NCBI RefSeq assembly: GCF_004801305.1
Contig: NZ_SSOD01000007.1
Location: forward strand, 1 to 64,000
Length of the DNA: 64,000 bases
Reading direction: 5' to 3'
DNA from: Pseudothauera rhizosphaerae
Lineage (GTDB): Bacteria; Pseudomonadota; Gammaproteobacteria; Burkholderiales; Rhodocyclaceae
The notes below the pieces were generated by a model. That model was given only the letters and a program-made list of their open reading frames with translations. It had not been told where the DNA came from and did not search any database. A program made the translations under genes and the position numbers. Shown in pieces: positions 1 through 64,000 of this stretch (its first letter is position 1; the number at the start of each line of letters is the position of its first letter).

Positions 1-1
1 C

Positions 2-1888
2 CACGTGGTGGAAGCCGGCAGCGCCGAGGTGGAAGCCGCGCTGGCCGCCGCCACGGCCGGCGCACCCGCCTGGGCCGCCGTGCCGCCGGCCGAGCGCGCC
101 GCAAGCCTGGAACGCGCCGCCGACCTGCTGGAGCGCGACGGCGACCGCCTGCTGGCGCTGGCCGTGCGCGAAGCCGGCAAGACCTGGGCCAACGCGGTGG
201 CCGAACTGCGCGAGGCAGTGGATTTCTGCCGCTACTACGCCGCCCAGGCGCGGGCCTTCGACAACGGCACCCACGTGCCCCTCGGCCCGGTGGTGTGCAT
301 CAGCCCGTGGAACTTCCCGCTCGCCATCTTCACCGGCCAGGTGGCCGCGGCCCTGGCCGCCGGCAACCCGGTGCTCGCCAAGCCGGCGGAACAGACCCCG
401 CTCATCGCCGCCGCCGCCGTGCGCCTGCTGCACGAGGCCGGCATCCCCCCCGCCGCGCTGCAACTGCTGCCCGGCCGCGGCGAGACCGTGGGCGCCGCGC
501 TGGTGGCCGACCCCCGCGTGCGCGGCGTGATGTTCACCGGCTCCACCGAGGTCTCCGCGCTCATCAACCGCAGCCTGGCCGCCCGCGGCGGCAACGTGCC
601 GCTGATCGCGGAGACCGGCGGGCAGAACGCCATGATCGTGGATTCCACGGCACTCCCCGAGCAGGTGGTGGCCGACGTGCTCGCCTCCAGCTTCGACTCC
701 GCCGGCCAGCGCTGCTCCGCGCTGCGGGTGCTGTGCGTGCAGGAGGACGTGGCCGACGGCATGGTGGAAATGCTGCAGGGCGCGGCGCGGGAACTCACCG
801 TGGGCGACCCGGCCGACGTGCGCCGGGACGTGGGTCCGGTGATCGATGCCGACGCCCGGGCGGGCCTGGAAGCCCACGTGGCGGCCATGCAGGCCGCGGG
901 CTGCCGCGTCTCCCGCCTGCCGCTGCCGGACGAGTGCGCGAACGGCACCTTCGTCGCCCCCACCCTCATCGAGATCGACGGCTTCGCCCGCCTGGAACGG
1001 GAACAGTTCGGCCCCGTGCTGCACGTGCTGCGCTACCGGGAGCGCGACCTGGAAAGCCTGGTGGACGCCATCAACGCCAGCGGCTACGGTCTGACCATGG
1101 GCATACACACGCGCATCGACGAGACCATCGCGAGGGTGGTGGACCGCGCCCACGTGGGCAACCTGTACGTGAACCGCAACATGATCGGCGCGGTGGTGGG
1201 CGTGCAGCCCTTCGGCGGCGAAGGCCTGTCCGGCACCGGCCCCAAGGCCGGCGGTCCGCTCTACCTGCACCGCCTGCTCGCCCGCACGCCGGGGCCGCGC
1301 TTCGAGCGCCCGGCCGGCGACGAACAGCCGGCGCTGACCCTGTTCGCCGACTGGCTGGAGCGGGAGGGCCGGGCGCTCCTCGAAGGGGACGACATCGCCG
1401 TGCTGCGGGACCGCCTGGACGCCTACCGGGCGCGGCGCATCGACGGCCTGCGCCTCACCCTGCCCGGCCCCACCGGCGAGGACGACAGCATCGCCTTCGT
1501 GCCCCGCGGCCTCGTCGCCGGCGTGGCCAGCGGCAGTGCGGCGCGCCTGCACCAGGTGCTGGCCGCGCTCGCCACCGGCAACCGCCTGCTGATGGACGAC
1601 AACGACATCACCCGCAAGCTCGTTTCCGCCCTGCCCACGCCCCTGGCCGCCCGCGTGGAACGCTCGGCGAACTGGGAACAGGCCGGATTCGGCGCCCTGC
1701 TCTTCGACGGCCCGGACGCCGAGGCCGACGCCTGGCGGGTGCGCCTGGCCGCCCGTCCCGGCCCCATCGTCGGCCTGCTGCGCCCCGAGCCGGAATACGA
1801 CCCCGCCCGCCTGGTGCATGAGCGCACCCTGAGCGTGAACACCGCCGCCGCCGGCGGCAATGCCAGCCTGATGGCGATGGGGGCCTGA
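2..1888 (+). CDS. putA: Bifunctional proline dehydrogenase / P5C dehydrogenase PutA, C-terminal part
   Basis: Partial gene: the frame is open to the left window edge, so the GTG at 5 is not taken as a start. What is visible is the aldehyde dehydrogenase (glutamate semialdehyde to glutamate, NAD+) half of PutA. Counting from nucleotide 5, the general-base Glu is residue 203 (motif LIAETGGQNAM) and the catalytic Cys is residue 237 (SAGQRCSALR). Roughly residues 430-627, after the dehydrogenase core, match the extra C-terminal domain found in long PutA proteins, which separates it from a single-function P5C dehydrogenase. The proline dehydrogenase and any DNA-binding part lie outside the window. 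It is followed at 2073 by an amino acid uptake operon, a sensible catabolic neighbour. Confidence is high for the enzyme and moderate for the trifunctional or bifunctional class. Confidence 0.9.
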   Translation, partial: HVVEAGSAEVEAALAAATAGAPAWAAVPPAERAASLERAADLLERDGDRLLALAVREAGKTWANAVAELREAVDFCRYYAAQARAFDNGTHVPLGPVVCISPWNFPLAIFTGQVAAALAAGNPVLAKPAEQTPLIAAAAVRLLHEAGIPPAALQLLPGRGETVGAALVADPRVRGVMFTGSTEVSALINRSLAARGGNVPLIAETGGQNAMIVDSTALPEQVVADVLASSFDSAGQRCSALRVLCVQEDVADGMVEMLQGAARELTVGDPADVRRDVGPVIDADARAGLEAHVAAMQAAGCRVSRLPLPDECANGTFVAPTLIEIDGFARLEREQFGPVLHVLRYRERDLESLVDAINASGYGLTMGIHTRIDETIARVVDRAHVGNLYVNRNMIGAVVGVQPFGGEGLSGTGPKAGGPLYLHRLLARTPGPRFERPAGDEQPALTLFADWLEREGRALLEGDDIAVLRDRLDAYRARRIDGLRLTLPGPTGEDDSIAFVPRGLVAGVASGSAARLHQVLAALATGNRLLMDDNDITRKLVSALPTPLAARVERSANWEQAGFGALLFDGPDAEADAWRVRLAARPGPIVGLLRPEPEYDPARLVHERTLSVNTAAAGGNASLMAMGA

Positions 1889-1913
1889 TGGAGGGGAAGA
1901 ACCGCTGAAAACC

Positions 1914-1947
1914 CCGCCTGCGGAGAGACGCCCCGCTCCGCAGGCGG
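1914..1947 (+). terminator. Hairpin after putA, possible terminator
   Basis: A perfect 12-bp stem (arms 1914-1925 and 1936-1947, 10-base loop) lies 26 bases after the putA stop. No clear T-run follows, so termination by this hairpin alone is uncertain. Confidence 0.45.
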
Positions 1948-2072
1948 CCCGTTGTTAGGGGCATCACGAATGGCAAGAAGAAGAAAACTGCTTATCGTAG
2001 CCGGGCACGAACGCCACGCCGTGGCGTGCGGACTGCCCTGAAGCTTCCACCACTGTCGAAAGGAGAGGATTC

Positions 2073-3167
2073 ATGAAGAAAACCCTGCTCGCCACCGCCT
2101 GCCTGGCGCTCGGCGCCTATTCCCAGACCAGCCTGGCCGATTTGTCGGTGGCCATCGCCGGCCCCATGACCGGCCAGTACGCCTCGGTCGGCGACCAGAT
2201 CCGGCGCGGCGCCGAATTGGCCATCGCCGACATCAACGCGCGCGGCGGCGTGCTGGGCGAGAAGCTGAAGCTGGAAGTGGGCGACGACGCCTGCGATCCC
2301 AAGCAGGCCGTGTCCGTGGCCAACACCATGGTGAACAAGAACATCGTGTTCATGCACGGCCACTGGTGTTCCAGCTCCACCATCCCCGCCTCCGAGGTGT
2401 ACAACGAGGCCGACATCCCCATGGCCACCGTGTCCACCAACCCGCAGGTGACCGAGCGCGGCCTGAACAACATCTTCCGCATCATGGGCCGCGACGACCA
2501 GCAGGGCCTGGTCGCCGGCGGCTACATCGCCGACCACTTCAAGGGCAAGAAGGTGGCCGTGGTGGACGACAAGAGCGCCTACGGCAAGGGCCTGGCGGAC
2601 GAGATGGCCAAGGCCGTCGAAGCCAAGGGCGTGAAGCCCACCCTGCGCGAATCCATCACCGCCGGCGAGAAGGACTACTCGGGCCTGGTCACCAAGCTCA
2701 AGCAGGCGGGCGTGGAAGTGATGGCCTACGGCGGCTACCACACCGAGGTCGCGCTGATCCTGCGCCAGGCCCAGGCCGCCGGCCTCAAGCTCACGGTGAT
2801 GAGCGGCGACACCATGACCAACTCGGAACTGGTCACCGCCGCCGGCCCCGCCGCGGACAACGTGCTGTTCACCTTCTCGCCGGACCCGCGCAAGAACCCG
2901 GACGCCGCCCCGGTGGTGGAGAAGTTCCGCGCCGCCAAGGTGGAGCCGGAAGGCTACGTGCTCTACGCCTACGCCGCCCTGCAGCTCTTCGAACAGGCCG
3001 CCAACGGCGCCAGGAGCACCAAGTACGCGGACCTGGAGAAGGCCCTGCGCAACGGCAGCTTCAAGACCGTGATCGGCGACCTGTCCTTCGACGCCAAGGG
3101 CGACCAGAAGGCGCCGGGCTTCGTGGTCTATCGCTGGCAGGGCGGCCAGTACGACTACGCCCGGTAG
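2073..3167 (+). CDS. livK: Periplasmic branched-chain amino acid binding protein (LivK/LivJ type)
   Basis: 364 residues, the usual size for type I periplasmic binding proteins of the HAAT family. A Sec signal peptide is visible (MKKTLL start, hydrophobic core, cleavage probably after TSLA near residue 22). The mature start SVAIAGPMTGQYA and the GAELAIADINARGG motif are typical of Liv binding proteins. The ATG at 2073 has a strong ribosome site (AAAGGAGAGG) just upstream. It delivers leucine, isoleucine or valine, or a related ligand, to the LivHMGF complex encoded next; exact ligand cannot be read from sequence. The TAG stop is formed by the first bases of a REP-like repeat starting at 3164. 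Confidence 0.88.
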   Translation: MKKTLLATACLALGAYSQTSLADLSVAIAGPMTGQYASVGDQIRRGAELAIADINARGGVLGEKLKLEVGDDACDPKQAVSVANTMVNKNIVFMHGHWCSSSTIPASEVYNEADIPMATVSTNPQVTERGLNNIFRIMGRDDQQGLVAGGYIADHFKGKKVAVVDDKSAYGKGLADEMAKAVEAKGVKPTLRESITAGEKDYSGLVTKLKQAGVEVMAYGGYHTEVALILRQAQAAGLKLTVMSGDTMTNSELVTAAGPAADNVLFTFSPDPRKNPDAAPVVEKFRAAKVEPEGYVLYAYAALQLFEQAANGARSTKYADLEKALRNGSFKTVIGDLSFDAKGDQKAPGFVVYRWQGGQYDYAR

Positions 3168-3236
3168 GAGCGGCCTTGGCCGCGATGCGTTTGTTCCGCA
3201 TACCGGACGCCGCATCGCGGGCAAGCCCGCTCCCAC
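3164..3236. repeat. REP-like inverted pair, copy A
   Basis: Two inverted imperfect copies of a REP-type palindrome: 3164-3189 begins GTAGGAGCGGCCTTGGCCGC, and 3211-3236 is its inverted relative ending GCCCGCTCCCAC. Each arm is itself palindromic, with 21 bases between. The same element occurs at 20667-20742. The form resembles the REP family known from Pseudomonas and related bacteria. Bases 3165-3167 double as the stop codon of the preceding binding protein gene. Confidence 0.85.
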
Positions 3237-3322
3237 ACCCCACACCATAACGACCTTCCCTCTGCGCACGGCCGCCCGCCATGAACGGGCGGCCGTCGTG
3301 CGCGCCACAGCAGGAGACGAGC

Positions 3323-4236
<914 letters not shown>

Positions 4237-4237
<1 letters not shown>

Positions 4238-5531
4238 TGAGCACCGTCGTCTTCGCCGCCCATGGCATGACCCCGGCCGAGCGCCTGCGCGACGCGGGCT
4301 GGATCGCCTTCGTCGCCTTCATCCTCGGCGTTCCGCTGATCGGCCTCACCACCGTGGACGTGGGCGGCCGGCTGGCGGTGAACACCCGCTTCGGCCTGCT
4401 CGCTGCCGCGGTCGCCGTGGCCTTCGGCGGCCGCCTCGCCCTGCGCTGGGCCTTCGACCGCCTGGCCGCGCGCAAGGCCAGCCGCCAGCGCGCCGGCAGC
4501 GCAATCAGCCGCACCCAGACCATCGCCAACGTGCTGGGCTGGATCGCGCTGGGCGCCGCCGTGGCGCTGCCCATCGCCTTCTCCGACAACCGCTACGTGG
4601 TGGATACCGCCACCACGGTGCTGATCTACGTGATGCTGGGCTGGGGCCTCAACGTGGTGGTGGGCCTCGCGGGCCTGCTCGACCTGGGCTACGTGGCCTT
4701 CTACGCGGTGGGCGCCTACGCCTACGCGCTGCTGTCCACGCAATACGGCTGGAGCTTCTGGGAGGCGCTGCCGGTCGCGGGCGCCATCGCGGCCGGCTTC
4801 GGCATCCTGCTCGGCTACCCCATCCTGCGCCTGCGCGGGGATTACCTGGCCATCGTCACGCTGGGCTTCGGCGAGATCATCCGCGTCATCCTGGTGAACT
4901 GGACCGAGTTCTCCGGCGGCCCCAACGGCATCGGCTCCATTCCCCGGCCCAGCTTCTTCGGCCTGGCGTTCACCCGCAGCGCGCCGGAAGGCGGGCACAG
5001 CTTCGCCAGCTTCTTCGGCCTGGAATTCTCCGCCATGCACCGGCTGATCTTCCTCTACTACCTGATCCTGGTGCTGGCCCTGCTCACCCATGCCTTCGTC
5101 TCGCGCCTGCGCAAGCTGCCGGTGGGGCGCGCCTGGGAGGCCCTGCGGGAGGACGAGATCGCCTGCAAGGCGATGGGCATGAACACCACCCACATCAAGC
5201 TCTCGGCCTTCGCCATCGGCGCCATGCTGGGCGGCTTCGCCGGGGTGTTCTTCGCCGCGCGCCAGGGCTTCGTCTCACCGGAAAGCTTCGTGTTCACGGA
5301 GTCGGCCATCATCCTCGCCATCGTCGTGCTGGGCGGCATGGGCTCGCAGATGGGCGTGGTGCTGGCGGCCACGCTGCTGGTGTTGATCCCCGAGTTCGGG
5401 CGCAACTTCGCCGAATACCGCATGCTGCTGTTCGGCCTGGCCATGGTGCTGATCATGGTGTGGCGGCCGGGCGGCCTGCTGGCCCACCGGGAACCCACGT
5501 TGCGTCTTGCCAAGGCGGCGGGAGGTGAGCA

Positions 5532-5535
<4 letters not shown>
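4237..5535 (+). CDS. livM: Branched-chain amino acid ABC transporter permease LivM
   Basis: 432 residues, an inner-membrane permease. About 100 N-terminal residues with two hydrophobic segments and a basic linker (FDRLAARKASRQR) precede the conserved core, as in long proteobacterial LivM. The core motif GLNVVVGLAGLLDLGYVAFYA and the later LRLRGDYLAIVTLGFGEI are the classic LivM signatures. The cytoplasmic coupling segment near AWEALREDEIACKAMGMN would contact the ATPases. The ATG overlaps the livH stop and its own stop overlaps the livG start by four bases (ATGA). It pairs with LivH as the membrane channel. Confidence 0.93.
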
Positions 5536-6352
<817 letters not shown>

Positions 6353-6356
<4 letters not shown>

Positions 6357-7072
6357 TGCTGACCATGGAAGGCGTGCACGCCCACTACGGCCACATCCAC
6401 GCCCTGCGCGGCATCGACGTGTCGGTGCAGGTGGGCGAGATCGTCACCCTGATCGGCGCCAACGGGGCCGGCAAGTCCACGCTGATGATGAGCCTGTTCG
6501 GCAACCCAAGGGCCAGCGCCGGGCGCATCGTGTTCGACGGCGAGGACATCACCCGGCTCACCACCCACGAGATCGCCCGCCGCGGCATCGCCCTGGTGCC
6601 CGAAGGCCGGCGCATCTTCCCGCGCATGACGGTGCTGGAGAACCTGCAGATGGGCGCGGCCCAGGCCGATCCGGCCAACTACGAGGCGGACATCGCCCGC
6701 GTGTATGCCATGTTCCCCATCCTGCAGGAACGCCAGAACCAGCGCGCCGGCACGCTCTCCGGCGGCGAGCAGCAGATGCTCGCCATCGGCCGCGCGCTGA
6801 TGAGCCGGCCCAAGCTGCTGCTGCTGGACGAACCCTCCCTGGGCCTGGCACCCATCTACATCCGCAAGATCTTCCAGATCGTCCGGGAACTAAACCGGGA
6901 CCACGGCATGACCATTCTGCTGGTGGAGCAGAACGCCAACCAGGCGCTGCGGGTGGCGCACCGGGGCTACGTGCTGCAGCACGGCGAGATCACCCTGGCG
7001 GGCAGCGGCGCGGAACTACTGGCGAGCCCGGAGGTGCGCGCGGCCTACCTGGAAGGCGGCGCGCACGGCTGA
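6353..7072 (+). CDS. livF: Branched-chain amino acid ABC transporter ATPase LivF
   Basis: 239 residues starting at ATG 6353 (a second ATG follows at 6356), preceded by GGAGGAGAG. Walker A GANGAGKST, signature LSGGEQQMLAIGRAL and Walker B LLLLDEPSLGLAP are intact, and the compact size plus YGHIHALRG near the N-terminus fit LivF. It heterodimerises with LivG. It is the last gene of the livHMGF run; a short GC hairpin follows the stop directly. All four genes from livH overlap end to start, so they should be made as one unit. Confidence 0.93.
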
Positions 7073-7092
7073 GCCCCGCTCCGGCGCGGGGC
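7073..7092 (+). terminator. Weak hairpin after livF
   Basis: A 7-bp GC stem (7073-7079 with 7086-7092, six-base loop) directly after the livF stop. There is no T-run, so this is only a possible terminator. Confidence 0.3.
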
Positions 7093-7146
7093 GCACCGCC
7101 GCCCCGCGTCAGCGCGCAGACTGATATCCATATGCATAGATCGTTC

Positions 7147-7205
7147 TTGCGCCCGCTACCCGCCCGGGTAGACTCGGCGCTTCGTCAACCCGGCGCACGC
7201 CGGGT
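7147..7205 (+). promoter_or_regulatory. metNIQ leader with two small dyads and a weak promoter
   Basis: A perfect 7-bp inverted repeat CTACCCG-CC-CGGGTAG lies at 7156-7171 and an 8-bp hairpin (ACCCGGCG / CGCCGGGT) at 7188-7205, just before the metN ribosome site. A weak promoter match TTGCGC (7147) - 16 bases - TAGACT (7169) overlaps the first dyad. The function as an operator is an inference; no known methionine riboswitch was recognised. Confidence 0.35.
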
Positions 7206-7226
7206 GGCACCGGCAGGAAGCTCGGC

Positions 7227-8237
7227 GTGATCGAACTGAAACAGGTTGGCAAGACTTACCGGCTGGACGGGCGCGACATTCCCGCGGTGCGGCCCACCGA
7301 CCTGTTCGTCGAACAGGGGGAGGTGTTCGGCCTGATCGGCCATTCCGGCGCCGGCAAGAGCACCCTGCTGCGACTCATCAACCGGCTGGAAGAACCTTCC
7401 GACGGGCGCATCGTGGTGGACGGCGAGGACGTCACCGCGCTGGACCCCGCCGGCCTGCGCGCCTTCCGCCAGCGCGTGGGGATGATCTTCCAGCACTTCA
7501 ACCTGCTCTCGTCCAAGACCGTGGCGGAGAACATCGGCCTGCCCCTCAAGTTCGCCGGCGGCCGCAGCAAGGCGCAGATCGCCGAGCGGGTCGATGCCCT
7601 GCTGGCGCGGGTGGGGCTGGAGGCGCACGCGCGCAAGTATCCGGCGCAACTGTCCGGCGGCCAGAAGCAGCGCGTCGGCATCGCCCGCGCGCTGGCCACC
7701 GAGCCCCGGATCCTGCTCTGCGACGAGGCCACCAGCGCCCTCGATCCGCAGACCACCACCCAGGTGCTGCAACTGCTGTCCGACATCAACCGCGAACTGG
7801 GGCTCACCATCGTGCTGATCACCCACGAGATGGACGTGATCCGCCGCGTGTGCGACCGCGTGGCGGTGATGGACGCCGGCGCCATCGTCGAGCAGGGCAC
7901 GGTCGGGGACGTCTTCCTCCACCCCCGGCATCCCACCACGCGCCGCTTCGTGCTCGAAGCGGAGCAGGTGGACGAACACGAGCAACTGCAGGATTTCGCC
8001 CACGTGGGCGGCCGCATCCTGCGCCTGACCTTCCGCGGCGACGCCACCTACGCCCCGCTGCTGGGCACGGTGGCGCGCGAGACCGGGGTGGACTACAGCA
8101 TCCTCGCCGGGCGCATCGACCACATCAAGGACACCCCCTACGGCCAGCTCACCATCGCCCTGATCGGCGGCGACGTGGAGGCCGCCCAGCGCCGCCTGGG
8201 CGAGGCCGACGTGCATCTGGAGGTGCTGCGGCCATGA
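7227..8237 (+). CDS. metN: Methionine ABC transporter ATPase MetN
   Basis: 336 residues from GTG 7227, with AGGAAG upstream. Walker [10 protein letters not shown] (residues 38-46), signature [16 protein letters not shown] and Walker [15 protein letters not shown] are intact. After the ATPase core, residues about 260-336 (from [15 protein letters not shown] to the end) match the NIL regulatory domain, which binds methionine and causes trans-inhibition of uptake in characterised MetN proteins. The stop overlaps metI by four bases. Together with MetI and MetQ it forms the D/L-methionine importer. The N-terminal IPAVRPTDL segment fits the MetN/EcfA group, and the NIL domain settles the assignment. 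Confidence 0.93.
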
Positions 8238-8899
8238 ACGCCCTGTTCGCCAACCTCGATCCGGTGGAAATCTGGCAGGCCACGCTGGACACCCTGCTGA
8301 TGCTGGGCGGCTCCCTGCTGTTCACCGTGCTGTTCGGCCTGCCCCTGGGCGTGCTGCTGTTCCTCACCGGGCCGCGCCAGATGTTCGAGCGGCGCGGCCT
8401 GTACGGCCTGCTGTCGGTCGTCGTCAACGCCCTGCGCTCGCTGCCCTTCATCATCCTGCTGATCGTCATGATCCCGGTCACGGTGCTGATCACCGGCACC
8501 TCCCTGGGCGTGGCCGGCGCCATTCCACCGCTGGTGGCCGGCGCCACGCCCTTCTTCGCGCGCCTGGTGGAGACCGCGCTGCGGGAGGTGGACCGGGGCA
8601 TCATCGAGGCCAGCCAGGCCATGGGTGCCACCACCCGCGAGATCGTCCTCGACGCCCTGCTGCCCGAGGCGCGCCCCGGCATCATCGCCGCCATCACCAT
8701 CACCGCCATCGCCCTGGTGTCCTACACCGCCATGGCCGGCGTGGTGGGCGCCGGCGGGCTGGGCGACCTCGCCATCCGCTTCGGCTACCAGCGCTTCCAG
8801 ACCGACGTGATGATCGTCACCGTGGTCCTGCTGCTGGTCATCGTGCAGATCCTGCAGTCCATCGGCGACCGGCTGGTGGTGCATTTTTCCCGCAAGTAG
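8234..8899 (+). CDS. metI: Methionine ABC transporter permease MetI
   Basis: 221 residues starting at the ATG that overlaps the metN stop (ATGA). Five hydrophobic segments fit the MetI fold. The coupling-helix motif is [27 protein letters not shown] in form (EA-MGA...LPEA), and the [17 protein letters not shown] segment is typical of MetI. Acts as a homodimer in the inner membrane under MetN. A 39-base gap with a good ribosome site (GAGAGG) leads to metQ. Confidence 0.93.
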
Positions 8900-8938
8900 T
8901 CCCGCTCCCTTGCAACACACTCCACGAGAGGAAAAACC

Positions 8939-9712
8939 ATGAAGAAACTGCTGACCGCCCTGGCCGCCATTGCCGGCTTCTCCGTCCACGCCGCCGACAC
9001 CCTGAGCGTGGCCGCCACCGCCGTGCCCCACGCCGAAATCCTGGAGTTCGTCAAACCGGCCCTGGCGAAGGAAGGCGTCACCCTCAACGTCAAGGTGTTC
9101 ACCGACTACGTGCAGCCCAACGTGCAGGTGGCGGAGAAGCGCCTGGACGCCAACTTCTTCCAGCACCAGCCCTACCTGGACGAATTCAACAAGAGCAAGG
9201 GCACGAAGCTGGTCAGCGTGGCCGGCGTGCACGTGGAACCCTTCGGCGCCTACTCGCGCAAGATCGGCAACATCGCCGACCTGCCCCAGGGCGCCAGCGT
9301 GGTGATCCCCAACGACGCCACCAACGGCGGCCGCGCGCTGCTGCTGCTGGAGAAGGCGGGCGTGATCAAGCTCAAGGACTCCACCAACATCCTCGCCACC
9401 CAGAAGGACATCGCCGCCAACCCAAAGGGCATCAAGATCCGCGAACTGGAAGCGGCCACCCTGCCGCGCGTGCTCGACCAGGTGGACCTGGCGCTGATCA
9501 ACACCAACTACGCGCTGGAAGCCAGGCTCAATCCGAGCAAGGACGCCCTGGCCATCGAAGGCAGCGAGTCGCCCTACGTGAACACGCTGGTGACGCGCGA
9601 GGACAACAGGAACAGCCCCGCCGTGCAGAAGCTGGTCAAGGCGCTGCAGACCCCGGAGGTGAAGCAGTTCATCCTCGACAAGTACCAGGGCGCCGTGGTG
9701 CCGGCGTTCTGA
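8939..9712 (+). CDS. metQ: Methionine-binding protein MetQ (NlpA family), apparently not lipidated
   Basis: 257 residues. The NlpA family is recognised from TAVPHAEILEFVKPALAKEG, the aromatic and polar ligand-site segment KRLDANFFQHQPYL and the later LINTNYALEAR. The N-terminus is a Sec signal peptide (MKKLLTALAAIAGFSVHA, likely cleavage VHA-AD at about residue 18) with no Cys for lipidation, unlike E. coli MetQ, which is a lipoprotein. It therefore probably works as a free periplasmic binding protein for methionine. It is third in the metNIQ operon. Confidence in the family is high; ligand specificity rests on the operon context. Confidence 0.9.
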   Translation: MKKLLTALAAIAGFSVHAADTLSVAATAVPHAEILEFVKPALAKEGVTLNVKVFTDYVQPNVQVAEKRLDANFFQHQPYLDEFNKSKGTKLVSVAGVHVEPFGAYSRKIGNIADLPQGASVVIPNDATNGGRALLLLEKAGVIKLKDSTNILATQKDIAANPKGIKIRELEAATLPRVLDQVDLALINTNYALEARLNPSKDALAIEGSESPYVNTLVTREDNRNSPAVQKLVKALQTPEVKQFILDKYQGAVVPAF

Positions 9713-9761
9713 TCCGCTGACCGTTCCCGGACGCGCCGCCGGACGCGTCCATCCTCGATGC

Positions 9762-9794
9762 GCACGGGCCGTCCCGTCACGGGGCGGCCCGTGC
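9762..9794 (+). terminator. 15-bp hairpin between metQ and the EamA gene
   Basis: A stem of 15 pairs (9762-9776 with 9780-9794, one T-G wobble, three-base loop) about 50 bases after metQ and 19 bases before the next start codon. There is no clear T-run. It may end metNIQ transcription or act in the leader of the next gene. Confidence 0.5.
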
Positions 9795-9813
9795 CGTTCC
9801 CGCGTAGAAGCAG

Positions 9814-10716
9814 ATGCCCACCCCCACCACTCCCCCCGCCCGCTGGCTGCCCTTCGTCGTTCTCGGCCTGGGCCTCACCGCCATTTCCTTCGGCGCCATC
9901 TTCGCCCGCCTGGCCCAGGCCGAAGGCGTGGACTCGCTCGTGGTCGCCACCTGGCGGCTGGGGATCGCCGCCCTGGCCGTCACCCCCATCGCCCTGCTGC
10001 AGTCGCGCCGGGACCTGGCCGCCCTGTCCGGCCGGCAGGTGCTGATGGCGCTGGCCGCCGGGCTCTTCCTCGCCGCCCACTTCGCCACCTGGATCAGCTC
10101 CCTGGAATACACCTCGGTGGCCTCCAGCACCGCGCTGGTCACCACCAACCCGCTGTGGATCGGGCTGGCCTCCTTCCTGCTCTTCCGCGAGACGCCCACG
10201 CGCATGATGCTGGGCGGCATCGCGCTCTCCTTCGGCGGCAGCCTGCTGATCTTCTGGAGCGACAGCCAGAACGCCGGCGCGGGCGCCGACCCGCTCTTCG
10301 GCAACCTGCTGGCGCTGATCGGTTCCTGGTGTTTTTCCGCCTACCTGCTGATCGGCCGCCGCCTGCGTGCCGGGCTGGGGCTGGCGGCCTACATCTGGCT
10401 GGCCTACGGCGTGGCGGCGCTGTTCCTGGTGAGCGCCAGCGGTATCTCGGGCAGTGCCCTCACCGGCCACAGCGTGGTGGCCTGGGCCGTGCTCGCCGGC
10501 ATGGCGCTGGGCCCGCAACTGCTGGGCCACACCGCCTACAACTGGTCGCTGCGCCACGTCTCGGCCACCTTCGTCGCCGTGGTCACGCTGGGCGAACCGG
10601 TGGGCAGCGCGGCGATGGCCTGGGTGTTCTTCGGCGAAGGCTTCGCGCCGCTGCAACTGGCCGGCTTCGTGCTGCTGCTGGGCGGCATCTACCTCGCCGC
10701 GCGGGGCGAGCGTTAA
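9814..10716 (+). CDS. EamA/DMT-family transporter
   Basis: 300 residues, the normal length for the drug/metabolite transporter superfamily, with about ten hydrophobic segments arranged as two five-helix EamA repeats (first about residues 12-145, second about 158-298). Motifs such as SLEYTSVASSTALVTTNPLW and the second-repeat ATFVAVVTLGEPVGSAAMAWVFFGE are the conserved EamA pattern. Members export amino acids or other metabolites, or are orphan; substrate is unknown here. The gene runs into the antiporter operon tail to tail: its TAA shares the palindrome TTAA (10713-10716) with the mrpG stop on the other strand. Confidence 0.85.
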   Translation: MPTPTTPPARWLPFVVLGLGLTAISFGAIFARLAQAEGVDSLVVATWRLGIAALAVTPIALLQSRRDLAALSGRQVLMALAAGLFLAAHFATWISSLEYTSVASSTALVTTNPLWIGLASFLLFRETPTRMMLGGIALSFGGSLLIFWSDSQNAGAGADPLFGNLLALIGSWCFSAYLLIGRRLRAGLGLAAYIWLAYGVAALFLVSASGISGSALTGHSVVAWAVLAGMALGPQLLGHTAYNWSLRHVSATFVAVVTLGEPVGSAAMAWVFFGEGFAPLQLAGFVLLLGGIYLAARGER

Positions 10717-11087
10717 TCCTCGGACGGGAGGTGGTACACGTCGCCGGACATGGCGCCGGTATCGCGCTTGCCGGCGCGCAGGTCGCGGTACACCGCGGCG
10801 CGCATGATCAGCATCGCCACCACCGGCGCGGTCATCAGGATGAACACCGAGATGATCAGTTCGTGGATCACCGGACGCGACTGGAGCACGCTGAAGTAGA
10901 TCATCGAGGCGATCAGCAGGCAGCCGGCGCCCAGGGTCACGGTGATGGCCGGGCCGTGGATGCGCTGGTAGAAGGTGGGCAGGCGCATCAGGCCCAGCGC
11001 GCCGATCAGCACGATGGCGCCGCCCAGCACCAGCAGCGCCACCACCGGCACGGCGGCCCACAGGGGCAGTTCGGCCGCGGCGTTCAT
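10713..11087 (-). CDS. mrpG: Mrp antiporter subunit G
   Basis: 124 residues, three hydrophobic segments, motifs LIGALGLMRLPTFYQRIHGPA and VFILMTAPVVAMLIMRAA, which are the MnhG/PhaG signature. Small membrane subunit of the Mrp multi-subunit Na+(K+)/H+ antiporter. ATG at 11087 overlaps the mrpF stop by four bases. It is the last gene of the minus-strand operon mrpAB-C-D-E-F-G and ends in the shared TTAA with the convergent EamA gene. The hydrophilic tail (about 20 residues, acidic end PSED) is cytoplasmic by prediction. Confidence 0.9.
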   Translation of the reverse strand: MNAAAELPLWAAVPVVALLVLGGAIVLIGALGLMRLPTFYQRIHGPAITVTLGAGCLLIASMIYFSVLQSRPVIHELIISVFILMTAPVVAMLIMRAAVYRDLRAGKRDTGAMSGDVYHLPSED

Positions 11088-11362
11088 TCGATGATCTCCC
11101 CGCGCAGCAGGAACTTGGCCAGCGCGATGGAGGACACGAAACCGGTCAGCGCGATCAGCATCGCCGCCTCGAAATAGACCTGGCTGCCGAAGCGCAGGCC
11201 CAGCACCACGGCCAGCAGCATGGCGCACATCCACAGGGTGTCCAGCGCCAGCACGCGGTCCTGGGCGGTGGGGCCGCGCACCAGGCGCACGGCGCAGAAC
11301 ACCATGGACAGGATCACGCACACCAGCACGAAGCCGATCGCCAGTTCCAGCACCGTCGTCAC
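11084..11362 (-). CDS. mrpF: Mrp antiporter subunit F
   Basis: 92 residues from GTG 11362, which overlaps the mrpE stop (GTGA). Three hydrophobic segments. RLVRGPTAQDRVLALDTL is the conserved MnhF/PhaF motif following the first helix, and FGSQVYFEAAMLIALTGFVSSIALAKFLLRG is typical of the C-terminal half. Small membrane subunit needed for assembly of the antiporter in studied systems. An upstream in-frame extension exists but is not conserved, and the four-base overlap supports the chosen start. Confidence 0.9.
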   Translation of the reverse strand: MTTVLELAIGFVLVCVILSMVFCAVRLVRGPTAQDRVLALDTLWMCAMLLAVVLGLRFGSQVYFEAAMLIALTGFVSSIALAKFLLRGEIIE

Positions 11363-11865
11363 GGGCGCTCTCCTTGCTCGAAGATTTCGATGATGGGTTT
11401 CTCGTAGCGGGTCTTGATGGTGTCTATCCACCACTGCTCGTCGTGCAGGTCGAATACGTGCAGCGCGAGCTCGTGGCCGTCGGGCAGGATCTCCACCCAC
11501 ACCGTGCCCGGCGTGGAATTGATCAGGCAGGACAGCAGCGCGAGGCCGTGCGGATCGTGCAGGTCCAGCGGCACGCGGATGAACTGCGAGTTCAGCCCCT
11601 CGGGGTTGGCGAACAGGATGATGCGGCTGACGTTGAAGCACGAGCGCACGATCTCCACCAGCGCCATCCACAGCAGCCGGCACAGCACCCAGGGCCGCGC
11701 CAGGCGCAGCAGGGGATGAGGCTGCAGCCGCCGGGTCAGCAACGGAATCCCCCATGCCAGCCCGGCGCCGAGCAGCAAATGGGCCGGCTCCGTGCTCTGG
11801 TTGAGCAGCAGCCACGCGAGCCACAGCACCAGCGAGGACAGGGGCGACGGCAGCCAGCGCTTCAT
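11359..11865 (-). CDS. mrpE: Mrp antiporter subunit E
   Basis: 168 residues. The N-terminus has two hydrophobic segments, followed by the MnhE motif IVRSCFNVSRIILF and a soluble C-terminal part with INSTPGTVWVEI and HVFDLHDEQW, all family hallmarks. Start ATG 11865 overlaps the mrpD stop (ATGA) and the stop overlaps mrpF. MrpE is part of the Mrp complex and affects its assembly or activity. It is present in operons of the alpha- and betaproteobacterial Pha/Mrp type. Confidence 0.9.
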   Translation of the reverse strand: MKRWLPSPLSSLVLWLAWLLLNQSTEPAHLLLGAGLAWGIPLLTRRLQPHPLLRLARPWVLCRLLWMALVEIVRSCFNVSRIILFANPEGLNSQFIRVPLDLHDPHGLALLSCLINSTPGTVWVEILPDGHELALHVFDLHDEQWWIDTIKTRYEKPIIEIFEQGERP

Positions 11866-13508
11866 TGCCCCACCTCCGGCACGTTCGCCGCCCGGCCACC
11901 CGCCACGCCCGGCACCACCGGCGCCGACAGCACGCTGTCGATGTACTGCCCGGGCCGGTGCAGGTCGGCGCTGGTGCGCTCCAGGTAGCCGAACACCGGC
12001 CCGGCCGCCACCGTCAGCCCTACGCACAGCAGCAGCAGCAGGCCGACCGGCAGCACCTCGGTGGGCTGCAGGCGCGGCGGCATGACCGCTCCGGCGGCCC
12101 AGAAGGTGCGCACGCCGAAGCGCATCAGCGCGATGATCGCGGCCAACCCGGAAAACAGGATGAGCCCCATCAGCGCCCAGGAGTAGGGGGTGACCGCCGC
12201 GTCGGGGCCCCAGTTCAGCAGCGCATGGAAGAGGCCGAACTTGGCCACGAAGCCGGACAGGGGCGGTAGGCCGGCGATGATCAGCGCGCAGCCGGCGAAG
12301 GCCAGGCCGAGGAAGGCCAGCGCGCCGGGGATGCCCACACCGACGGGCTCATCGGGTTTTTCCTCGATGGCGAAGGCTTCCATGGTCACCGCCAGCAGCG
12401 CGGCGCCCGGCGAGCGGATGCGCTCGATGAGTTCGATCAGCAGCATGAAGGCGGCCATGGCCATGGTCGAGCCGAGCAGGTAGTAGAGCCCCGCGGTGAC
12501 CAGCGCCGGCTGGCCGTAGCCGACCACCGCCAGCAGGGTGCCGGAGGACACGATGGCGCCGTAGCCGGCCAGCCGCCCGGGCACCTCGCTCGCCAGCAGG
12601 CCGGCGGCGCCGAACAGGATGGTGGCCATGCCGCCCCACAGCAGCGCCTCGTAGCCGAAACCGGCGGCGGCCCCCGCCTCGTCCGAGAACAGCAGCAGCC
12701 ACAGGCGCAGGATGGCGTAGGCGCCCACCTTGGTCATCAGCACCAGCATCGCGGCCACCGGCGGCGAGGCGGCGGCATAGGTGGTGGGCAGCCAGAAGCC
12801 CAGCGGCCACATGGCGCTCTTGACCAGGAAGGCGATCGCCAGCACCGCCACGCCCACCTCCAGCAGCACCACGTCGGTGCCCGTCAGCGCGGGCACGCGC
12901 ACCGCCAGGTCGGCCATGTTGAGCGTGCCGGTGCTGGCGTAGATCAGCGCCGTGCCGATCAGGAAGAACAGCGAGGCGGCCAGGTTGACGGCGATGTACT
13001 GCAGCCCGGCGCGGATGCGCGTGGTGTTGTAGCCGTGCAGCAGCAGGCCGTAGGAGGCCGCCAGCATGACCTCGAAGAAGACGAACAGGTTGAACAGGTC
13101 GTGGGTCAGAAAGGCGCCGTTGACGCCCATCAGCAGGAACTGGAACAGGGAATGGAAATGCACGCCGACGCGGCTCCAGCGCTGCGCCGAATACACCAGC
13201 GCGGCCAGCGCCAGCACCGCGGCGAGCAGCAGCATCAGCGCGGCCAGGCGGTCGGCCACCAGCGCGATGCCGAAGGGCGCGGCCCAGTTGGCGGCCAGAT
13301 AGACGCCGATGCCGGTGGGCCACTGCTCGCCGTCGGCCATCCCCATCAGCACCAGTGCGGTGGCGAGCAGGCCCAGCACGGAGGCGAAGTTCACGCCGTA
13401 CTTGAGACGGTGGTGGCTCTCGTTGAGGGGCAGCAGCAGCGCGCCGCACAGCAGCGGCAGCAGCACCGGCACGAGGATCAGGTGCTGCATCCAGGAAGGA
13501 AGGCTCAT
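11862..13508 (-). CDS. mrpD: Mrp antiporter subunit D (proton-translocating)
   Basis: 548 residues, about 14 membrane segments, homologous to complex I NuoM/NuoN. The conserved Glu in FVFFEVMLAASYGLLLHG and Lys in FLVKSAMWPLGFWLPTTYAAA mark the proton path shared with complex I subunits. Start ATG 13508 overlaps the mrpC stop; the stop overlaps mrpE. It is one of the two large antiporter-like subunits of the complex. The C-terminal region around PAVPVVPGVAGG-like loops is poorly conserved. Confidence 0.92.
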   Translation of the reverse strand: MSLPSWMQHLILVPVLLPLLCGALLLPLNESHHRLKYGVNFASVLGLLATALVLMGMADGEQWPTGIGVYLAANWAAPFGIALVADRLAALMLLLAAVLALAALVYSAQRWSRVGVHFHSLFQFLLMGVNGAFLTHDLFNLFVFFEVMLAASYGLLLHGYNTTRIRAGLQYIAVNLAASLFFLIGTALIYASTGTLNMADLAVRVPALTGTDVVLLEVGVAVLAIAFLVKSAMWPLGFWLPTTYAAASPPVAAMLVLMTKVGAYAILRLWLLLFSDEAGAAAGFGYEALLWGGMATILFGAAGLLASEVPGRLAGYGAIVSSGTLLAVVGYGQPALVTAGLYYLLGSTMAMAAFMLLIELIERIRSPGAALLAVTMEAFAIEEKPDEPVGVGIPGALAFLGLAFAGCALIIAGLPPLSGFVAKFGLFHALLNWGPDAAVTPYSWALMGLILFSGLAAIIALMRFGVRTFWAAGAVMPPRLQPTEVLPVGLLLLLCVGLTVAAGPVFGYLERTSADLHRPGQYIDSVLSAPVVPGVAGGRAANVPEVGQ

Positions 13509-13849
13509 TCGTCGCCCTCCTCGCCGTCCACGTGGTCGGTGCCGGTCAGCCCGCGCGAACCGATCATGACCACGAGATAGAGCGCGGTGGTGGCGAAGCC
13601 GATGACGATGGCGGTCAGCACCAGCGCCTGGGGCAGCGGATCGGCGTAGGCCGACGGATCGGGCGGGCCGTCGCCCAGCGTGAGCGGCGGCGCATCCACC
13701 CACAGCCGCCCCATGATGAAGATGAACAGGTTGACGGCGTAGGACATCAGCAGCAGCCCGGTGATGAGCTGGAAGGTGCGCGGGCGCAGCACCAGCCACA
13801 GGCCGGAGCCGAACAGCACGCCGATGGCCACCGCGATGACGATCTCCAT
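13505..13849 (-). CDS. mrpC: Mrp antiporter subunit C
   Basis: 114 residues, three hydrophobic segments, NuoK-like. LITGLLLMSYAVNLFIFIMG and the later PLPQALVLTAIVIGFATTALYLVV are the MnhC signature. The Asp/Pro-rich loop PPDPSAYADP is also typical. It starts at ATG 13849, whose first base is the last base of the preceding mrpAB stop (TGATG), and overlaps mrpD by four bases. Confidence 0.92.
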   Translation of the reverse strand: MEIVIAVAIGVLFGSGLWLVLRPRTFQLITGLLLMSYAVNLFIFIMGRLWVDAPPLTLGDGPPDPSAYADPLPQALVLTAIVIGFATTALYLVVMIGSRGLTGTDHVDGEEGDE

Positions 13850-16773
13850 CAGGCGGCCTCCTGCCTTGCGGCCGCGCGCGTCTCGGCCGGACTGCCGGCG
13901 GGCAGGCGGTGGCTGCGGATGGACTGGTGGGCCAGCGCGACCAGGATCAGCATCGTGGAACCGACCACCACCATGAATACCCCGAGGTCGAACATGAAGG
14001 CGCTGGGCACGTGCACCTCGCCCACCAGCGGCAGGTTCAGGTGGGCGGTATGGCTGGTGAGGAAGGGATAGCCCAGCAGCCAGGCGCCCAGGCCGGTCAG
14101 GCAGGCCACCACCAGCCCCCACGCCATCCAGCGCTGCGGGCGCAGGTGCAGACGGGATTCCACCCAGGTGGTGCCAGCGAGCATGTACTGGGCGATGACC
14201 CCCACCGCGAAGATCAGCCCGGCGACGAAGCCGCCGCCCGGCAGGTTGTGGCCGCGCATGAAGAAGTAGGCCGCGGCCAGCGCCATGAAGGGCAGCAGCG
14301 CGCGCACATACACGCCGGGCACCAGCAGGTAGCCGTGCTCGGCCTGCTCGGCGGGGGTCTGCGTGGAGGCCGGATCGATCTTGCTCTCCTGCTGGGCGGG
14401 CAGCGCGACGCTTTCCGGCGCCGGACGGAAGCGGCGCAGCAGCGCGTAGACGGTGAGCGCGACGATGGTCAGCACAGTGATCTCGCCCATGGTGTCGAAG
14501 CCGCGGAAATCCACCAGCAGCACGTTGACCGCGTTGGTGCCGCCGCCCTCGGAGAGGGCGCGCAGCAGGAAGAAGTCGCCGATGCTGGGCGGCTGCGGGC
14601 GCATCAGCACCACGTAGCTCAGCACCGCCATCGCCAGCCCGCCGGCCACCGCCACGGTGAAGTCCCGCGAGCGCCGCAGCCAGACGCTGTGCGGGATGCG
14701 GATGTTCAGTTCGCGCGGCACGATGCGCGGCGGCAGCCAGCGCAGGCCGAGCAGGATCAGCACCGTGGTGACCGTCTCCACCATCAACTGGGTCAGCGCC
14801 AGGTCCGGCGCCGACAGCCACAGGAAGGTCATGCTGGTGACGATGCCAGTGCCGCCGACCAGGATCAGCGCCGCCAGGCGGTGGTACTTGGCCTGCCAGG
14901 CGGCGGCCAGCGCGCAGCCGCAGCCGATGACCCACATCAGCGCGAACAGCGGATCGGCGCCGGCGAGCACGGCCGGATCGAAGCGCGGGCGCGGCAGCGG
15001 CTGCACCAGCAGCGCCGGCACCACCAGCAGGGCCAGCATCAGCAGCAGCAGTTGCGGCTGCAGGCGCCTGGTGCCGAGCCATTTCACCAGCCAGGCCGCG
15101 CCCGCGGACAGGCGCAGCATGGTGGTCTCGTAGGCCTGCGCGCCGCTGAAGCGGTGCAGCACCGGCACGCGCTCGCGCGCCGCGAGGCCGTAGTAGCGCC
15201 GCAGCAGCAGGTAGAACAGCACGCCGCCCACCAGTGCGGCCAGGCTCATCATCAGCGGCAGATTGAAGCCGTGCCACATGGCCAGGTTGTAGTCCGGCGT
15301 GCGTTCGCCCAGCACCGACACCACCGCGTTCTCCAGCACCGGCCCGACGCTCACCCCGGGCGCCACGCCGACCACCAGGCACAGCAGCACCAGGCACTCC
15401 ACCGGAAAGCGCATCCAGCGCGGCGGCTCGTGGGGCACCCGCGGCAGGTCGTCCGGCAGCGTGCCGAAGAACACGCTGATGAAACGCAGCGAATAGGCCA
15501 CGCTGAAGACGCCCATGGCCACCGCGGCCCACGACAGCCACCAGCTCTCGGCGCCGCCCACCAGCAGCGTCTCGGCGAAGAACATTTCCTTGGACAGGAA
15601 GCCGTTGAGCAGCGGCACCCCGGCCATCGCGCCGCTGGCCACGATGGCCAGCGTGGCGGTGATCGGCAGCGCGCCGTGCAGGCCGCGCAGCACGCGCATG
15701 TCGCGGGTGCCGGTTTCGTGGTCGATGATGCCCGCGGCCATGAACAGGGAGGCTTTGAAGGTGGCGTGGTTCATGGTGTGGAAGATCGCCGCCACCATCG
15801 CCAGCGGCGTGCCGATGCCGAGCAGCAGGGTGATCAGGCCCAGGTGGCTGATCGTCGAGTAGGCCAGCAGCCCCTTCAGGTCGTGCTGGAAGATGGCCGT
15901 GAAGGCGCCGATCAGCAGCGTGCACACCCCCGCCCCGCCCACGATCCAGGTCCATTCGGGGGTGCCGGACAGGGTCGGCCACAGGCGCATCAGCAGGAAC
16001 ACGCCGGCCTTCACCATGGTGGCCGAATGCAGGTAGGACGACACCGGCGTGGGGGCGGCCATGGCATGCGGCAGCCAGAAATGGAAGGGGAACTGCGCGC
16101 TCTTGGTGAGCGCGCCCAGGGCGATCAGCACCAGGGCCGGCACGTACCACTCGTGGGCCTGGACCGCCTGGCCCACGGACAGCACCACGTCCAGTTCGTA
16201 GCTGCCGGCGATGTGGCCCAGGATCAGCACGCCCGCGAGCAGGCACAGACCGCCCGCGGCGGTGACCGTGAACGCCATGCGCGCGCCGCGGCGGGCGTCG
16301 ATGCGGTGATGCCAGTAGCCGATGAGCAGGAAGGAGGTGATGCTGGTGAGCTCCCAGAACACCACGAGCTGGATCAGGTTGCCCGACAGCACCACGCCCA
16401 GCATGGAGCCCATGAAGGCGAGCAGGAAGGAGAAGAAGCGCGGCACCGGGTCTTCCGGCGACATGTAGTAGCGCGCATACACCACCACCAGCAGGCCGAT
16501 GCCCAGCACCAGCAGCGCGAACACCCAGGCCAGCCCGTCCATGCGCAGGGAGAAGCTCACGCCCTGCAGCGGCATCCATTCGCGGCGGTAGTGCAGCACC
16601 TCTCCGCCGCCCGGCTGGTACAGATACACCACCACCAGCAGGCCGATCAGCGCCACCAGGCCGGCCAGCCACGCCTCCCGGTTGCGGGCGTTGGACGGCA
16701 TGCAGGCGGCGACGACGCTGCCGATGAAGGGCAGCACCACCAGAAGCAGCAGGAGATGCTCGGATGTGGGCAT
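13849..16773 (-). CDS. mrpA: Fused Mrp antiporter subunit AB
   Basis: 974 residues, a single chain covering MrpA and MrpB as in the PhaAB type of rhizobia and other proteobacteria. The N-terminal NuoL-like part (about 1-760) has the conserved Glu in VVFWELTSITSFLLIGYWHH and Lys in LTKSAQFPFHFWLPHAM. The C-terminal part (about 815-950, from LLVPGVYVRALLPFMAL through GHNLPGGGFVAGLIFAVG) is MrpB-like. It should form the main ion path of a Na+/H+ antiporter giving pH and salt tolerance. First gene of the minus-strand operon. No clear ribosome site precedes ATG 16773. Confidence 0.92.
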   Translation of the reverse strand: MPTSEHLLLLLVVLPFIGSVVAACMPSNARNREAWLAGLVALIGLLVVVYLYQPGGGEVLHYRREWMPLQGVSFSLRMDGLAWVFALLVLGIGLLVVVYARYYMSPEDPVPRFFSFLLAFMGSMLGVVLSGNLIQLVVFWELTSITSFLLIGYWHHRIDARRGARMAFTVTAAGGLCLLAGVLILGHIAGSYELDVVLSVGQAVQAHEWYVPALVLIALGALTKSAQFPFHFWLPHAMAAPTPVSSYLHSATMVKAGVFLLMRLWPTLSGTPEWTWIVGGAGVCTLLIGAFTAIFQHDLKGLLAYSTISHLGLITLLLGIGTPLAMVAAIFHTMNHATFKASLFMAAGIIDHETGTRDMRVLRGLHGALPITATLAIVASGAMAGVPLLNGFLSKEMFFAETLLVGGAESWWLSWAAVAMGVFSVAYSLRFISVFFGTLPDDLPRVPHEPPRWMRFPVECLVLLCLVVGVAPGVSVGPVLENAVVSVLGERTPDYNLAMWHGFNLPLMMSLAALVGGVLFYLLLRRYYGLAARERVPVLHRFSGAQAYETTMLRLSAGAAWLVKWLGTRRLQPQLLLLMLALLVVPALLVQPLPRPRFDPAVLAGADPLFALMWVIGCGCALAAAWQAKYHRLAALILVGGTGIVTSMTFLWLSAPDLALTQLMVETVTTVLILLGLRWLPPRIVPRELNIRIPHSVWLRRSRDFTVAVAGGLAMAVLSYVVLMRPQPPSIGDFFLLRALSEGGGTNAVNVLLVDFRGFDTMGEITVLTIVALTVYALLRRFRPAPESVALPAQQESKIDPASTQTPAEQAEHGYLLVPGVYVRALLPFMALAAAYFFMRGHNLPGGGFVAGLIFAVGVIAQYMLAGTTWVESRLHLRPQRWMAWGLVVACLTGLGAWLLGYPFLTSHTAHLNLPLVGEVHVPSAFMFDLGVFMVVVGSTMLILVALAHQSIRSHRLPAGSPAETRAAARQEAA

Positions 16774-17020
16774 GGAAGGGGCTTTGAACGAAGCGGGAAC
16801 TACAGCATGGATCGTGCCATATTTGAACTACGGATAACACCCGGACATCGGGCCTGTCGACATGATTTCCCGCCCGATGCTACCCGAACATCATCCGAAT
16901 GCCCTCTTCCGGCGCGTCGGACTCCCCCGCCGCCGCCCGGGTTCCCCCGGGCAAAAAATCCCTCGCCCCGCCCCCTACCCCTTATAATCGGCCGTTTCAC
17001 GTCAACCTCTGGAGTAAAAC
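16774..17020. promoter_or_regulatory. Divergent regulatory region mrp / yajC
   Basis: A 247-base gap between head-to-head transcription units. A perfect TATAAT at 16983-16988 sits about 33 bases before the yajC start, without a convincing -35. An 8-bp inverted repeat (CATCGGGC 16846-16853 / GCCCGATG 16872-16879) lies nearer mrpAB. No mrp promoter stood out. Confidence 0.55.
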
Positions 17021-17344
17021 GTGCTGATTTCCAACGCATACGCCCAGGCCGCCGACGCTGCGCAAGGGGGCGGCCTGCTCGGCCTGATGCCGCTGATCCT
17101 GATGTTCGTGGTGTTGTGGTTCCTGATGATCCGCCCGCAGATGAAGCGCGCCAAGGAACACAAGGCCATGGTCGAAGCGCTGGCCAAGGGTGACGAGGTG
17201 GTGACCGGCGGCGGCATCGCCGGACGCGTCGCCGAAGTGGGCGACAGCTTCGTGCAGATCGAGATCGCCGCCAACACCGTGGTCGCCGTGCAGAAGCAGG
17301 CCGTCGCCACGGTGCTGCCCAAGGGCACGCTGAAGACGCTCTGA
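17021..17344 (+). CDS. yajC: Sec translocon accessory subunit YajC
   Basis: 107 residues from GTG 17021, with GGAG at 17011-17014. The layout is a short N-terminal tail (ISNAYAQAAD), one membrane helix (about residues 20-40, LLGLMPLILMFVVLWFLMI) and a cytoplasmic domain starting RPQMKRAKEHKAMVEAL, then KGDEVVTGGGIAGRV; this is the standard YajC pattern. It associates with SecD and SecF in the holotranslocon. The gene is first in yajC-secD-secF. An 81-base gap with an 8-bp hairpin precedes secD. Confidence 0.95.
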   Translation: MLISNAYAQAADAAQGGGLLGLMPLILMFVVLWFLMIRPQMKRAKEHKAMVEALAKGDEVVTGGGIAGRVAEVGDSFVQIEIAANTVVAVQKQAVATVLPKGTLKTL

Positions 17345-17356
17345 GCAGCGTTCCCC

Positions 17357-17378
17357 GGCCGGCCACCCAAGGCCGGCC
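17357..17378 (+). other. Hairpin between yajC and secD
   Basis: GGCCGGCC repeated at 17357-17364 and 17371-17378 around a six-base loop; since the motif is self-complementary this forms an 8-bp stem. It could adjust the ratio of yajC to secD messages. No T-run follows. Confidence 0.4.
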
Positions 17379-17425
17379 GTACCCGCCGGCGTAGGCCGGC
17401 CCCCCGCCTTCCTGACTCTCCGGCC

Positions 17426-19291
17426 ATGAATCGCTATCCCCTCTGGAAGAACCTCCTGATCGGTCTGATCCTGTTGTGGGGGGTGCTCTACACCCTGCCC
17501 AACTTCTACGGCGAAGTGCCCGCGGTGCAGGTCTCCAGCGCCAAGGCCACGCTGAAAGTCGACCCCGCGGCCCTCGGCGGGCAGGTCGAAGAGGCGCTGC
17601 GCTCCGCCGGCATCGGCCATACCGGCTTCTTCTCCGACGCCAACAGCCTGCGCTTCCGCTTCGCCGGCACCGAGGATCAGATCCGCGCCCGCGACGTCAT
17701 CGAGAACACCCTCAACCCGGACCCGCAGAATCCGTCCTACATCGTCGCGCTGAACCTGCTCTCGGCCTCGCCCAACTGGCTGACCGCCATCCGCGCGCTG
17801 CCCATGTACCTGGGCCTGGACCTGCGCGGCGGGGTGCATTTCCTGCTGCAGGTGGACATGCCGGGCGCGCTCACCAAGCGCCTGGACTCCACCGCCGGCG
17901 ACCTGCGCACGCTGATGCGCGACCGCAGCGTGCGCCATGCGGGCATCACCCGCGAGGGCAACACCGTGGTGCTGCGCTTCCGCGACGCCGAGCAGCGCGA
18001 GACCGGGCGCCGCGCGATCCAGAACACCACCGCCGACCTGCAGCTCACCGACCGCGACGACGGCGCCGACGACCTGAAGCTGGTCGCCACCCTCACCGCG
18101 CAGGCGCAGCAGACCATGCGCGACTTCGCCATCAAGCAGAACATCACCACGCTGCACAACCGCATCAACGAACTCGGCGTGGCCGAACCGGTGATCCAGC
18201 AGCAGGGCGCGGACCGCATCGTCGTGCAACTGCCCGGCGTGCAGGACGTGGCCAAGGCCAAGGACATCCTGGGCCGCACCGCGACGCTGGAAGTGCGCAT
18301 GGTGGACGACACCCCGGGCGCGCTGGAAGCGGCGCTGGCCGGCAACGTGCCCTTCGGCACCGAGCTCTACACCGAGCGCGGCGGCCCCCCGCTGCTGGTC
18401 AAGCGCCAGGTGGTGCTGACCGGCGACCGCCTCACCGACGCCCAGCCCGGCTTCGACGGCCAGACCAACGAACCGGCCGTGCATCTGACCCTGGACGCCG
18501 CCGGCGCGCGCATCTTCCGCGACGTCACGCGGGAGAACGTGGGCAAGCGCATGGCCATCCTGCTGATCGAGAAGGGCAAGGGCGAGGTCGTCACCGCGCC
18601 GGTGATCCGCACCGAGATCGGCGGCGGCCGGGTGCAGATTTCCGGCCGCATGACCACCACCGAGGCCAACGACGTGGCCCTGCTGCTGCGCGCCGGGTCG
18701 CTCGCCGCGCCCATGGAGATCATCGAGGAGCGCACCGTCGGCCCCAGCCTGGGCGCCGACAACATCGCCAAGGGCTTCCACTCCACGCTGTGGGGTTTCG
18801 TCGCCATCGCGGCGTTCATGTGCATCTACTACGCCCTGTTCGGCATCGTGTCCTCCATCGCGCTGGCCGCCAACCTGCTGCTGCTGGTGGGGCTGCTGTC
18901 GCTGCTGCAGGCCACGCTGACCCTGCCCGGCATCGCCGCCATGGCGCTGACGCTGGGCATGGCGATCGACGCCAACGTGCTGATCAACGAGCGCATCCGC
19001 GAGGAACTGCGCAACGGCGCGAGCCCGCAGGCGGCCATCGCCGCCGGCTACGAGCGCGCCTGGGGCACCATCCTGGACTCCAACGTGACCAGCCTGATCG
19101 CGGGCATCGCGCTGCTCGTGTTCGGCTCCGGGCCGGTGCGCGGCTTCGCGGTGGTGCACTGCCTGGGCATCCTGACCTCGATGTTCAGCGCCATCCTCGT
19201 CTCGCGCATGCTGATCAACTTCATCTACGGCCGCCGGCGCAAGATCGAAAGCGTTTCCATCGGCCAGATCTGGAAGCCGGACAACCAGTAA
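17426..19291 (+). CDS. secD: Protein translocase subunit SecD
   Basis: 621 residues, a normal SecD length. N-terminal membrane helix (about 9-27) from MNRYPLWKNLL, large periplasmic region containing the P1 domain (LGLDLRGGVHFLLQVD at about 130-145) and six-helix C-terminal membrane block. The conserved motif TEANDVALLLRAGSLAAPMEI and the later MAIDANVLINERIREEL (Asp involved in proton coupling) are intact. SecD with SecF uses the proton gradient to assist late steps of protein export. The secF gene follows 21 bases later. Confidence 0.95.
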   Translation: MNRYPLWKNLLIGLILLWGVLYTLPNFYGEVPAVQVSSAKATLKVDPAALGGQVEEALRSAGIGHTGFFSDANSLRFRFAGTEDQIRARDVIENTLNPDPQNPSYIVALNLLSASPNWLTAIRALPMYLGLDLRGGVHFLLQVDMPGALTKRLDSTAGDLRTLMRDRSVRHAGITREGNTVVLRFRDAEQRETGRRAIQNTTADLQLTDRDDGADDLKLVATLTAQAQQTMRDFAIKQNITTLHNRINELGVAEPVIQQQGADRIVVQLPGVQDVAKAKDILGRTATLEVRMVDDTPGALEAALAGNVPFGTELYTERGGPPLLVKRQVVLTGDRLTDAQPGFDGQTNEPAVHLTLDAAGARIFRDVTRENVGKRMAILLIEKGKGEVVTAPVIRTEIGGGRVQISGRMTTTEANDVALLLRAGSLAAPMEIIEERTVGPSLGADNIAKGFHSTLWGFVAIAAFMCIYYALFGIVSSIALAANLLLLVGLLSLLQATLTLPGIAAMALTLGMAIDANVLINERIREELRNGASPQAAIAAGYERAWGTILDSNVTSLIAGIALLVFGSGPVRGFAVVHCLGILTSMFSAILVSRMLINFIYGRRRKIESVSIGQIWKPDNQ

Positions 19292-19312
19292 GCGCGGCAA
19301 GGAACAGCGATC

Positions 19313-20245
19313 ATGGAATTTTTCCGCATCAGGAAAGACATCCCCTTCATGCGCCACGCGATGGTGTTCAACATCATCTCGCTGGCGACCTTCATCCTCG
19401 CCGTGTTCTTCCTCGCCACGCGCGGCCTGCACCTGTCGGTGGAGTTCACCGGCGGCACGCTGATCGAAGTGAGCTACAGTGAGCCGGCCGAGCTCGAACC
19501 GATCCGCCAGGCACTGGCGGCCGACGGCTACACCGACATGCTGGTGCAGAACTTCGGCAGCGCACGGGACGTGCTGATCCGCCTGCCCAACCGCGACAAC
19601 GTGGACAGCAAGAGCATCGCCGACAACGTCGTGGCCACGCTGGGCCGGCTCGGCACCTCGGCTCCGGAGCTGCGCCGCGTCGAGTTCGTCGGCCCGCAGG
19701 TGGGCAAGGAACTCGCCAGCGACGGCGCCATGGCCCTGCTGCTGGTGATCTTCGGCATCGTCATCTACCTGGCCCTGCGCTTCGAATGGCGCCTGGGGGT
19801 GGCGACCATCATCGCCAACCTGCACGACGTGGTCATCATCCTGGGCTTCTTCGCCCTCTTCCAGTGGGAATTCTCCCTGGCCGTCCTGGCGGCCACCCTG
19901 GCGGTGCTGGGCTACTCGGTGAACGAATCCGTGGTGGTCTTCGACCGGGTGCGCGAAACCTTCCGCAAGAAGCGCGGCCTCAGCACCCTGCAGGTCGTGG
20001 ACCACGCCATCACCAGCACCATCTCCCGCACCATCATCACCCACGGCAGTACGCAGATGATGGTGCTGTCCATGCTGGTCTTCGGCGGCGAGACGCTGTT
20101 CTACTTCGCGCTCGCGCTCACCATCGGCATCTGCTTCGGCATCTACTCCTCGGTGCTGGTGGCGAGCCCGCTGGCGGTGTGGCTGGGCATGTCGCGGGAG
20201 CAGTTCGTCAAGCCGAAGAAGGAAAAGCAGGAGGCGGTGGTGTAA
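19313..20245 (+). CDS. secF: Protein translocase subunit SecF
   Basis: 310 residues. Starts MEFFRIRKDIPFMRHAMVFN, with a first helix near residues 17-35, the periplasmic P4 domain with SVEFTGGTLIEV, then the membrane block with EFVGPQVGKEL, RFEWRLGVATIIANLHDVV and the conserved GYSVNESVVVFDRVRE. C-terminal helices end with a basic cytoplasmic tail. It complexes with SecD and YajC. A strong palindromic terminator follows within 25 bases of the stop. Confidence 0.95.
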   Translation: MEFFRIRKDIPFMRHAMVFNIISLATFILAVFFLATRGLHLSVEFTGGTLIEVSYSEPAELEPIRQALAADGYTDMLVQNFGSARDVLIRLPNRDNVDSKSIADNVVATLGRLGTSAPELRRVEFVGPQVGKELASDGAMALLLVIFGIVIYLALRFEWRLGVATIIANLHDVVIILGFFALFQWEFSLAVLAATLAVLGYSVNESVVVFDRVRETFRKKRGLSTLQVVDHAITSTISRTIITHGSTQMMVLSMLVFGGETLFYFALALTIGICFGIYSSVLVASPLAVWLGMSREQFVKPKKEKQEAVV

Positions 20246-20260
20246 GGCCGCCGCACCCGA

Positions 20261-20297
20261 AAACGAAAGAGGGCGCCCGCGGGCGCCCTCTTCTTTT
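20261..20297. terminator. Bidirectional rho-independent terminator after secF
   Basis: A 26-base perfect palindrome (20267-20292, 12-bp stem AAGAGGGCGCCC with a GC centre) is followed on the plus strand by CTTTTCTG and preceded by an A-rich stretch, so it can act in both directions between the convergent secF and the 20316-20633 gene. Confidence 0.85.
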
Positions 20298-20315
20298 CTG
20301 CGATGCCGGTGCCGC

Positions 20316-20633
20316 TCAGACGGCGAACACCTGCTTCACCTTCAGCGTCTCGCCCCGCTCCGCGAGGCCGATCAGACGGTCGATGTTGGGGTGCTTGCCG
20401 GGGTTCCCGCGCGCGTCCTCGGTGTGCTCCGCGTACAGTTCCAGGCCCTTCTTCGCCGCTTCGGGGGAGATGGCGCCGTAGAGCTGGGCGAGGTGGTTGT
20501 ACACCGCCAGCGAGCCAGCCTGGCCGGGCTTGTTTTCGATGGTGGCGACCACCGTATCGCCGGTGCCGATCAGGTTCAACGCGGCCAGATGGGAGACGCC
20601 CGGCAGGGTCTTGAGGTTGTCGGCAAAAGCCAT
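20316..20633 (-). CDS. Small conserved protein, DUF2322-like
   Basis: 105 residues, soluble, no signal peptide or membrane segment. The sequence from FADNLKTLPGVSHLAALNLI through GSLAVYNHLAQLYG to GNPGKHPNIDRLIGL resembles the DUF2322 family of beta- and gammaproteobacteria, recalled from memory, so the family name is moderate confidence. Function is unknown. It stands alone on the minus strand between the secF terminator and REP-like copy B; purB lies upstream on the same strand, with a 105-base gap containing the repeat. Confidence 0.65.
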   Translation of the reverse strand: MAFADNLKTLPGVSHLAALNLIGTGDTVVATIENKPGQAGSLAVYNHLAQLYGAISPEAAKKGLELYAEHTEDARGNPGKHPNIDRLIGLAERGETLKVKQVFAV

Positions 20634-20666
20634 CGTTCTTCTTCCTCGATGTAGCGAACCGCCCCT

Positions 20667-22130
<1,464 letters not shown>

Positions 22131-22223
22131 CTATTTTACCGTTCACCCGGCACGCGACAGCAGCAGATCGGGTGCAGAACTTGCATCGCCCACGTGTTCC
22201 AACCCCCGAGAGCAGGCCGCAAC

Positions 22224-22607
22224 GTGAGCAATTCCGAGAAATACCGTATCCAGGTGGAGGCCGTCGCCGAATACGTCGCGGAACAATCCGATCCCGACGA
22301 CGACCGCTACGTGTTCGCCTACCGCATCACCGTCACCAATACCGGCACCGTCTCCGCGCAACTGATCAGCCGGCACTGGGTCATCACCGACGGCACCGGC
22401 AAGCAGCAGGAGGTGCGCGGCCTCGGTGTGATCGGCGAACAGCCCGTGCTCGCCCCGGGCGAGAAGTTCGACTACACCAGCGGTTCGAGCATCGCCACCG
22501 CGGTGGGCACCATGCACGGCAGCTACCAGATGGTGGCCGAGGACGGCCACAAGTTCGAGGCCGAGATTCCGCCCTTCATGCTGGCGATGCCGCGCGTGCT
22601 GCACTGA
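22224..22607 (+). CDS. apaG: ApaG protein
   Basis: 127 residues from GTG 22224. Single ApaG domain with a beta-sandwich pattern: YVFAYRITVTNTGTVSAQLISRHW, the Gly-rich GxGV-like GLGVIGEQPVLAPGEKFDYTSG and GTMHGSYQMV are the conserved blocks. ApaG is a small soluble protein of unsettled biochemical role (linked to magnesium/cobalt resistance and to nucleotide-binding claims). Divergent from purB. An upstream in-frame extension runs antisense through purB and is rejected as a start. Confidence 0.93.
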   Translation: MSNSEKYRIQVEAVAEYVAEQSDPDDDRYVFAYRITVTNTGTVSAQLISRHWVITDGTGKQQEVRGLGVIGEQPVLAPGEKFDYTSGSSIATAVGTMHGSYQMVAEDGHKFEAEIPPFMLAMPRVLH

Positions 22608-22654
22608 TCCCGGCCGGTGCCCGGCACCCGTGTCGCCCGATACGCCTAAAGACA

Positions 22655-22668
22655 TAGATCTGGATCAA
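22655..22668. promoter_or_regulatory. Candidate FNR/ANR-type box
   Basis: TAGATCTGGATCAA matches the FNR consensus TTGAT-N4-ATCAA at nine of ten fixed positions. It lies in the 168-base gap between apaG and the FHA gene, 108 bases before the FHA start. No good -10 was found at the usual spacing, so use as an activator site is uncertain. Confidence 0.5.
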
Positions 22669-22775
22669 GTTTTTTGCCTTGCATCTGGCATCGACCGTTG
22701 TCGCGCGACGCCCGAACGGGCATACTCCGCCCTTGATACGAAGTACAAAGTCGCAACGCAACGGGATACGTAATC

Positions 22776-23294
22776 GTGGTCAATCAACGCAGCGACGCCA
22801 GGGGCGAATGGACCGGCCCGCAGGGCACCATCCTTTTCCGGCCGGACGAACTCGCCGAAGTGATCGCTTCGCCGTCGGCCGACAGTGAAGGCGACGTCGA
22901 ACGCGCCGCCCTGGTCGGCATCACGCCGCCCTTCGAGGACCAGCGCTTCGTTCTCAAGCGCGGCAAGACGCTGATCGGCCGCCGCGAGGACAACGACATC
23001 ATCCTGCCGGACGACAGCGTGTCCTCCCAGCACGCCTGGATCCTGCACGAGGACGGGAGCTACCGCGTCATCAACATGCTGTCGACCAACGGCACCTTCG
23101 TCAATGACGAGCGGATTCACGACCATACGCTGAGCGAGGGCGACCGCATCCGCCTGGGCCGCGCCGAGTTCGTCTTCCACGGCGGGCTGCCGCCGGTCCG
23201 CCCCAAGGCCGTGCAGACCGGCGTGCCGGGCTGGGTGTGGGGCGCGGCGGCCCTGGTGCTCGCCCTCGCCGCGGCCGCCCTGCTCGCCTTCTGA
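22776..23294 (+). CDS. FHA-domain membrane-anchored protein
   Basis: 172 residues from GTG 22776. Residues about 55-135 form a forkhead-associated domain, which binds phosphothreonine peptides; key residues are present: Gly68-Arg69 (IGRR), Ser84 and His86 (SSQHA) and Asn105-Gly106 (STNGTFVND). A single C-terminal hydrophobic segment (about 152-171) would anchor it with the FHA domain in the cytoplasm. The N-terminal 50 residues are polar and unassigned. The kinase gene starts 11 bases after the stop, so the two are very likely co-transcribed and this is a probable reader or substrate of that kinase. The partner is an inference. Confidence 0.88.
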   Translation: MVNQRSDARGEWTGPQGTILFRPDELAEVIASPSADSEGDVERAALVGITPPFEDQRFVLKRGKTLIGRREDNDIILPDDSVSSQHAWILHEDGSYRVINMLSTNGTFVNDERIHDHTLSEGDRIRLGRAEFVFHGGLPPVRPKAVQTGVPGWVWGAAALVLALAAAALLAF

Positions 23295-23305
23295 GCCCGG
23301 CGCCC

Positions 23306-25003
23306 ATGTCCGTCACGCTCGGGCGCTACATCCTGCGCGGAGAGCTCGGCAGCGGGGCGACCTCCATCATCCACCGCGGCTACGATCCGCGCATCCGGCG
23401 CATCCTCGCCATCAAGACGCTGCGCCCGGAATACGCCGAGCGCGAGGAATACCGCTACCGCTTCCTGTCCGAGGCGCGCGCCGCGGGCACCCTCACCCAC
23501 CCCGGCATCGTCACCATCTTCGACGTGGGCGTGGTCAACGGCGTGCCCTTCATCACCATGGAGCTGCTGGAAGGGCCGACGCTGGCGTCCTTCGTCGAAC
23601 GCCACGGGCGCCTGCCCCTGCGCATGATCCTGCGCATCGTCACGCAGATCGCCGACGCGCTCGACTACGCCCACCGCCAGGGCGTGGTGCACCAGGACAT
23701 CAAGCCGGAAAACATCGTCGTCACCAGCGAGAGCGGCAACGTCAAGGTGATGGATTTCGGCATCGCCCGTCTGCGCCACAAGGCCGAACGCGACAACGCC
23801 ACCGACGGCGTGGCCGGCACGCCGCACTACATGTCCCCGGAACAGATCCGCGGCGGCGCCGTGGACGGACGCACCGACCTCTACGCCCTCGGGGTGCTGC
23901 TCTACTGGCTGCTGGCCGGACACACGCCGTTTCGCACCAACAACGTGCCCGACCTGCTGCGCAAGGTGCTCAAGGAGCCGCTGCCGCCGCTCAAGCCGTT
24001 GGACCCGGCCACGCCGGAAGCCCTGCTGGACTTGGTGCGCACGCTGCTGGCCAAGGACCCCGCCGAACGCTACCAGACCGCGGCCGAACTGATCGAGGAC
24101 CTGCGCCGCATCGACGACGCGCTGGCCGAGCGCGAAACCGCCTGGCACGGCCGCCGCATCATCCCCATCCGCGTACGCTGGACCGCGCTGATGGGCATGC
24201 TGGTGGCGGTCACCGTGGCCCTCGGCATGGCCGTGGTGTACTACAAGCAGAACCAGGCCATGACCCGCGTCGCCTTCGACTTCGGGCTCACCCTCACCCG
24301 CACGCTGGCCACGGAAAGTGCCGAGGACCTGCTGCTCGACGACCGCATCGCCATCCAGGCGCTGGTGGACGAGATGGTGCTCAACCGGGAGATCGTCTAC
24401 ATCGCCGTCAGCGACCGCAGCGGCCGCATCGTGGCGAGCACCGATGAGGCCCTGCTCGGCGCCGACGGCGGCGACCTGCCCACCGGACGCCACCTGCTCA
24501 GCCGCGACGACCAGGCGGTTTACGAAGTGGCCGACGCCGAGGGCCACTCCTATTTCCTGTTCGACACCCCGGTGCAGTACCAGGCCCACGAGCTCGGCCA
24601 CCTGCGCGTGGGACTGGCCACCAACGCCGTACAGGCGGCCAATCGCACCACGCTGGCGGCGATGGTCGCGGTCATGCTGGTCATCCTGGTGACGGTCTTC
24701 ATCGGTGCCTACATGCTGTCGCGGCGGCTCGCCGTGCCGCTGGAGATCCTGCGCCGGGCGCTGGGCCACATCGCCCAGGGGCGTTTCGGCAGCCGCATCC
24801 GCATGCGCCGCAACGACGAATTCGAACGCCTGTTCGCGGCCTACAACAGCATGGCGGATTCACTGGAAGCGCGCATGTTCGTGGCCCACTCCGCCCGGCG
24901 CAACGCCGCGGTGCCCAGCGGCAAGCCCGCGGAGCCCGCCACGCGCATGGTCGAAACCGAGACGCGCCTCGCGCGCAAGGCGGGCCCCGCCACCAGGCGC
25001 TGA
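23306..25003 (+). CDS. Receptor-like Ser/Thr protein kinase with periplasmic sensor and HAMP
   Basis: 565 residues from ATG 23306. Kinase domain at about 7-265: Gly-rich loop GELGSGATS, ATP-binding Lys37 (AIKTLR), catalytic loop HQDIKPEN (129-136, Asp131), DFG 150-152, and GTPHYMSPEQ 171-180. The usual Arg of HRD is Gln130, so it is a non-RD kinase. Membrane helix about 291-313, then a predicted periplasmic region 314-449 with a Cache/PAS-like feel (YIAVSDRSGRIVASTD), second helix about 450-471 and a HAMP-like segment about 472-525 (RRLAVPLEILRRALGHIAQG, DEFERLFAAYNSMADSLEA), then a short basic tail. It would phosphorylate cytoplasmic proteins in response to an envelope signal. Follows the FHA gene; ends four bases from the convergent LysM gene. 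Confidence 0.9.
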   Translation: MSVTLGRYILRGELGSGATSIIHRGYDPRIRRILAIKTLRPEYAEREEYRYRFLSEARAAGTLTHPGIVTIFDVGVVNGVPFITMELLEGPTLASFVERHGRLPLRMILRIVTQIADALDYAHRQGVVHQDIKPENIVVTSESGNVKVMDFGIARLRHKAERDNATDGVAGTPHYMSPEQIRGGAVDGRTDLYALGVLLYWLLAGHTPFRTNNVPDLLRKVLKEPLPPLKPLDPATPEALLDLVRTLLAKDPAERYQTAAELIEDLRRIDDALAERETAWHGRRIIPIRVRWTALMGMLVAVTVALGMAVVYYKQNQAMTRVAFDFGLTLTRTLATESAEDLLLDDRIAIQALVDEMVLNREIVYIAVSDRSGRIVASTDEALLGADGGDLPTGRHLLSRDDQAVYEVADAEGHSYFLFDTPVQYQAHELGHLRVGLATNAVQAANRTTLAAMVAVMLVILVTVFIGAYMLSRRLAVPLEILRRALGHIAQGRFGSRIRMRRNDEFERLFAAYNSMADSLEARMFVAHSARRNAAVPSGKPAEPATRMVETETRLARKAGPATRR

Positions 25004-25007
25004 AAGA

Positions 25008-25997
25008 TCAGGATGCGTCCAGCTCGTTCAGGCGCCGCTTGATCTCCAGCGCGCGCGTGCGATAGCCCCGTGCCGGCTCGAACGTGGGGTCGAGGGCGAG
25101 CGCCTTGTCCCACAGCGCAATCGCCTCGTCCAGACGCTGGTTGCGGTAATGCACCACCGCCGCTTCGTGATAGCCCGCCACGAGCTTGCGCCCGATCTCC
25201 TGGTGATGCTGCTGCGCCGGCTCCAGACCGGGCGAAAGCGCCAGCGCCAGGCCGAAGGCCCGGTGCGCGGCTTCCAGATGCCCGGCGCGCATCAGCTTGA
25301 TCCCCTGTTCCTGGTGCTCCCGCGCCGACTCCGCGGTTTCGACGGCTTTGGACGCTTCGGCGGGCCGCGGCTCCCTGGCCGCCGGCCGCTGCGGCGCTGC
25401 TGCCTGCTCCGCCTCGTCCCGCTGCGTCGTTTCCTCGGCCCGCGGCTCCTTCTCCCGCTCGGCCTCCAGCCGGGCGGGCGGCGGCACGGGCCGCTGGCGC
25501 GGTATCTTCAGCGCCTGCCCCACGTTCAGCCCCTTGGCCGGGGAGATGCCGTTGTAGCGGGCGAGACCGACGAAATACATGGCATCGCCCAGGTGGCGCT
25601 TCGCCAGACCGCCCAGCGTCTCGCCGGAGCTGACCACGTGGCGGCGATGCTCCTCGCCGAAAACGGCCACCGGGTCGGAGTCGAGCTGGTACAGCAGCTT
25701 TCTGGCCACACCGCTGCCCGGCTCGCGTTTCAGGTAGGCCACGAGCGCTTCGCGCGCCTCGCTGTTGCGCCCGCGCTCCAGCATCCTGATGATCGTGGAA
25801 AGATTGCGCACCGGCGCCTGGGGTTTGGCCTTGCTGGCCGGCGCGCTGGGCTCGGGCGCGGCAGCAGGCTTGGCCACCGGCTTGGCTGCCGGCTCCGCCG
25901 GGGCCGTCGCTGCCGGACGCAGGAACGGCGGAAGATGGGAGCAGGCACCGAGCGTCAGTGAGAGAGCGAGCAGCAAGTAGCCCGATCGTATGGTCAT
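25008..25997 (-). CDS. LysM and TPR-like lipoprotein
   Basis: 329 residues from ATG 25997, chosen for the GGAAAG just upstream; ATG 26015, which overlaps the PP2C stop as ATGA, is an alternative. Signal peptide with lipobox TLGAC (Cys19), so an envelope lipoprotein. A Pro/Ala-rich linker follows, then a helical segment 60-110, a LysM domain at about 118-168 (HVVSSGETLGGLAKRHLG ... LNVGQALKIP) that should bind peptidoglycan, a charged linker, and tetratricopeptide-like repeats at about 215-329. It lies 14 bases after the PP2C gene on the same strand and convergent with the kinase. A role in reporting cell-wall state to the kinase is an inference from position. Confidence 0.82.
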   Translation of the reverse strand: MTIRSGYLLLALSLTLGACSHLPPFLRPAATAPAEPAAKPVAKPAAAPEPSAPASKAKPQAPVRNLSTIIRMLERGRNSEAREALVAYLKREPGSGVARKLLYQLDSDPVAVFGEEHRRHVVSSGETLGGLAKRHLGDAMYFVGLARYNGISPAKGLNVGQALKIPRQRPVPPPARLEAEREKEPRAEETTQRDEAEQAAAPQRPAAREPRPAEASKAVETAESAREHQEQGIKLMRAGHLEAAHRAFGLALALSPGLEPAQQHHQEIGRKLVAGYHEAAVVHYRNQRLDEAIALWDKALALDPTFEPARGYRTRALEIKRRLNELDAS

Positions 25998-26011
25998 GGC
26001 ATGTCTTTCCG

Positions 26012-26839
26012 TCATCTGAAGGCGTGAAACAGTCCCATCGCCAGCGCCGCGAAAACGGCCGCATACAGCGGCCACAGTTGCCGGTGCGCCATGCGCAGGG
26101 GTTCCCCGGCCGGCTGCAGCACGGCCACCGTCGCGTTGTCACCATCCGCGCCGCCGCGTCCGGCGGCGATCTCCACCCAACGCGTACAGGCCGCTGCCGC
26201 ATCGGCTTCCCGCAGCAGCCCGGCCATCTCGGCGCCGGAAACCCGTTCCCAGAAGCCGTCCGTGCACAGCACGAAGCCGGTCCCGGCGCTCACCTGCATC
26301 TGTCCGTGGGTGGTCTGTACGGTCTCGTCCGCGCCGAGCCCGCGCAGCAGCTTGTTCTGCTCGGGGTGTGCGGCAACGGCGTCCGCGTCGATGCGCCCGC
26401 AGCGCACCAGTTGCTGCACCACCGTGTGATCCTCGGTGCGGCATACCGGCAGGCCGTCGCGAAAACCATACACCCGGCTGTCGCCCACATGCACCCACCA
26501 CGCCCGCTCCGGGGTGGCGAGCAGGGCCGCCACCGTGGAGCCGCCCGCCTCGCCGCCATCCTGCGCACCGCGCCGGATCTCGGCGTGCGCCTCCTGGCAC
26601 AGGGTTTCCAGGAACGCGCCCGGATCGGCCGGAGGATCGGCCCGCCCGCCCCACAGGCGAGCGGCGGTGTCGATCACCACCTGGGCAGCCAGGTCCCCGC
26701 CCTGCCGCCCGCCCATGCCGTCGGCCACGACGAGCAGATGAACCGTGCCGTCCGCGCTGACGAAGCAGGCGGCGCGATCCTGCTGCACCGGCCGTCCGCC
26801 GATATGGGCTGCGTATCCTGCACGTTTCGACCCCCTCAT
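26012..26839 (-). CDS. PP2C-family Ser/Thr phosphatase, membrane-anchored
   Basis: 275 residues. All metal-binding motifs of PPM/PP2C phosphatases are visible: QQDRA (20-24), VVADGMGG (38-44, Asp40), GGSTVAALL, HVGDSRVYG, LCTDGFWE and the final GDNATVAVL. A C-terminal hydrophobic segment (about 252-271) suggests inner-membrane anchoring with the catalytic domain in the cytoplasm. It should remove phosphate added by the neighbouring Ser/Thr kinase, like Stp1/PrpC. First gene of a minus-strand pair with the LysM lipoprotein. The start ATG 26839 gives a compact N-terminus close to the family. Confidence 0.9.
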   Translation of the reverse strand: MRGSKRAGYAAHIGGRPVQQDRAACFVSADGTVHLLVVADGMGGRQGGDLAAQVVIDTAARLWGGRADPPADPGAFLETLCQEAHAEIRRGAQDGGEAGGSTVAALLATPERAWWVHVGDSRVYGFRDGLPVCRTEDHTVVQQLVRCGRIDADAVAAHPEQNKLLRGLGADETVQTTHGQMQVSAGTGFVLCTDGFWERVSGAEMAGLLREADAAAACTRWVEIAAGRGGADGDNATVAVLQPAGEPLRMAHRQLWPLYAAVFAALAMGLFHAFR

Positions 26840-26967
26840 TCCGCCTCCGCGCCGTCGCCGTCCCGTGGCAGGCCGGCCGCATGCGGCCTCGGGCGGGCCG
26901 CGTCATCGCGTCGGATGTTACGGGGTAACGACAGCTTGGGCAAACTGCATAACGGCCGTCCGCGCCG

Positions 26968-26996
26968 TTGACAGCGGGCCGGGCGGAGTGTGCAAT
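26968..26996 (+). promoter_or_regulatory. Candidate promoter before the radical SAM gene
   Basis: TTGACA (26968-26973), 17 bases, then TGCAAT (26991-26996): a perfect -35 and a four-of-six -10. Initiation would be expected near 27003, on top of the most obvious start codons, so either transcripts are leaderless or the true start is further downstream. Confidence 0.55.
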
Positions 26997-27001
26997 GGGG
27001 C

Positions 27002-28114
27002 ATGACTGTAAGAACGCACAGTATCAAGATACACAGCCCCCCGGTGGCGCACGTGGCCGGCGTGCGCGGACGCGGCAGCACGTTCAATCCGCATGCGCGC
27101 TTTCTCGCCCTGCAGCGCGAGGCGGAAGCCGACGCCGCCGCGGACGGCGGCCCGCCCACGCAACTGACCGCGGAAAGGGCACGCAGCATCCTCAGCTACA
27201 ACCGTTCACCGGACCTGCCCTTCGACCGCTCCATCAACCCCTACCGCGGCTGCGAGCACGGCTGCATCTACTGCTACGCGCGCCCCAGCCACGCCTACAT
27301 GGACCTGTCGCCGGGGCTGGATTTCGAAACGCGCCTGTTCTACAAGCCGGACGCGCCCGAACTGCTGCGGCGCGCACTGGCACACCCGCGCTACCGCTGC
27401 GCACCCATTGCGCTGGGCACCAACACCGACTGCTGGCAGCCGGCCGAACGCAGGCTGAGACTCACCCGCCGCGTGCTGGAAGTGCTGCTGGAATGCCGCC
27501 ATCCCGTCGCCATCGTCACCAAGTCCGCGCTGATCGAGCGCGACCTCGACCTGCTAGGCGAATTCGCCCGGCTGGGCCTGGTGCGGGTCACGGTCAGCGT
27601 CACCACCCTCGACGACGCCCTGGCGCGTCGCCTGGAGCCCCGCGCGTCGCGCGGGGAACGGCGCCTGGCGACGATTGCCGCGCTGCGGGCGGCGGACATT
27701 CCGGTGGGGGTGTTCTTCGCGCCGCTGATCCCGGCGCTCAACGACCATGAGCTGGAATCCGTCGTGGAAGCCGCCCACGCGGCCGGCGCGGACCAGGCCG
27801 CCCATGTGCTGCTGCGCCTGCCGCGGGAGGTGCAGCCCTTGTTCGAGGATTGGCTGGCGACGCACTACCCGGCGCGCGCCGCCCACGTCATGAGCGTACT
27901 GCGCCAGAGCCGCGGCGGGCTGGCCAACGATCCCCGCTTCGGCCACCGCATGCGCGGCGAAGGCCCCTTCGCCCGCCTCTACGGCCAACGCATGGCCCGC
28001 GTGCGCGAACGCCTGGGGATGGTGCCGCACGGCATGGAGGAACTGCGCTGCGATCTCTTCCGCGCCCCGGCGAATCCCGCCGGCGAGCCGCCCGTGCAGG
28101 GCAGCCTGTTCTGA
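27002..28114 (+). CDS. Radical SAM protein, PA0069/SplB-related family
   Basis: 370 residues from ATG 27002; GTG 26990 and GTG 27044 are alternative starts in the same frame. The radical SAM cluster motif is CEHGCIYC (Cys84, Cys88, Cys91), binding a 4Fe-4S cluster. The N-terminal GRGSTFNPHARF and ILSYNRSPDLPFDRSINPYRGC are hallmarks of the PA0069-type subfamily of COG1533, whose best known relative is spore photoproduct lyase. LGTNTDCWQPAER is also conserved. Function in non-sporulating proteobacteria is not established; a DNA or RNA repair-like role is a guess. It ends nine bases from convergent argJ. Confidence 0.85.
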   Translation: MTVRTHSIKIHSPPVAHVAGVRGRGSTFNPHARFLALQREAEADAAADGGPPTQLTAERARSILSYNRSPDLPFDRSINPYRGCEHGCIYCYARPSHAYMDLSPGLDFETRLFYKPDAPELLRRALAHPRYRCAPIALGTNTDCWQPAERRLRLTRRVLEVLLECRHPVAIVTKSALIERDLDLLGEFARLGLVRVTVSVTTLDDALARRLEPRASRGERRLATIAALRAADIPVGVFFAPLIPALNDHELESVVEAAHAAGADQAAHVLLRLPREVQPLFEDWLATHYPARAAHVMSVLRQSRGGLANDPRFGHRMRGEGPFARLYGQRMARVRERLGMVPHGMEELRCDLFRAPANPAGEPPVQGSLF

Positions 28115-28123
28115 CGGCAGGGA

Positions 28124-29362
28124 TCAGCTCCGGTAGTCGGCGTTGATCTTGACGTAGTCGTAGGAGAAGTCGCAGGTCCATACCGTGGCGGCGGCGCTGC
28201 CGCGGGCGAGATCGATGCGCACCGTCAGTTCGCTGTGGGCCATGATGCGCGCACCGGCCTCTTCCACGTAGCTCGCCGCGCGGCCGCCGTGCTCGGCCAC
28301 CAGCACGCTCTCGTCCGGATTGCCCAGCCACACCCGCAGGCGGCTCACGTCCAGGTCGTCGATGCCGGCGTAGCCGATGGCCGCGAGGATGCGACCCAGG
28401 TTGGGGTCGGAGGCGAAGAAGGCGGTCTTGACCAGCGGCGAATGGGCCACGGCGTAACCCACCTTGCGGCACTCGTCGCGGTCGGTGCCGCCTTCCACGG
28501 CGATGCTCATGAACTTGGTGGCGCCTTCGCCGTCGCGCACGATGGCCTGGGCCAGGCGCACGGCGACGTCGATGACCGCTTCCCGCAGCGCCGCCCAGGC
28601 GGCACCAGCCGCCGCCGTGATCTCGGCATTGCCGGCCTGGCCGGTGGCGATCAGGATGAAGGAGTCGTTGGTGGACGTGTCGCCATCCACGGTGATGCTG
28701 TTGAAGGACAGATCGGCCGCCTCACGCACCAGCGCGCCGAGCAGATCCTGCGACACCACGGCGTCGCAGGCCACGAAGCCCAGCATGGTGGCCATGTTGG
28801 GCTTGATCATGCCGGCGCCCTTGCTCATGCCGGTGATGGTGACCGTCCGGCCATCCACCTCGACGGTGCGCGACACGGCCTTGGCCAGGGTATCGGTGGT
28901 CATGATGGCGTGGGCGGCAGCGAACCAGCCGTCGGCGCGCAGATCGGCCTGGGCGCGGGGCAATCCGGCCACCAGGCGCTCGACCGGCAGCGGCTCCAGG
29001 ATCACCCCGGTGGAAAACGGCAGCACCTGATCCGCCGCGATGCCGAGCAGCCGGGCGGTGGCGGCGCAGGTCCCCCGCGCCGCGGCCAGGCCCGGCTCGC
29101 CGGTGCCGGCGTTGGCGATGCCGGTGTTGATGACCAGCGCGCGGATGTCGCCAACCGCCAGATGCTCGCGGCACACCTGCACCGGCGCGGCGCAGAAGCG
29201 GTTGCGCGTGAATACGCCGGCCACGCGGCTGCCCGGGGCCAGCTCGATCAGGGTCAGGTCGCGCCGGTTGGCCTTGCGGATGCCGGCCTCGGCGACGCCG
29301 AGCCGCACGCCCGGCACCGGGCGCAGGTCGGCGGGATTCGGGGTGCTCAGATTGACGGCCAT
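28124..29362 (-). CDS. argJ: Bifunctional ornithine acetyltransferase / N-acetylglutamate synthase ArgJ
   Basis: 412 residues. ArgJ recycles acetyl from N-acetylornithine to glutamate in arginine synthesis. The self-cleavage site [16 protein letters not shown] is intact with nucleophile Thr192, giving alpha and beta chains. [12 protein letters not shown] and [11 protein letters not shown] are further signatures. AGGAG precedes ATG 29362 at proper spacing. It lies 49 bases after secA on the same strand, an order seen in other betaproteobacteria, suggesting co-transcription. Confidence 0.95.
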
Positions 29363-29411
29363 GAAGGGCTCCTGTGGGGATTGCTGGGGCCGCTGCGCCG
29401 CGGCCGGACGA

Positions 29412-32138
<2,727 letters not shown>

Positions 32139-32265
32139 GGGGTTCCGTAGCGTGGATTCGGCAAAGGCGCAAGTCTAACATGCAGGGATTGCACCTTCTA
32201 AGTGCGCGGCTTGCCGGACGCCCTTCGCCCGCCTACCATCCCGGTCCGGACCGCGGAATCCGCCC

Positions 32266-32694
32266 ATGACCCACTCCATCCAGCGCTATCTCGGCAGCGG
32301 CGACGCCCTCGCCCGCCTGCACGACCACGCCGCGCGGCTGCGTCGCCTGCAGACGGCCTTCGAGCGCTGCCTGCCGCCGCTGCTGGCGGCTTCGTGCCGG
32401 GTCGGCAATCTGAAGGGGGAAACGCTGGTGGTGTTCGCGCAGGGCAATGCGGTGGCCGCGAAGCTCAAGCAGATGGCCCCCGGCCTGGCCGCCCGGCTGG
32501 TTGAACAAGGACACGCGCTGCGGGAGATTCAGGTCAAGGTGGCGGTGCATCAACCCGCACCCTGGCGACCGGCACCGGTCGAGCGCCACATTTCGGCGGA
32601 GGGGAAACGCAGCCTGACCGATCTCGCCGCCTCGCTGCCCGCGGACTCGCCCCTGCGCGAAGCGCTCGAACGCCTGGCCCGGCGCAGCCGCTGA
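32266..32694 (+). CDS. dciA: DciA family (DUF721) protein
   Basis: 142 residues. The DUF721 core lies at about 25-85 (RRLQTAFERCLPPLLAASCRVGNLKGETLVVFAQGNAVAAKLKQ), followed by a poorly conserved tail ending in a basic helix (LREALERLARRSR). DciA proteins interact with the replicative helicase DnaB and assist its loading in bacteria without DnaC. Single plus-strand gene between secA (divergent) and the tiny membrane protein gene (convergent, seven bases away). Family call is good; function is by family. Confidence 0.82.
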   Translation: MTHSIQRYLGSGDALARLHDHAARLRRLQTAFERCLPPLLAASCRVGNLKGETLVVFAQGNAVAAKLKQMAPGLAARLVEQGHALREIQVKVAVHQPAPWRPAPVERHISAEGKRSLTDLAASLPADSPLREALERLARRSR

Positions 32695-32701
32695 AGCGGC
32701 C

Positions 32702-32887
32702 TCAGCCCGAAAAGAAGATCCGTTCCAGCACGAACAGCAGCATCACCAGCAGCACCGCCGCCAGCGTGCCGCGGGTGAAGTTCCACGCCCACAGGCGGTA
32801 GCGCGGATTGCCGGTGAAGAGCCAGGCGAGCAGCGAGGCGCCGATGCCGACGGCGGCCAGCAGCACCAGGATACGGATGATCGGCAT
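32702..32887 (-). CDS. Tiny two-helix membrane protein of unknown function
   Basis: 61 residues with two hydrophobic segments (about 4-24 and 38-58) joined by the basic loop TGNPRYRLWAWNFTR. It starts 12 bases after the lpxC stop on the same strand and so is probably the last gene of the division-cluster transcript. I recognise no named family. The conserved-looking amphipathic loop and the clean frame argue for a real gene rather than chance. Confidence 0.65.
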   Translation of the reverse strand: MPIIRILVLLAAVGIGASLLAWLFTGNPRYRLWAWNFTRGTLAAVLLVMLLFVLERIFFSG

Positions 32888-32899
32888 CGACGGCCGGGC

Positions 32900-33817
32900 T
32901 CAGGCCAGCGCGAGGTCGAACTGGTGGCTGACCGCCTGCGGCGTGGCCGCGGCTTTTTCGAAGGTGACGATTTCCCAGGCGCTCCGGTCTTCCAGCAGCA
33001 CCCGCAGGATCTGGTTGTTGAGGGCATGGCCCGCCTTGTGCGCCGAGTAGGCGGCGAGCAGCGGATGGCCGCACAGGTAGAGATCGCCGATGGCGTCGAG
33101 CACCTTGTGCTTGACGAACTCGTCGCCGTAGCGCAGGCCGTCGGCATTGAGCACGCGGTACTCGTCCATGACGATGGCGTTGTCCAGGCTGCCGCCCAGG
33201 GCCAGCCCGTTGGCGCGCATGAAGTCCACGTCCTGCATGAAGCCGAAGGTGCGGGCACGGGCCACGTCGCGCACGTAGGACTGTTCGGCGAAGTCCACCG
33301 TGACCTCGGAGGAGCTGCGGTCGATGGCCGGGTGATTGAAGACGATGGAGAAGGTGAGGCGGAAGCCGTCGTGGGGTTCCAGGCGCACCCACTTGTCCCC
33401 TTCCCGGTACTCCACGGCGCGCTTGACGCGCAGGAAGCGCTTGGGCGCCTTCTGCTCCTCGATGCCGGCCGATTGCAGCAGGAACACGAAGGGGCCGGCG
33501 CTGCCGTCGAGGATGGGAATCTCGGGCGCATCCACGTCCACGTGCAGGTTGTCGATGCCCAGCCCGGCCAGCGCGGACATCAGGTGCTCCACCGTGCCGA
33601 CCTTCTCGCCGCCCTTTTCCAGCCCCGAGCACATGCGGGTGTCGCACACCGCGTAAGGGTCCGCCGGCAGGGACAGGGGCGGGTCGAGATCGACGCGGTG
33701 GAAGACGATGCCGGTGTCCGGCGCGGCCGGACGCAGCACGAGATTGACCTTGCGGCCGCCGTGCAGGCCGACCCCGGTGGCCTTGACGATGGATTTGAGC
33801 GTGCGCTGCCTGATCAT
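32900..33817 (-). CDS. lpxC: UDP-3-O-acyl-N-acetylglucosamine deacetylase LpxC
   Basis: 305 residues, standard length. It catalyses the committed step of lipid A synthesis using Zn2+. Zinc ligands are visible in [10 protein letters not shown] and in [13 protein letters not shown] (His and Asp), and the catalytic His in [11 protein letters not shown]. The [11 protein letters not shown] segment is also conserved. It follows ftsZ after a 159-base gap with a strong hairpin, the usual end of the dcw cluster in proteobacteria, so it may have its own promoter as well as read-through. Confidence 0.96.
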
Positions 33818-33900
33818 GGTGGATTTCCCTTGCGACGCAACAGTTTAACGCAGTCCGGGCTCTTGTTGCATTGCAGTGACAGCGGGCAGTGAACGGGGAC

Positions 33901-33947
33901 GGGCGCCCGGGCACGGACCGGAGGCGGAGGTCCGTGCCGGGGCGCCC
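33901..33947 (-). terminator. Long hairpin between ftsZ and lpxC
   Basis: Arms 33901-33919 and 33929-33947 pair over 19 positions with a single mismatch around a nine-base loop. It sits 30 bases after the ftsZ stop. There is no T-run on the minus strand, so partial termination or message stabilisation are both possible. Confidence 0.55.
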
Positions 33948-33976
33948 GCCTGACGCAGGCGGAGGCGAATCCTGCG

Positions 33977-35113
33977 TCAGTCGGCCTGCTTGCGCAGGAA
34001 GGCGGGGATGTCGTAGGTACCCATGCCGTTGGCGCTCATGGCCTCGACCGTGGTGCGGCGGCCGCTGCGGATCACCGCCGGCACGTCCAGGTTGCTCATG
34101 TCCACGCCGCCGGACGGGCCGTAGGTGCCGGTCCCCTGCACCACCTGCATCACCGGCTGGCGCGCGGCGCGGGGCGTGCCCAGGCCGGTGGCGACCACGG
34201 TGATGCGGATGCGGTCTTCCATGCTCTCCTCGAACACGGTGCCGTACTTGACGAAGGCTTCCGGCGCGGCGAAGGCCTGCACGGTCTTCACCGCGTCGCG
34301 CACTTCGGACATCTTCAGCGAGCGGCTGGCGGTGATGTTGATCAGCACGCAGCGCGCGCCGGAGAGTTCCGTGCCTTCCAGCAGCGGCGACACGGCGGCC
34401 TGTTCGGCGGCGATGCGCGCCCGGTCGAGGCCCGCGGCTTCGGCCGAACCCATCATCGCGCGGCCCATCTCGGCCATGGCGGTGCGCACGTCCTGGAAGT
34501 CCACGTTGACCAGGCCCGGCACGTTGATGATCTCGGCGATGCCGCCCACCGCGGAGCGCAATACGTTGTCGGCGGAACGGAAGCAGTCCTCGAAGCCGGC
34601 GTCGTCGCCGAACACTTCGAGCAGCTTGTCGTTGAGGACGACGATGAGCGAATCCACGTTGCGGGTGAGTTCCTCGACGCCGCTCTCCGCCACCCGCAGG
34701 CGGTTCTCGAAGTCGAAGGGCTTGGTCACCACGGCCACGGTCAGGATGCCCTTCTCCTTGGCGATCTCCGCCACCACGGGGGCCGCGCCGGTGCCGGTGC
34801 CGCCGCCCATGCCGCCGGTAATGAAGCACATGTGCGCGCCTTCCAGCGCGGCGGCGATGGCTTCGCGCGACTCCTGCGCCGCGGCGCGGCCCGCTTCCGG
34901 CTTGGAGCCGGCGCCCAGGCCCGAGTCGCCGAGCTGGATCTTGGTGGGCGCGAGGCAGCGGCGCAGCGCCTGCGCGTCGGTGTTGGCAACGACGAACTCT
35001 ACGCCCTGCACGCCTTCGCGGATCATGTGATCGACAGCGTTGCCGCCGGCACCGCCCACACCGATGACCTTGATCATCGTTCCGGTGGGAACCTTCTCAT
35101 GGATTTCAAACAT
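33977..35113 (-). CDS. ftsZ: Cell division protein FtsZ
   Basis: 378 residues from ATG 35113, fixed by GGAGG eight bases upstream; a longer frame to 35161 lacks support. Tubulin-like GTPase: GVGGAGGNAV near the start, signature GGGTGTGAAPVVAEIAKE, and the NVDFQDVRTAM segment. The C-terminal peptide DIPAFLRKQAD is the conserved site for FtsA/ZipA binding. It forms the Z-ring. It is separated from ftsA by 144 bases with its own probable regulatory sequence, whereas all upstream division genes overlap. Confidence 0.97.
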   Translation of the reverse strand: MFEIHEKVPTGTMIKVIGVGGAGGNAVDHMIREGVQGVEFVVANTDAQALRRCLAPTKIQLGDSGLGAGSKPEAGRAAAQESREAIAAALEGAHMCFITGGMGGGTGTGAAPVVAEIAKEKGILTVAVVTKPFDFENRLRVAESGVEELTRNVDSLIVVLNDKLLEVFGDDAGFEDCFRSADNVLRSAVGGIAEIINVPGLVNVDFQDVRTAMAEMGRAMMGSAEAAGLDRARIAAEQAAVSPLLEGTELSGARCVLINITASRSLKMSEVRDAVKTVQAFAAPEAFVKYGTVFEESMEDRIRITVVATGLGTPRAARQPVMQVVQGTGTYGPSGGVDMSNLDVPAVIRSGRRTTVEAMSANGMGTYDIPAFLRKQAD

Positions 35114-35169
35114 TTGACTCGCCTCCGAGTTGAAAAGCCCTACTGCACACAGAACACCCACCGGACCTG

Positions 35170-35204
35170 TATTTAGTATTGCGGACGAAGTCTACAACTA
35201 AATA
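35170..35204 (-). promoter_or_regulatory. AT-rich dyad in the ftsA-ftsZ gap
   Basis: TATTTAGT (35170-35177) and ACTAAATA (35197-35204) form a perfect 8-bp inverted repeat with 19 bases between, in an otherwise GC-rich sequence. It lies 57-91 bases upstream of the ftsZ start. A regulator site or part of a ftsZ promoter is likely but no consensus promoter was recognised. Confidence 0.4.
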
Positions 35205-35257
35205 TCGGTCCATGACAGGCACTCATTCACGTCATCCGGACGGCCCATCCGCCCGGA

Positions 35258-36487
35258 TCAAAAGTTCTTCTCCAACCACGCCCTCATGCGCCCGAACACC
35301 TGGCGCACGCTGCGCGTCTCCCGCGCCTGGATGCCGCGCCGGCGCTGCGCTGCGCCTTCCAGCAACAGCCCCATGGCCGCGGCGTAGCGCGGGTGGCACA
35401 CCACGTCCGCCAGGCCGCCCTCGTACTGGGGCGCACCCACGCGCACCGGCATGTGGAACACCTCTTCGCCCAGCTCGACCATGCCGCTCATGACCGAGGA
35501 GCCGCCGGTGAGCACGATTCCCGAGGACAACAGTTCCTCGTAGCCGCTGCGGCGCAATTCGGCCTGCACCAGCTCGAACAGCTCGGAGACGCGCGGCTCG
35601 ATCACGTCGGCCAGGGCCTGGCGGGAGAGCTTGCGCGGCGGGCGGTCGCCCACGCCGGGCACCTCGATCATTTCCTCGGGATCGGCCAGGGTGTGCATGG
35701 CCACGCCGTGGCGGATCTTCAGTTCCTCGGCTTCCGCGGTGGGGGTGCGCAGGGCCATGGCGATGTCGTTGGTGATCTGGTCGCCAGCCACCGGGATCAC
35801 CGCGGTGTGGCGGATGGCGCCCTGGGTGAACACGGCGATGTCGGTGGTGCCGCCGCCGATGTCCACCAGGCACACGCCCAGTTCTTTTTCGTCCTCGGTG
35901 AGCACCGCGTAGCTGGAGGCCAGCGGCTGCAGGATCAGGTCCATCACCTCCAGCCCGCAGCGGCGCACGCACTTGATGACGTTCTGCGCCGCGGACACCG
36001 CGCCGGTGACGATGTGCACCTTCACTTCCAGCTTGACGCCGCTCATGCCGATGGGCTCGCGCACGCCGCCCTGGCCGTCGATGATGAATTCCTGGGTCAG
36101 GATGTGCAGGATCTGCTGCTCGGCCGGAATGGGCATGGCACGCGCCACCTCGATGACCCGCTCCAGGTCCATGGGCGTGACTTCCTTGTCCTTGATCGCC
36201 ACCATGCCGTTGGAGTTGAAGCTCTTGATGTGGCTGCCGGCGATGCCCGTATACACGTCGCGGATCTTGCAGTCGGCCATCAGCTCGACTTCCTGGATCA
36301 CGCGGGAGATGGCATCGACCGTGGCCTCGATGTTCACCACCACGCCGCGCTTGAGGCCGTTGGTGGGCTGGGTACCCAGGCCGACCACGTCCAGGCGCCC
36401 GTCGGGCCGCACCTCGGCGACGATGCAGGTGATCTTGGCGGTGCCGATGTCGAGGCCGACGATCAGGTCCTTGTAGTCCTTGCTCAT
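35258..36487 (-). CDS. ftsA: Cell division protein FtsA
   Basis: 409 residues from ATG 36487, overlapping the ftsQ stop (ATGA). Actin-like ATPase fold: phosphate 1 motif VGLDIGTAKITCIVAEV, phosphate 2 CLVDIGGGTTDIAVF, and adenosine motif IVLTGGSSVMSGM. The C-terminal amphipathic membrane-targeting segment is represented by QVFGRMRAWLEKNF. It tethers FtsZ to the inner membrane and recruits later division proteins. Confidence 0.97.
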   Translation of the reverse strand: MSKDYKDLIVGLDIGTAKITCIVAEVRPDGRLDVVGLGTQPTNGLKRGVVVNIEATVDAISRVIQEVELMADCKIRDVYTGIAGSHIKSFNSNGMVAIKDKEVTPMDLERVIEVARAMPIPAEQQILHILTQEFIIDGQGGVREPIGMSGVKLEVKVHIVTGAVSAAQNVIKCVRRCGLEVMDLILQPLASSYAVLTEDEKELGVCLVDIGGGTTDIAVFTQGAIRHTAVIPVAGDQITNDIAMALRTPTAEAEELKIRHGVAMHTLADPEEMIEVPGVGDRPPRKLSRQALADVIEPRVSELFELVQAELRRSGYEELLSSGIVLTGGSSVMSGMVELGEEVFHMPVRVGAPQYEGGLADVVCHPRYAAAMGLLLEGAAQRRRGIQARETRSVRQVFGRMRAWLEKNF

Positions 36488-37317
36488 TTCTTGCCTTTCA
36501 TAGCCAGGGTGTCTGCCGGGGTGAGGGCGAATCCGCTCGGATAGCGCAGGTCGGCCACCGCCACCTGCACGCCTATGCCTTCCTGCGCCTGCGGCCATGC
36601 GGCGACGAAGCGCGCCAGCCGTTCGTCCAGGGGCGCCTTGTCCTGCTCGCGGCCGAGGACGATCACCATGTCGTCGTCCAGGCGCAGTTGCCAGGCCTCG
36701 CGGGCGGACAGCACCACGCCCACCGGCTTGCGGCCCAGGGGCGCGAGCAGGCGGGAGAAGCGCTCGTAGCGCGCCAGCACGTAGGCGGCCGAACCCTGCG
36801 GCCCGGAGAAGCTCGGCAGGCGGGCGTTGCTCGCCGCCACGAAGACTTCGCCCTGGCGATTGACCAGGTGCGTGTCGCCCTCGTCCCCGCTGGTCCAGTA
36901 GGCCGCCGCCTGGTGCTCCTGCAGGCGCAGCTCCAGCACGTCCGGCCAGCGCCGGCGCACCTCGGCGCGGCGCACCCAGGGCAGCTTCTCGAAATCGGCG
37001 CGCACCCGGTCCAGATCCACGGTGAAGAAATTGCCGCGGATCGCCGAGCGCGCCACGTATTCGAGCTGGGCCGTGGTGACCTGGGCCGGCGGGCTGAGCA
37101 GCACCACTTCGCGCAGCGGGAAGAAGGGACGCGCCAGGAACCAGCTCACCGCCACCCAGGTCAGCCCCAGCGCCGCGAACAGCATCAGCAGGTCGGCGGC
37201 CAGGTTGAGCAGCGCGGGGCGGTTCCACAGCCCTTCGGACTCGCGCGCACGCCCTCCCCGCCCGCCTTCGCGGCCGGGCTGGGAGGAAGCGAGACGGCGC
37301 CGAGCCAGTTCAGCCAA
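36484..37317 (-). CDS. ftsQ: Cell division protein FtsQ
   Basis: 277 residues from TTG 37317. This start is chosen because GGAGG (37324-37328) lies six bases upstream; a TTG at 37332 would place that site inside the gene. It overlaps ddl by eight bases. Topology: short basic cytoplasmic tail ([15 protein letters not shown]), one membrane helix (about 40-60) and a periplasmic POTRA domain beginning [28 protein letters not shown], followed by the FtsQ beta domain. It links the cytoplasmic ring to FtsL/FtsB and septal wall synthesis. Confidence 0.93.
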
Positions 37318-38224
37318 GACGGGCCTCCGCAAGGATCGCCAGGCACAGTTCTTCGAAGCTCAGGCCGGCCACGCGCGCCGACATGGGCACCAGGGAATGG
37401 CCGGTCATGCCCGGCGCGGTGTTCATCTCCAGCAGGTAGGGGCGGCCGTCGTCGGTCAGGATCAGGTCGGCGCGGCCCCAGCCGCGGCATCCCAACACTT
37501 TGGCCGATTTCATCACCAGCGCCTGCAACTCGCGCTCCTGCTCCGCTGGCAGGCCGCTCGGGCAGTCATAGCGGGTGTCGTCGGTGAAGTACTTGTGCTG
37601 GTAGTCGTAGTTGCCTTCCGGCGCGACGATGCGCACCAGCGGCAAGACACGTTCGCCGAGGAAGGGCGCGGTGAGTTCGGCGCCGGTGACGAATTCCTCC
37701 GCGATCACCAGGTCGTCGAAGCGCGCCGCGAGTTCCCAGGCGGCTTTCAACTGGCCGGCGTCGGTGACCTTGGTGGCACCCATGCTGGAGCCTTCATGCA
37801 CCGGCTTGACGAAGATGGGCAGGCCCAGGTCGGCGGCCACCGCGTCCCAGTCGCTGTGCTCGTCGAGGATGGCGTAGCGCGGCGTGGGCAGGCCCGCGGC
37901 CAGCCACACCATCTTGGTGCGCCACTTGTCCATGGACAGGGCGGAGGCCATCACGCCGCTGCCGGTGTAGGGGATGCCCATCAGTTCCAGCGCGCCCTGC
38001 ACCGTGCCGTCCTCGCCGCCGCGGCCGTGGAGCGCGATGAAGGCGCGCGCATAGCCTTCGTCCTTGAGGGCATGCAGGTCGCGCTCGGCCGGATCGAAGG
38101 CATGGGCATCCACGCCCGCGCGCTGCAGCGCCGAGAGCACCGCGGCGCCCGACATCAGCGACACCTCGCGCTCGGCACTCGAACCGCCGAACAGCACCGC
38201 GACCTTGCCGAAATCCGTGCTCAC
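37310..38224 (-). CDS. ddl: D-alanine--D-alanine ligase
   Basis: 304 residues from GTG 38224, overlapping the murC stop (GTGA). ATP-grasp enzyme making the D-Ala-D-Ala dipeptide. Motifs: [17 protein letters not shown] at the N-terminus, [34 protein letters not shown] and the C-terminal [18 protein letters not shown]. Length fits the DdlB type located in dcw clusters. It supplies MurF, encoded further upstream in the same operon. Confidence 0.96.
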
Positions 38225-39636
38225 GCCTCTCCCCCGTCCTTGCTCAGTTTGCCGGGCACCGCGCCGATGGAGCCGGCGCCCATGGTGATCACCACGTCGC
38301 CGTCCTGGGCGGCGTCCACAATGGCCTGCGGCATGGCCTCGATGTCCTCCACGAACACCGGCTCCACCTTGCCCGCCACGCGCAGCGCCCGCGCCAGCGT
38401 GCGGCCGTCGGCGGCGACGATGGGCGTCTCGCCGGCGGCATAGACTTCGGCCAGCAGCAGCGCATCCACCGAGGACAGCACCTTGACGAAGTCCTCGAAG
38501 CAGTCCCGCGTGCGCGTGTAGCGGTGGGGCTGGAAGGCCAGCACCAGGCGGCGGCCGGGAAAGGCGCCGCGGGCCGCGGCGATGGTCGCCGCCATCTCCA
38601 CCGGGTGGTGGCCGTAGTCGTCCACCAGCGTGAAGCTGCCGCGGGGATTGCCTTCCGCGTCCGTCAGCGCCACTTCGCCGTAGCGCTGGAAGCGCCGCCC
38701 CACGCCGTTGAATTCCGCCAGCGCCTTGACGATGGCCGCATCCGGCACCTGCACCTCGGTGGCCACCGCAATGGCCGCCAAGGCATTGAGCACGTTGTGC
38801 ATGCCGGGCAGGTTGAGTTCGATCTGCAGCCGGCTGGTGGTGCCGTTGACGCGCACCGCGTCGAACAGCATGCGCCCGCCTTCGGCGCGCACGTTCTCGG
38901 CGCGGATGTTGGCGTTCTCCGACAGGCCGTAGCGCACGATCTGCTTGGACACCAGCGGCATGATGGAGCGCACGTGGGGGTCGTCCTCGCACAGCACCGC
39001 GACGCCGTAGAAAGGCAGGTGCTGGAGGAAATCGACGAAGGCCTGCTTGAGGCGGGCGAAGTCGTGTCCGTAGGTGTCCATGTGGTCGGCGTCGATGTTC
39101 GTGACCACCGAGATCACCGGGTTCAGCATCAGGAAGGAGGCGTCCGACTCGTCCGCTTCCGCCACCAGGAAGTCGCCCTTGCCCAGGCGCGCGTTGGCGC
39201 CGGCGGCATTGAGCCGGCCGCCGATGACGAAGGTCGGGTCCATGCCGCCTTCGGCCAGGATGCTTGCCACCAGCGAGGTCGTCGTGGTCTTGCCGTGGGT
39301 GCCGGCGATGGCGATGCCGCGCTGGAAGCGCATCAGCTCGGCCAGCATCTGCGCCCGCGGCACCACCGGAATGCCCCGCGCACGGGCGGCGATCACTTCC
39401 GGGTTGTCGCCCTTGACCGCGGTGGAGGTCACCACCACGTCGGCGCGGTCGATGTGGGCGGCTTCGTGCCCGCGCACCACGCGCGCGCCCATGGCCCGCA
39501 GGCGGCGGGTGGCCGCGTTGTCGCCCAGGTCCGAGCCGCTCACGGTGAAGCCCTGATTCACCAGCACTTCGGCGATGCCGCTCATGCCGGCCCCGCCGAT
39601 GCCGACGAAGTGGATGTGCTTGACCTTGTGTTTCAT
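38221..39636 (-). CDS. murC: UDP-N-acetylmuramate--L-alanine ligase
   Basis: 471 residues from ATG 39636, which overlaps the murG stop and has GGAGGG upstream; a longer frame to 39663 is not supported. Dinucleotide-like N-terminus [20 protein letters not shown]-loop [18 protein letters not shown], and [16 protein letters not shown] are MurC hallmarks. It adds L-Ala to UDP-MurNAc, the first of the four ligases all encoded in this cluster. No murB lies between murC and ddl. Confidence 0.96.
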
Positions 39637-40700
39637 CGCCGGCCCTCCGCCAGCCGTTCGCATGCGGCGGCCACGTCCTGCGCCGCCTGCGGTTTCGCCA
39701 GTTCGCGCGCCTTGCCGGCCATCTCCAGCAGGCGTTCGCGGGTCAGTCCGGCGAGGATGCCGGCGAGTTTGTCCGCGTCCAATTCCGGCTGCGGCAGCAG
39801 GAAGGCCGCGCCGTGATCGGCGAGGAAGCGCGCATTGCTCGTCTGGTGGTCGTCCACCGCATGCGGGAAAGGCACCAGCAGGCTGGCCGCGCCCGCCGCC
39901 GCCAGTTCGGCCACGGTCAGCGCGCCGGCGCGGCAGATCACCAGGTCGGCCGCTCCGTAGCGTGCCGCCATGTCGTCGATGAAGGGCAGCAGTTCGCCCT
40001 CCACGCCCGCGTCCCGGTAGGCCGCGCGCAGCGCGTCGATCTGCGTCTCACCGGCCTGGTGGGTGACCACGGGGCGTCGGTCCGCCGGAATGCGCGCCAG
40101 CGCCTGCGGCACGGTGGCGTTGAGCACCGATGCGCCCAGGCTGCCGCCCACCACCAGCACGCGCAGGGGGCCTTCGCGCCCCGCGAAGCGCTCGGCCGGA
40201 GGCGGCAGCGCGGCGATGTCCTCGCGCACCGGGTTGCCCACCCAGCGCGCCTTCTTCAGCACGCCCGGGAAGCCGCTGAGCACGCCGTCGGCCACCTCCG
40301 CGAGCACGCGGTTGGCGAGCCCCGCTACCGAGTTCTGTTCGTGCAGCACCAGCGGCCGGCCGGTGAGCACGGCCATCATGCCGCCGGGGAAGGTCACGTA
40401 GCCGCCCATGCCCAGCACCACGTCCGGACGGATGCGGCGCAACTGGCCCAGGGCCTGCCAGAAGCCGGAAAGGAGATTCACCGGCAGCATCAGCTTGCGC
40501 ACCAGGCCCTTGCCGCGCAGCGCGCCGAAACGCACCCAGGCGGTCTCGTAGCCGCGGGCCGGGACGATGCGCGCCTCCATGCGGTCCGCGTTGCCCATCC
40601 ACACGATGCGCCAGCCCTTGGCGCGCAGCACCTCGGCCACCGCGATGCCCGGGAAGATGTGCCCGCCGGTGCCGCCGGCCATGACGAGGAGGGTCTTCAT
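39633..40700 (-). CDS. murG: Lipid II synthase MurG
   Basis: 355 residues from ATG 40700 (overlap with ftsW, GGAGG upstream). GT-B glycosyltransferase that adds GlcNAc to lipid I. Motifs: [18 protein letters not shown] at the N-terminus, [32 protein letters not shown], and donor-site [17 protein letters not shown] and [32 protein letters not shown] in the C-terminal half. Peripheral membrane protein on the cytoplasmic face. Confidence 0.96.
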
Positions 40701-41929
40701 GCCCGGCCTCCCCGCATGACTTGGCGATTTTCCCAGTCCACGCGCAACAGAATGGCCAAAGCCAGGCAGTTGGCGACGATGCCCGAACCGCCGAAGCTCA
40801 TCAGCGGCAGGGTCAGGCCCTTGGTGGGCAGCAGGCCCATGTTCACGCCCATGTTGATGAAGGACTGCACGCCCATCCACAGGCCGATCCCCTGCGCCAC
40901 CAGGCCGGCGAAGTAGCGTTCCAGCTTGATCGCCGCACGCCCGATGGTGAACGCACGCTGCACCAGCAGCGCGAACAGCACCACCACGACGAGCACGCCG
41001 GCGAACCCCAGTTCCTCGGCCAGCACCGCGAGCAGGAAGTCGGTATGCGCCTCGGGCAGATAGAAGAGCTTTTCCACGCTCGCCCCCAGGCCGACGCCCA
41101 GCCACTCGCCGCGGCCGAAGGCGATCAGCGCGTGGGAGAGCTGGTAGCCCTTGCCGAAGGCGTCCTGCCACGGGTCCATGAAGCCGAAGATGCGTTCGCG
41201 CCGGTAGGGCGACAGCCACACCAGCAGCGCGAAGCCCACCAGCGCCAGCAGCACCAGCACCGCGAACACGCGCGCATTCACGCCGCCGAGGAAGAGCACG
41301 CCGAAGGCGACGGCGCAGATCACCACGAAGGCGCCGAAGTCCGGCTCCAGCAGCAGCAGGCAGCCCACCAGGATGATGGCACCGGCCATGGGCAGGAAGC
41401 CGCGCTTGAAGCTGCCCATGGCGTCGAGCTTGCGCACCGTGTAGTCGGCGGCGTAGAGGCCGACGAAGACCTTCATCAGTTCCGAGGGCTGCACGTTGAT
41501 CGGCCCCAGCGCGATCCAGCGGCGGGCGCCGTTCACTTCACGGCCGATGCCCGGAATCAGAACCAGCATGAGCAGCAGCACGCCGGCCATGAACAGCCAG
41601 GGCGCAGCCTGCTGCCAGCGCCCCATGGGCACCTGGAAGGCGAGCAGGCCCAGCGCAGTGCCCAGCGCCAGGTACAGGCCATGGCGCATCAGGAAGTAAT
41701 GGGACTGGCGGCCGGTGAAATGGCTGCCTTCGGCGATGGCGATGGAGGCCGAATACACCATGATCAGGCCGATCAGCAGCAGCGCCGCGGCCGACCAGAT
41801 CAGCAGCGGATCGAGTTCCCGCGACGGCGCGGCCGGGCGCATCAGGCGGCTCACCGCGCGCGCGGTCTCCGCCCCGCCGCGGGCGCGGCGCGGGGGGGAC
41901 GGCGCGGAGAACGGCAGCGCCAGCTTCAT
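40697..41929 (-). CDS. ftsW: Septal peptidoglycan glycosyltransferase FtsW
   Basis: 410 residues from ATG 41929, overlapping murD (ATGA). SEDS family membrane protein with about ten helices after a roughly 40-residue basic cytoplasmic tail. Motifs: [12 protein letters not shown]-like [43 protein letters not shown] and [18 protein letters not shown]. It polymerises septal glycan together with FtsI, encoded upstream. Distinguished from RodA by position and the septal-type PSEL context. Confidence 0.95.
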
Positions 41930-43323
41930 CGCGCCTCCACCTGCGGCAGGCGGCGCGCCGCGGCGACGAAGACCTCGGCCCGATGCGCGTAGTTGCGGAA
42001 CATGTCCAGGCTGGAGCAGGCCGGGGACAGCAGCACCGCGTCGCCGGGCTGCGCCAGTTCGTCGGCGCGCACCACCGCGGCGTCCAGGTCGGCCACGTGC
42101 TCCACCGTCCTGCCGCAGCCTTCCAGCGCGGCGGCGATGCGCGGCGCGTCGCGGCCGATCAGCAGCACCGCCCGCGCGTAGCGGGCTGCCGGCCCGCGCA
42201 GCGGAGAAAAGTCCTGGCCCTTGCCGTCGCCGCCGGCGATCAGCACCACTGGCCGCGCCAGCCCTTCCAGCGCGGCGAGGGTGGCGCCCACGTTGGTGCC
42301 CTTGGAGTCGTCGTAATACAGCACGCCGTCGGCGCGCTCGGCCACCAGTTCGACCCGGTGCGGCAGGCCGCGGAAGGTCTTGAGGCCTTCCACCAGCGCC
42401 GCCTGGGGCAGGCCGATGGCGCGGCACAGGGCCAGCGCGGCGAGCGCATTGGCGGCGTTGTGCAGACCGGCGAGGGGCAGGTCGGCGAGCGCCAGCAGCG
42501 CAGTGCCGCCTTCGGCCAGCCAGCGCTGCCCGCCGTGCTTCGCGAGACCGAACTCGCCGGCCGCGCCCGGCGCGTCGGTGCCGAAGGTGAACACCTCCCG
42601 GTCCGGCAACGCCATTGCGGCCACGCGCGCATCCTGGCGGTTCAGCACCTGCGCGCCGGAGCCGGCGAAGATGCGCGCCTTGGTGGCGGCGTATTCATCC
42701 AGATCCGCGTAGCGGTCGAGATGGTCGTCGGTGACGTTGAGCACGGCGGCCGCATCGGCGGCGAAGCCGTCTGCCGCCTCCAGCTGGAAGCTGGACAGTT
42801 CCAGCACCCAGCACGCGGGGGGCAGCACGCCGGCTTCCAGGCGGTCGGCCAGTACGTCCAGGGGCGCCGGACTGATGTTGCCCGCGGCCACCGCGTCCAG
42901 CCCGGCGGCCTGCGCCAGGTGCGCGGCGAGCGCGGTGGTGGTGGTCTTGCCGTTGGTGCCGGTGATCGCCAGGATGCGGGTGTGCGCCCGCGCTCCGAGT
43001 TCGGCCAGCGCGGCGGCGAAGAGGCTCATCTCGCCCACCACGCGCAGGCCGCGCCGGCGGGCTTCGGCGATCACGCCGGTCCGGGGATCGAGGCCGGGGC
43101 TCAGGGCCACCAGGTCGACACCATCCAGCAGGCAGTCGGTGAAGGCGCCGGTGAACAACTCGGCCCGGGGGGCGCAGTCGCGCAGGCGGGCCGCGCCCGG
43201 CGGCTCGGCGCGCGTGTCGGCTACGCGCAGACGGGCACCTTGGCGCGCGCACCAGCGCGCCATCGCCAGGCCCGATTCGCCGAGCCCGAGAACCAGTACG
43301 AGTTTGTTCTCAAGCATGCTCAT
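41926..43323 (-). CDS. murD: UDP-N-acetylmuramoylalanine--D-glutamate ligase
   Basis: 465 residues from ATG 43323, overlapping mraY; a second ATG follows two codons later. P-loop [19 protein letters not shown]-terminal [28 protein letters not shown] and the C-terminal [13 protein letters not shown] and [17 protein letters not shown] are MurD hallmarks. It adds D-Glu to UDP-MurNAc-L-Ala. Between mraY and ftsW as in E. coli. Confidence 0.96.
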
Positions 43324-44408
43324 CGCAGTTTCAGCGTCGACAGGCCAAACAGCACCAGCATGATGGTGATGATCCAGAAGCGCACCACAACCTGGGTTTC
43401 CTTCCAGCCCCCCAGTTCGTAGTGGTGATGCAGCGGTGCCATGCGGAAGATGCGCTTGCCGCCGGTGGCCTTGAAGTACAGCACCTGCACCATCACCGAC
43501 AGGGTCTCGGCGACGAACAGCCCCCCCATGATGAAGAGCACGATCTCCTGGCGCACCACCACGGCCACGGTGCCGAGCGCCGCGCCCAGCGCCAGCGCCC
43601 CCACGTCGCCCATGAACACTTCGGCCGGATACGCGTTGAACCACAGGAAGCCCAGCCCCGCGCCGCAGATGGCGCCGCAGAACACGGCCAGCTCGCCCGC
43701 GCCGGCCACGTAGGGCACACCCAGGTACTTGGAGAAGCCGGCGTGGCCCGCCACGTAGGCGAAGATGGCCAGCGCCCCCGCCACCATCACCGTCGGCATG
43801 ATCGCCAGGCCGTCCAGCCCGTCGGTGAGGTTCACCGCGTGGCTGGTGCCGTTGATGACGAAGTAGGACAGCGCGATGAAACCGAAAATGCCCAGCGGAT
43901 AGGCGACGGCCTTGAAGAAGGGTACGATCAGCTCGGTTTCGGCCGGGGTGGAGGCGGTGAGCCCCAGGTAGACGGCCGCTGTGAGCGCGATGGCCGAGGT
44001 CCAGAAATACTTCCACCGGCTCGCCAGCCCCTTGGGGTCGCGGTGCACGACCTTGCGCCAGTCGTCCACCCAGCCCACCGCGCCGAAGCCGAGGGTGACG
44101 AAGAGCGTGACCCACACGTATTCATTGGAGAGATCGCCCCACAGCAGGATGGTGACCGCGATGGCGATCAGGATCAGCGCCCCGCCCATGGTGGGCGTGC
44201 CGGCCTTGGTCAGGTGCGACTTGGGGCCGTCGTCGCGCACCGCCTGGCCGATCTTCTTCGCGGTCAGCCAGCGGATCACCCGCGGGCCGAACATCAGCGA
44301 GATCGCCAGCGCGGTCAGCGCGGCCAGCACCGCGCGCAGCGTGATGTAGCCGAACACGTTGAAGGCGCGGGTGTCCTGGCCAAGCCAGAGGGCAAGTTCA
44401 AGCAGCAT
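43320..44408 (-). CDS. mraY: Phospho-MurNAc-pentapeptide transferase MraY
   Basis: 362 residues, about ten membrane helices. It makes lipid I from UDP-MurNAc-pentapeptide and undecaprenyl phosphate. Motifs: [16 protein letters not shown], the Asp pair region [36 protein letters not shown] and [24 protein letters not shown] 44408 lies 11 bases inside the end of murF, the largest overlap in the operon apart from none larger. Confidence 0.97.
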
Positions 44409-45810
44409 CTTTGTCGTTATCCTCGTTGCCGGCCGTGCCGGCGGACGCGGCCAGGCGGTCGGCCACGCGTTCCATGCGCATGAAGCGCGAACCCTTCACC
44501 AGCACCACGGTGTTCGCGTCCAGTTCGGGCAGCAGGGCCTCGACGAGCGCATCCACGGTGGCGAAGTGGTGGCCGCCGTCGGCGAAGTTGCGTGCCGCCA
44601 CGGCGCTCATGTCGCCCAGCGCGTAAAGCGCATCCACGCCCTTGCTCTTGGCGTAGCCGCCGATCTCGTCGTGCACCTGGGCGCTGGTGCTGCCGATCTC
44701 GCCCATGTCGCCCAGCACCAGGATCTTGTGGCCCGGGGTGGAGGTCAGCACGTCGATGCCGGCGCGCACCGAATCCGGGTTGGCGTTGTAGGTGTCGTCG
44801 AGCACGGTGGCGCCGTTGCCCCCGGCGCGGCGCTGCAGCCGGCCGCGGGCTCCGGCATAGCCGGCCAGCCCGGCCGCCACCGCTTCCAGGGAGGCGCCCG
44901 CGGCCAGGCAGGCGGCGGCCGCGCCCACAGCATTGCGCGCGTTGTGCTCGCCCGGCACCTGCAGTTCGAAGCCCACCAGGCCGGCCGGCGTGGTCAGTTC
45001 GATGCGGCACCCCAGGCCGTGCAGCGCGCAGCGCCCGACCACGTCCGCCGGATGCTGCAGCGAGAACGACAACACGCGGCGCCCCACGTTGAGGTCGCGC
45101 CAGTAGGCGGCGTGGGGGTCGTCCGCATTGACCACGGCGACGCCGTCGCTGCCCAGCCCCTCGTAAATGGCGCCCTTCTCGCGGGCGACCTCGCTCACAC
45201 TGCCCATGCCCTGCAGGTGGGCGCGCTGGGCGTTGTTGACGATGGCCACGGTGGGGCGCGCGATGTGGGTCAGGTAGGCGATCTCGCCCGGATGGTTGGT
45301 GCCCATCTCGATCACCGCGGCGCGATGCTGGGCGCGCAGCCCGAGCAGGGTCAGCGGCAGGCCGATGTCGTTGTTCAGGTTGCCGGCGGTGGCCAGCACC
45401 GCATCCGGGCCGGCGCCGTCGAGGATCGCCTGGGCACGCAGGATGGCGGCGCACATGTCCTTGACCGTGGTCTTGCCGTTGCTGCCGGTCACGCCGAGCA
45501 GCGGAATGTCGAAGCCGGCGCGCCAGTGGGCGGCGAGGCGGCCCAGGGCGAGACGGGTGTCGTCCACCACCAGCAGGGGCAGCGGCGCCGGTTCGTGGGC
45601 GGCGGCCCAGCGGCCATCCACCATGGCCGCCACCGCGCCGGCCCGGCCTGCGGCGGCGACGAAGTCGTGGCCATCGAAGTGCTCTCCGCGCAGGGCGACG
45701 AAGAGCTGTCCGGGGCTGATCGCGCGGCTGTCGGTGCCGACGCTGGCGAAGCGGGCGACGCCGGTGGCACGGGCGTCGAGGGCGCGGGCGGCATCCTGCA
45801 GCGTCATCAT
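44398..45810 (-). CDS. murF: UDP-MurNAc-tripeptide--D-alanyl-D-alanine ligase
   Basis: 470 residues from ATG 45810 (overlap with murE; a second ATG follows directly). P-loop [40 protein letters not shown] and [16 protein letters not shown] are MurF motifs. It adds the D-Ala-D-Ala made by Ddl. The acidic C-terminal tail (EDNDKDAA) is cytoplasmic. Standard length. Confidence 0.96.
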
Positions 45811-47315
45811 GCGCCCACCCCCTGCTTGCGGTTCCAGGCCTGCAGCGCGGCGCGGGCCTGGTCGAGATCGGAAAACGGAAGGCGCTGGCCCAGCACTTCC
45901 TGATAGGGCTCGTGCCCCTTGCCGGCGACCACGACCACGTCGTCGGCGGCCGCTTCGGCGATCGCGAGGGCTATCGCCTGGGCACGGTCCACCACGCGGT
46001 CCACCCCGGCACGGGCGCCGGCGGCGACCGCGGCGATGATCTGCATCGGGTCCTCGCTGCGGGGGTTGTCGCTGGTGACGATCACGCGGTCGGCGAGCTG
46101 GCTCGCCACCTCGCCCATCAGCGGACGCTTGCCCGGGTCGCGGTCGCCGCCGCAGCCGAACACGCACACCACGCGACCGTGGCGGGTGGAGGCGGTGTCG
46201 CGCACGGCTTCGAGCACCTTGGCCAGCGCATCGGGCGAATGGGCGTAATCGATGACCACCAGCGGTTCGGCCACGCCACCCACGAGCTGCATGCGGCCCG
46301 CCGGCGGCGTCAGGCGGGCGAGCACGCCGGCCATGTCGTCCACCGCCGCGCCGCGGGCGAGCAAGGCGCCGGCTACCGCGAGCAGGTTGGAGACGTTGAA
46401 CGGCGCGACCATGCGTACCTGCAGGTCGTGCTGCCGCCCCTCCCAGCCGAGGGCGAAGCGCAGGCCGCCCGGCGCATGGTGCAGGCCGTCGGCGATCAGT
46501 ACGCGCGCACCGCGCACCGCGTCCGCATTGGTCGCCACGCGGGTGTAGCCGATCACGTCCATGCCCCGTTCCGCCTGGCGGCGCGCCAGCGTGAGGCCGA
46601 AGGTGTCGTCCAGGTTGATCACCGCGGTGGCGACGCCGGGCAGGTCGAAGAAGCGCGCCTTGGTCGCCGCATAGGCTTCCATCGTGCCGTGGTAGTCCAG
46701 ATGGTCGCGGGACAGGTTGGTGTAGATGCCCACGTCGAAGCGGGCGCCGTTGACGCGCCCCTGGTCGAGGCCGATGGACGACACCTCCATGGCCGCGGCC
46801 TCTGCACCGACAGCGCGGAATTCAGCCAGGTGGCGATGCAGGTCGATGGCGTCCGGCGTGGTGTTCACCCCTTCCACCAGTTCGCCCGGAAACCCGCAAC
46901 CCAGCGTGCCGATCACGCCGCAGCGTGCGCCCAGCTCGGACAGCGCGCGGGCGAGCCACTGGCTCACCGTGGTCTTGCCGTTGGTGCCGGTCACTCCCGC
47001 CAGCCACAGGGCTGCGGAGGGGCGGCCGAAGATCTCGTCCGCCAGCGAGCCGGCCAGTTCGCGCAGGCCGCCCACCCCCAGGGCCGGCACCGGCACGGCG
47101 TCCAGCTCGAATCCGTCGGCGTCGTCCCACAGCACGGCCGCCGCCCCGCGCGCCACGGCATCGCCGATGTAGCGCCGGCCGTCGGAACGGAAGCCCGGCC
47201 AGGCGGCGAAAACGTCGCCCGCAACCACGCGGCGCGAATCGGCCGTCATGCCGGCAGGCGCCACGCCGGCCCGGCGCAGCGTGTCGAGGATGGTCAGGGC
47301 GGCGGGCGCGCTCAC
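45807..47315 (-). CDS. murE: UDP-MurNAc-tripeptide synthetase MurE, meso-diaminopimelate adding
   Basis: 502 residues from GTG 47315 (overlap GTGA with ftsI). P-loop [36 protein letters not shown] and VVIDYAHSPDALAKVLEAV are typical. The C-terminal DNPRSEDP is the motif associated with meso-diaminopimelate selection rather than lysine, so the wall should be the usual Gram-negative type. Confidence 0.96.
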   Translation of the reverse strand: MSAPAALTILDTLRRAGVAPAGMTADSRRVVAGDVFAAWPGFRSDGRRYIGDAVARGAAAVLWDDADGFELDAVPVPALGVGGLRELAGSLADEIFGRPSAALWLAGVTGTNGKTTVSQWLARALSELGARCGVIGTLGCGFPGELVEGVNTTPDAIDLHRHLAEFRAVGAEAAAMEVSSIGLDQGRVNGARFDVGIYTNLSRDHLDYHGTMEAYAATKARFFDLPGVATAVINLDDTFGLTLARRQAERGMDVIGYTRVATNADAVRGARVLIADGLHHAPGGLRFALGWEGRQHDLQVRMVAPFNVSNLLAVAGALLARGAAVDDMAGVLARLTPPAGRMQLVGGVAEPLVVIDYAHSPDALAKVLEAVRDTASTRHGRVVCVFGCGGDRDPGKRPLMGEVASQLADRVIVTSDNPRSEDPMQIIAAVAAGARAGVDRVVDRAQAIALAIAEAAADDVVVVAGKGHEPYQEVLGQRLPFSDLDQARAALQAWNRKQGVGA

Positions 47316-49075
47316 ATCGCCTCCCGGTCTCGGGCCGCGGCGTCAGCCGTGGCGGGCCTGGCCAGTTGCAGCGGCTGCAGCGGCGCGTCGGGCGCCACGC
47401 CCAGCGCCCGCAGCGCGCTTGCGGTGATGCGTGCGAACACGGGTGCCGCCACGGCACCGCCGTAGTGCTGGCCGGAAACGGGCTCGTCGATCATCACCGC
47501 CACCACCAGGCGCGGGGCGGACACCGGCGCGAAGCCGACGAAGGACGACACGTACTTGTTCGTGTAGCGCCCATTTTCCAGCTTGTGCGCGGTGCCGGTC
47601 TTGCCAGCCACCCGGTAGCCGGGAATCTGCGCCTTGGGCGCGGTGCCGCCGGGTCCGGCGGCCATTTCCAGGATGGCGCGCATCTCCCGCGCGGTCTGCA
47701 CCGACAGCACGCGCTTGCCCGCGCGGGGCAGGCCGTCCTTGCGCACCAGGGACACCGGCAGCAGGTCGCCGTCGCGGGCGAAAGCGAGATAGGCGCGGGC
47801 GAGTTGGATCAGGGTCACCGACAGGCCGTGGCCGTAGGACATGGTGGCCTGCTCGATGGGGCGCCAGGTGGATGCGGGACGCAGGCGCCCCGCCGCCTCG
47901 CCGGGGAAATCCAGGCCGAGCTGCGCGCCGAAGCCGAGGGCGTCGTAGAAGGTCCACAGCTCCTGCGGCGGGAAGTCCATGGCGATCTTGACCGTGCCCA
48001 CGTTGGACGATTTCTGCACGATCTCCGCGACGTTGATCAGGCCGTGGCGCGACGTGTCGTGGATCGTGTTGCGGCCGATGTTCATGCGCCCCTCACCCGT
48101 GTCGATCTGGGTGGCCGCGGTGACCTTCCCCCGTTCAATGGCCAGTGCGGCGACGAAGGGTTTCAGCGTGGAGCCGGGTTCGAAGCTGTCGGTGATGACC
48201 CGGTTGCGCAGTTGCGCGCCGGTCAGGTTGGCGCGGTTGTTGGGGTTGTAAGTCGGCGCGTTGGCGAGCGCGAGCACCTCGCCGGTCTGGGCGTCGAGCA
48301 CGAGCACCGCGCCGGCCTTGGCCTTGTGCTTGTGCATCGCCTCGCGCAGCGCGGAATAGGCCAGGTACTGGATCTTGGAATCGATGGACAGGGCCAGATC
48401 CTCGCCGTCCCGCGGCGGGCGGATGGATTCCACGTCCTCGACGATCTGGCCGCGGCGGTCCTTGATCACCCGGCGCGAACCCGAGGCGCCGGTCAGGACG
48501 CGGTCGTAGGCCAGTTCGATGCCTTCCTGGCCGCGGTCCTCCACGCCGGTGAAACCGAGGATGTGGGCGGTGGTCTCGCCAGCCGGGTAATAGCGGCGGT
48601 ATTCCTGCTGCAGATGGATGCCGGGCAGCTTGAGCGCGGCCACCTTCTCGGCCACTTCGGGGGCGAGCTGGCGGCGCAGGTAGACGAAATCGCGCGCGCT
48701 GCCGAGGCGGTCGTTGAGGTCCGCCACGTCCATACCGAGGAGCCCCGCCAGCGCTCGGGCATCGGCGGGCGACAGGCGCGCGTCGGACGGAATCGCCCAC
48801 ACCGAGCGCACCGGCGTGCTCATGGCCAGCACGTCGCCGTTGCGGTCGGTGATGCGGCCGCGGGTGGCGGGCACTTCGAGCGAGCGCGCATAGCGCGACT
48901 CGCCCTTGGCCTGCAGGAATTCGTTGTTGAACCCCTGCAGCCAGGCCGCCCGCGCCACCAGCGCCACCGAGCAGCCGAGCAGACCCACCAGCACCACGCG
49001 CGAACGCCACACCGGCAGTTCGCGCTTGAGCAGGGGGTTGTGGTTGAGGGTCACGGCCACGGGCTTCTTCTTCAT
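47312..49075 (-). CDS. ftsI: Septal D,D-transpeptidase FtsI (PBP3)
   Basis: 587 residues from ATG 49075, which overlaps the ftsL stop; an upstream in-frame extension covers ftsL antisense-like sequence and is rejected. Cytoplasmic tail, one membrane helix (about 25-45), pedestal domain with ATRGRITDRNGDVLAMS, and a transpeptidase domain with SxxK in FEPGSTLKPF, SSN in VQKSSNVGTV and KTG in AGKTGTAHK. It cross-links septal peptidoglycan with FtsW. Confidence 0.96.
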   Translation of the reverse strand: MKKKPVAVTLNHNPLLKRELPVWRSRVVLVGLLGCSVALVARAAWLQGFNNEFLQAKGESRYARSLEVPATRGRITDRNGDVLAMSTPVRSVWAIPSDARLSPADARALAGLLGMDVADLNDRLGSARDFVYLRRQLAPEVAEKVAALKLPGIHLQQEYRRYYPAGETTAHILGFTGVEDRGQEGIELAYDRVLTGASGSRRVIKDRRGQIVEDVESIRPPRDGEDLALSIDSKIQYLAYSALREAMHKHKAKAGAVLVLDAQTGEVLALANAPTYNPNNRANLTGAQLRNRVITDSFEPGSTLKPFVAALAIERGKVTAATQIDTGEGRMNIGRNTIHDTSRHGLINVAEIVQKSSNVGTVKIAMDFPPQELWTFYDALGFGAQLGLDFPGEAAGRLRPASTWRPIEQATMSYGHGLSVTLIQLARAYLAFARDGDLLPVSLVRKDGLPRAGKRVLSVQTAREMRAILEMAAGPGGTAPKAQIPGYRVAGKTGTAHKLENGRYTNKYVSSFVGFAPVSAPRLVVAVMIDEPVSGQHYGGAVAAPVFARITASALRALGVAPDAPLQPLQLARPATADAAARDREAM

Positions 49076-49338
49076 CGGCGCGGCTCCACGACGATGACCT
49101 GGCCGCTGGCCGGCGGGCGCAGGCCCAGCACCTCGTGGGCCATGCGCTCCACCCGGCCGTGGGCGGCCCAGGTACTCTGTTCGAGCTGGAGCTGTCCCCA
49201 TTCGACCTCCAGCCCGCGCGCGCGTGCCTGTTCGCGCTCCAGCTCGGAGAAGAGCTTGCGCGCCTGGTGCTGGGCGGCCACCACGCCCAGCGCGCTGGCC
49301 ACCACCAGGGCGATGATGAAGGCATCCAGCCGGATCAT
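49072..49338 (-). CDS. ftsL: Cell division protein FtsL
   Basis: 88 residues, one membrane helix (about 3-22, [17 protein letters not shown]) followed by a predicted periplasmic coiled coil ([31 protein letters not shown]). Size and topology match FtsL, which forms a complex with FtsB and FtsQ to activate FtsWI. Sequence conservation in this family is low, so position between rsmH and ftsI carries much of the weight. It overlaps both neighbours by four bases. Confidence 0.9.
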
Positions 49339-50270
49339 GCCGCCTCCATGCGCTCGGCCACGCGCATCACCGCGCTGCGCGCGCGCGGGTTGGCGGCCAC
49401 TTCGGCGGCGGACGGACGCACCGCCTTGCCGACCAGCGCCAGGCGGGGTTTGGGCAACTGGTCCGCGCGCAGGGGCAGGCGCGCCGGCAGGCGGTCGGCC
49501 CGCGACTCGTCGCGCATGAAGCGCTTGACGATGCGGTCCTCCAGGGAATGGAAGCTGATCACCACCAGCCGCCCGCCCGGTTTCAGCCGCGCCACGCCTT
49601 CGGGCAGGACACGGCTCAGCTCCTCGAGCTCCTGATTGATGAAAATCCGTAGAGCCTGAAAGCTGCGCGTCGCCGGGTGCTGACCTGGCTCGCGCGTACG
49701 GACCGCCTTTTCCACGAGCGTGGCAAGTTGTCCAGTGGTCGCAACAGCCCCCCCTGCCCGAGCAGTTGCAATCGCCTTTGCAATCGCATGAGCAAACCGT
49801 TCTTCCCCATAGTCCCTGAGCACCTCCGTGATTTGGCCGACGGACGCCTCCGCCAGCCAGTCCGCCACGGTCTGCCCGCGGCTCGTATCCATGCGCATGT
49901 CCAGCGGCGCATCGAAGCGAAAACTCATGCCGCGCGCGGCGTCGTCCAGTTGCGGCGACGATACGCCCAGATCGAGCAGCAGGCCGTCGAACGCATTCAC
50001 GCCGAGGGCGTCCAGTTCCTCGGCCAGGGCGCTGAACGGCGCATGCACCAGCGTCAGGCGTTCATCGGCTATCGTCCGGCCGGCCGCGATGGCCGCCGGG
50101 TCGCGGTCGAAGGCGATCAGCCGCCCCGCCGCGCCCAGGCGCGCGAGGAGGGCCCGGCTGTGCCCGCCGCGGCCGAAGGTGCCGTCCACGTACACCCCGT
50201 CCGGCCTGACCGCCAGCGCGTCCAGTGCCTCTTCGAGCAGGACGCTGACATGCTGCTGCACTGCGTTCAC
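49335..50270 (-). CDS. rsmH: 16S rRNA m4C1402 methyltransferase RsmH (MraW)
   Basis: 311 residues from GTG 50270, overlapping mraZ (GTGA). SAM-binding motif [16 protein letters not shown], catalytic region [32 protein letters not shown] and C-terminal [16 protein letters not shown] are family hallmarks. It methylates C1402 in the ribosomal decoding centre. Pairs in function with RsmI, whose gene is at 53017-53877 in the same window. Confidence 0.96.
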
Positions 50271-50710
50271 AGGGCCAGGCTCTCGAATCCGGGCGGCAGG
50301 GCATCGCTGTCGAGGCCCTGCATGGACTCCAACTGCTTCTGCCAGCCCGCATCCGACCACAATTCGAAATGGGTGCCCTGCCCGACCAGCCACACCTGCT
50401 TGTCGAGCTGCGCCCACTGGCGCAGCGAAGGCGCCACCAGCACGCGGCCCGCCGCGTCGGTCTCCTCGGTCTGGGCGAAGCCGACGAGCAGGCGCTTGAG
50501 CGCCGCCGTGGTCTTGTCCAGGCCGGGCATGGCGGCGATCTTCTGGCTGATGGGTTCCCAGGCGGCCTGCGGATAGACCAGCAGGCACTGGTGGGGATGG
50601 GCGGTGATCACCAGGGGGGCGCCTTCCGGCACCAGCGCATCCCGATGCCGCGCAGGGATCGCCAGGCGACCCTTCGCATCGAGACTGAGCTGAATTGCAC
50701 CCTGGAACAT
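50267..50710 (-). CDS. mraZ: Transcriptional regulator MraZ
   Basis: 147 residues from ATG 50710 with AGGGGAA upstream. Two SpoVT/AbrB-like half domains, the first beginning [26 protein letters not shown] and the second [24 protein letters not shown], both with the conserved DxxGR pattern. MraZ represses the dcw cluster by binding direct repeats upstream of itself; such repeats are visible at 50742-50781. Confidence 0.95.
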
Positions 50711-50741
50711 GGATTCCCCTGAAGCATCCGGCGAAAGTGCT

Positions 50742-50781
50742 TTTCTGACACTTTCACCCACTTTTCACCACTGTTTCCCAC
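50742..50781 (-). promoter_or_regulatory. MraZ operator, four 10-base repeats
   Basis: On the minus strand, reading towards mraZ: GTGGGAAACA, GTGGTGAAAA, GTGGGTGAAA and the weaker GTGTCAGAAA, exactly contiguous with a 10-base period. TGGG-type repeats with this period are the known MraZ-binding pattern. The first unit overlaps the -10 element by two bases, which fits repression by promoter occlusion. Confidence 0.85.
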
Positions 50782-50808
50782 TCTAGAGCAAAGGCAAAAC
50801 CCGGTCAA
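50780..50808 (-). promoter_or_regulatory. Promoter of the mra/dcw cluster
   Basis: TTGACC (-35, 50803-50808), 17 bases, TAGAGT (-10, 50780-50785) on the minus strand, directly upstream of the MraZ repeats. It is 70 bases from the mraZ start and should drive the 13-gene run to ftsA. Upstream, 50830-50930 is AT-richer and holds a small dyad (CCTTGA-AAAA-TCAAGG, 50876-50891). Confidence 0.8.
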
Positions 50809-50963
50809 GGGAGGCCCCGGGGGCTTTCCCGTTGTTACACAATGACTTACGGAGAAAATGCGCACACGAAGTAAACCTTGAAAAATCAAGGCATATAGCG
50901 CGTTTTCATGAGAAAGGACTTGAACTACGAACACCCCGACCGGAGAAGTGGGGCACAGTGGGA

Positions 50964-51008
50964 GACGCGGCACGGAAGTGGGGTTCCGCCCCACTTCCGT
51001 GCCGCGTC
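50964..51008. terminator. Perfect 20-bp inverted repeat downstream of rnpB
   Basis: Arms 50964-50983 and 50989-51008 pair without mismatch over 20 positions around a five-base loop. It begins 23 bases past the mature rnpB 3' end on the minus strand, a natural position for a terminator or 3' processing signal, but no T-run follows on either strand. Confidence 0.6.
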
Positions 51009-51030
51009 GGTGCTGCCGAATGAGGATCGG

Positions 51031-51410
51031 GAAGTCCGCCGATAAGCCGGGTTCTGTCGAACGGCCGCGGTTCGCACCGTGGCCGTCGGGCAGTCATTCC
51101 TCTTGGCGCCGCGTTGCCGCGGCGCTCCAGCAGCCTACCCGGGAGCAGCGCGAGCCACGCCATCGCTCCCCTATTTGGCCTTGCCCCAGATGGGGTTTGC
51201 CGTGCCAGCCTTGTTGCCAAGACCGCGGTGGGCTCTTACCCCACCCTTTCACCCTTGCCTGATCTTTCTCACGAAAGCCATCGGCGGTCTGCTCTCTGTT
51301 GCACTTTCCGTCGCCTCGCGGCGCCCGGCCGTTAGCCGGCATCCTGCTCTATGGGGCCCGGACTTTCCTCCACGCACAGCGGGGTGCGCAGCGACTGCCT
51401 GGCGAACTTC
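51031..51410 (-). ncRNA. rnpB: RNase P RNA (class A)
   Basis: Minus-strand RNA of about 380 bases. Recognised by conserved regions in order: GAGGAAAGTCCGGGC (51356-51370), then AACAGAGAGCAGACCGCCGA, GGGTGAAAGGGTG, CAAATAGGGG, GGAATGACTGCC and, near the 3' end, ACAGAACCCGGCTTATCGG. The first ten bases GAAGTTCGCC pair with GGCGGACTTC at 51031-51040 (one G-U), as in the E. coli RNA, which sets both ends. A TATAAT at 51420-51425 is correctly placed for its promoter. The RNA forms RNase P with RnpA to mature tRNA 5' ends. Confidence 0.95.
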
Positions 51411-51419
51411 CCGGCCGGA

Positions 51420-51425
51420 ATTATA
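51420..51425 (-). promoter_or_regulatory. -10 element of rnpB
   Basis: Perfect TATAAT on the minus strand, nine bases before the inferred rnpB 5' end at 51410. No clear -35 match. The promoter lies at the 3' end of the 51435-51851 gene. Confidence 0.7.
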
Positions 51426-51434
51426 GCCGGTCGT

Positions 51435-51851
51435 TCACTGCCCCGCCCGCACGAATACGGGCTTGCCCTCGCCCAGGCGGAAGGTGCCGACCAGCGGCCC
51501 CGGCGGCGTGCCGGCTTCGTTGGTCCAGTCCTGCACCAGGCAGCGCTCGGTGCTGGCGAGATACCAGCGCTGCCCCTGGCGCATCGCCCACAGCAGGTTG
51601 CCGGCCTCGAACACCTCCACCTCCACCAGTTCCTTGGGGCTCGGATGAATGGCCACCTTGCGCTGGCAGGCCGGCAGGCGGGAGACGACGACCGCCTGTT
51701 CGACCTCGGCGGTCCAGAAATAGGGCTGCTCGCGCACCAGGACGACGGCATGCTGGTTGCCCTCCACCATGAAGGCGGTGGCACTGTTCTCGCACGCGGC
51801 GAGCAGGGGCAGCAGCACCAGGGGGCTGAGGCGGCGCAGGATGGACGGCAT
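51435..51851 (-). CDS. Predicted envelope lipoprotein of unknown function
   Basis: 138 residues from ATG 51851, supported by GGAGA seven bases upstream; a longer frame to 51989 overlaps pyrC and is rejected. Signal peptide MPSILRRLSPLVLLPLLAAC with lipobox LLAAC (Cys20). The mature part has a beta-rich look (AFMVEGNQHAVVLVREQPYFWTA) and two further Cys residues, in RLPACQRK and STERCLVQDW, that could form a disulfide. I recognise no domain. It lies 44 bases after pyrC on the same strand, upstream of rnpB. Confidence 0.75.
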   Translation of the reverse strand: MPSILRRLSPLVLLPLLAACENSATAFMVEGNQHAVVLVREQPYFWTAEVEQAVVVSRLPACQRKVAIHPSPKELVEVEVFEAGNLLWAMRQGQRWYLASTERCLVQDWTNEAGTPPGPLVGTFRLGEGKPVFVRAGQ

Positions 51852-51895
51852 GGACGGTCTCCGGTTGTTTTTTCTTTCTTGGCTGTCTTCTCTTT

Positions 51896-52933
51896 CTATG
51901 ATACGAGGCACCAGGCGACCGCTTCGCCCGCGCGCAGCGGCACCAGCGGATCGGCCTCCAGGTAATCGTAGGACGCCGGCACGGTCCACGCCTCACGCCG
52001 CAGCGTGATGGTGTCCGGGTTCGGCGCCCGGCCGTAGAAGGCCGGGCCGTTCAGGCTGGCGAAGGCTTCGAGCTTGTCGAGCGCACCGGCCGCTTCGAAG
52101 GCCTCGGCATAGAGTTCGATGCCGGCGTGGGCGGTGTAGCAGCCGGCGCAGCCGCAGGCGGCCTCCTTGGTGCTCTTCGCATGGGGCGCCGAATCGGTGC
52201 CGAGGAAGAACTTGCGGCTGCCGGACGTGGCCGCCTCCACCAGCGCGAGGCGGTGGGTCTCGCGCTTGAGCACCGGCAGGCAGTAGTGGTGCGGCCGGAT
52301 GCCGCCGGCGAAGATGGCGTTGCGGTTGAGCAGCAGGTGGTGGGCGGTGACCGTGGCGCCGACGTTGTCGCCGGATTCGCGCACGAAGGCCGCCGCCTCC
52401 GCCGTGGTGATGTGCTCGAACACTACGCGCAGGCCCGGAAAGCGCCGCACCAGCGGGGCCAGCACGCGCTCGATGAAGACCTGCTCGCGGTCGAACACGT
52501 CCACCTCGGCGCCGGTGGCCTCGCCATGCACGCACAGGACGAGGCCCACCTTCTCCATGCGTTCGAGCACCGGGTGGATTTTCTCGATGGCGGTGACGCC
52601 CGCGTCGGAGTTGGTCGTGGCGCCGGCCGGATACAGCTTGGCGGCGACGATGGCGCCGCTCGCCTTCGCCCGGTCGATCTCGTCCGGCGGCAGGTTGTCG
52701 GTGAGATACAGGCTCATCAGCGGCTCGAAGCACACGCCCCGCGGCACGGCGGCGAGGATGCGATCGCGGTAGGCGAGCGCCTGCGTGGTGGTGGTGACCG
52801 GCGGGCGCAGGTTGGGCATGACCAGCGCCCGGCCGAAGCGGGCCGCGGTGTGCGGCACCACGGTGGCCAGCGCGGCGCCGTCGCGCACGTGCAGATGCCA
52901 GTCGTCGGGGCGGATGAGGGTCAGTGCGGTCAT
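51896..52933 (-). CDS. pyrC: Dihydroorotase (type I)
   Basis: 345 residues from ATG 52933; an in-frame ATG at 52948 would add MDATS. Third step of pyrimidine synthesis. Zinc ligands [10 protein letters not shown] at the N-terminus, the carboxylated Lys in [13 protein letters not shown], and His residues in LCVHGEAT and FEHITTA; catalytic Asp in [15 protein letters not shown]. Length and motifs fit the E. coli type. A perfect TATAAT at 53003-53008 (minus strand) sits immediately past the rsmI stop, giving pyrC its own promoter. Confidence 0.95.
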
Positions 52934-53002
52934 GCTCGTTGCATCCATGGTGCGGTGTGCCGGTCGATGTCGCCGGAGCCTGGGCAAGGCGCCGGCCCGC
53001 GC

Positions 53003-53008
53003 ATTATA
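53003..53008 (-). promoter_or_regulatory. -10 element of pyrC
   Basis: TATAAT on the minus strand, 55-60 bases before the first pyrC ATG and nine bases after the end of rsmI. The -35 position (CTCAAG) is a poor match. Confidence 0.6.
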
Positions 53009-53016
53009 GGCGCGCT

Positions 53017-53877
53017 TCAGGCGCCCTTGAGTTCCAGCGCACGGGCGTACAGCGCGTTCTTCGGCGCGCCGGTGATCTCGGCCGCGAGACGCACCGCCGC
53101 CTTGAGCGGCAGTTCCGCCAGCAGCAGGGCGAGCACGCGTTCGGCCTCGGCGCCCAGGCCGCTCGCCGGCGGTGCCCCCTCGACCACCAGCACGAACTCG
53201 CCGCGCAGGCGGTTCGGGTCCGCATCCAGCCAGCCCGGGGCCTCGCCCAGCGCCAGCACCACGCTCTGTTCGTGCAGCTTGGTCAGTTCGCGGGCGATCA
53301 GCACGCGGCGCTGCGGCCCGAACACCGCGGCCAGATCGACGACACATTCCGCGATGCGGTGCGGCGCCTCGTAGAAGATCAGCGCATCGGCGTCGTCGCG
53401 CAGGGCATCGAGCGCCGCACGACGCGCGGCCGACTTGGGCGGCAGGAAGCCGACGAAACGGAAGCCGTGCTCGCCGAAGCCGCTGATGGACAGCGCCGCC
53501 ACCGCGGCGCACGGCCCCGGCACCGCGATCACCGGGAAACCCGCCTCGCGCACCCGCGCCACCGCCCGAGCCCCCGGGTCGGACACCGCGGGCGTGCCCG
53601 CATCGCTGATCAGGGCCACCGAATCGCCTTCTTCCAGCAAGCGGATCACCTGCCCGGCGGCGGCCTGCTCGTTGTGCTCGTGCAGCGCCATGAGGCGCGT
53701 GCGGAGGCCGCAGGCATCGAGCAGGCGCTGGCTGTGGCGCGTGTCCTCGGCCGCGATGGCCGCCACCGCGCCCAGCACGGCCACGGCGCGGGGGCTGATG
53801 TCGTGCAGGTTCCCGAGCGGCGTGGCCACCACATACAATGACGGCGTACTGGACAGCGGCATGATCTCGCGGCTCAT
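53017..53877 (-). CDS. rsmI: 16S rRNA 2'-O-ribose C1402 methyltransferase RsmI
   Basis: 286 residues from ATG 53877, which has GAGGA upstream; ATG 53862 is the alternative. Tetrapyrrole methylase fold: [52 protein letters not shown] and [15 protein letters not shown], the normal RsmI pattern. It methylates the ribose of the same nucleotide as RsmH. Its start codon overlaps that of the divergent yraN, leaving no space between the two genes. Confidence 0.94.
53811..53839 (+). promoter_or_regulatory. Candidate yraN promoter inside rsmI
   Basis: TACAAT (53834-53839) with TTCCCG 17 bases upstream (53811-53816), about 37 bases before the yraN ATG. Because yraN and rsmI start codons overlap, a promoter within rsmI is required if yraN is transcribed from nearby. 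Confidence 0.4.
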
Positions 53878-54289
53878 GAAACGTTTCCTCGCAGGCATTC
53901 GAAGACCGATTCTCGACGCCGCAGCGCCGGCCGCGCAAGCCCGCGGGCACGCGGCGGAAGAACTCGCGGCGCGTTTCCTGGCCGCCCACGGCATGCGCAT
54001 CCTCGCCCGCAACGTGCGCTGCCGCGGCGGCGAGATCGATCTCGTCGGCCTGGTGCGCGGCACCGTCGTCTTCGTCGAGGTCCGTCTGCGCAGCGGCAGC
54101 GCCTTCGGCGGACCCGCCGCCAGCATCACCGCCCACAAGCGCCGGCGCGTCGTGCTCGCCGCGCGCTGGTGGCTGGCCGGCGCGGGACGGGCGTACGCCG
54201 ACCACCCCTGCCGCTTCGACGCCGTGCTGCTGCGCGATCTGGACCCCGCCGGCGTGGAGTGGATCCACGCCGCCTTCGATGCGGAATGA
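53876..54289 (+). CDS. yraN: YraN family (UPF0102) protein
   Basis: 137 residues from ATG 53876; ATG 53861 is in frame five codons upstream. Endonuclease-like fold of UPF0102: [43 protein letters not shown] shows the conserved GGEIDL and FVEV catalytic-like core of PD-(D/E)xK proteins. The biochemical role is not settled. It starts the block yraN-diaA-dolP, the same order as E. coli yraN-yraO-yraP, with rsmI divergent. Confidence 0.88.
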
Positions 54290-54317
54290 AGGTCGCGCGC
54301 TTGGTAAATTCCTGTAA

Positions 54318-55675
<1,358 letters not shown>

Positions 55676-55694
55676 ACTCATCCGGGCAGTGGAC

Positions 55695-55723
55695 TTGGCG
55701 GACGTGCCGCACGCGGTTATACT
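55695..55723 (+). promoter_or_regulatory. Promoter of rpsU
   Basis: TTGGCG (55695-55700), 17 bases, TATACT (55718-55723). Both elements are good sigma-70 matches and spacing is ideal. The leader to rpsU is about 36 bases and carries AAGGAAG before the start codon. Confidence 0.75.
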
Positions 55724-55765
55724 TGCCGCCTTTTCTGCCCAACAGACATCTCAAGGAAGTACGCA

Positions 55766-55978
55766 ATGCCGGGTATTCGCGTCAAGGAAAACGAGCCGTT
55801 TGAAGTTGCGATCCGCCGTTTCAAGCGCACGATCGAGAAGACCGGTGTGCTGACCGAACTGCGTGCGCGCGAGTTCTACGAAAAGCCCACCGCCGAGCGC
55901 AAGCGCAAGCTGGCCGCCGCCGTCAAGCGCAACCACAAGCGCCTGCGCAGCCAGACCCTGCCGCCCAAGCTCTACTGA
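55766..55978 (+). CDS. rpsU: 30S ribosomal protein bS21
   Basis: 70 residues, exact family size, beginning [19 protein letters not shown] and with a very basic C-terminal half ([19 protein letters not shown]). bS21 helps translation initiation. It leads the rpsU-yqeY-dnaG-rpoD block, a variant of the macromolecular synthesis operon, from a strong promoter at 55695. A 14-bp hairpin after the stop may attenuate downstream expression relative to rpsU. Confidence 0.97.
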
Positions 55979-56004
55979 TTTCGCCCCGGCATTGGCCGGA
56001 GACC

Positions 56005-56053
56005 GCCGCACCGGGCGCAGGTCCTCGACCGCGCCCGGTGCGGCTTTGCATTT
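56005..56053 (+). terminator. Hairpin after rpsU (terminator or attenuator)
   Basis: Perfect 14-bp stem (56005-56018 with 56031-56044) followed by TTTGCATTT. Placed between rpsU and yqeY it likely gives partial termination so that rpsU is made in excess of dnaG and rpoD. Confidence 0.7.
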
Positions 56054-56069
56054 CTGCACGGAGTTCATC

Positions 56070-56516
56070 ATGTCCCTCAAGGCCCGTATCCAGGAAGACA
56101 TGAAGGCTGCGCTGCGCGCCAAGGAAGCGGCGCGCCTGTCGGCCATCCGCCTGCTGCTGGCCGCGGTGAAGCAGCGCGAGGTGGACGAGCGCATCGAACT
56201 CGACGACGGCGCGATCCTGGCCGTGGTCGAGAAGCTGGTCAAGCAGCGCCGCGATTCCGCCGCCCAGTACGACGCGGGCGGCCGCCCCGAACTGGCCGCC
56301 GCCGAGCGCTTCGAGATCGAGGTGCTGTCCGCCTACCTGCCGGCGCAACTGGGCGAGGCGGAAGTGGACGCCGAGATCGCCGCGGCCATCGCCGCCGTGG
56401 GCGCCGGTTCGCCGGCCGACATGGGCAAGGTCATGGGCCAGCTCAAGGGCCGGCTCGCCGGCCGTGCCGACATGGCCGAGGTATCGCGCAAGCTGCGCAC
56501 CGCGCTGTCGGCCTGA
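56070..56516 (+). CDS. YqeY/GatB-like protein
   Basis: 148 residues from ATG 56070 with GGAG upstream. N-terminal helical domain with MKAALRAKEAARLSAIRLLLAAVKQREVDER and KLVKQRRDSAAQYDAGGRPELAAAE, C-terminal GatB/YqeY tail domain (LPAQLGEAEVDAEIAAAIAAVGA, GKVMGQLKGRLAGRADMAEVSRKL). The family resembles the tRNA-binding tail of amidotransferase subunit GatB; its role is unknown. Location between rpsU and dnaG is common in proteobacteria. Confidence 0.9.
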   Translation: MSLKARIQEDMKAALRAKEAARLSAIRLLLAAVKQREVDERIELDDGAILAVVEKLVKQRRDSAAQYDAGGRPELAAAERFEIEVLSAYLPAQLGEAEVDAEIAAAIAAVGAGSPADMGKVMGQLKGRLAGRADMAEVSRKLRTALSA

Positions 56517-56538
56517 ACGGCCGCGGGCAAGGCCGGCG

Positions 56539-58338
56539 ATGATCCCCCAGTCCTTCATCCAGGACCTGCTGGCCCGCGTCGACATCGTCGACGTCATCGA
56601 GCGCTACCTGCCGCTGAAGAAGGGCGGCGCCAACTACTTCGCCTGCTGCCCCTTCCACGGCGAGAAATCGCCCTCCTTCTCGGTCAGCCCGAGCAAGCAG
56701 TTCTACCACTGCTTCGGCTGCGGCGCGCACGGCAGCGCGCTGGGCTTCCTGATGGAATACAGCGGGCTCAGCTTCGTCGAAGCGGTCAAGGAGCTGGCCG
56801 GCCAGGTCGGCATGCAGGTGCCCGACGACGGCAAATTCACCCCGCGCGCGCCGGACGACACCCTCGACCGCCTGGTGGAGGCCATGACGCGCACCGCCCA
56901 GTTCTACCGCGAACAGCTCAAGCACAGCCCGGCAGCCATCGACTACCTCAAGCGCCGCGGCCTGTCCGGCGAGATCGCCGCCCGCTTCGGCATCGGCTAC
57001 GCGCCGCGGCAGGCGCTCGACAAACTCTTCCCGGACTATCGCGCCAAGGTGCTGCTCGACGCCGGGCTGGTCATCGACAACGACGAGGGCCGGCGCTACG
57101 ACCGCTTCCGCGACCGCATCATGTTCCCCATCCTGGACCGCCGCGGGCGCGTCATCGCCTTCGGCGGCCGGGTGCTGGACAAAGGCGAGCCGAAATACCT
57201 CAACTCGCCGGAAACGCCGCTGTTCGAGAAGGGGCGCGAACTCTACGGCCTGTTCCAGGCGCAGAAGGCGATCCGCGACGCGGGCTTCGCGCTGGTGGTG
57301 GAAGGCTACATGGACGTGGTCGCACTGGCCCAGTTCGGCATCGACAACGCCGTGGCCGCGCTCGGCACCGCCACCACGCCGCATCACATCAACACCCTGC
57401 TGCGCCAGACCGACCGCGTCGTGTTCTGCTTCGACGGCGACGCCGCGGGGCGCAAGGCCGCCTGGCGCGCGCTGGAGAACGCCCTGGAGGCGCTGCGGGA
57501 CGACGCCACCCTCGCTTTCCTGTTCCTGCCCGAGGAGCACGACCCGGATTCCTTCGTGCGCGCCGAAGGCGCCGACGCCTTCCGCCAGGCCACGCGCGGC
57601 GCCACGCCGCTGGCCGCCTTCCTGGTGCAGACGCTGCGCGAACAGTGCGACATGGACAGCGCCGAAGGGCGCGCCCGCTTCGTGCATGAAGCACGCCCGC
57701 TGGTGACCCGCATCGCCGCGCCCCTGCTGCGCCTGCAACTGGTCAAGACCGTCGCCGAGGAAAGCGCGCTGACCCAGCAGGAAGTGGAGCAGGTATTCGG
57801 CCTCGGCAGCCCGAAGGGCGCGCCCGTGCGGCAAGCCCAGCGCTCCGGCGAAATGCCGGCCGCGGCACGCCGCCTCCCGCGCCCCGGCAACGGCCGGCGC
57901 AAGCCGCCGTCCAAGGCGGATACCCTGCTGCGCCTGGTGCTGCACCACCCCCACTGGGCCGCCCGCCTGCCGGTGGACCTGGTGCCGGGCGAAAGCGCCG
58001 AGGCTCGCGCGCTGGTGGCGATCATCGACGCCATCAGCGTGGGCGACCTGGCACCCGCCGGCGGCCTTGGCGCCCTGGTGGAACGCTTTCGCGACACCGA
58101 ACACGGCGACACCCTGGCCCGTGCGGCGGCCGCGCTGCTGGAAACCGAGTTCGACGAGGACAACGTCGAAGCCGTGTTCGAGGATGCCCTGCGCTCCCTG
58201 CAGGCCGATGCGGTGGCCGCCGAAATCGCCCGCCTCACGGCGCTCGCCGGCGAAGGCGGCCTCGACGCGGCCGGGCGCCACCGCCTGGCGGAACTGCTGC
58301 TGGAGAAGCGGAACCTGACCGGCGCCGGCAAAGTCTGA
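56539..58338 (+). CDS. dnaG: DNA primase
   Basis: 599 residues from ATG 56539. N-terminal zinc-binding domain with Cys37, His40, Cys58 and Cys61 (CPFH ... CFGC), TOPRIM core with VVEGYMDVVALAQFGIDNAVAALG and FCFDGDAAGRKAAWRALE, and a C-terminal region (about 440-599) that should bind the DnaB helicase. It makes RNA primers at the replication fork. Sits 22 bases after yqeY. Confidence 0.96.
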   Translation: MIPQSFIQDLLARVDIVDVIERYLPLKKGGANYFACCPFHGEKSPSFSVSPSKQFYHCFGCGAHGSALGFLMEYSGLSFVEAVKELAGQVGMQVPDDGKFTPRAPDDTLDRLVEAMTRTAQFYREQLKHSPAAIDYLKRRGLSGEIAARFGIGYAPRQALDKLFPDYRAKVLLDAGLVIDNDEGRRYDRFRDRIMFPILDRRGRVIAFGGRVLDKGEPKYLNSPETPLFEKGRELYGLFQAQKAIRDAGFALVVEGYMDVVALAQFGIDNAVAALGTATTPHHINTLLRQTDRVVFCFDGDAAGRKAAWRALENALEALRDDATLAFLFLPEEHDPDSFVRAEGADAFRQATRGATPLAAFLVQTLREQCDMDSAEGRARFVHEARPLVTRIAAPLLRLQLVKTVAEESALTQQEVEQVFGLGSPKGAPVRQAQRSGEMPAAARRLPRPGNGRRKPPSKADTLLRLVLHHPHWAARLPVDLVPGESAEARALVAIIDAISVGDLAPAGGLGALVERFRDTEHGDTLARAAAALLETEFDEDNVEAVFEDALRSLQADAVAAEIARLTALAGEGGLDAAGRHRLAELLLEKRNLTGAGKV

Positions 58339-58347
58339 GTTTTTCAG

Positions 58348-58353
58348 TATAAT
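58348..58353 (+). promoter_or_regulatory. -10 element of an internal rpoD promoter
   Basis: TATAAT nine bases after the dnaG stop and 43 bases before the rpoD start, in an AT-rich pocket. No convincing -35. An internal promoter would let rpoD be made independently of rpsU and dnaG. Confidence 0.55.
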
Positions 58354-58395
58354 TCTCTGTTTTCCCGATTATTCGGCCCCATTCCGAGGAGCACC

Positions 58396-60378
<1,983 letters not shown>

Positions 60379-60416
60379 GCCGCTTTCCCGCGCCCGCCTC
60401 CCCGGCGGGCGCGGCC

Positions 60417-60493
60417 GGGCCTTTAGCTCAATCGGTTAGAGCAGAGGACTCATAATCCTTTGGTTGCGGGTTCGAGTCCCGCAGGGCCCACCA
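60417..60493 (+). tRNA. tRNA with CAU anticodon, probably tRNA-Ile2
   Basis: 77 bases with encoded CCA. Acceptor stem GGGCCTT / AGGGCCC (one T-G pair), D arm GCTC-GAGC, anticodon arm GAGGA-CTCATAA-TCCTT, T arm GCGGG-TTCGAGT-CCCGC. The anticodon is CAU. C4-G69 and C5-G68, which TilS uses in E. coli to pick tRNA-Ile2 from elongator tRNA-Met, are both present, so reading AUA as Ile after lysidine modification is favoured. It lies 38 bases after rpoD. Confidence 0.93.
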
Positions 60494-60508
60494 CCGCGAC
60501 AGCCACGA

Positions 60509-60539
60509 GAGCCCGGGAGGAATCCCGGGCTCTTTTTTT
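60509..60539 (+). terminator. Rho-independent terminator after the tRNA
   Basis: 10-bp perfect stem (60509-60518 with 60523-60532), loop GGAA, then seven T (60533-60539). The clearest terminator in the window; it ends the rpoD-tRNA transcript ahead of a convergent gene. Confidence 0.95.
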
Positions 60540-60562
60540 GCCCGGGTGCGTTCCGGCCGGCC

Positions 60563-61912
60563 TCAATCCGATGCCAGGCGCAAGTGGTCGTGCACGTCCC
60601 CCACGTCGGGATTGCCCGGCAGCACCTTGCCGTTCACCTCCAGCACCGGCAACTGGATGCGGGCGTTGCCGCCGATGATGGACTGCAGGCGTTCGGCGGC
60701 CTGCCGGTCGCTGTCGACGTGGTAGACCGTGGCATACAAGCCGTTGTCCTCCAGCCAGGCCTGCATCGCGTCACAATCCGTGCAACCGGCAATGACATAG
60801 ATGTCGATCCGGTTGTTGCGGGCATACTGGACCGACTCGTCCATGTAGGCTTCCTCGTCCGCGTCGCCGGCAAAGCCCGGCGCCCCCGGCCCGACGCCCA
60901 TCGCCTGGGCAAAGCTCATCATCCTTTCGGGGCTCTCCGTGACGGCGCCGTACGTCACTGCCGACACGACGACCATGGCCGCCAGCGAGAGCAACGCGCG
61001 CCCGGCACCGGCCTCCGCAATCGCCGGGCCATACTCGTTGTCTTCCTCTTCCCCGCCGATGAACAGCAGCGCCAGCATCATCAGGGCGCCGATCAAGGGA
61101 ACGATGGCAACCAGCGCCAGCCAGCCGGTGCGGCCGGTGTCGTGCAGGCGCAAGGCGACGCAACGCAGCGCATAGATGAAAGACAGCAGCATGCCGAGCC
61201 CTGCCAGGCCGTTCACGCCGGTCACCACCGCCAGCCAGATCAGCGCGAACGCGATCACGGAACTGAGCAGGGAAGCGGAAAAGTAGTCGAGACGGCCGAA
61301 GCGCCCGGCAAAGCTGAAGCTGAGCAGGGCCGCCCCACCGCCGCCGCCACCCGTCCGCGGCGCTGTACCCGATCCGGCCCGGCGGGCCGCCAGTTCGGCG
61401 GCGCGGGCCTCGCGCTCTTCCCGTTGCAGGGCTTCCTGGCTGGCCAGGTAGCGTGGCATGTCCAGGCCGCATGCCCGGCACAGGGTGCGCTTCGGCTGGG
61501 CTTCTCCGCATTTCGGGCAGACCACTTCGTCCACCGGGAGCGCGTCCGCGGCGATACCGCCGGCCGCCGCCCCGTGGCCGGCCGGGGCCGGGCCGGCAAG
61601 GGCGAACAGTTCGTCGCTGGCCGGAGAGGATGGACTCTCGGCCTTCGGCGTCAGCTCCGCCGGCGCCTCGTTGCGACTTTCGGCCAGCAATTCGGCCCGT
61701 GCTTCGAGACCGAGGCCACGCAGGCGGGCGAGCAATCTCTCCGCGCCTTCGGCGGAGGTACTGCGCGAAACGACTTGCGGCTTGCCGGAGAGCATGCGCT
61801 CGACCTGGTCGTCCCGCAGCCGGAACGCCTGTGCGACTTCGGCCTTGATGCCGGACAGCGGGGCTCCGTTCAGCGTCCGCCCCGAAATGATCACTTGGTA
61901 TTTTCCCGACAT
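60563..61912 (-). CDS. Zinc ribbon, DUF805 and glutaredoxin-like fusion protein
   Basis: 449 residues. Segments in order: an N-terminal soluble region 1-90 of unknown fold (SGIKAEVAQAFRLRDDQVERML); a zinc ribbon with Cys132, Cys135, Cys145 and Cys148 (CPKCGEAQ ... CRACG); a charged helix; a DUF805-type membrane domain at about 196-288 (FAGRFGRLDYFSASLL, LRLHDTGRTGW); a further membrane helix at about 304-322; and a C-terminal glutaredoxin/thioredoxin-like domain at about 368-449 with CTDC (377-380) and a cis-Pro-like LPVLEVNGK. The location of the CXXC domain relative to the membrane depends on helix count. It may reduce or sense disulfides. Convergent with the tRNA and divergent from the rhomboid gene. 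Confidence 0.8.
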   Translation of the reverse strand: MSGKYQVIISGRTLNGAPLSGIKAEVAQAFRLRDDQVERMLSGKPQVVSRSTSAEGAERLLARLRGLGLEARAELLAESRNEAPAELTPKAESPSSPASDELFALAGPAPAGHGAAAGGIAADALPVDEVVCPKCGEAQPKRTLCRACGLDMPRYLASQEALQREEREARAAELAARRAGSGTAPRTGGGGGGAALLSFSFAGRFGRLDYFSASLLSSVIAFALIWLAVVTGVNGLAGLGMLLSFIYALRCVALRLHDTGRTGWLALVAIVPLIGALMMLALLFIGGEEEDNEYGPAIAEAGAGRALLSLAAMVVVSAVTYGAVTESPERMMSFAQAMGVGPGAPGFAGDADEEAYMDESVQYARNNRIDIYVIAGCTDCDAMQAWLEDNGLYATVYHVDSDRQAAERLQSIIGGNARIQLPVLEVNGKVLPGNPDVGDVHDHLRLASD

Positions 61913-61993
61913 GGCGTTCTTTTCGATGACCCGATCAGCCCGTCATTCTGCCCACAACGCCGCTTCGTCGCTACCTCTTTGGCATTAGATCGT

Positions 61994-61999
61994 TATAAT
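61994..61999 (+). promoter_or_regulatory. -10 element of the rhomboid gene
   Basis: TATAAT 32 bases before ATG 62031 in the 118-base gap between divergent genes. No good -35. The other gene's promoter was not identified. Confidence 0.55.
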
Positions 62000-62030
62000 T
62001 TCACGCTCGCTTCCCACCCTCGGACACCGC

Positions 62031-63482
62031 ATGCTGATACTCCCGCTTCCGGCCCGTCCCGACTGGTCCCGGCCGCCGCTGGCGACGCTGGCCATCATGG
62101 CGCTGTGCCTGATCGCTTTCCTGATCCAGGGCGGGGACTACCAGCGTATGGCGGACGCCTCGCGCTTCTACCAGCAATCGGGCATCGGCAGGATGGAGAT
62201 GGCGGCCTATCTCGCCGATCTCGAGCGGGCCGGCGAGAAGGAGAAACTCGCCGCCCTGCGCCGCAGTACCGCACGGAACAGCGGCGTCGAGGCCTTCCAG
62301 GCGATGGAGCGGGACAACGATTTCATCGACCGCCTGCGCCGCGACCAGGTGATCACCCCCGAGCATCCGGACCATGCGGCGTGGCGCAGCAAGCGCGACC
62401 GGTACGAAGCACTGCGCGAACGGGTCGTCACCGAGCACTACAGCCTCTCCAGCCGCGACCCGCGCCCGGTCACCCTGCTCACCCACATGTTCCTGCACGG
62501 CGGCCTCATGCACCTGGCCGGCAACATGGCCGTGCTCTTCGTCGTCGGCTACACCGTCGAGGCGGCCCTCGGCCCCCTGGGCTTTCTCGCCCTCTACCTC
62601 CTCGGCGGCCTCGGCGCCTCCGTGCCGGACGTGCTGATGCCGGCCAGCGAACTGCAGTTGTCCCTGGGCGCTTCCGGCGCGATTTCAGCGGTCATGGCGG
62701 CCTACCTGGTACTGTTCGGCCTGCGCCGCATCACCTTCTTCTACTGGCTGGTCTTCGTTCTCGGGACGGTGCGCTGGCCGGCCGTGGCCATCCTGCCCCT
62801 GTGGCTGGCCAACGAACTGCTGCAGAACTTCGTGTTCGACACCGAAGGCCGCACCAACTACATGGCGCACTTCGGCGGGCTGGTCAGCGGCGCGCTGCTC
62901 GTCGGCCTCTACCGCTGGCGCCGCCACGGACGCAGCGCCGACATCGTCCATCGCCAGGACGACGAAGAGGCTGTTGCGGCCCTGCTGGCCCAGGCCGCCC
63001 GCCAGGTCGCCGAGCTGAATTTCGGCCCTGCCGCGCTGACCTACCGCAAGCTGCTCGACGAACATCCCGGCACGGACGCGCAATCCATCGTCGAATATCG
63101 CCGCATCGCCGGCCTGGCCCGCCAGCCTGAACTGCTTGCCGACGCCAACCGCCGCGTGCTGCAGGCGGCCGCGGAACGCGGACGATCCGCCAGCCCCGCC
63201 CTGCTGGCGGAAGTGGTGCAGGAACTGCCGGCCGCCTTGCCGAAACTCGCGGCCGTCCAATGGGAAACCCTGCTCGCCCGCCTGATCGACGACGGCCGGC
63301 TCGATGGCGCCGAACGACTGCTGCTGCGCCTCTTCCCCATCCGGGAATTTCGCCCGATCGCGGTGCGCCAGGCCGCTCGCCTGGCAGACGCCTTCATCGC
63401 CCGCGGCGAGGCCGGACGCGCGGCGCCCATCCAGCGCCTCGCGAACAGCGTCGCGGCGCAGGCGGCCGCCGCTTCCCGCTAG
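62031..63482 (+). CDS. Rhomboid-family intramembrane serine protease with C-terminal soluble domain
   Basis: 483 residues. First membrane helix about 16-32, then a soluble insert of about 110 residues (35-145) rich in charged helices, then the rhomboid core: HMFLHGGLMHLAGNMAVLF (152-170), catalytic Ser215 in LGASGA, and His280 in YMAHFGGLVSGALL. Beyond residue 295 lies a cytoplasmic helical region (about 305-483) resembling tetratricopeptide-like repeats. It should cleave membrane proteins within the bilayer. The long insert before the core and the extra C-terminal domain are unusual. It ends in CTAG shared with the convergent gene. Confidence 0.85.
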   Translation: MLILPLPARPDWSRPPLATLAIMALCLIAFLIQGGDYQRMADASRFYQQSGIGRMEMAAYLADLERAGEKEKLAALRRSTARNSGVEAFQAMERDNDFIDRLRRDQVITPEHPDHAAWRSKRDRYEALRERVVTEHYSLSSRDPRPVTLLTHMFLHGGLMHLAGNMAVLFVVGYTVEAALGPLGFLALYLLGGLGASVPDVLMPASELQLSLGASGAISAVMAAYLVLFGLRRITFFYWLVFVLGTVRWPAVAILPLWLANELLQNFVFDTEGRTNYMAHFGGLVSGALLVGLYRWRRHGRSADIVHRQDDEEAVAALLAQAARQVAELNFGPAALTYRKLLDEHPGTDAQSIVEYRRIAGLARQPELLADANRRVLQAAAERGRSASPALLAEVVQELPAALPKLAAVQWETLLARLIDDGRLDGAERLLLRLFPIREFRPIAVRQAARLADAFIARGEAGRAAPIQRLANSVAAQAAAASR

Positions 63483-64000
63483 GCCGGGTTGCCGCCCGCA
63501 GCCGCCGCCAGGCGGTCGAGCAACTCGTCCAGCCGCGCCGCCTCGGCTGCCGCCGGGCTCTCCGGATAGCGTTGCCGCAGGGCCGCAAGCACCCGGCGCG
63601 CCTGCGCCTCGTCGCGCTTGTGCTCGATCAGCAGCCGCGCCCCGAGCAGGTAGATGGCCGGCGTATCGGCATGCCCGGGGAAACGCCGGTCGAACTCCCT
63701 GATCAGGCGCGCCGCGCCGTCGCCGCGGCGCGCCGCCAGCAAGGCGGTGGCCAGCGGCAGGATCGCACCCGCCTGCGCCGGCTGGTAATCGGGCTGATGC
63801 TGCCAGATCGCCTCCAGCACCTCGATCGCGTAGGACTCCTGGCCCACCCGCGTCAGGGCCGGCAACCAGTCGCGGGCGTGGGCCAGCATCGCCTGCGTCT
63901 GCCCCGGCACGGCCAGCAGCAGACGGTGCAGGCGCAGGTTGGCGGAGAGGTCGCCGGGCCGTTCGACGACATCTCCACGGGCCACGGCAATCGCCTCGTC
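63479..64000 (-). CDS. Helical-repeat protein, C-terminal part (truncated by window end)
   Basis: The minus-strand frame is open to the right window edge, so the 5' end is missing; at least 173 residues are visible. The sequence is all-helical in character with tetratricopeptide-like spacing (LRLHRLLLAVPGQTQAMLAHARDWL, AAIWQHQPDYQPAQAG-like, RVLAALRQRYPESPAAAEAARLDELL). It resembles the C-terminal repeat region of the neighbouring rhomboid protein in style but no family was identified. Its TAG stop overlaps the rhomboid stop in CTAG. Confidence 0.65.
   Translation of the reverse strand, partial: DEAIAVARGDVVERPGDLSANLRLHRLLLAVPGQTQAMLAHARDWLPALTRVGQESYAIEVLEAIWQHQPDYQPAQAGAILPLATALLAARRGDGAARLIREFDRRFPGHADTPAIYLLGARLLIEHKRDEAQARRVLAALRQRYPESPAAAEAARLDELLDRLAAAAGGNPA

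Follow-up and report, generated by a model that had tools for sequence, protein, structure and literature searches.

PASTA kinases (PknB, StkP, PrkC, IreK) combine a Hanks-type kinase domain, located N-terminal to a membrane passage, with an outside sensor, and they are partnered by Stp1-type PP2C phosphatases in an envelope context. Phosphatases of the Stp1/IreP type possess metal-binding aspartates. As far as we are aware, little is known of circuits in Gram-negative bacteria that correspond to those of PASTA kinases. The T6SS threonine phosphorylation pathway (PpkA, PppA, Fha, TagQRST) comprises a kinase, a PP2C, an FHA protein and a lipoprotein, TagQ. FHA domains that read phosphothreonine contact the phosphate through GR, SxxH and NG residues, and GarA is a soluble protein. 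In HAMP/Cache transmembrane receptors, the output domain is situated C-terminal to HAMP. Published passages describe PASTA domains as sensing peptidoglycan (PMC12189002) and GarA as unique to Actinobacteria (PMC12321487). For PknG, passages of PMC8546545 describe autophosphorylation sites in a disordered segment that recruit an FHA domain, phosphorylation of the ETTS region by the kinase, and a proposal that the kinase acts jointly with its FHA substrate, a membrane protein and a lipoprotein (PknG-GlnX-GlnH). According to a passage of PMC4822843, a census of Cache domains includes a class for Ser/Thr kinases, so that a kinase with a Cache domain is in itself no novelty.

Among openly licensed papers, we found no report of the kinase/HAMP/FHA/PP2C set in Betaproteobacteria, or of LysM, FHA, PP2C and kinase together. 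The matches listed for Hanks-type kinases with HAMP and FHA included a phosphorelay review and a T7SS pseudokinase study, none of those for Thauera with FHA/kinase or HAMP/Cache/kinase concerned the gene set by title, and the sole match for an OdhI/GarA FHA homolog in Proteobacteria concerned Corynebacterium.

Layout and conservation of the locus

In the window, that is, the whole stretch of 64,000 nucleotides that was analysed, the sequence and its ORF calls place genes for an FHA protein, a receptor kinase, a LysM/TPR lipoprotein and a PP2C phosphatase side by side (Table 1). The positions and Pfam domains agree with the preliminary description, which had also correctly placed four bases between the two converging pairs and joined PP2C and LysM on one strand, a pairing kept across 13 loci. 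The convergent gap between kinase and LysM genes varies from 1 to 142 bases (median 22, 17 loci). No promoter or terminator was found at this junction, and positions 22550-27050 hold three terminator-like sites (2.0 expected) and no promoter-like site (0.2 expected). Since the script begins each ORF at the first start codon, several N-termini are too long.

Table 1 Coordinates of the four genes and of the features discussed in the text
Feature	Position	Strand	Basis
FHA protein, 172 aa, GTG start, C-terminal transmembrane segment	22776..23294	+	PF00498 71.9 bits; C-terminal KD maximum 2.46; best solved match GarA
GPQGT motif of the FHA protein, residues 14-18; Thr18, proposed phospho-switch	22815..22829	+	conservation; aligned to GarA/OdhI ETTS region
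Receptor Ser/Thr kinase, 565 aa, catalytic loop HQD (non-RD)	23306..25003	+	PF00069 162.9 bits
Periplasmic Cache domain, residues 327-445	24284..24640	+	PF17203 29.2 bits, cut-off 28.4; hydropathy
HAMP domain, residues 471-522, C-terminal to TM2	24716..24871	+	PF00672 40.9 bits
Cytoplasmic tail with PATRMV; Thr546 (24941-24943), proposed FHA docking site	24875..25000	+	conservation
Gap, 4 bases, between convergent kinase and LysM stop codons	25004..25007		sequence
LysM/TPR lipoprotein, 329 aa	25008..25997	-	PF01476 29.4 bits; PF07719 46.6 bits; lipobox
LysM domain, residues 120-166	25500..25640	-	PF01476, curated cut-off 20.9 bits
PP2C phosphatase, 275 aa, C-terminal TM, first gene of the PP2C-LysM pair	26012..26839	-	PF13672 57.1 bits

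A search for co-occurrence in relatives, which the preliminary description had suggested, returned the FHA-kinase and PP2C-LysM pairs tail to tail and in identical order in 13 loci from about six genera, including Thioalkalivibrio; five of these loci belong to the window's genus and three to one other genus (G218, G422, G329). All four genes are adjacent in the window's genome (G000), G002-G005 and G031 among 61 genomes searched, in Thioalkalivibrio ALJ24 and T. halophilus, and in G218, G422, G329, G206 and G624. Within the window's genus, the full set was found in five of the six genomes searched, and G001 carries none of it. Both pairs are present and unlinked in G283 and G428. The flanking ORFs of the 13 loci, judged by eye rather than by family searches, vary by lineage. 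These observations, a recurrence beyond what chance would give, support the four genes as a conserved unit.

The preliminary description would have been refuted by a LysM gene found mostly without kinase and phosphatase, and on this point the outcome was mixed. The LysM protein is present in 20 of 369 genomes searched in the class. A Cache-HAMP kinase occurs within the fetched stretch in 12 of these 20 (by profile coverage) and elsewhere in the genome in G283; kinase and PP2C are both adjacent to LysM in only five, or six counting the unlinked G283. Of 17 genomes with the FHA gene, 15 have a PP2C-LysM pair, G421 and G348 having no PP2C adjoining LysM; across the wider LysM family, only a minority of members have PP2C as a neighbour. 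The LysM-kinase link is therefore common, whereas a phosphatase linked to LysM is seen mostly where the FHA gene is also present.

The neighbours of the kinase in G033, G081 and G370 include two lipoproteins, one a polysaccharide deacetylase encoded in the kinase operon and the other a TPR protein. A search of 15 genomes, 14 of them with the FHA gene, gave some deacetylase match in 13; the only close homologue (51% identity along most of its length) was that of G033, which has no FHA gene, and the remaining matches showed 32-39% identity over parts of the protein. The deacetylase was consequently rejected as an additional, fifth gene of the module for the clade of the window.

Conserved motifs of the four proteins

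With regard to the FHA protein, residues R69, S83, H86 and N105, corresponding to the phosphate-contacting GR, SxxH and NG positions, are invariant in nine alignment rows. Among solved structures the protein matches GarA best (E 3e-15 by phmmer, 2e-18 by profile). Thr18 falls within the alignment in six of the eight GarA/OdhI rows of each search, but the FHA protein here reads GPQGT and not ETTS; in the other two (6i2q, 2kkl) the match starts past the motif. Mean pairwise identity among 16 FHA proteins is 97.5% for GPQGT, 18% for residues 1-13 and 30% for residues 22-45. GPQGT is present in 15 of the 16 and GT in all, counts made after G265 (an FHA-PP2C protein with GPMGT) and G069 of the wider alignment had been dropped. 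Outside GT, the resemblance to GarA (FRxD) is seen in the window's clade alone; the switch may therefore be an analogue and not a homologue, and the FRPDEL stretch was rejected as proof of GarA homology. The curated OdhI/GarA equivalog score is not reached either (NF041660, 60.9 of 200 bits). All three signalling proteins appear tied to the membrane in the window, as had been claimed, but this does not extend to every homologue: a C-terminal hydrophobic segment is present in 15 of 16 FHA proteins and in 8 of 12 PP2C proteins, the other 4 being without it. The FHA protein of G206 has no TM and carries GSQGT.

The kinase exhibits invariant K37, E56, D131, N136 and D150 (nine rows), a glutamine replacing the HRD arginine in the window's protein. 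The best solved matches of its catalytic domain are PknB entries, including 6i2p, which also holds GarA. Its order is output first: kinase domain, TM, periplasmic Cache, TM, HAMP and a short tail, the two TM segments (residues about 293-311 and 450-468 by hydropathy) flanking the Cache domain. Among 16 kinase homologues, sCache_3_2 is found in 15 and HAMP in all. The Cache domain between two TMs and the HAMP past TM2 are those of Cache receptors; unlike in these, the kinase domain precedes TM1, HAMP lies on the C-terminal side with only a tail past it, and the partners are an FHA protein and a LysM lipoprotein. PASTA kinase membership was rejected, as no PASTA match was obtained in Pfam and the PknB_PASTA_kin model reached 297.1 of 450 bits over residues 6-279 only; Cache, a second TM and a C-terminal HAMP take the place of PASTA. 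The kinase also differs from PknG, a soluble kinase with a C-terminal TPR domain, in having two TM segments, Cache and HAMP, and no TPR.

Kinases with an FHA partner tend to have the tail motif, and those without one mostly do not. T546 is invariant in the nine-row kinase alignment; in the wider alignment its column holds no threonine for G283, G421 and G348. The pattern T-x-x-hydrophobic, picked after the tails had been inspected, occurs in 15 of 16 tails of FHA-paired kinases (shuffled mean 4.2; 0 of 5000 shuffles as high); the G421 tail is without the motif, and G283 and G348 count only through a match elsewhere in the tail. It occurs in one of six FHA-less relatives, a difference with Fisher p 0.0013 when the relatedness of these kinases is ignored. 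For four of these six tails a script made the scan, skipping the first 8 residues, and G361 and G370 were read by eye; G033 was placed among the six and left out of the 16. G624, found after the motifs had been fixed, has the complete four-gene locus, with GPQGT and PTRIL. The preliminary description did not include the GarA-like motif, the HAMP domain or the threonine conserved in the tail.

As for the remaining pair, the PP2C aspartates D21, D40, D194 and D234, which match the metal-binding set, are invariant in eight rows; the Stp1/IreP-type equivalog NF033484 scores 153 bits, under its cut-off of 230. The lipoprotein has the lipobox LGAC, with Cys19 followed by serine, which by the Lol +2 rule probably places it in the outer membrane. 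Its LysM stretch gives profile matches to a cell-wall-binding endopeptidase-related protein (4xcm, 4uz2).

Alternative explanations

In a nutrient or metabolite circuit, a small ligand in the periplasm would bind the Cache domain, and the FHA protein would, like GarA/OdhI, bind and inhibit enzymes, with phosphorylation of its N-terminal threonine ending the inhibition. The Cache sensor and the GarA and OdhI likeness, with a threonine at the switch position, are consistent with this, but the near-universal membrane tail, the sub-threshold OdhI score and the envelope-gene neighbours (the LysM lipoprotein; deacetylase and TPR lipoproteins in three genomes) make it rather improbable. A direct wall-state circuit, with the LysM lipoprotein sensing peptidoglycan and controlling the kinase sensor or the phosphatase, is also unlikely, though slightly less so. 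LysM and kinase are linked even where the island FHA gene is missing (G361, G326, G215; with intervening genes in G081 and G370), a deacetylase shares the kinase operon in G033, G081 and G370, and the Cache region matches WalK-type sensor entries. That match is weak (E 0.01-0.02), however, the sensor is a Cache domain and not a peptidoglycan binder, and, in the 15 genomes searched, the one close deacetylase homologue was that of G033, where the FHA gene is missing.

Two envelope operons that are merely adjacent and serve independent tasks would fit the opposite strands of the pairs, which imply separate transcription units, and the genomes in which LysM occurs with no such kinase in the fetched stretch (G144, G268, G198, G161, and G409, which retains PP2C with LysM). 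We consider this highly improbable, since the order is kept in 13 loci despite flanks that, judged by eye, vary by lineage, and G283 and G428 keep both pairs although unlinked. The probability that the genes belong to the T6SS pathway, with its same three enzyme types and lipoprotein, is close to nil: VipB/TssC (PF05943) is missing in 11 of 14 genomes searched, including the window's, for which this pathway was therefore rejected, and the TagH model gives 52.7 of 120.25 bits on the FHA protein, under the curated score.

Proposed mechanism and significance

We propose that the four genes encode a transmembrane Ser/Thr phosphosignalling module with tail docking, a Thr18 switch and a PP2C reset, a reading that we judge about as likely to hold as to fail. 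The receptor kinase, probably a dimer, would sense a periplasmic or envelope signal through Cache and relay it via TM2 and HAMP, beyond which there is only the short tail. The active kinase would phosphorylate Thr546, phospho-Thr546 would recruit the membrane-tailed FHA protein, and the docked protein would in turn be phosphorylated at Thr18. As in GarA/OdhI, phospho-Thr18 may then fold back onto the FHA domain of the same protein and so change which client is bound. PP2C would strip both phosphates, and the LysM/TPR lipoprotein may supply or tune the envelope input. The module may sense the state of the wall, as the preliminary description suggested; the kinase sensor is nevertheless a Cache domain, LysM being found only on the separate lipoprotein, and the likeness to PASTA kinase logic is one of analogy.

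Tail docking and the Thr18 step have a precedent in the PknG/FHA system described in passages of PMC8546545, with which the locus shares a disordered kinase segment whose threonines are a candidate FHA dock. With GarA/OdhI it shares an FHA protein with an N-terminal threonine motif and a PknB-like kinase domain. It differs in the membrane tail of its FHA protein, in carrying GPQGT rather than ETTS, in the Cache-HAMP receptor kinase and the linked LysM lipoprotein, and in its occurrence in a class that holds Thauera and Thioalkalivibrio. In contrast to PknG-GlnX-GlnH, sensor and kinase are one protein here, and the lipoprotein is of the LysM/TPR type rather than a solute-binding protein.

More tentatively, and with somewhat more doubt than confidence, we suggest that the locus represents a membrane-tethered GarA-type FHA phospho-switch outside Actinobacteria, a HAMP-presented phosphorylatable tail read by an FHA adaptor, and a module for envelope sensing whose LysM lipoprotein lies in the outer membrane. 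The proposal brings a writer, a reader and an eraser together with an envelope lipoprotein as the complete set of a compact module, and it names two threonines, Thr18 and Thr546. If it is true, the GarA/OdhI switch principle would extend past its phylum, and a HAMP domain would feed a docking tail rather than an enzyme.

Conservation and setting of the four genes

The FHA, kinase, LysM/TPR lipoprotein and PP2C genes form a real, conserved module. All four were found in the window where the preliminary description had placed them (see table), and the convergence of the two pairs across four bases was likewise borne out by the sequence. The FHA and kinase genes are separated by 11 bases, and the PP2C and LysM genes by 14.

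Features of the module and of its kinase (genes and catalytic loop, window nucleotides; other features, kinase residues)
Feature	Position	Strand
FHA protein	22776-23294	+
Ser/Thr kinase	23306-25003	+
LysM/TPR lipoprotein	25008-25997	-
PP2C phosphatase	26012-26839	-
HQD catalytic loop	23690-23698
Hanks-type kinase domain	11-261
TM1	near 293
Cache domain (PF17203 match)	327-445
TM2	near 450
HAMP domain	471-522

A search of 61 relatives' genomes found the four genes together in the window's genome (G000) and in G002, G003, G004, G005 and G031, G002 and G004 being of the window's genus; none of the four was found in G001, also of that genus. G033 has the kinase (37%), the LysM protein (32%) and PP2C, with no FHA gene within the 18 kb fetched. 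Five of the 67 FHA loci in a scan of named genome contigs were of the module type: G004 and G002 again, Thioalkalivibrio sp. ALJ24 and T. halophilus, each with the complete set, and a Halothiobacillaceae MAG (G428) with FHA and kinase only at the locus. Nine strong matches to the FHA profile (E at most 4e-32; next 1e-19) were obtained in 369 genomes of the class, one of them being the window's own. Of the others, all four genes are present in G206 and in G218, G422 and G329 (one genus), G421 and G348 have FHA, kinase and LysM genes with PP2C not adjacent, and G283 has FHA and kinase at the locus; G265, with an FHA-PP2C pair only, was set aside from the counts. The PP2C-LysM pair lies elsewhere in the genome in both G283 and G428. 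Across 398 genomes of the phylum (E up to 1e-25), the FHA protein was found in just the window and G624, both of the same class, and G624 carries all four genes in conserved order. The co-occurrence in relatives that the preliminary description proposed to look for was observed: over all searches, the four genes are adjacent at 13 of 17 FHA-kinase loci, with a PP2C-LysM pair in 15 of these genomes and the LysM gene in all 17. As flanking ORFs, judged by eye, vary between lineages, conservation seems to act on the gene set and not on the wider region. No publication on this set was found in our searches of the openly licensed literature.

The tight tail-to-tail layout seen at 25004-25007 is kept in 17 loci (kinase-LysM gap 1 to 142 bases, median 22). 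No terminator-like site was found at this junction in the window, and overlapping antisense transcripts across it are possible. A divergent gene at 26990-28114, presumably encoding a radical SAM protein, lies between the PP2C gene and an argJ-like gene; it seems to be missing beside PP2C in some relatives. The window's genome also holds further FHA-PP2C and kinase-PP2C pairs (G000:C6:156902-157887 and G000:C11:143565-145189) and six PF00069 matches, five above the cut-off.

The LysM lipoprotein and its partners in the class

The LysM protein occurs in 20 of the 369 genomes. A Cache-HAMP kinase, assigned by profile coverage, lies within the fetched stretch in 12, together with an FHA gene in seven (G000, G206, G218, G422, G329, G348, G421) and without one in five (G361, G081, G370, G326, G215). 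In G283 this kinase is elsewhere in the genome, and in G378 the nearby kinase has no Cache match; no kinase was found near the LysM gene in G144, G268, G198, G161 and G409, while G381 fell outside the stretches fetched. The preliminary description would be at odds with a LysM gene standing mostly without kinase and phosphatase: a Cache-HAMP kinase is nearby in 12 of 20, but just five have the kinase as well as PP2C next to the LysM gene, which weakens the case for a LysM-phosphatase tie outside the FHA-bearing set.

The lipobox +2 residue serves as a rule for outer-membrane sorting. Of 14 LysM proteins with a site found, 13 have Ser or Ala at this position and one, from G206, has Asn; the lipobox search found none in the G422 protein. 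By this rule, the LysM lipoprotein is predicted to reside in the outer membrane.

In G033, G081 and G370, the kinase gene heads an operon that continues with a polysaccharide deacetylase (PF01522, 82-89 bits), whose lipobox was read by eye, and a TPR protein, and that converges on the LysM gene. These neighbours make an envelope function of the family more likely. Cache-HAMP kinase-headed operons with deacetylase and TPR lipoproteins, convergent with the LysM gene, span L205:1116-6611, L207:3999-8563 and L075:8105-12930. A weak LysM-like stretch in the deacetylase is under the Pfam cut-off in G198; in G081 and G370 it was detected solely by our own profile. In G326, the gene adjoining the LysM gene (L208:6049-6954) encodes a nucleotide cyclase domain (PF00211) joined to an FHA domain. 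The kinase tail carries TLVNEPD near its end in G326 and TVVNEPD in G215. Given this fusion and these tails, the role of adaptor may fall to a different FHA protein.

Kinase architecture and two candidate threonines

The domain order of the FHA-paired kinases is unusual. HAMP is present in 16/16 and sCache_3_2 in 15/16. HAMP domains usually pass the signal to an output domain C-terminal to them, as in typical HAMP receptors, whereas here the kinase domain lies N-terminal to TM1 and just a tail (about 40 residues in the window) follows HAMP. Non-RD kinases are generally thought to be independent of activation-loop phosphorylation; of the 16 catalytic loops, 11 read HQD and five have the usual HRD. 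Kinases with a Cache domain were known before: a published Cache census includes a Ser/Thr kinase class (PMC4822843).

Within the tail, Thr546 is the sole invariant residue beyond Arg523 in nine aligned kinases; a wider alignment shows residues other than Thr, or gaps, in this column for G283, G421 and G348. A T-x-x-hydrophobic pattern occurs in 15/16 FHA-paired tails versus a shuffled mean of 4.2 (0/5000 shuffles as high) and in 1/6 kinases without an FHA partner (Fisher p 0.0013, with the kinases treated as unrelated). The tighter [AP]TR plus [MLVIT][VLIM] pattern occurs in 10/16 versus 0.03 shuffled. G624, found after the patterns were fixed, has both PTRIL and the FHA protein motif GPQGT.

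This motif (residues 14-18) is present in 15 of 16 FHA proteins, the remaining one having GSQGT. Within the motif the mean pairwise identity reaches 97.5%, compared with 18% N-terminal to it, 55% over the three residues that follow, 30% across residues 22-45 and 61% across the FHA domain. The best solved match is GarA (E 3e-15; by profile, 2e-18). Thr18 falls inside the alignment in 6/8 GarA/OdhI rows of each search, and the printed alignments place it on the ETTS phospho-switch; in the 6i2q and 2kkl rows the match begins after Thr18. A further GarA likeness, FRxD, is confined to the window's clade in the wider alignment.

Relation to known systems and proposed mechanism

The module would work partly like the PASTA kinase circuit with which the preliminary description compared it, but fails the defining feature of that family. 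It would also work like the GarA/OdhI system, but its FHA protein falls short of the curated cut-off and has a motif that differs from ETTS; GarA is called unique to Actinobacteria in PMC12321487. A T6SS pathway was rejected, the marker TssC (PF05943, VipB) being absent from the window's genome and from 10 of 13 others tested.

According to PMC8546545, autophosphorylated threonines in a disordered segment of PknG recruit its FHA substrate, whose ETTS region PknG phosphorylates. On this precedent, we propose Thr546 of the kinase tail as a putative FHA docking site and Thr18 of the FHA protein as a putative switch. We infer the remaining steps as well: PP2C would reset both threonines, Cache and HAMP would set the dimer state and thereby tail exposure and kinase activity, and the LysM lipoprotein would bring the envelope signal. 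Wall sensing by the module is plausible; the proposals on the FHA switch and the HAMP tail are more sharply defined and easier to test.
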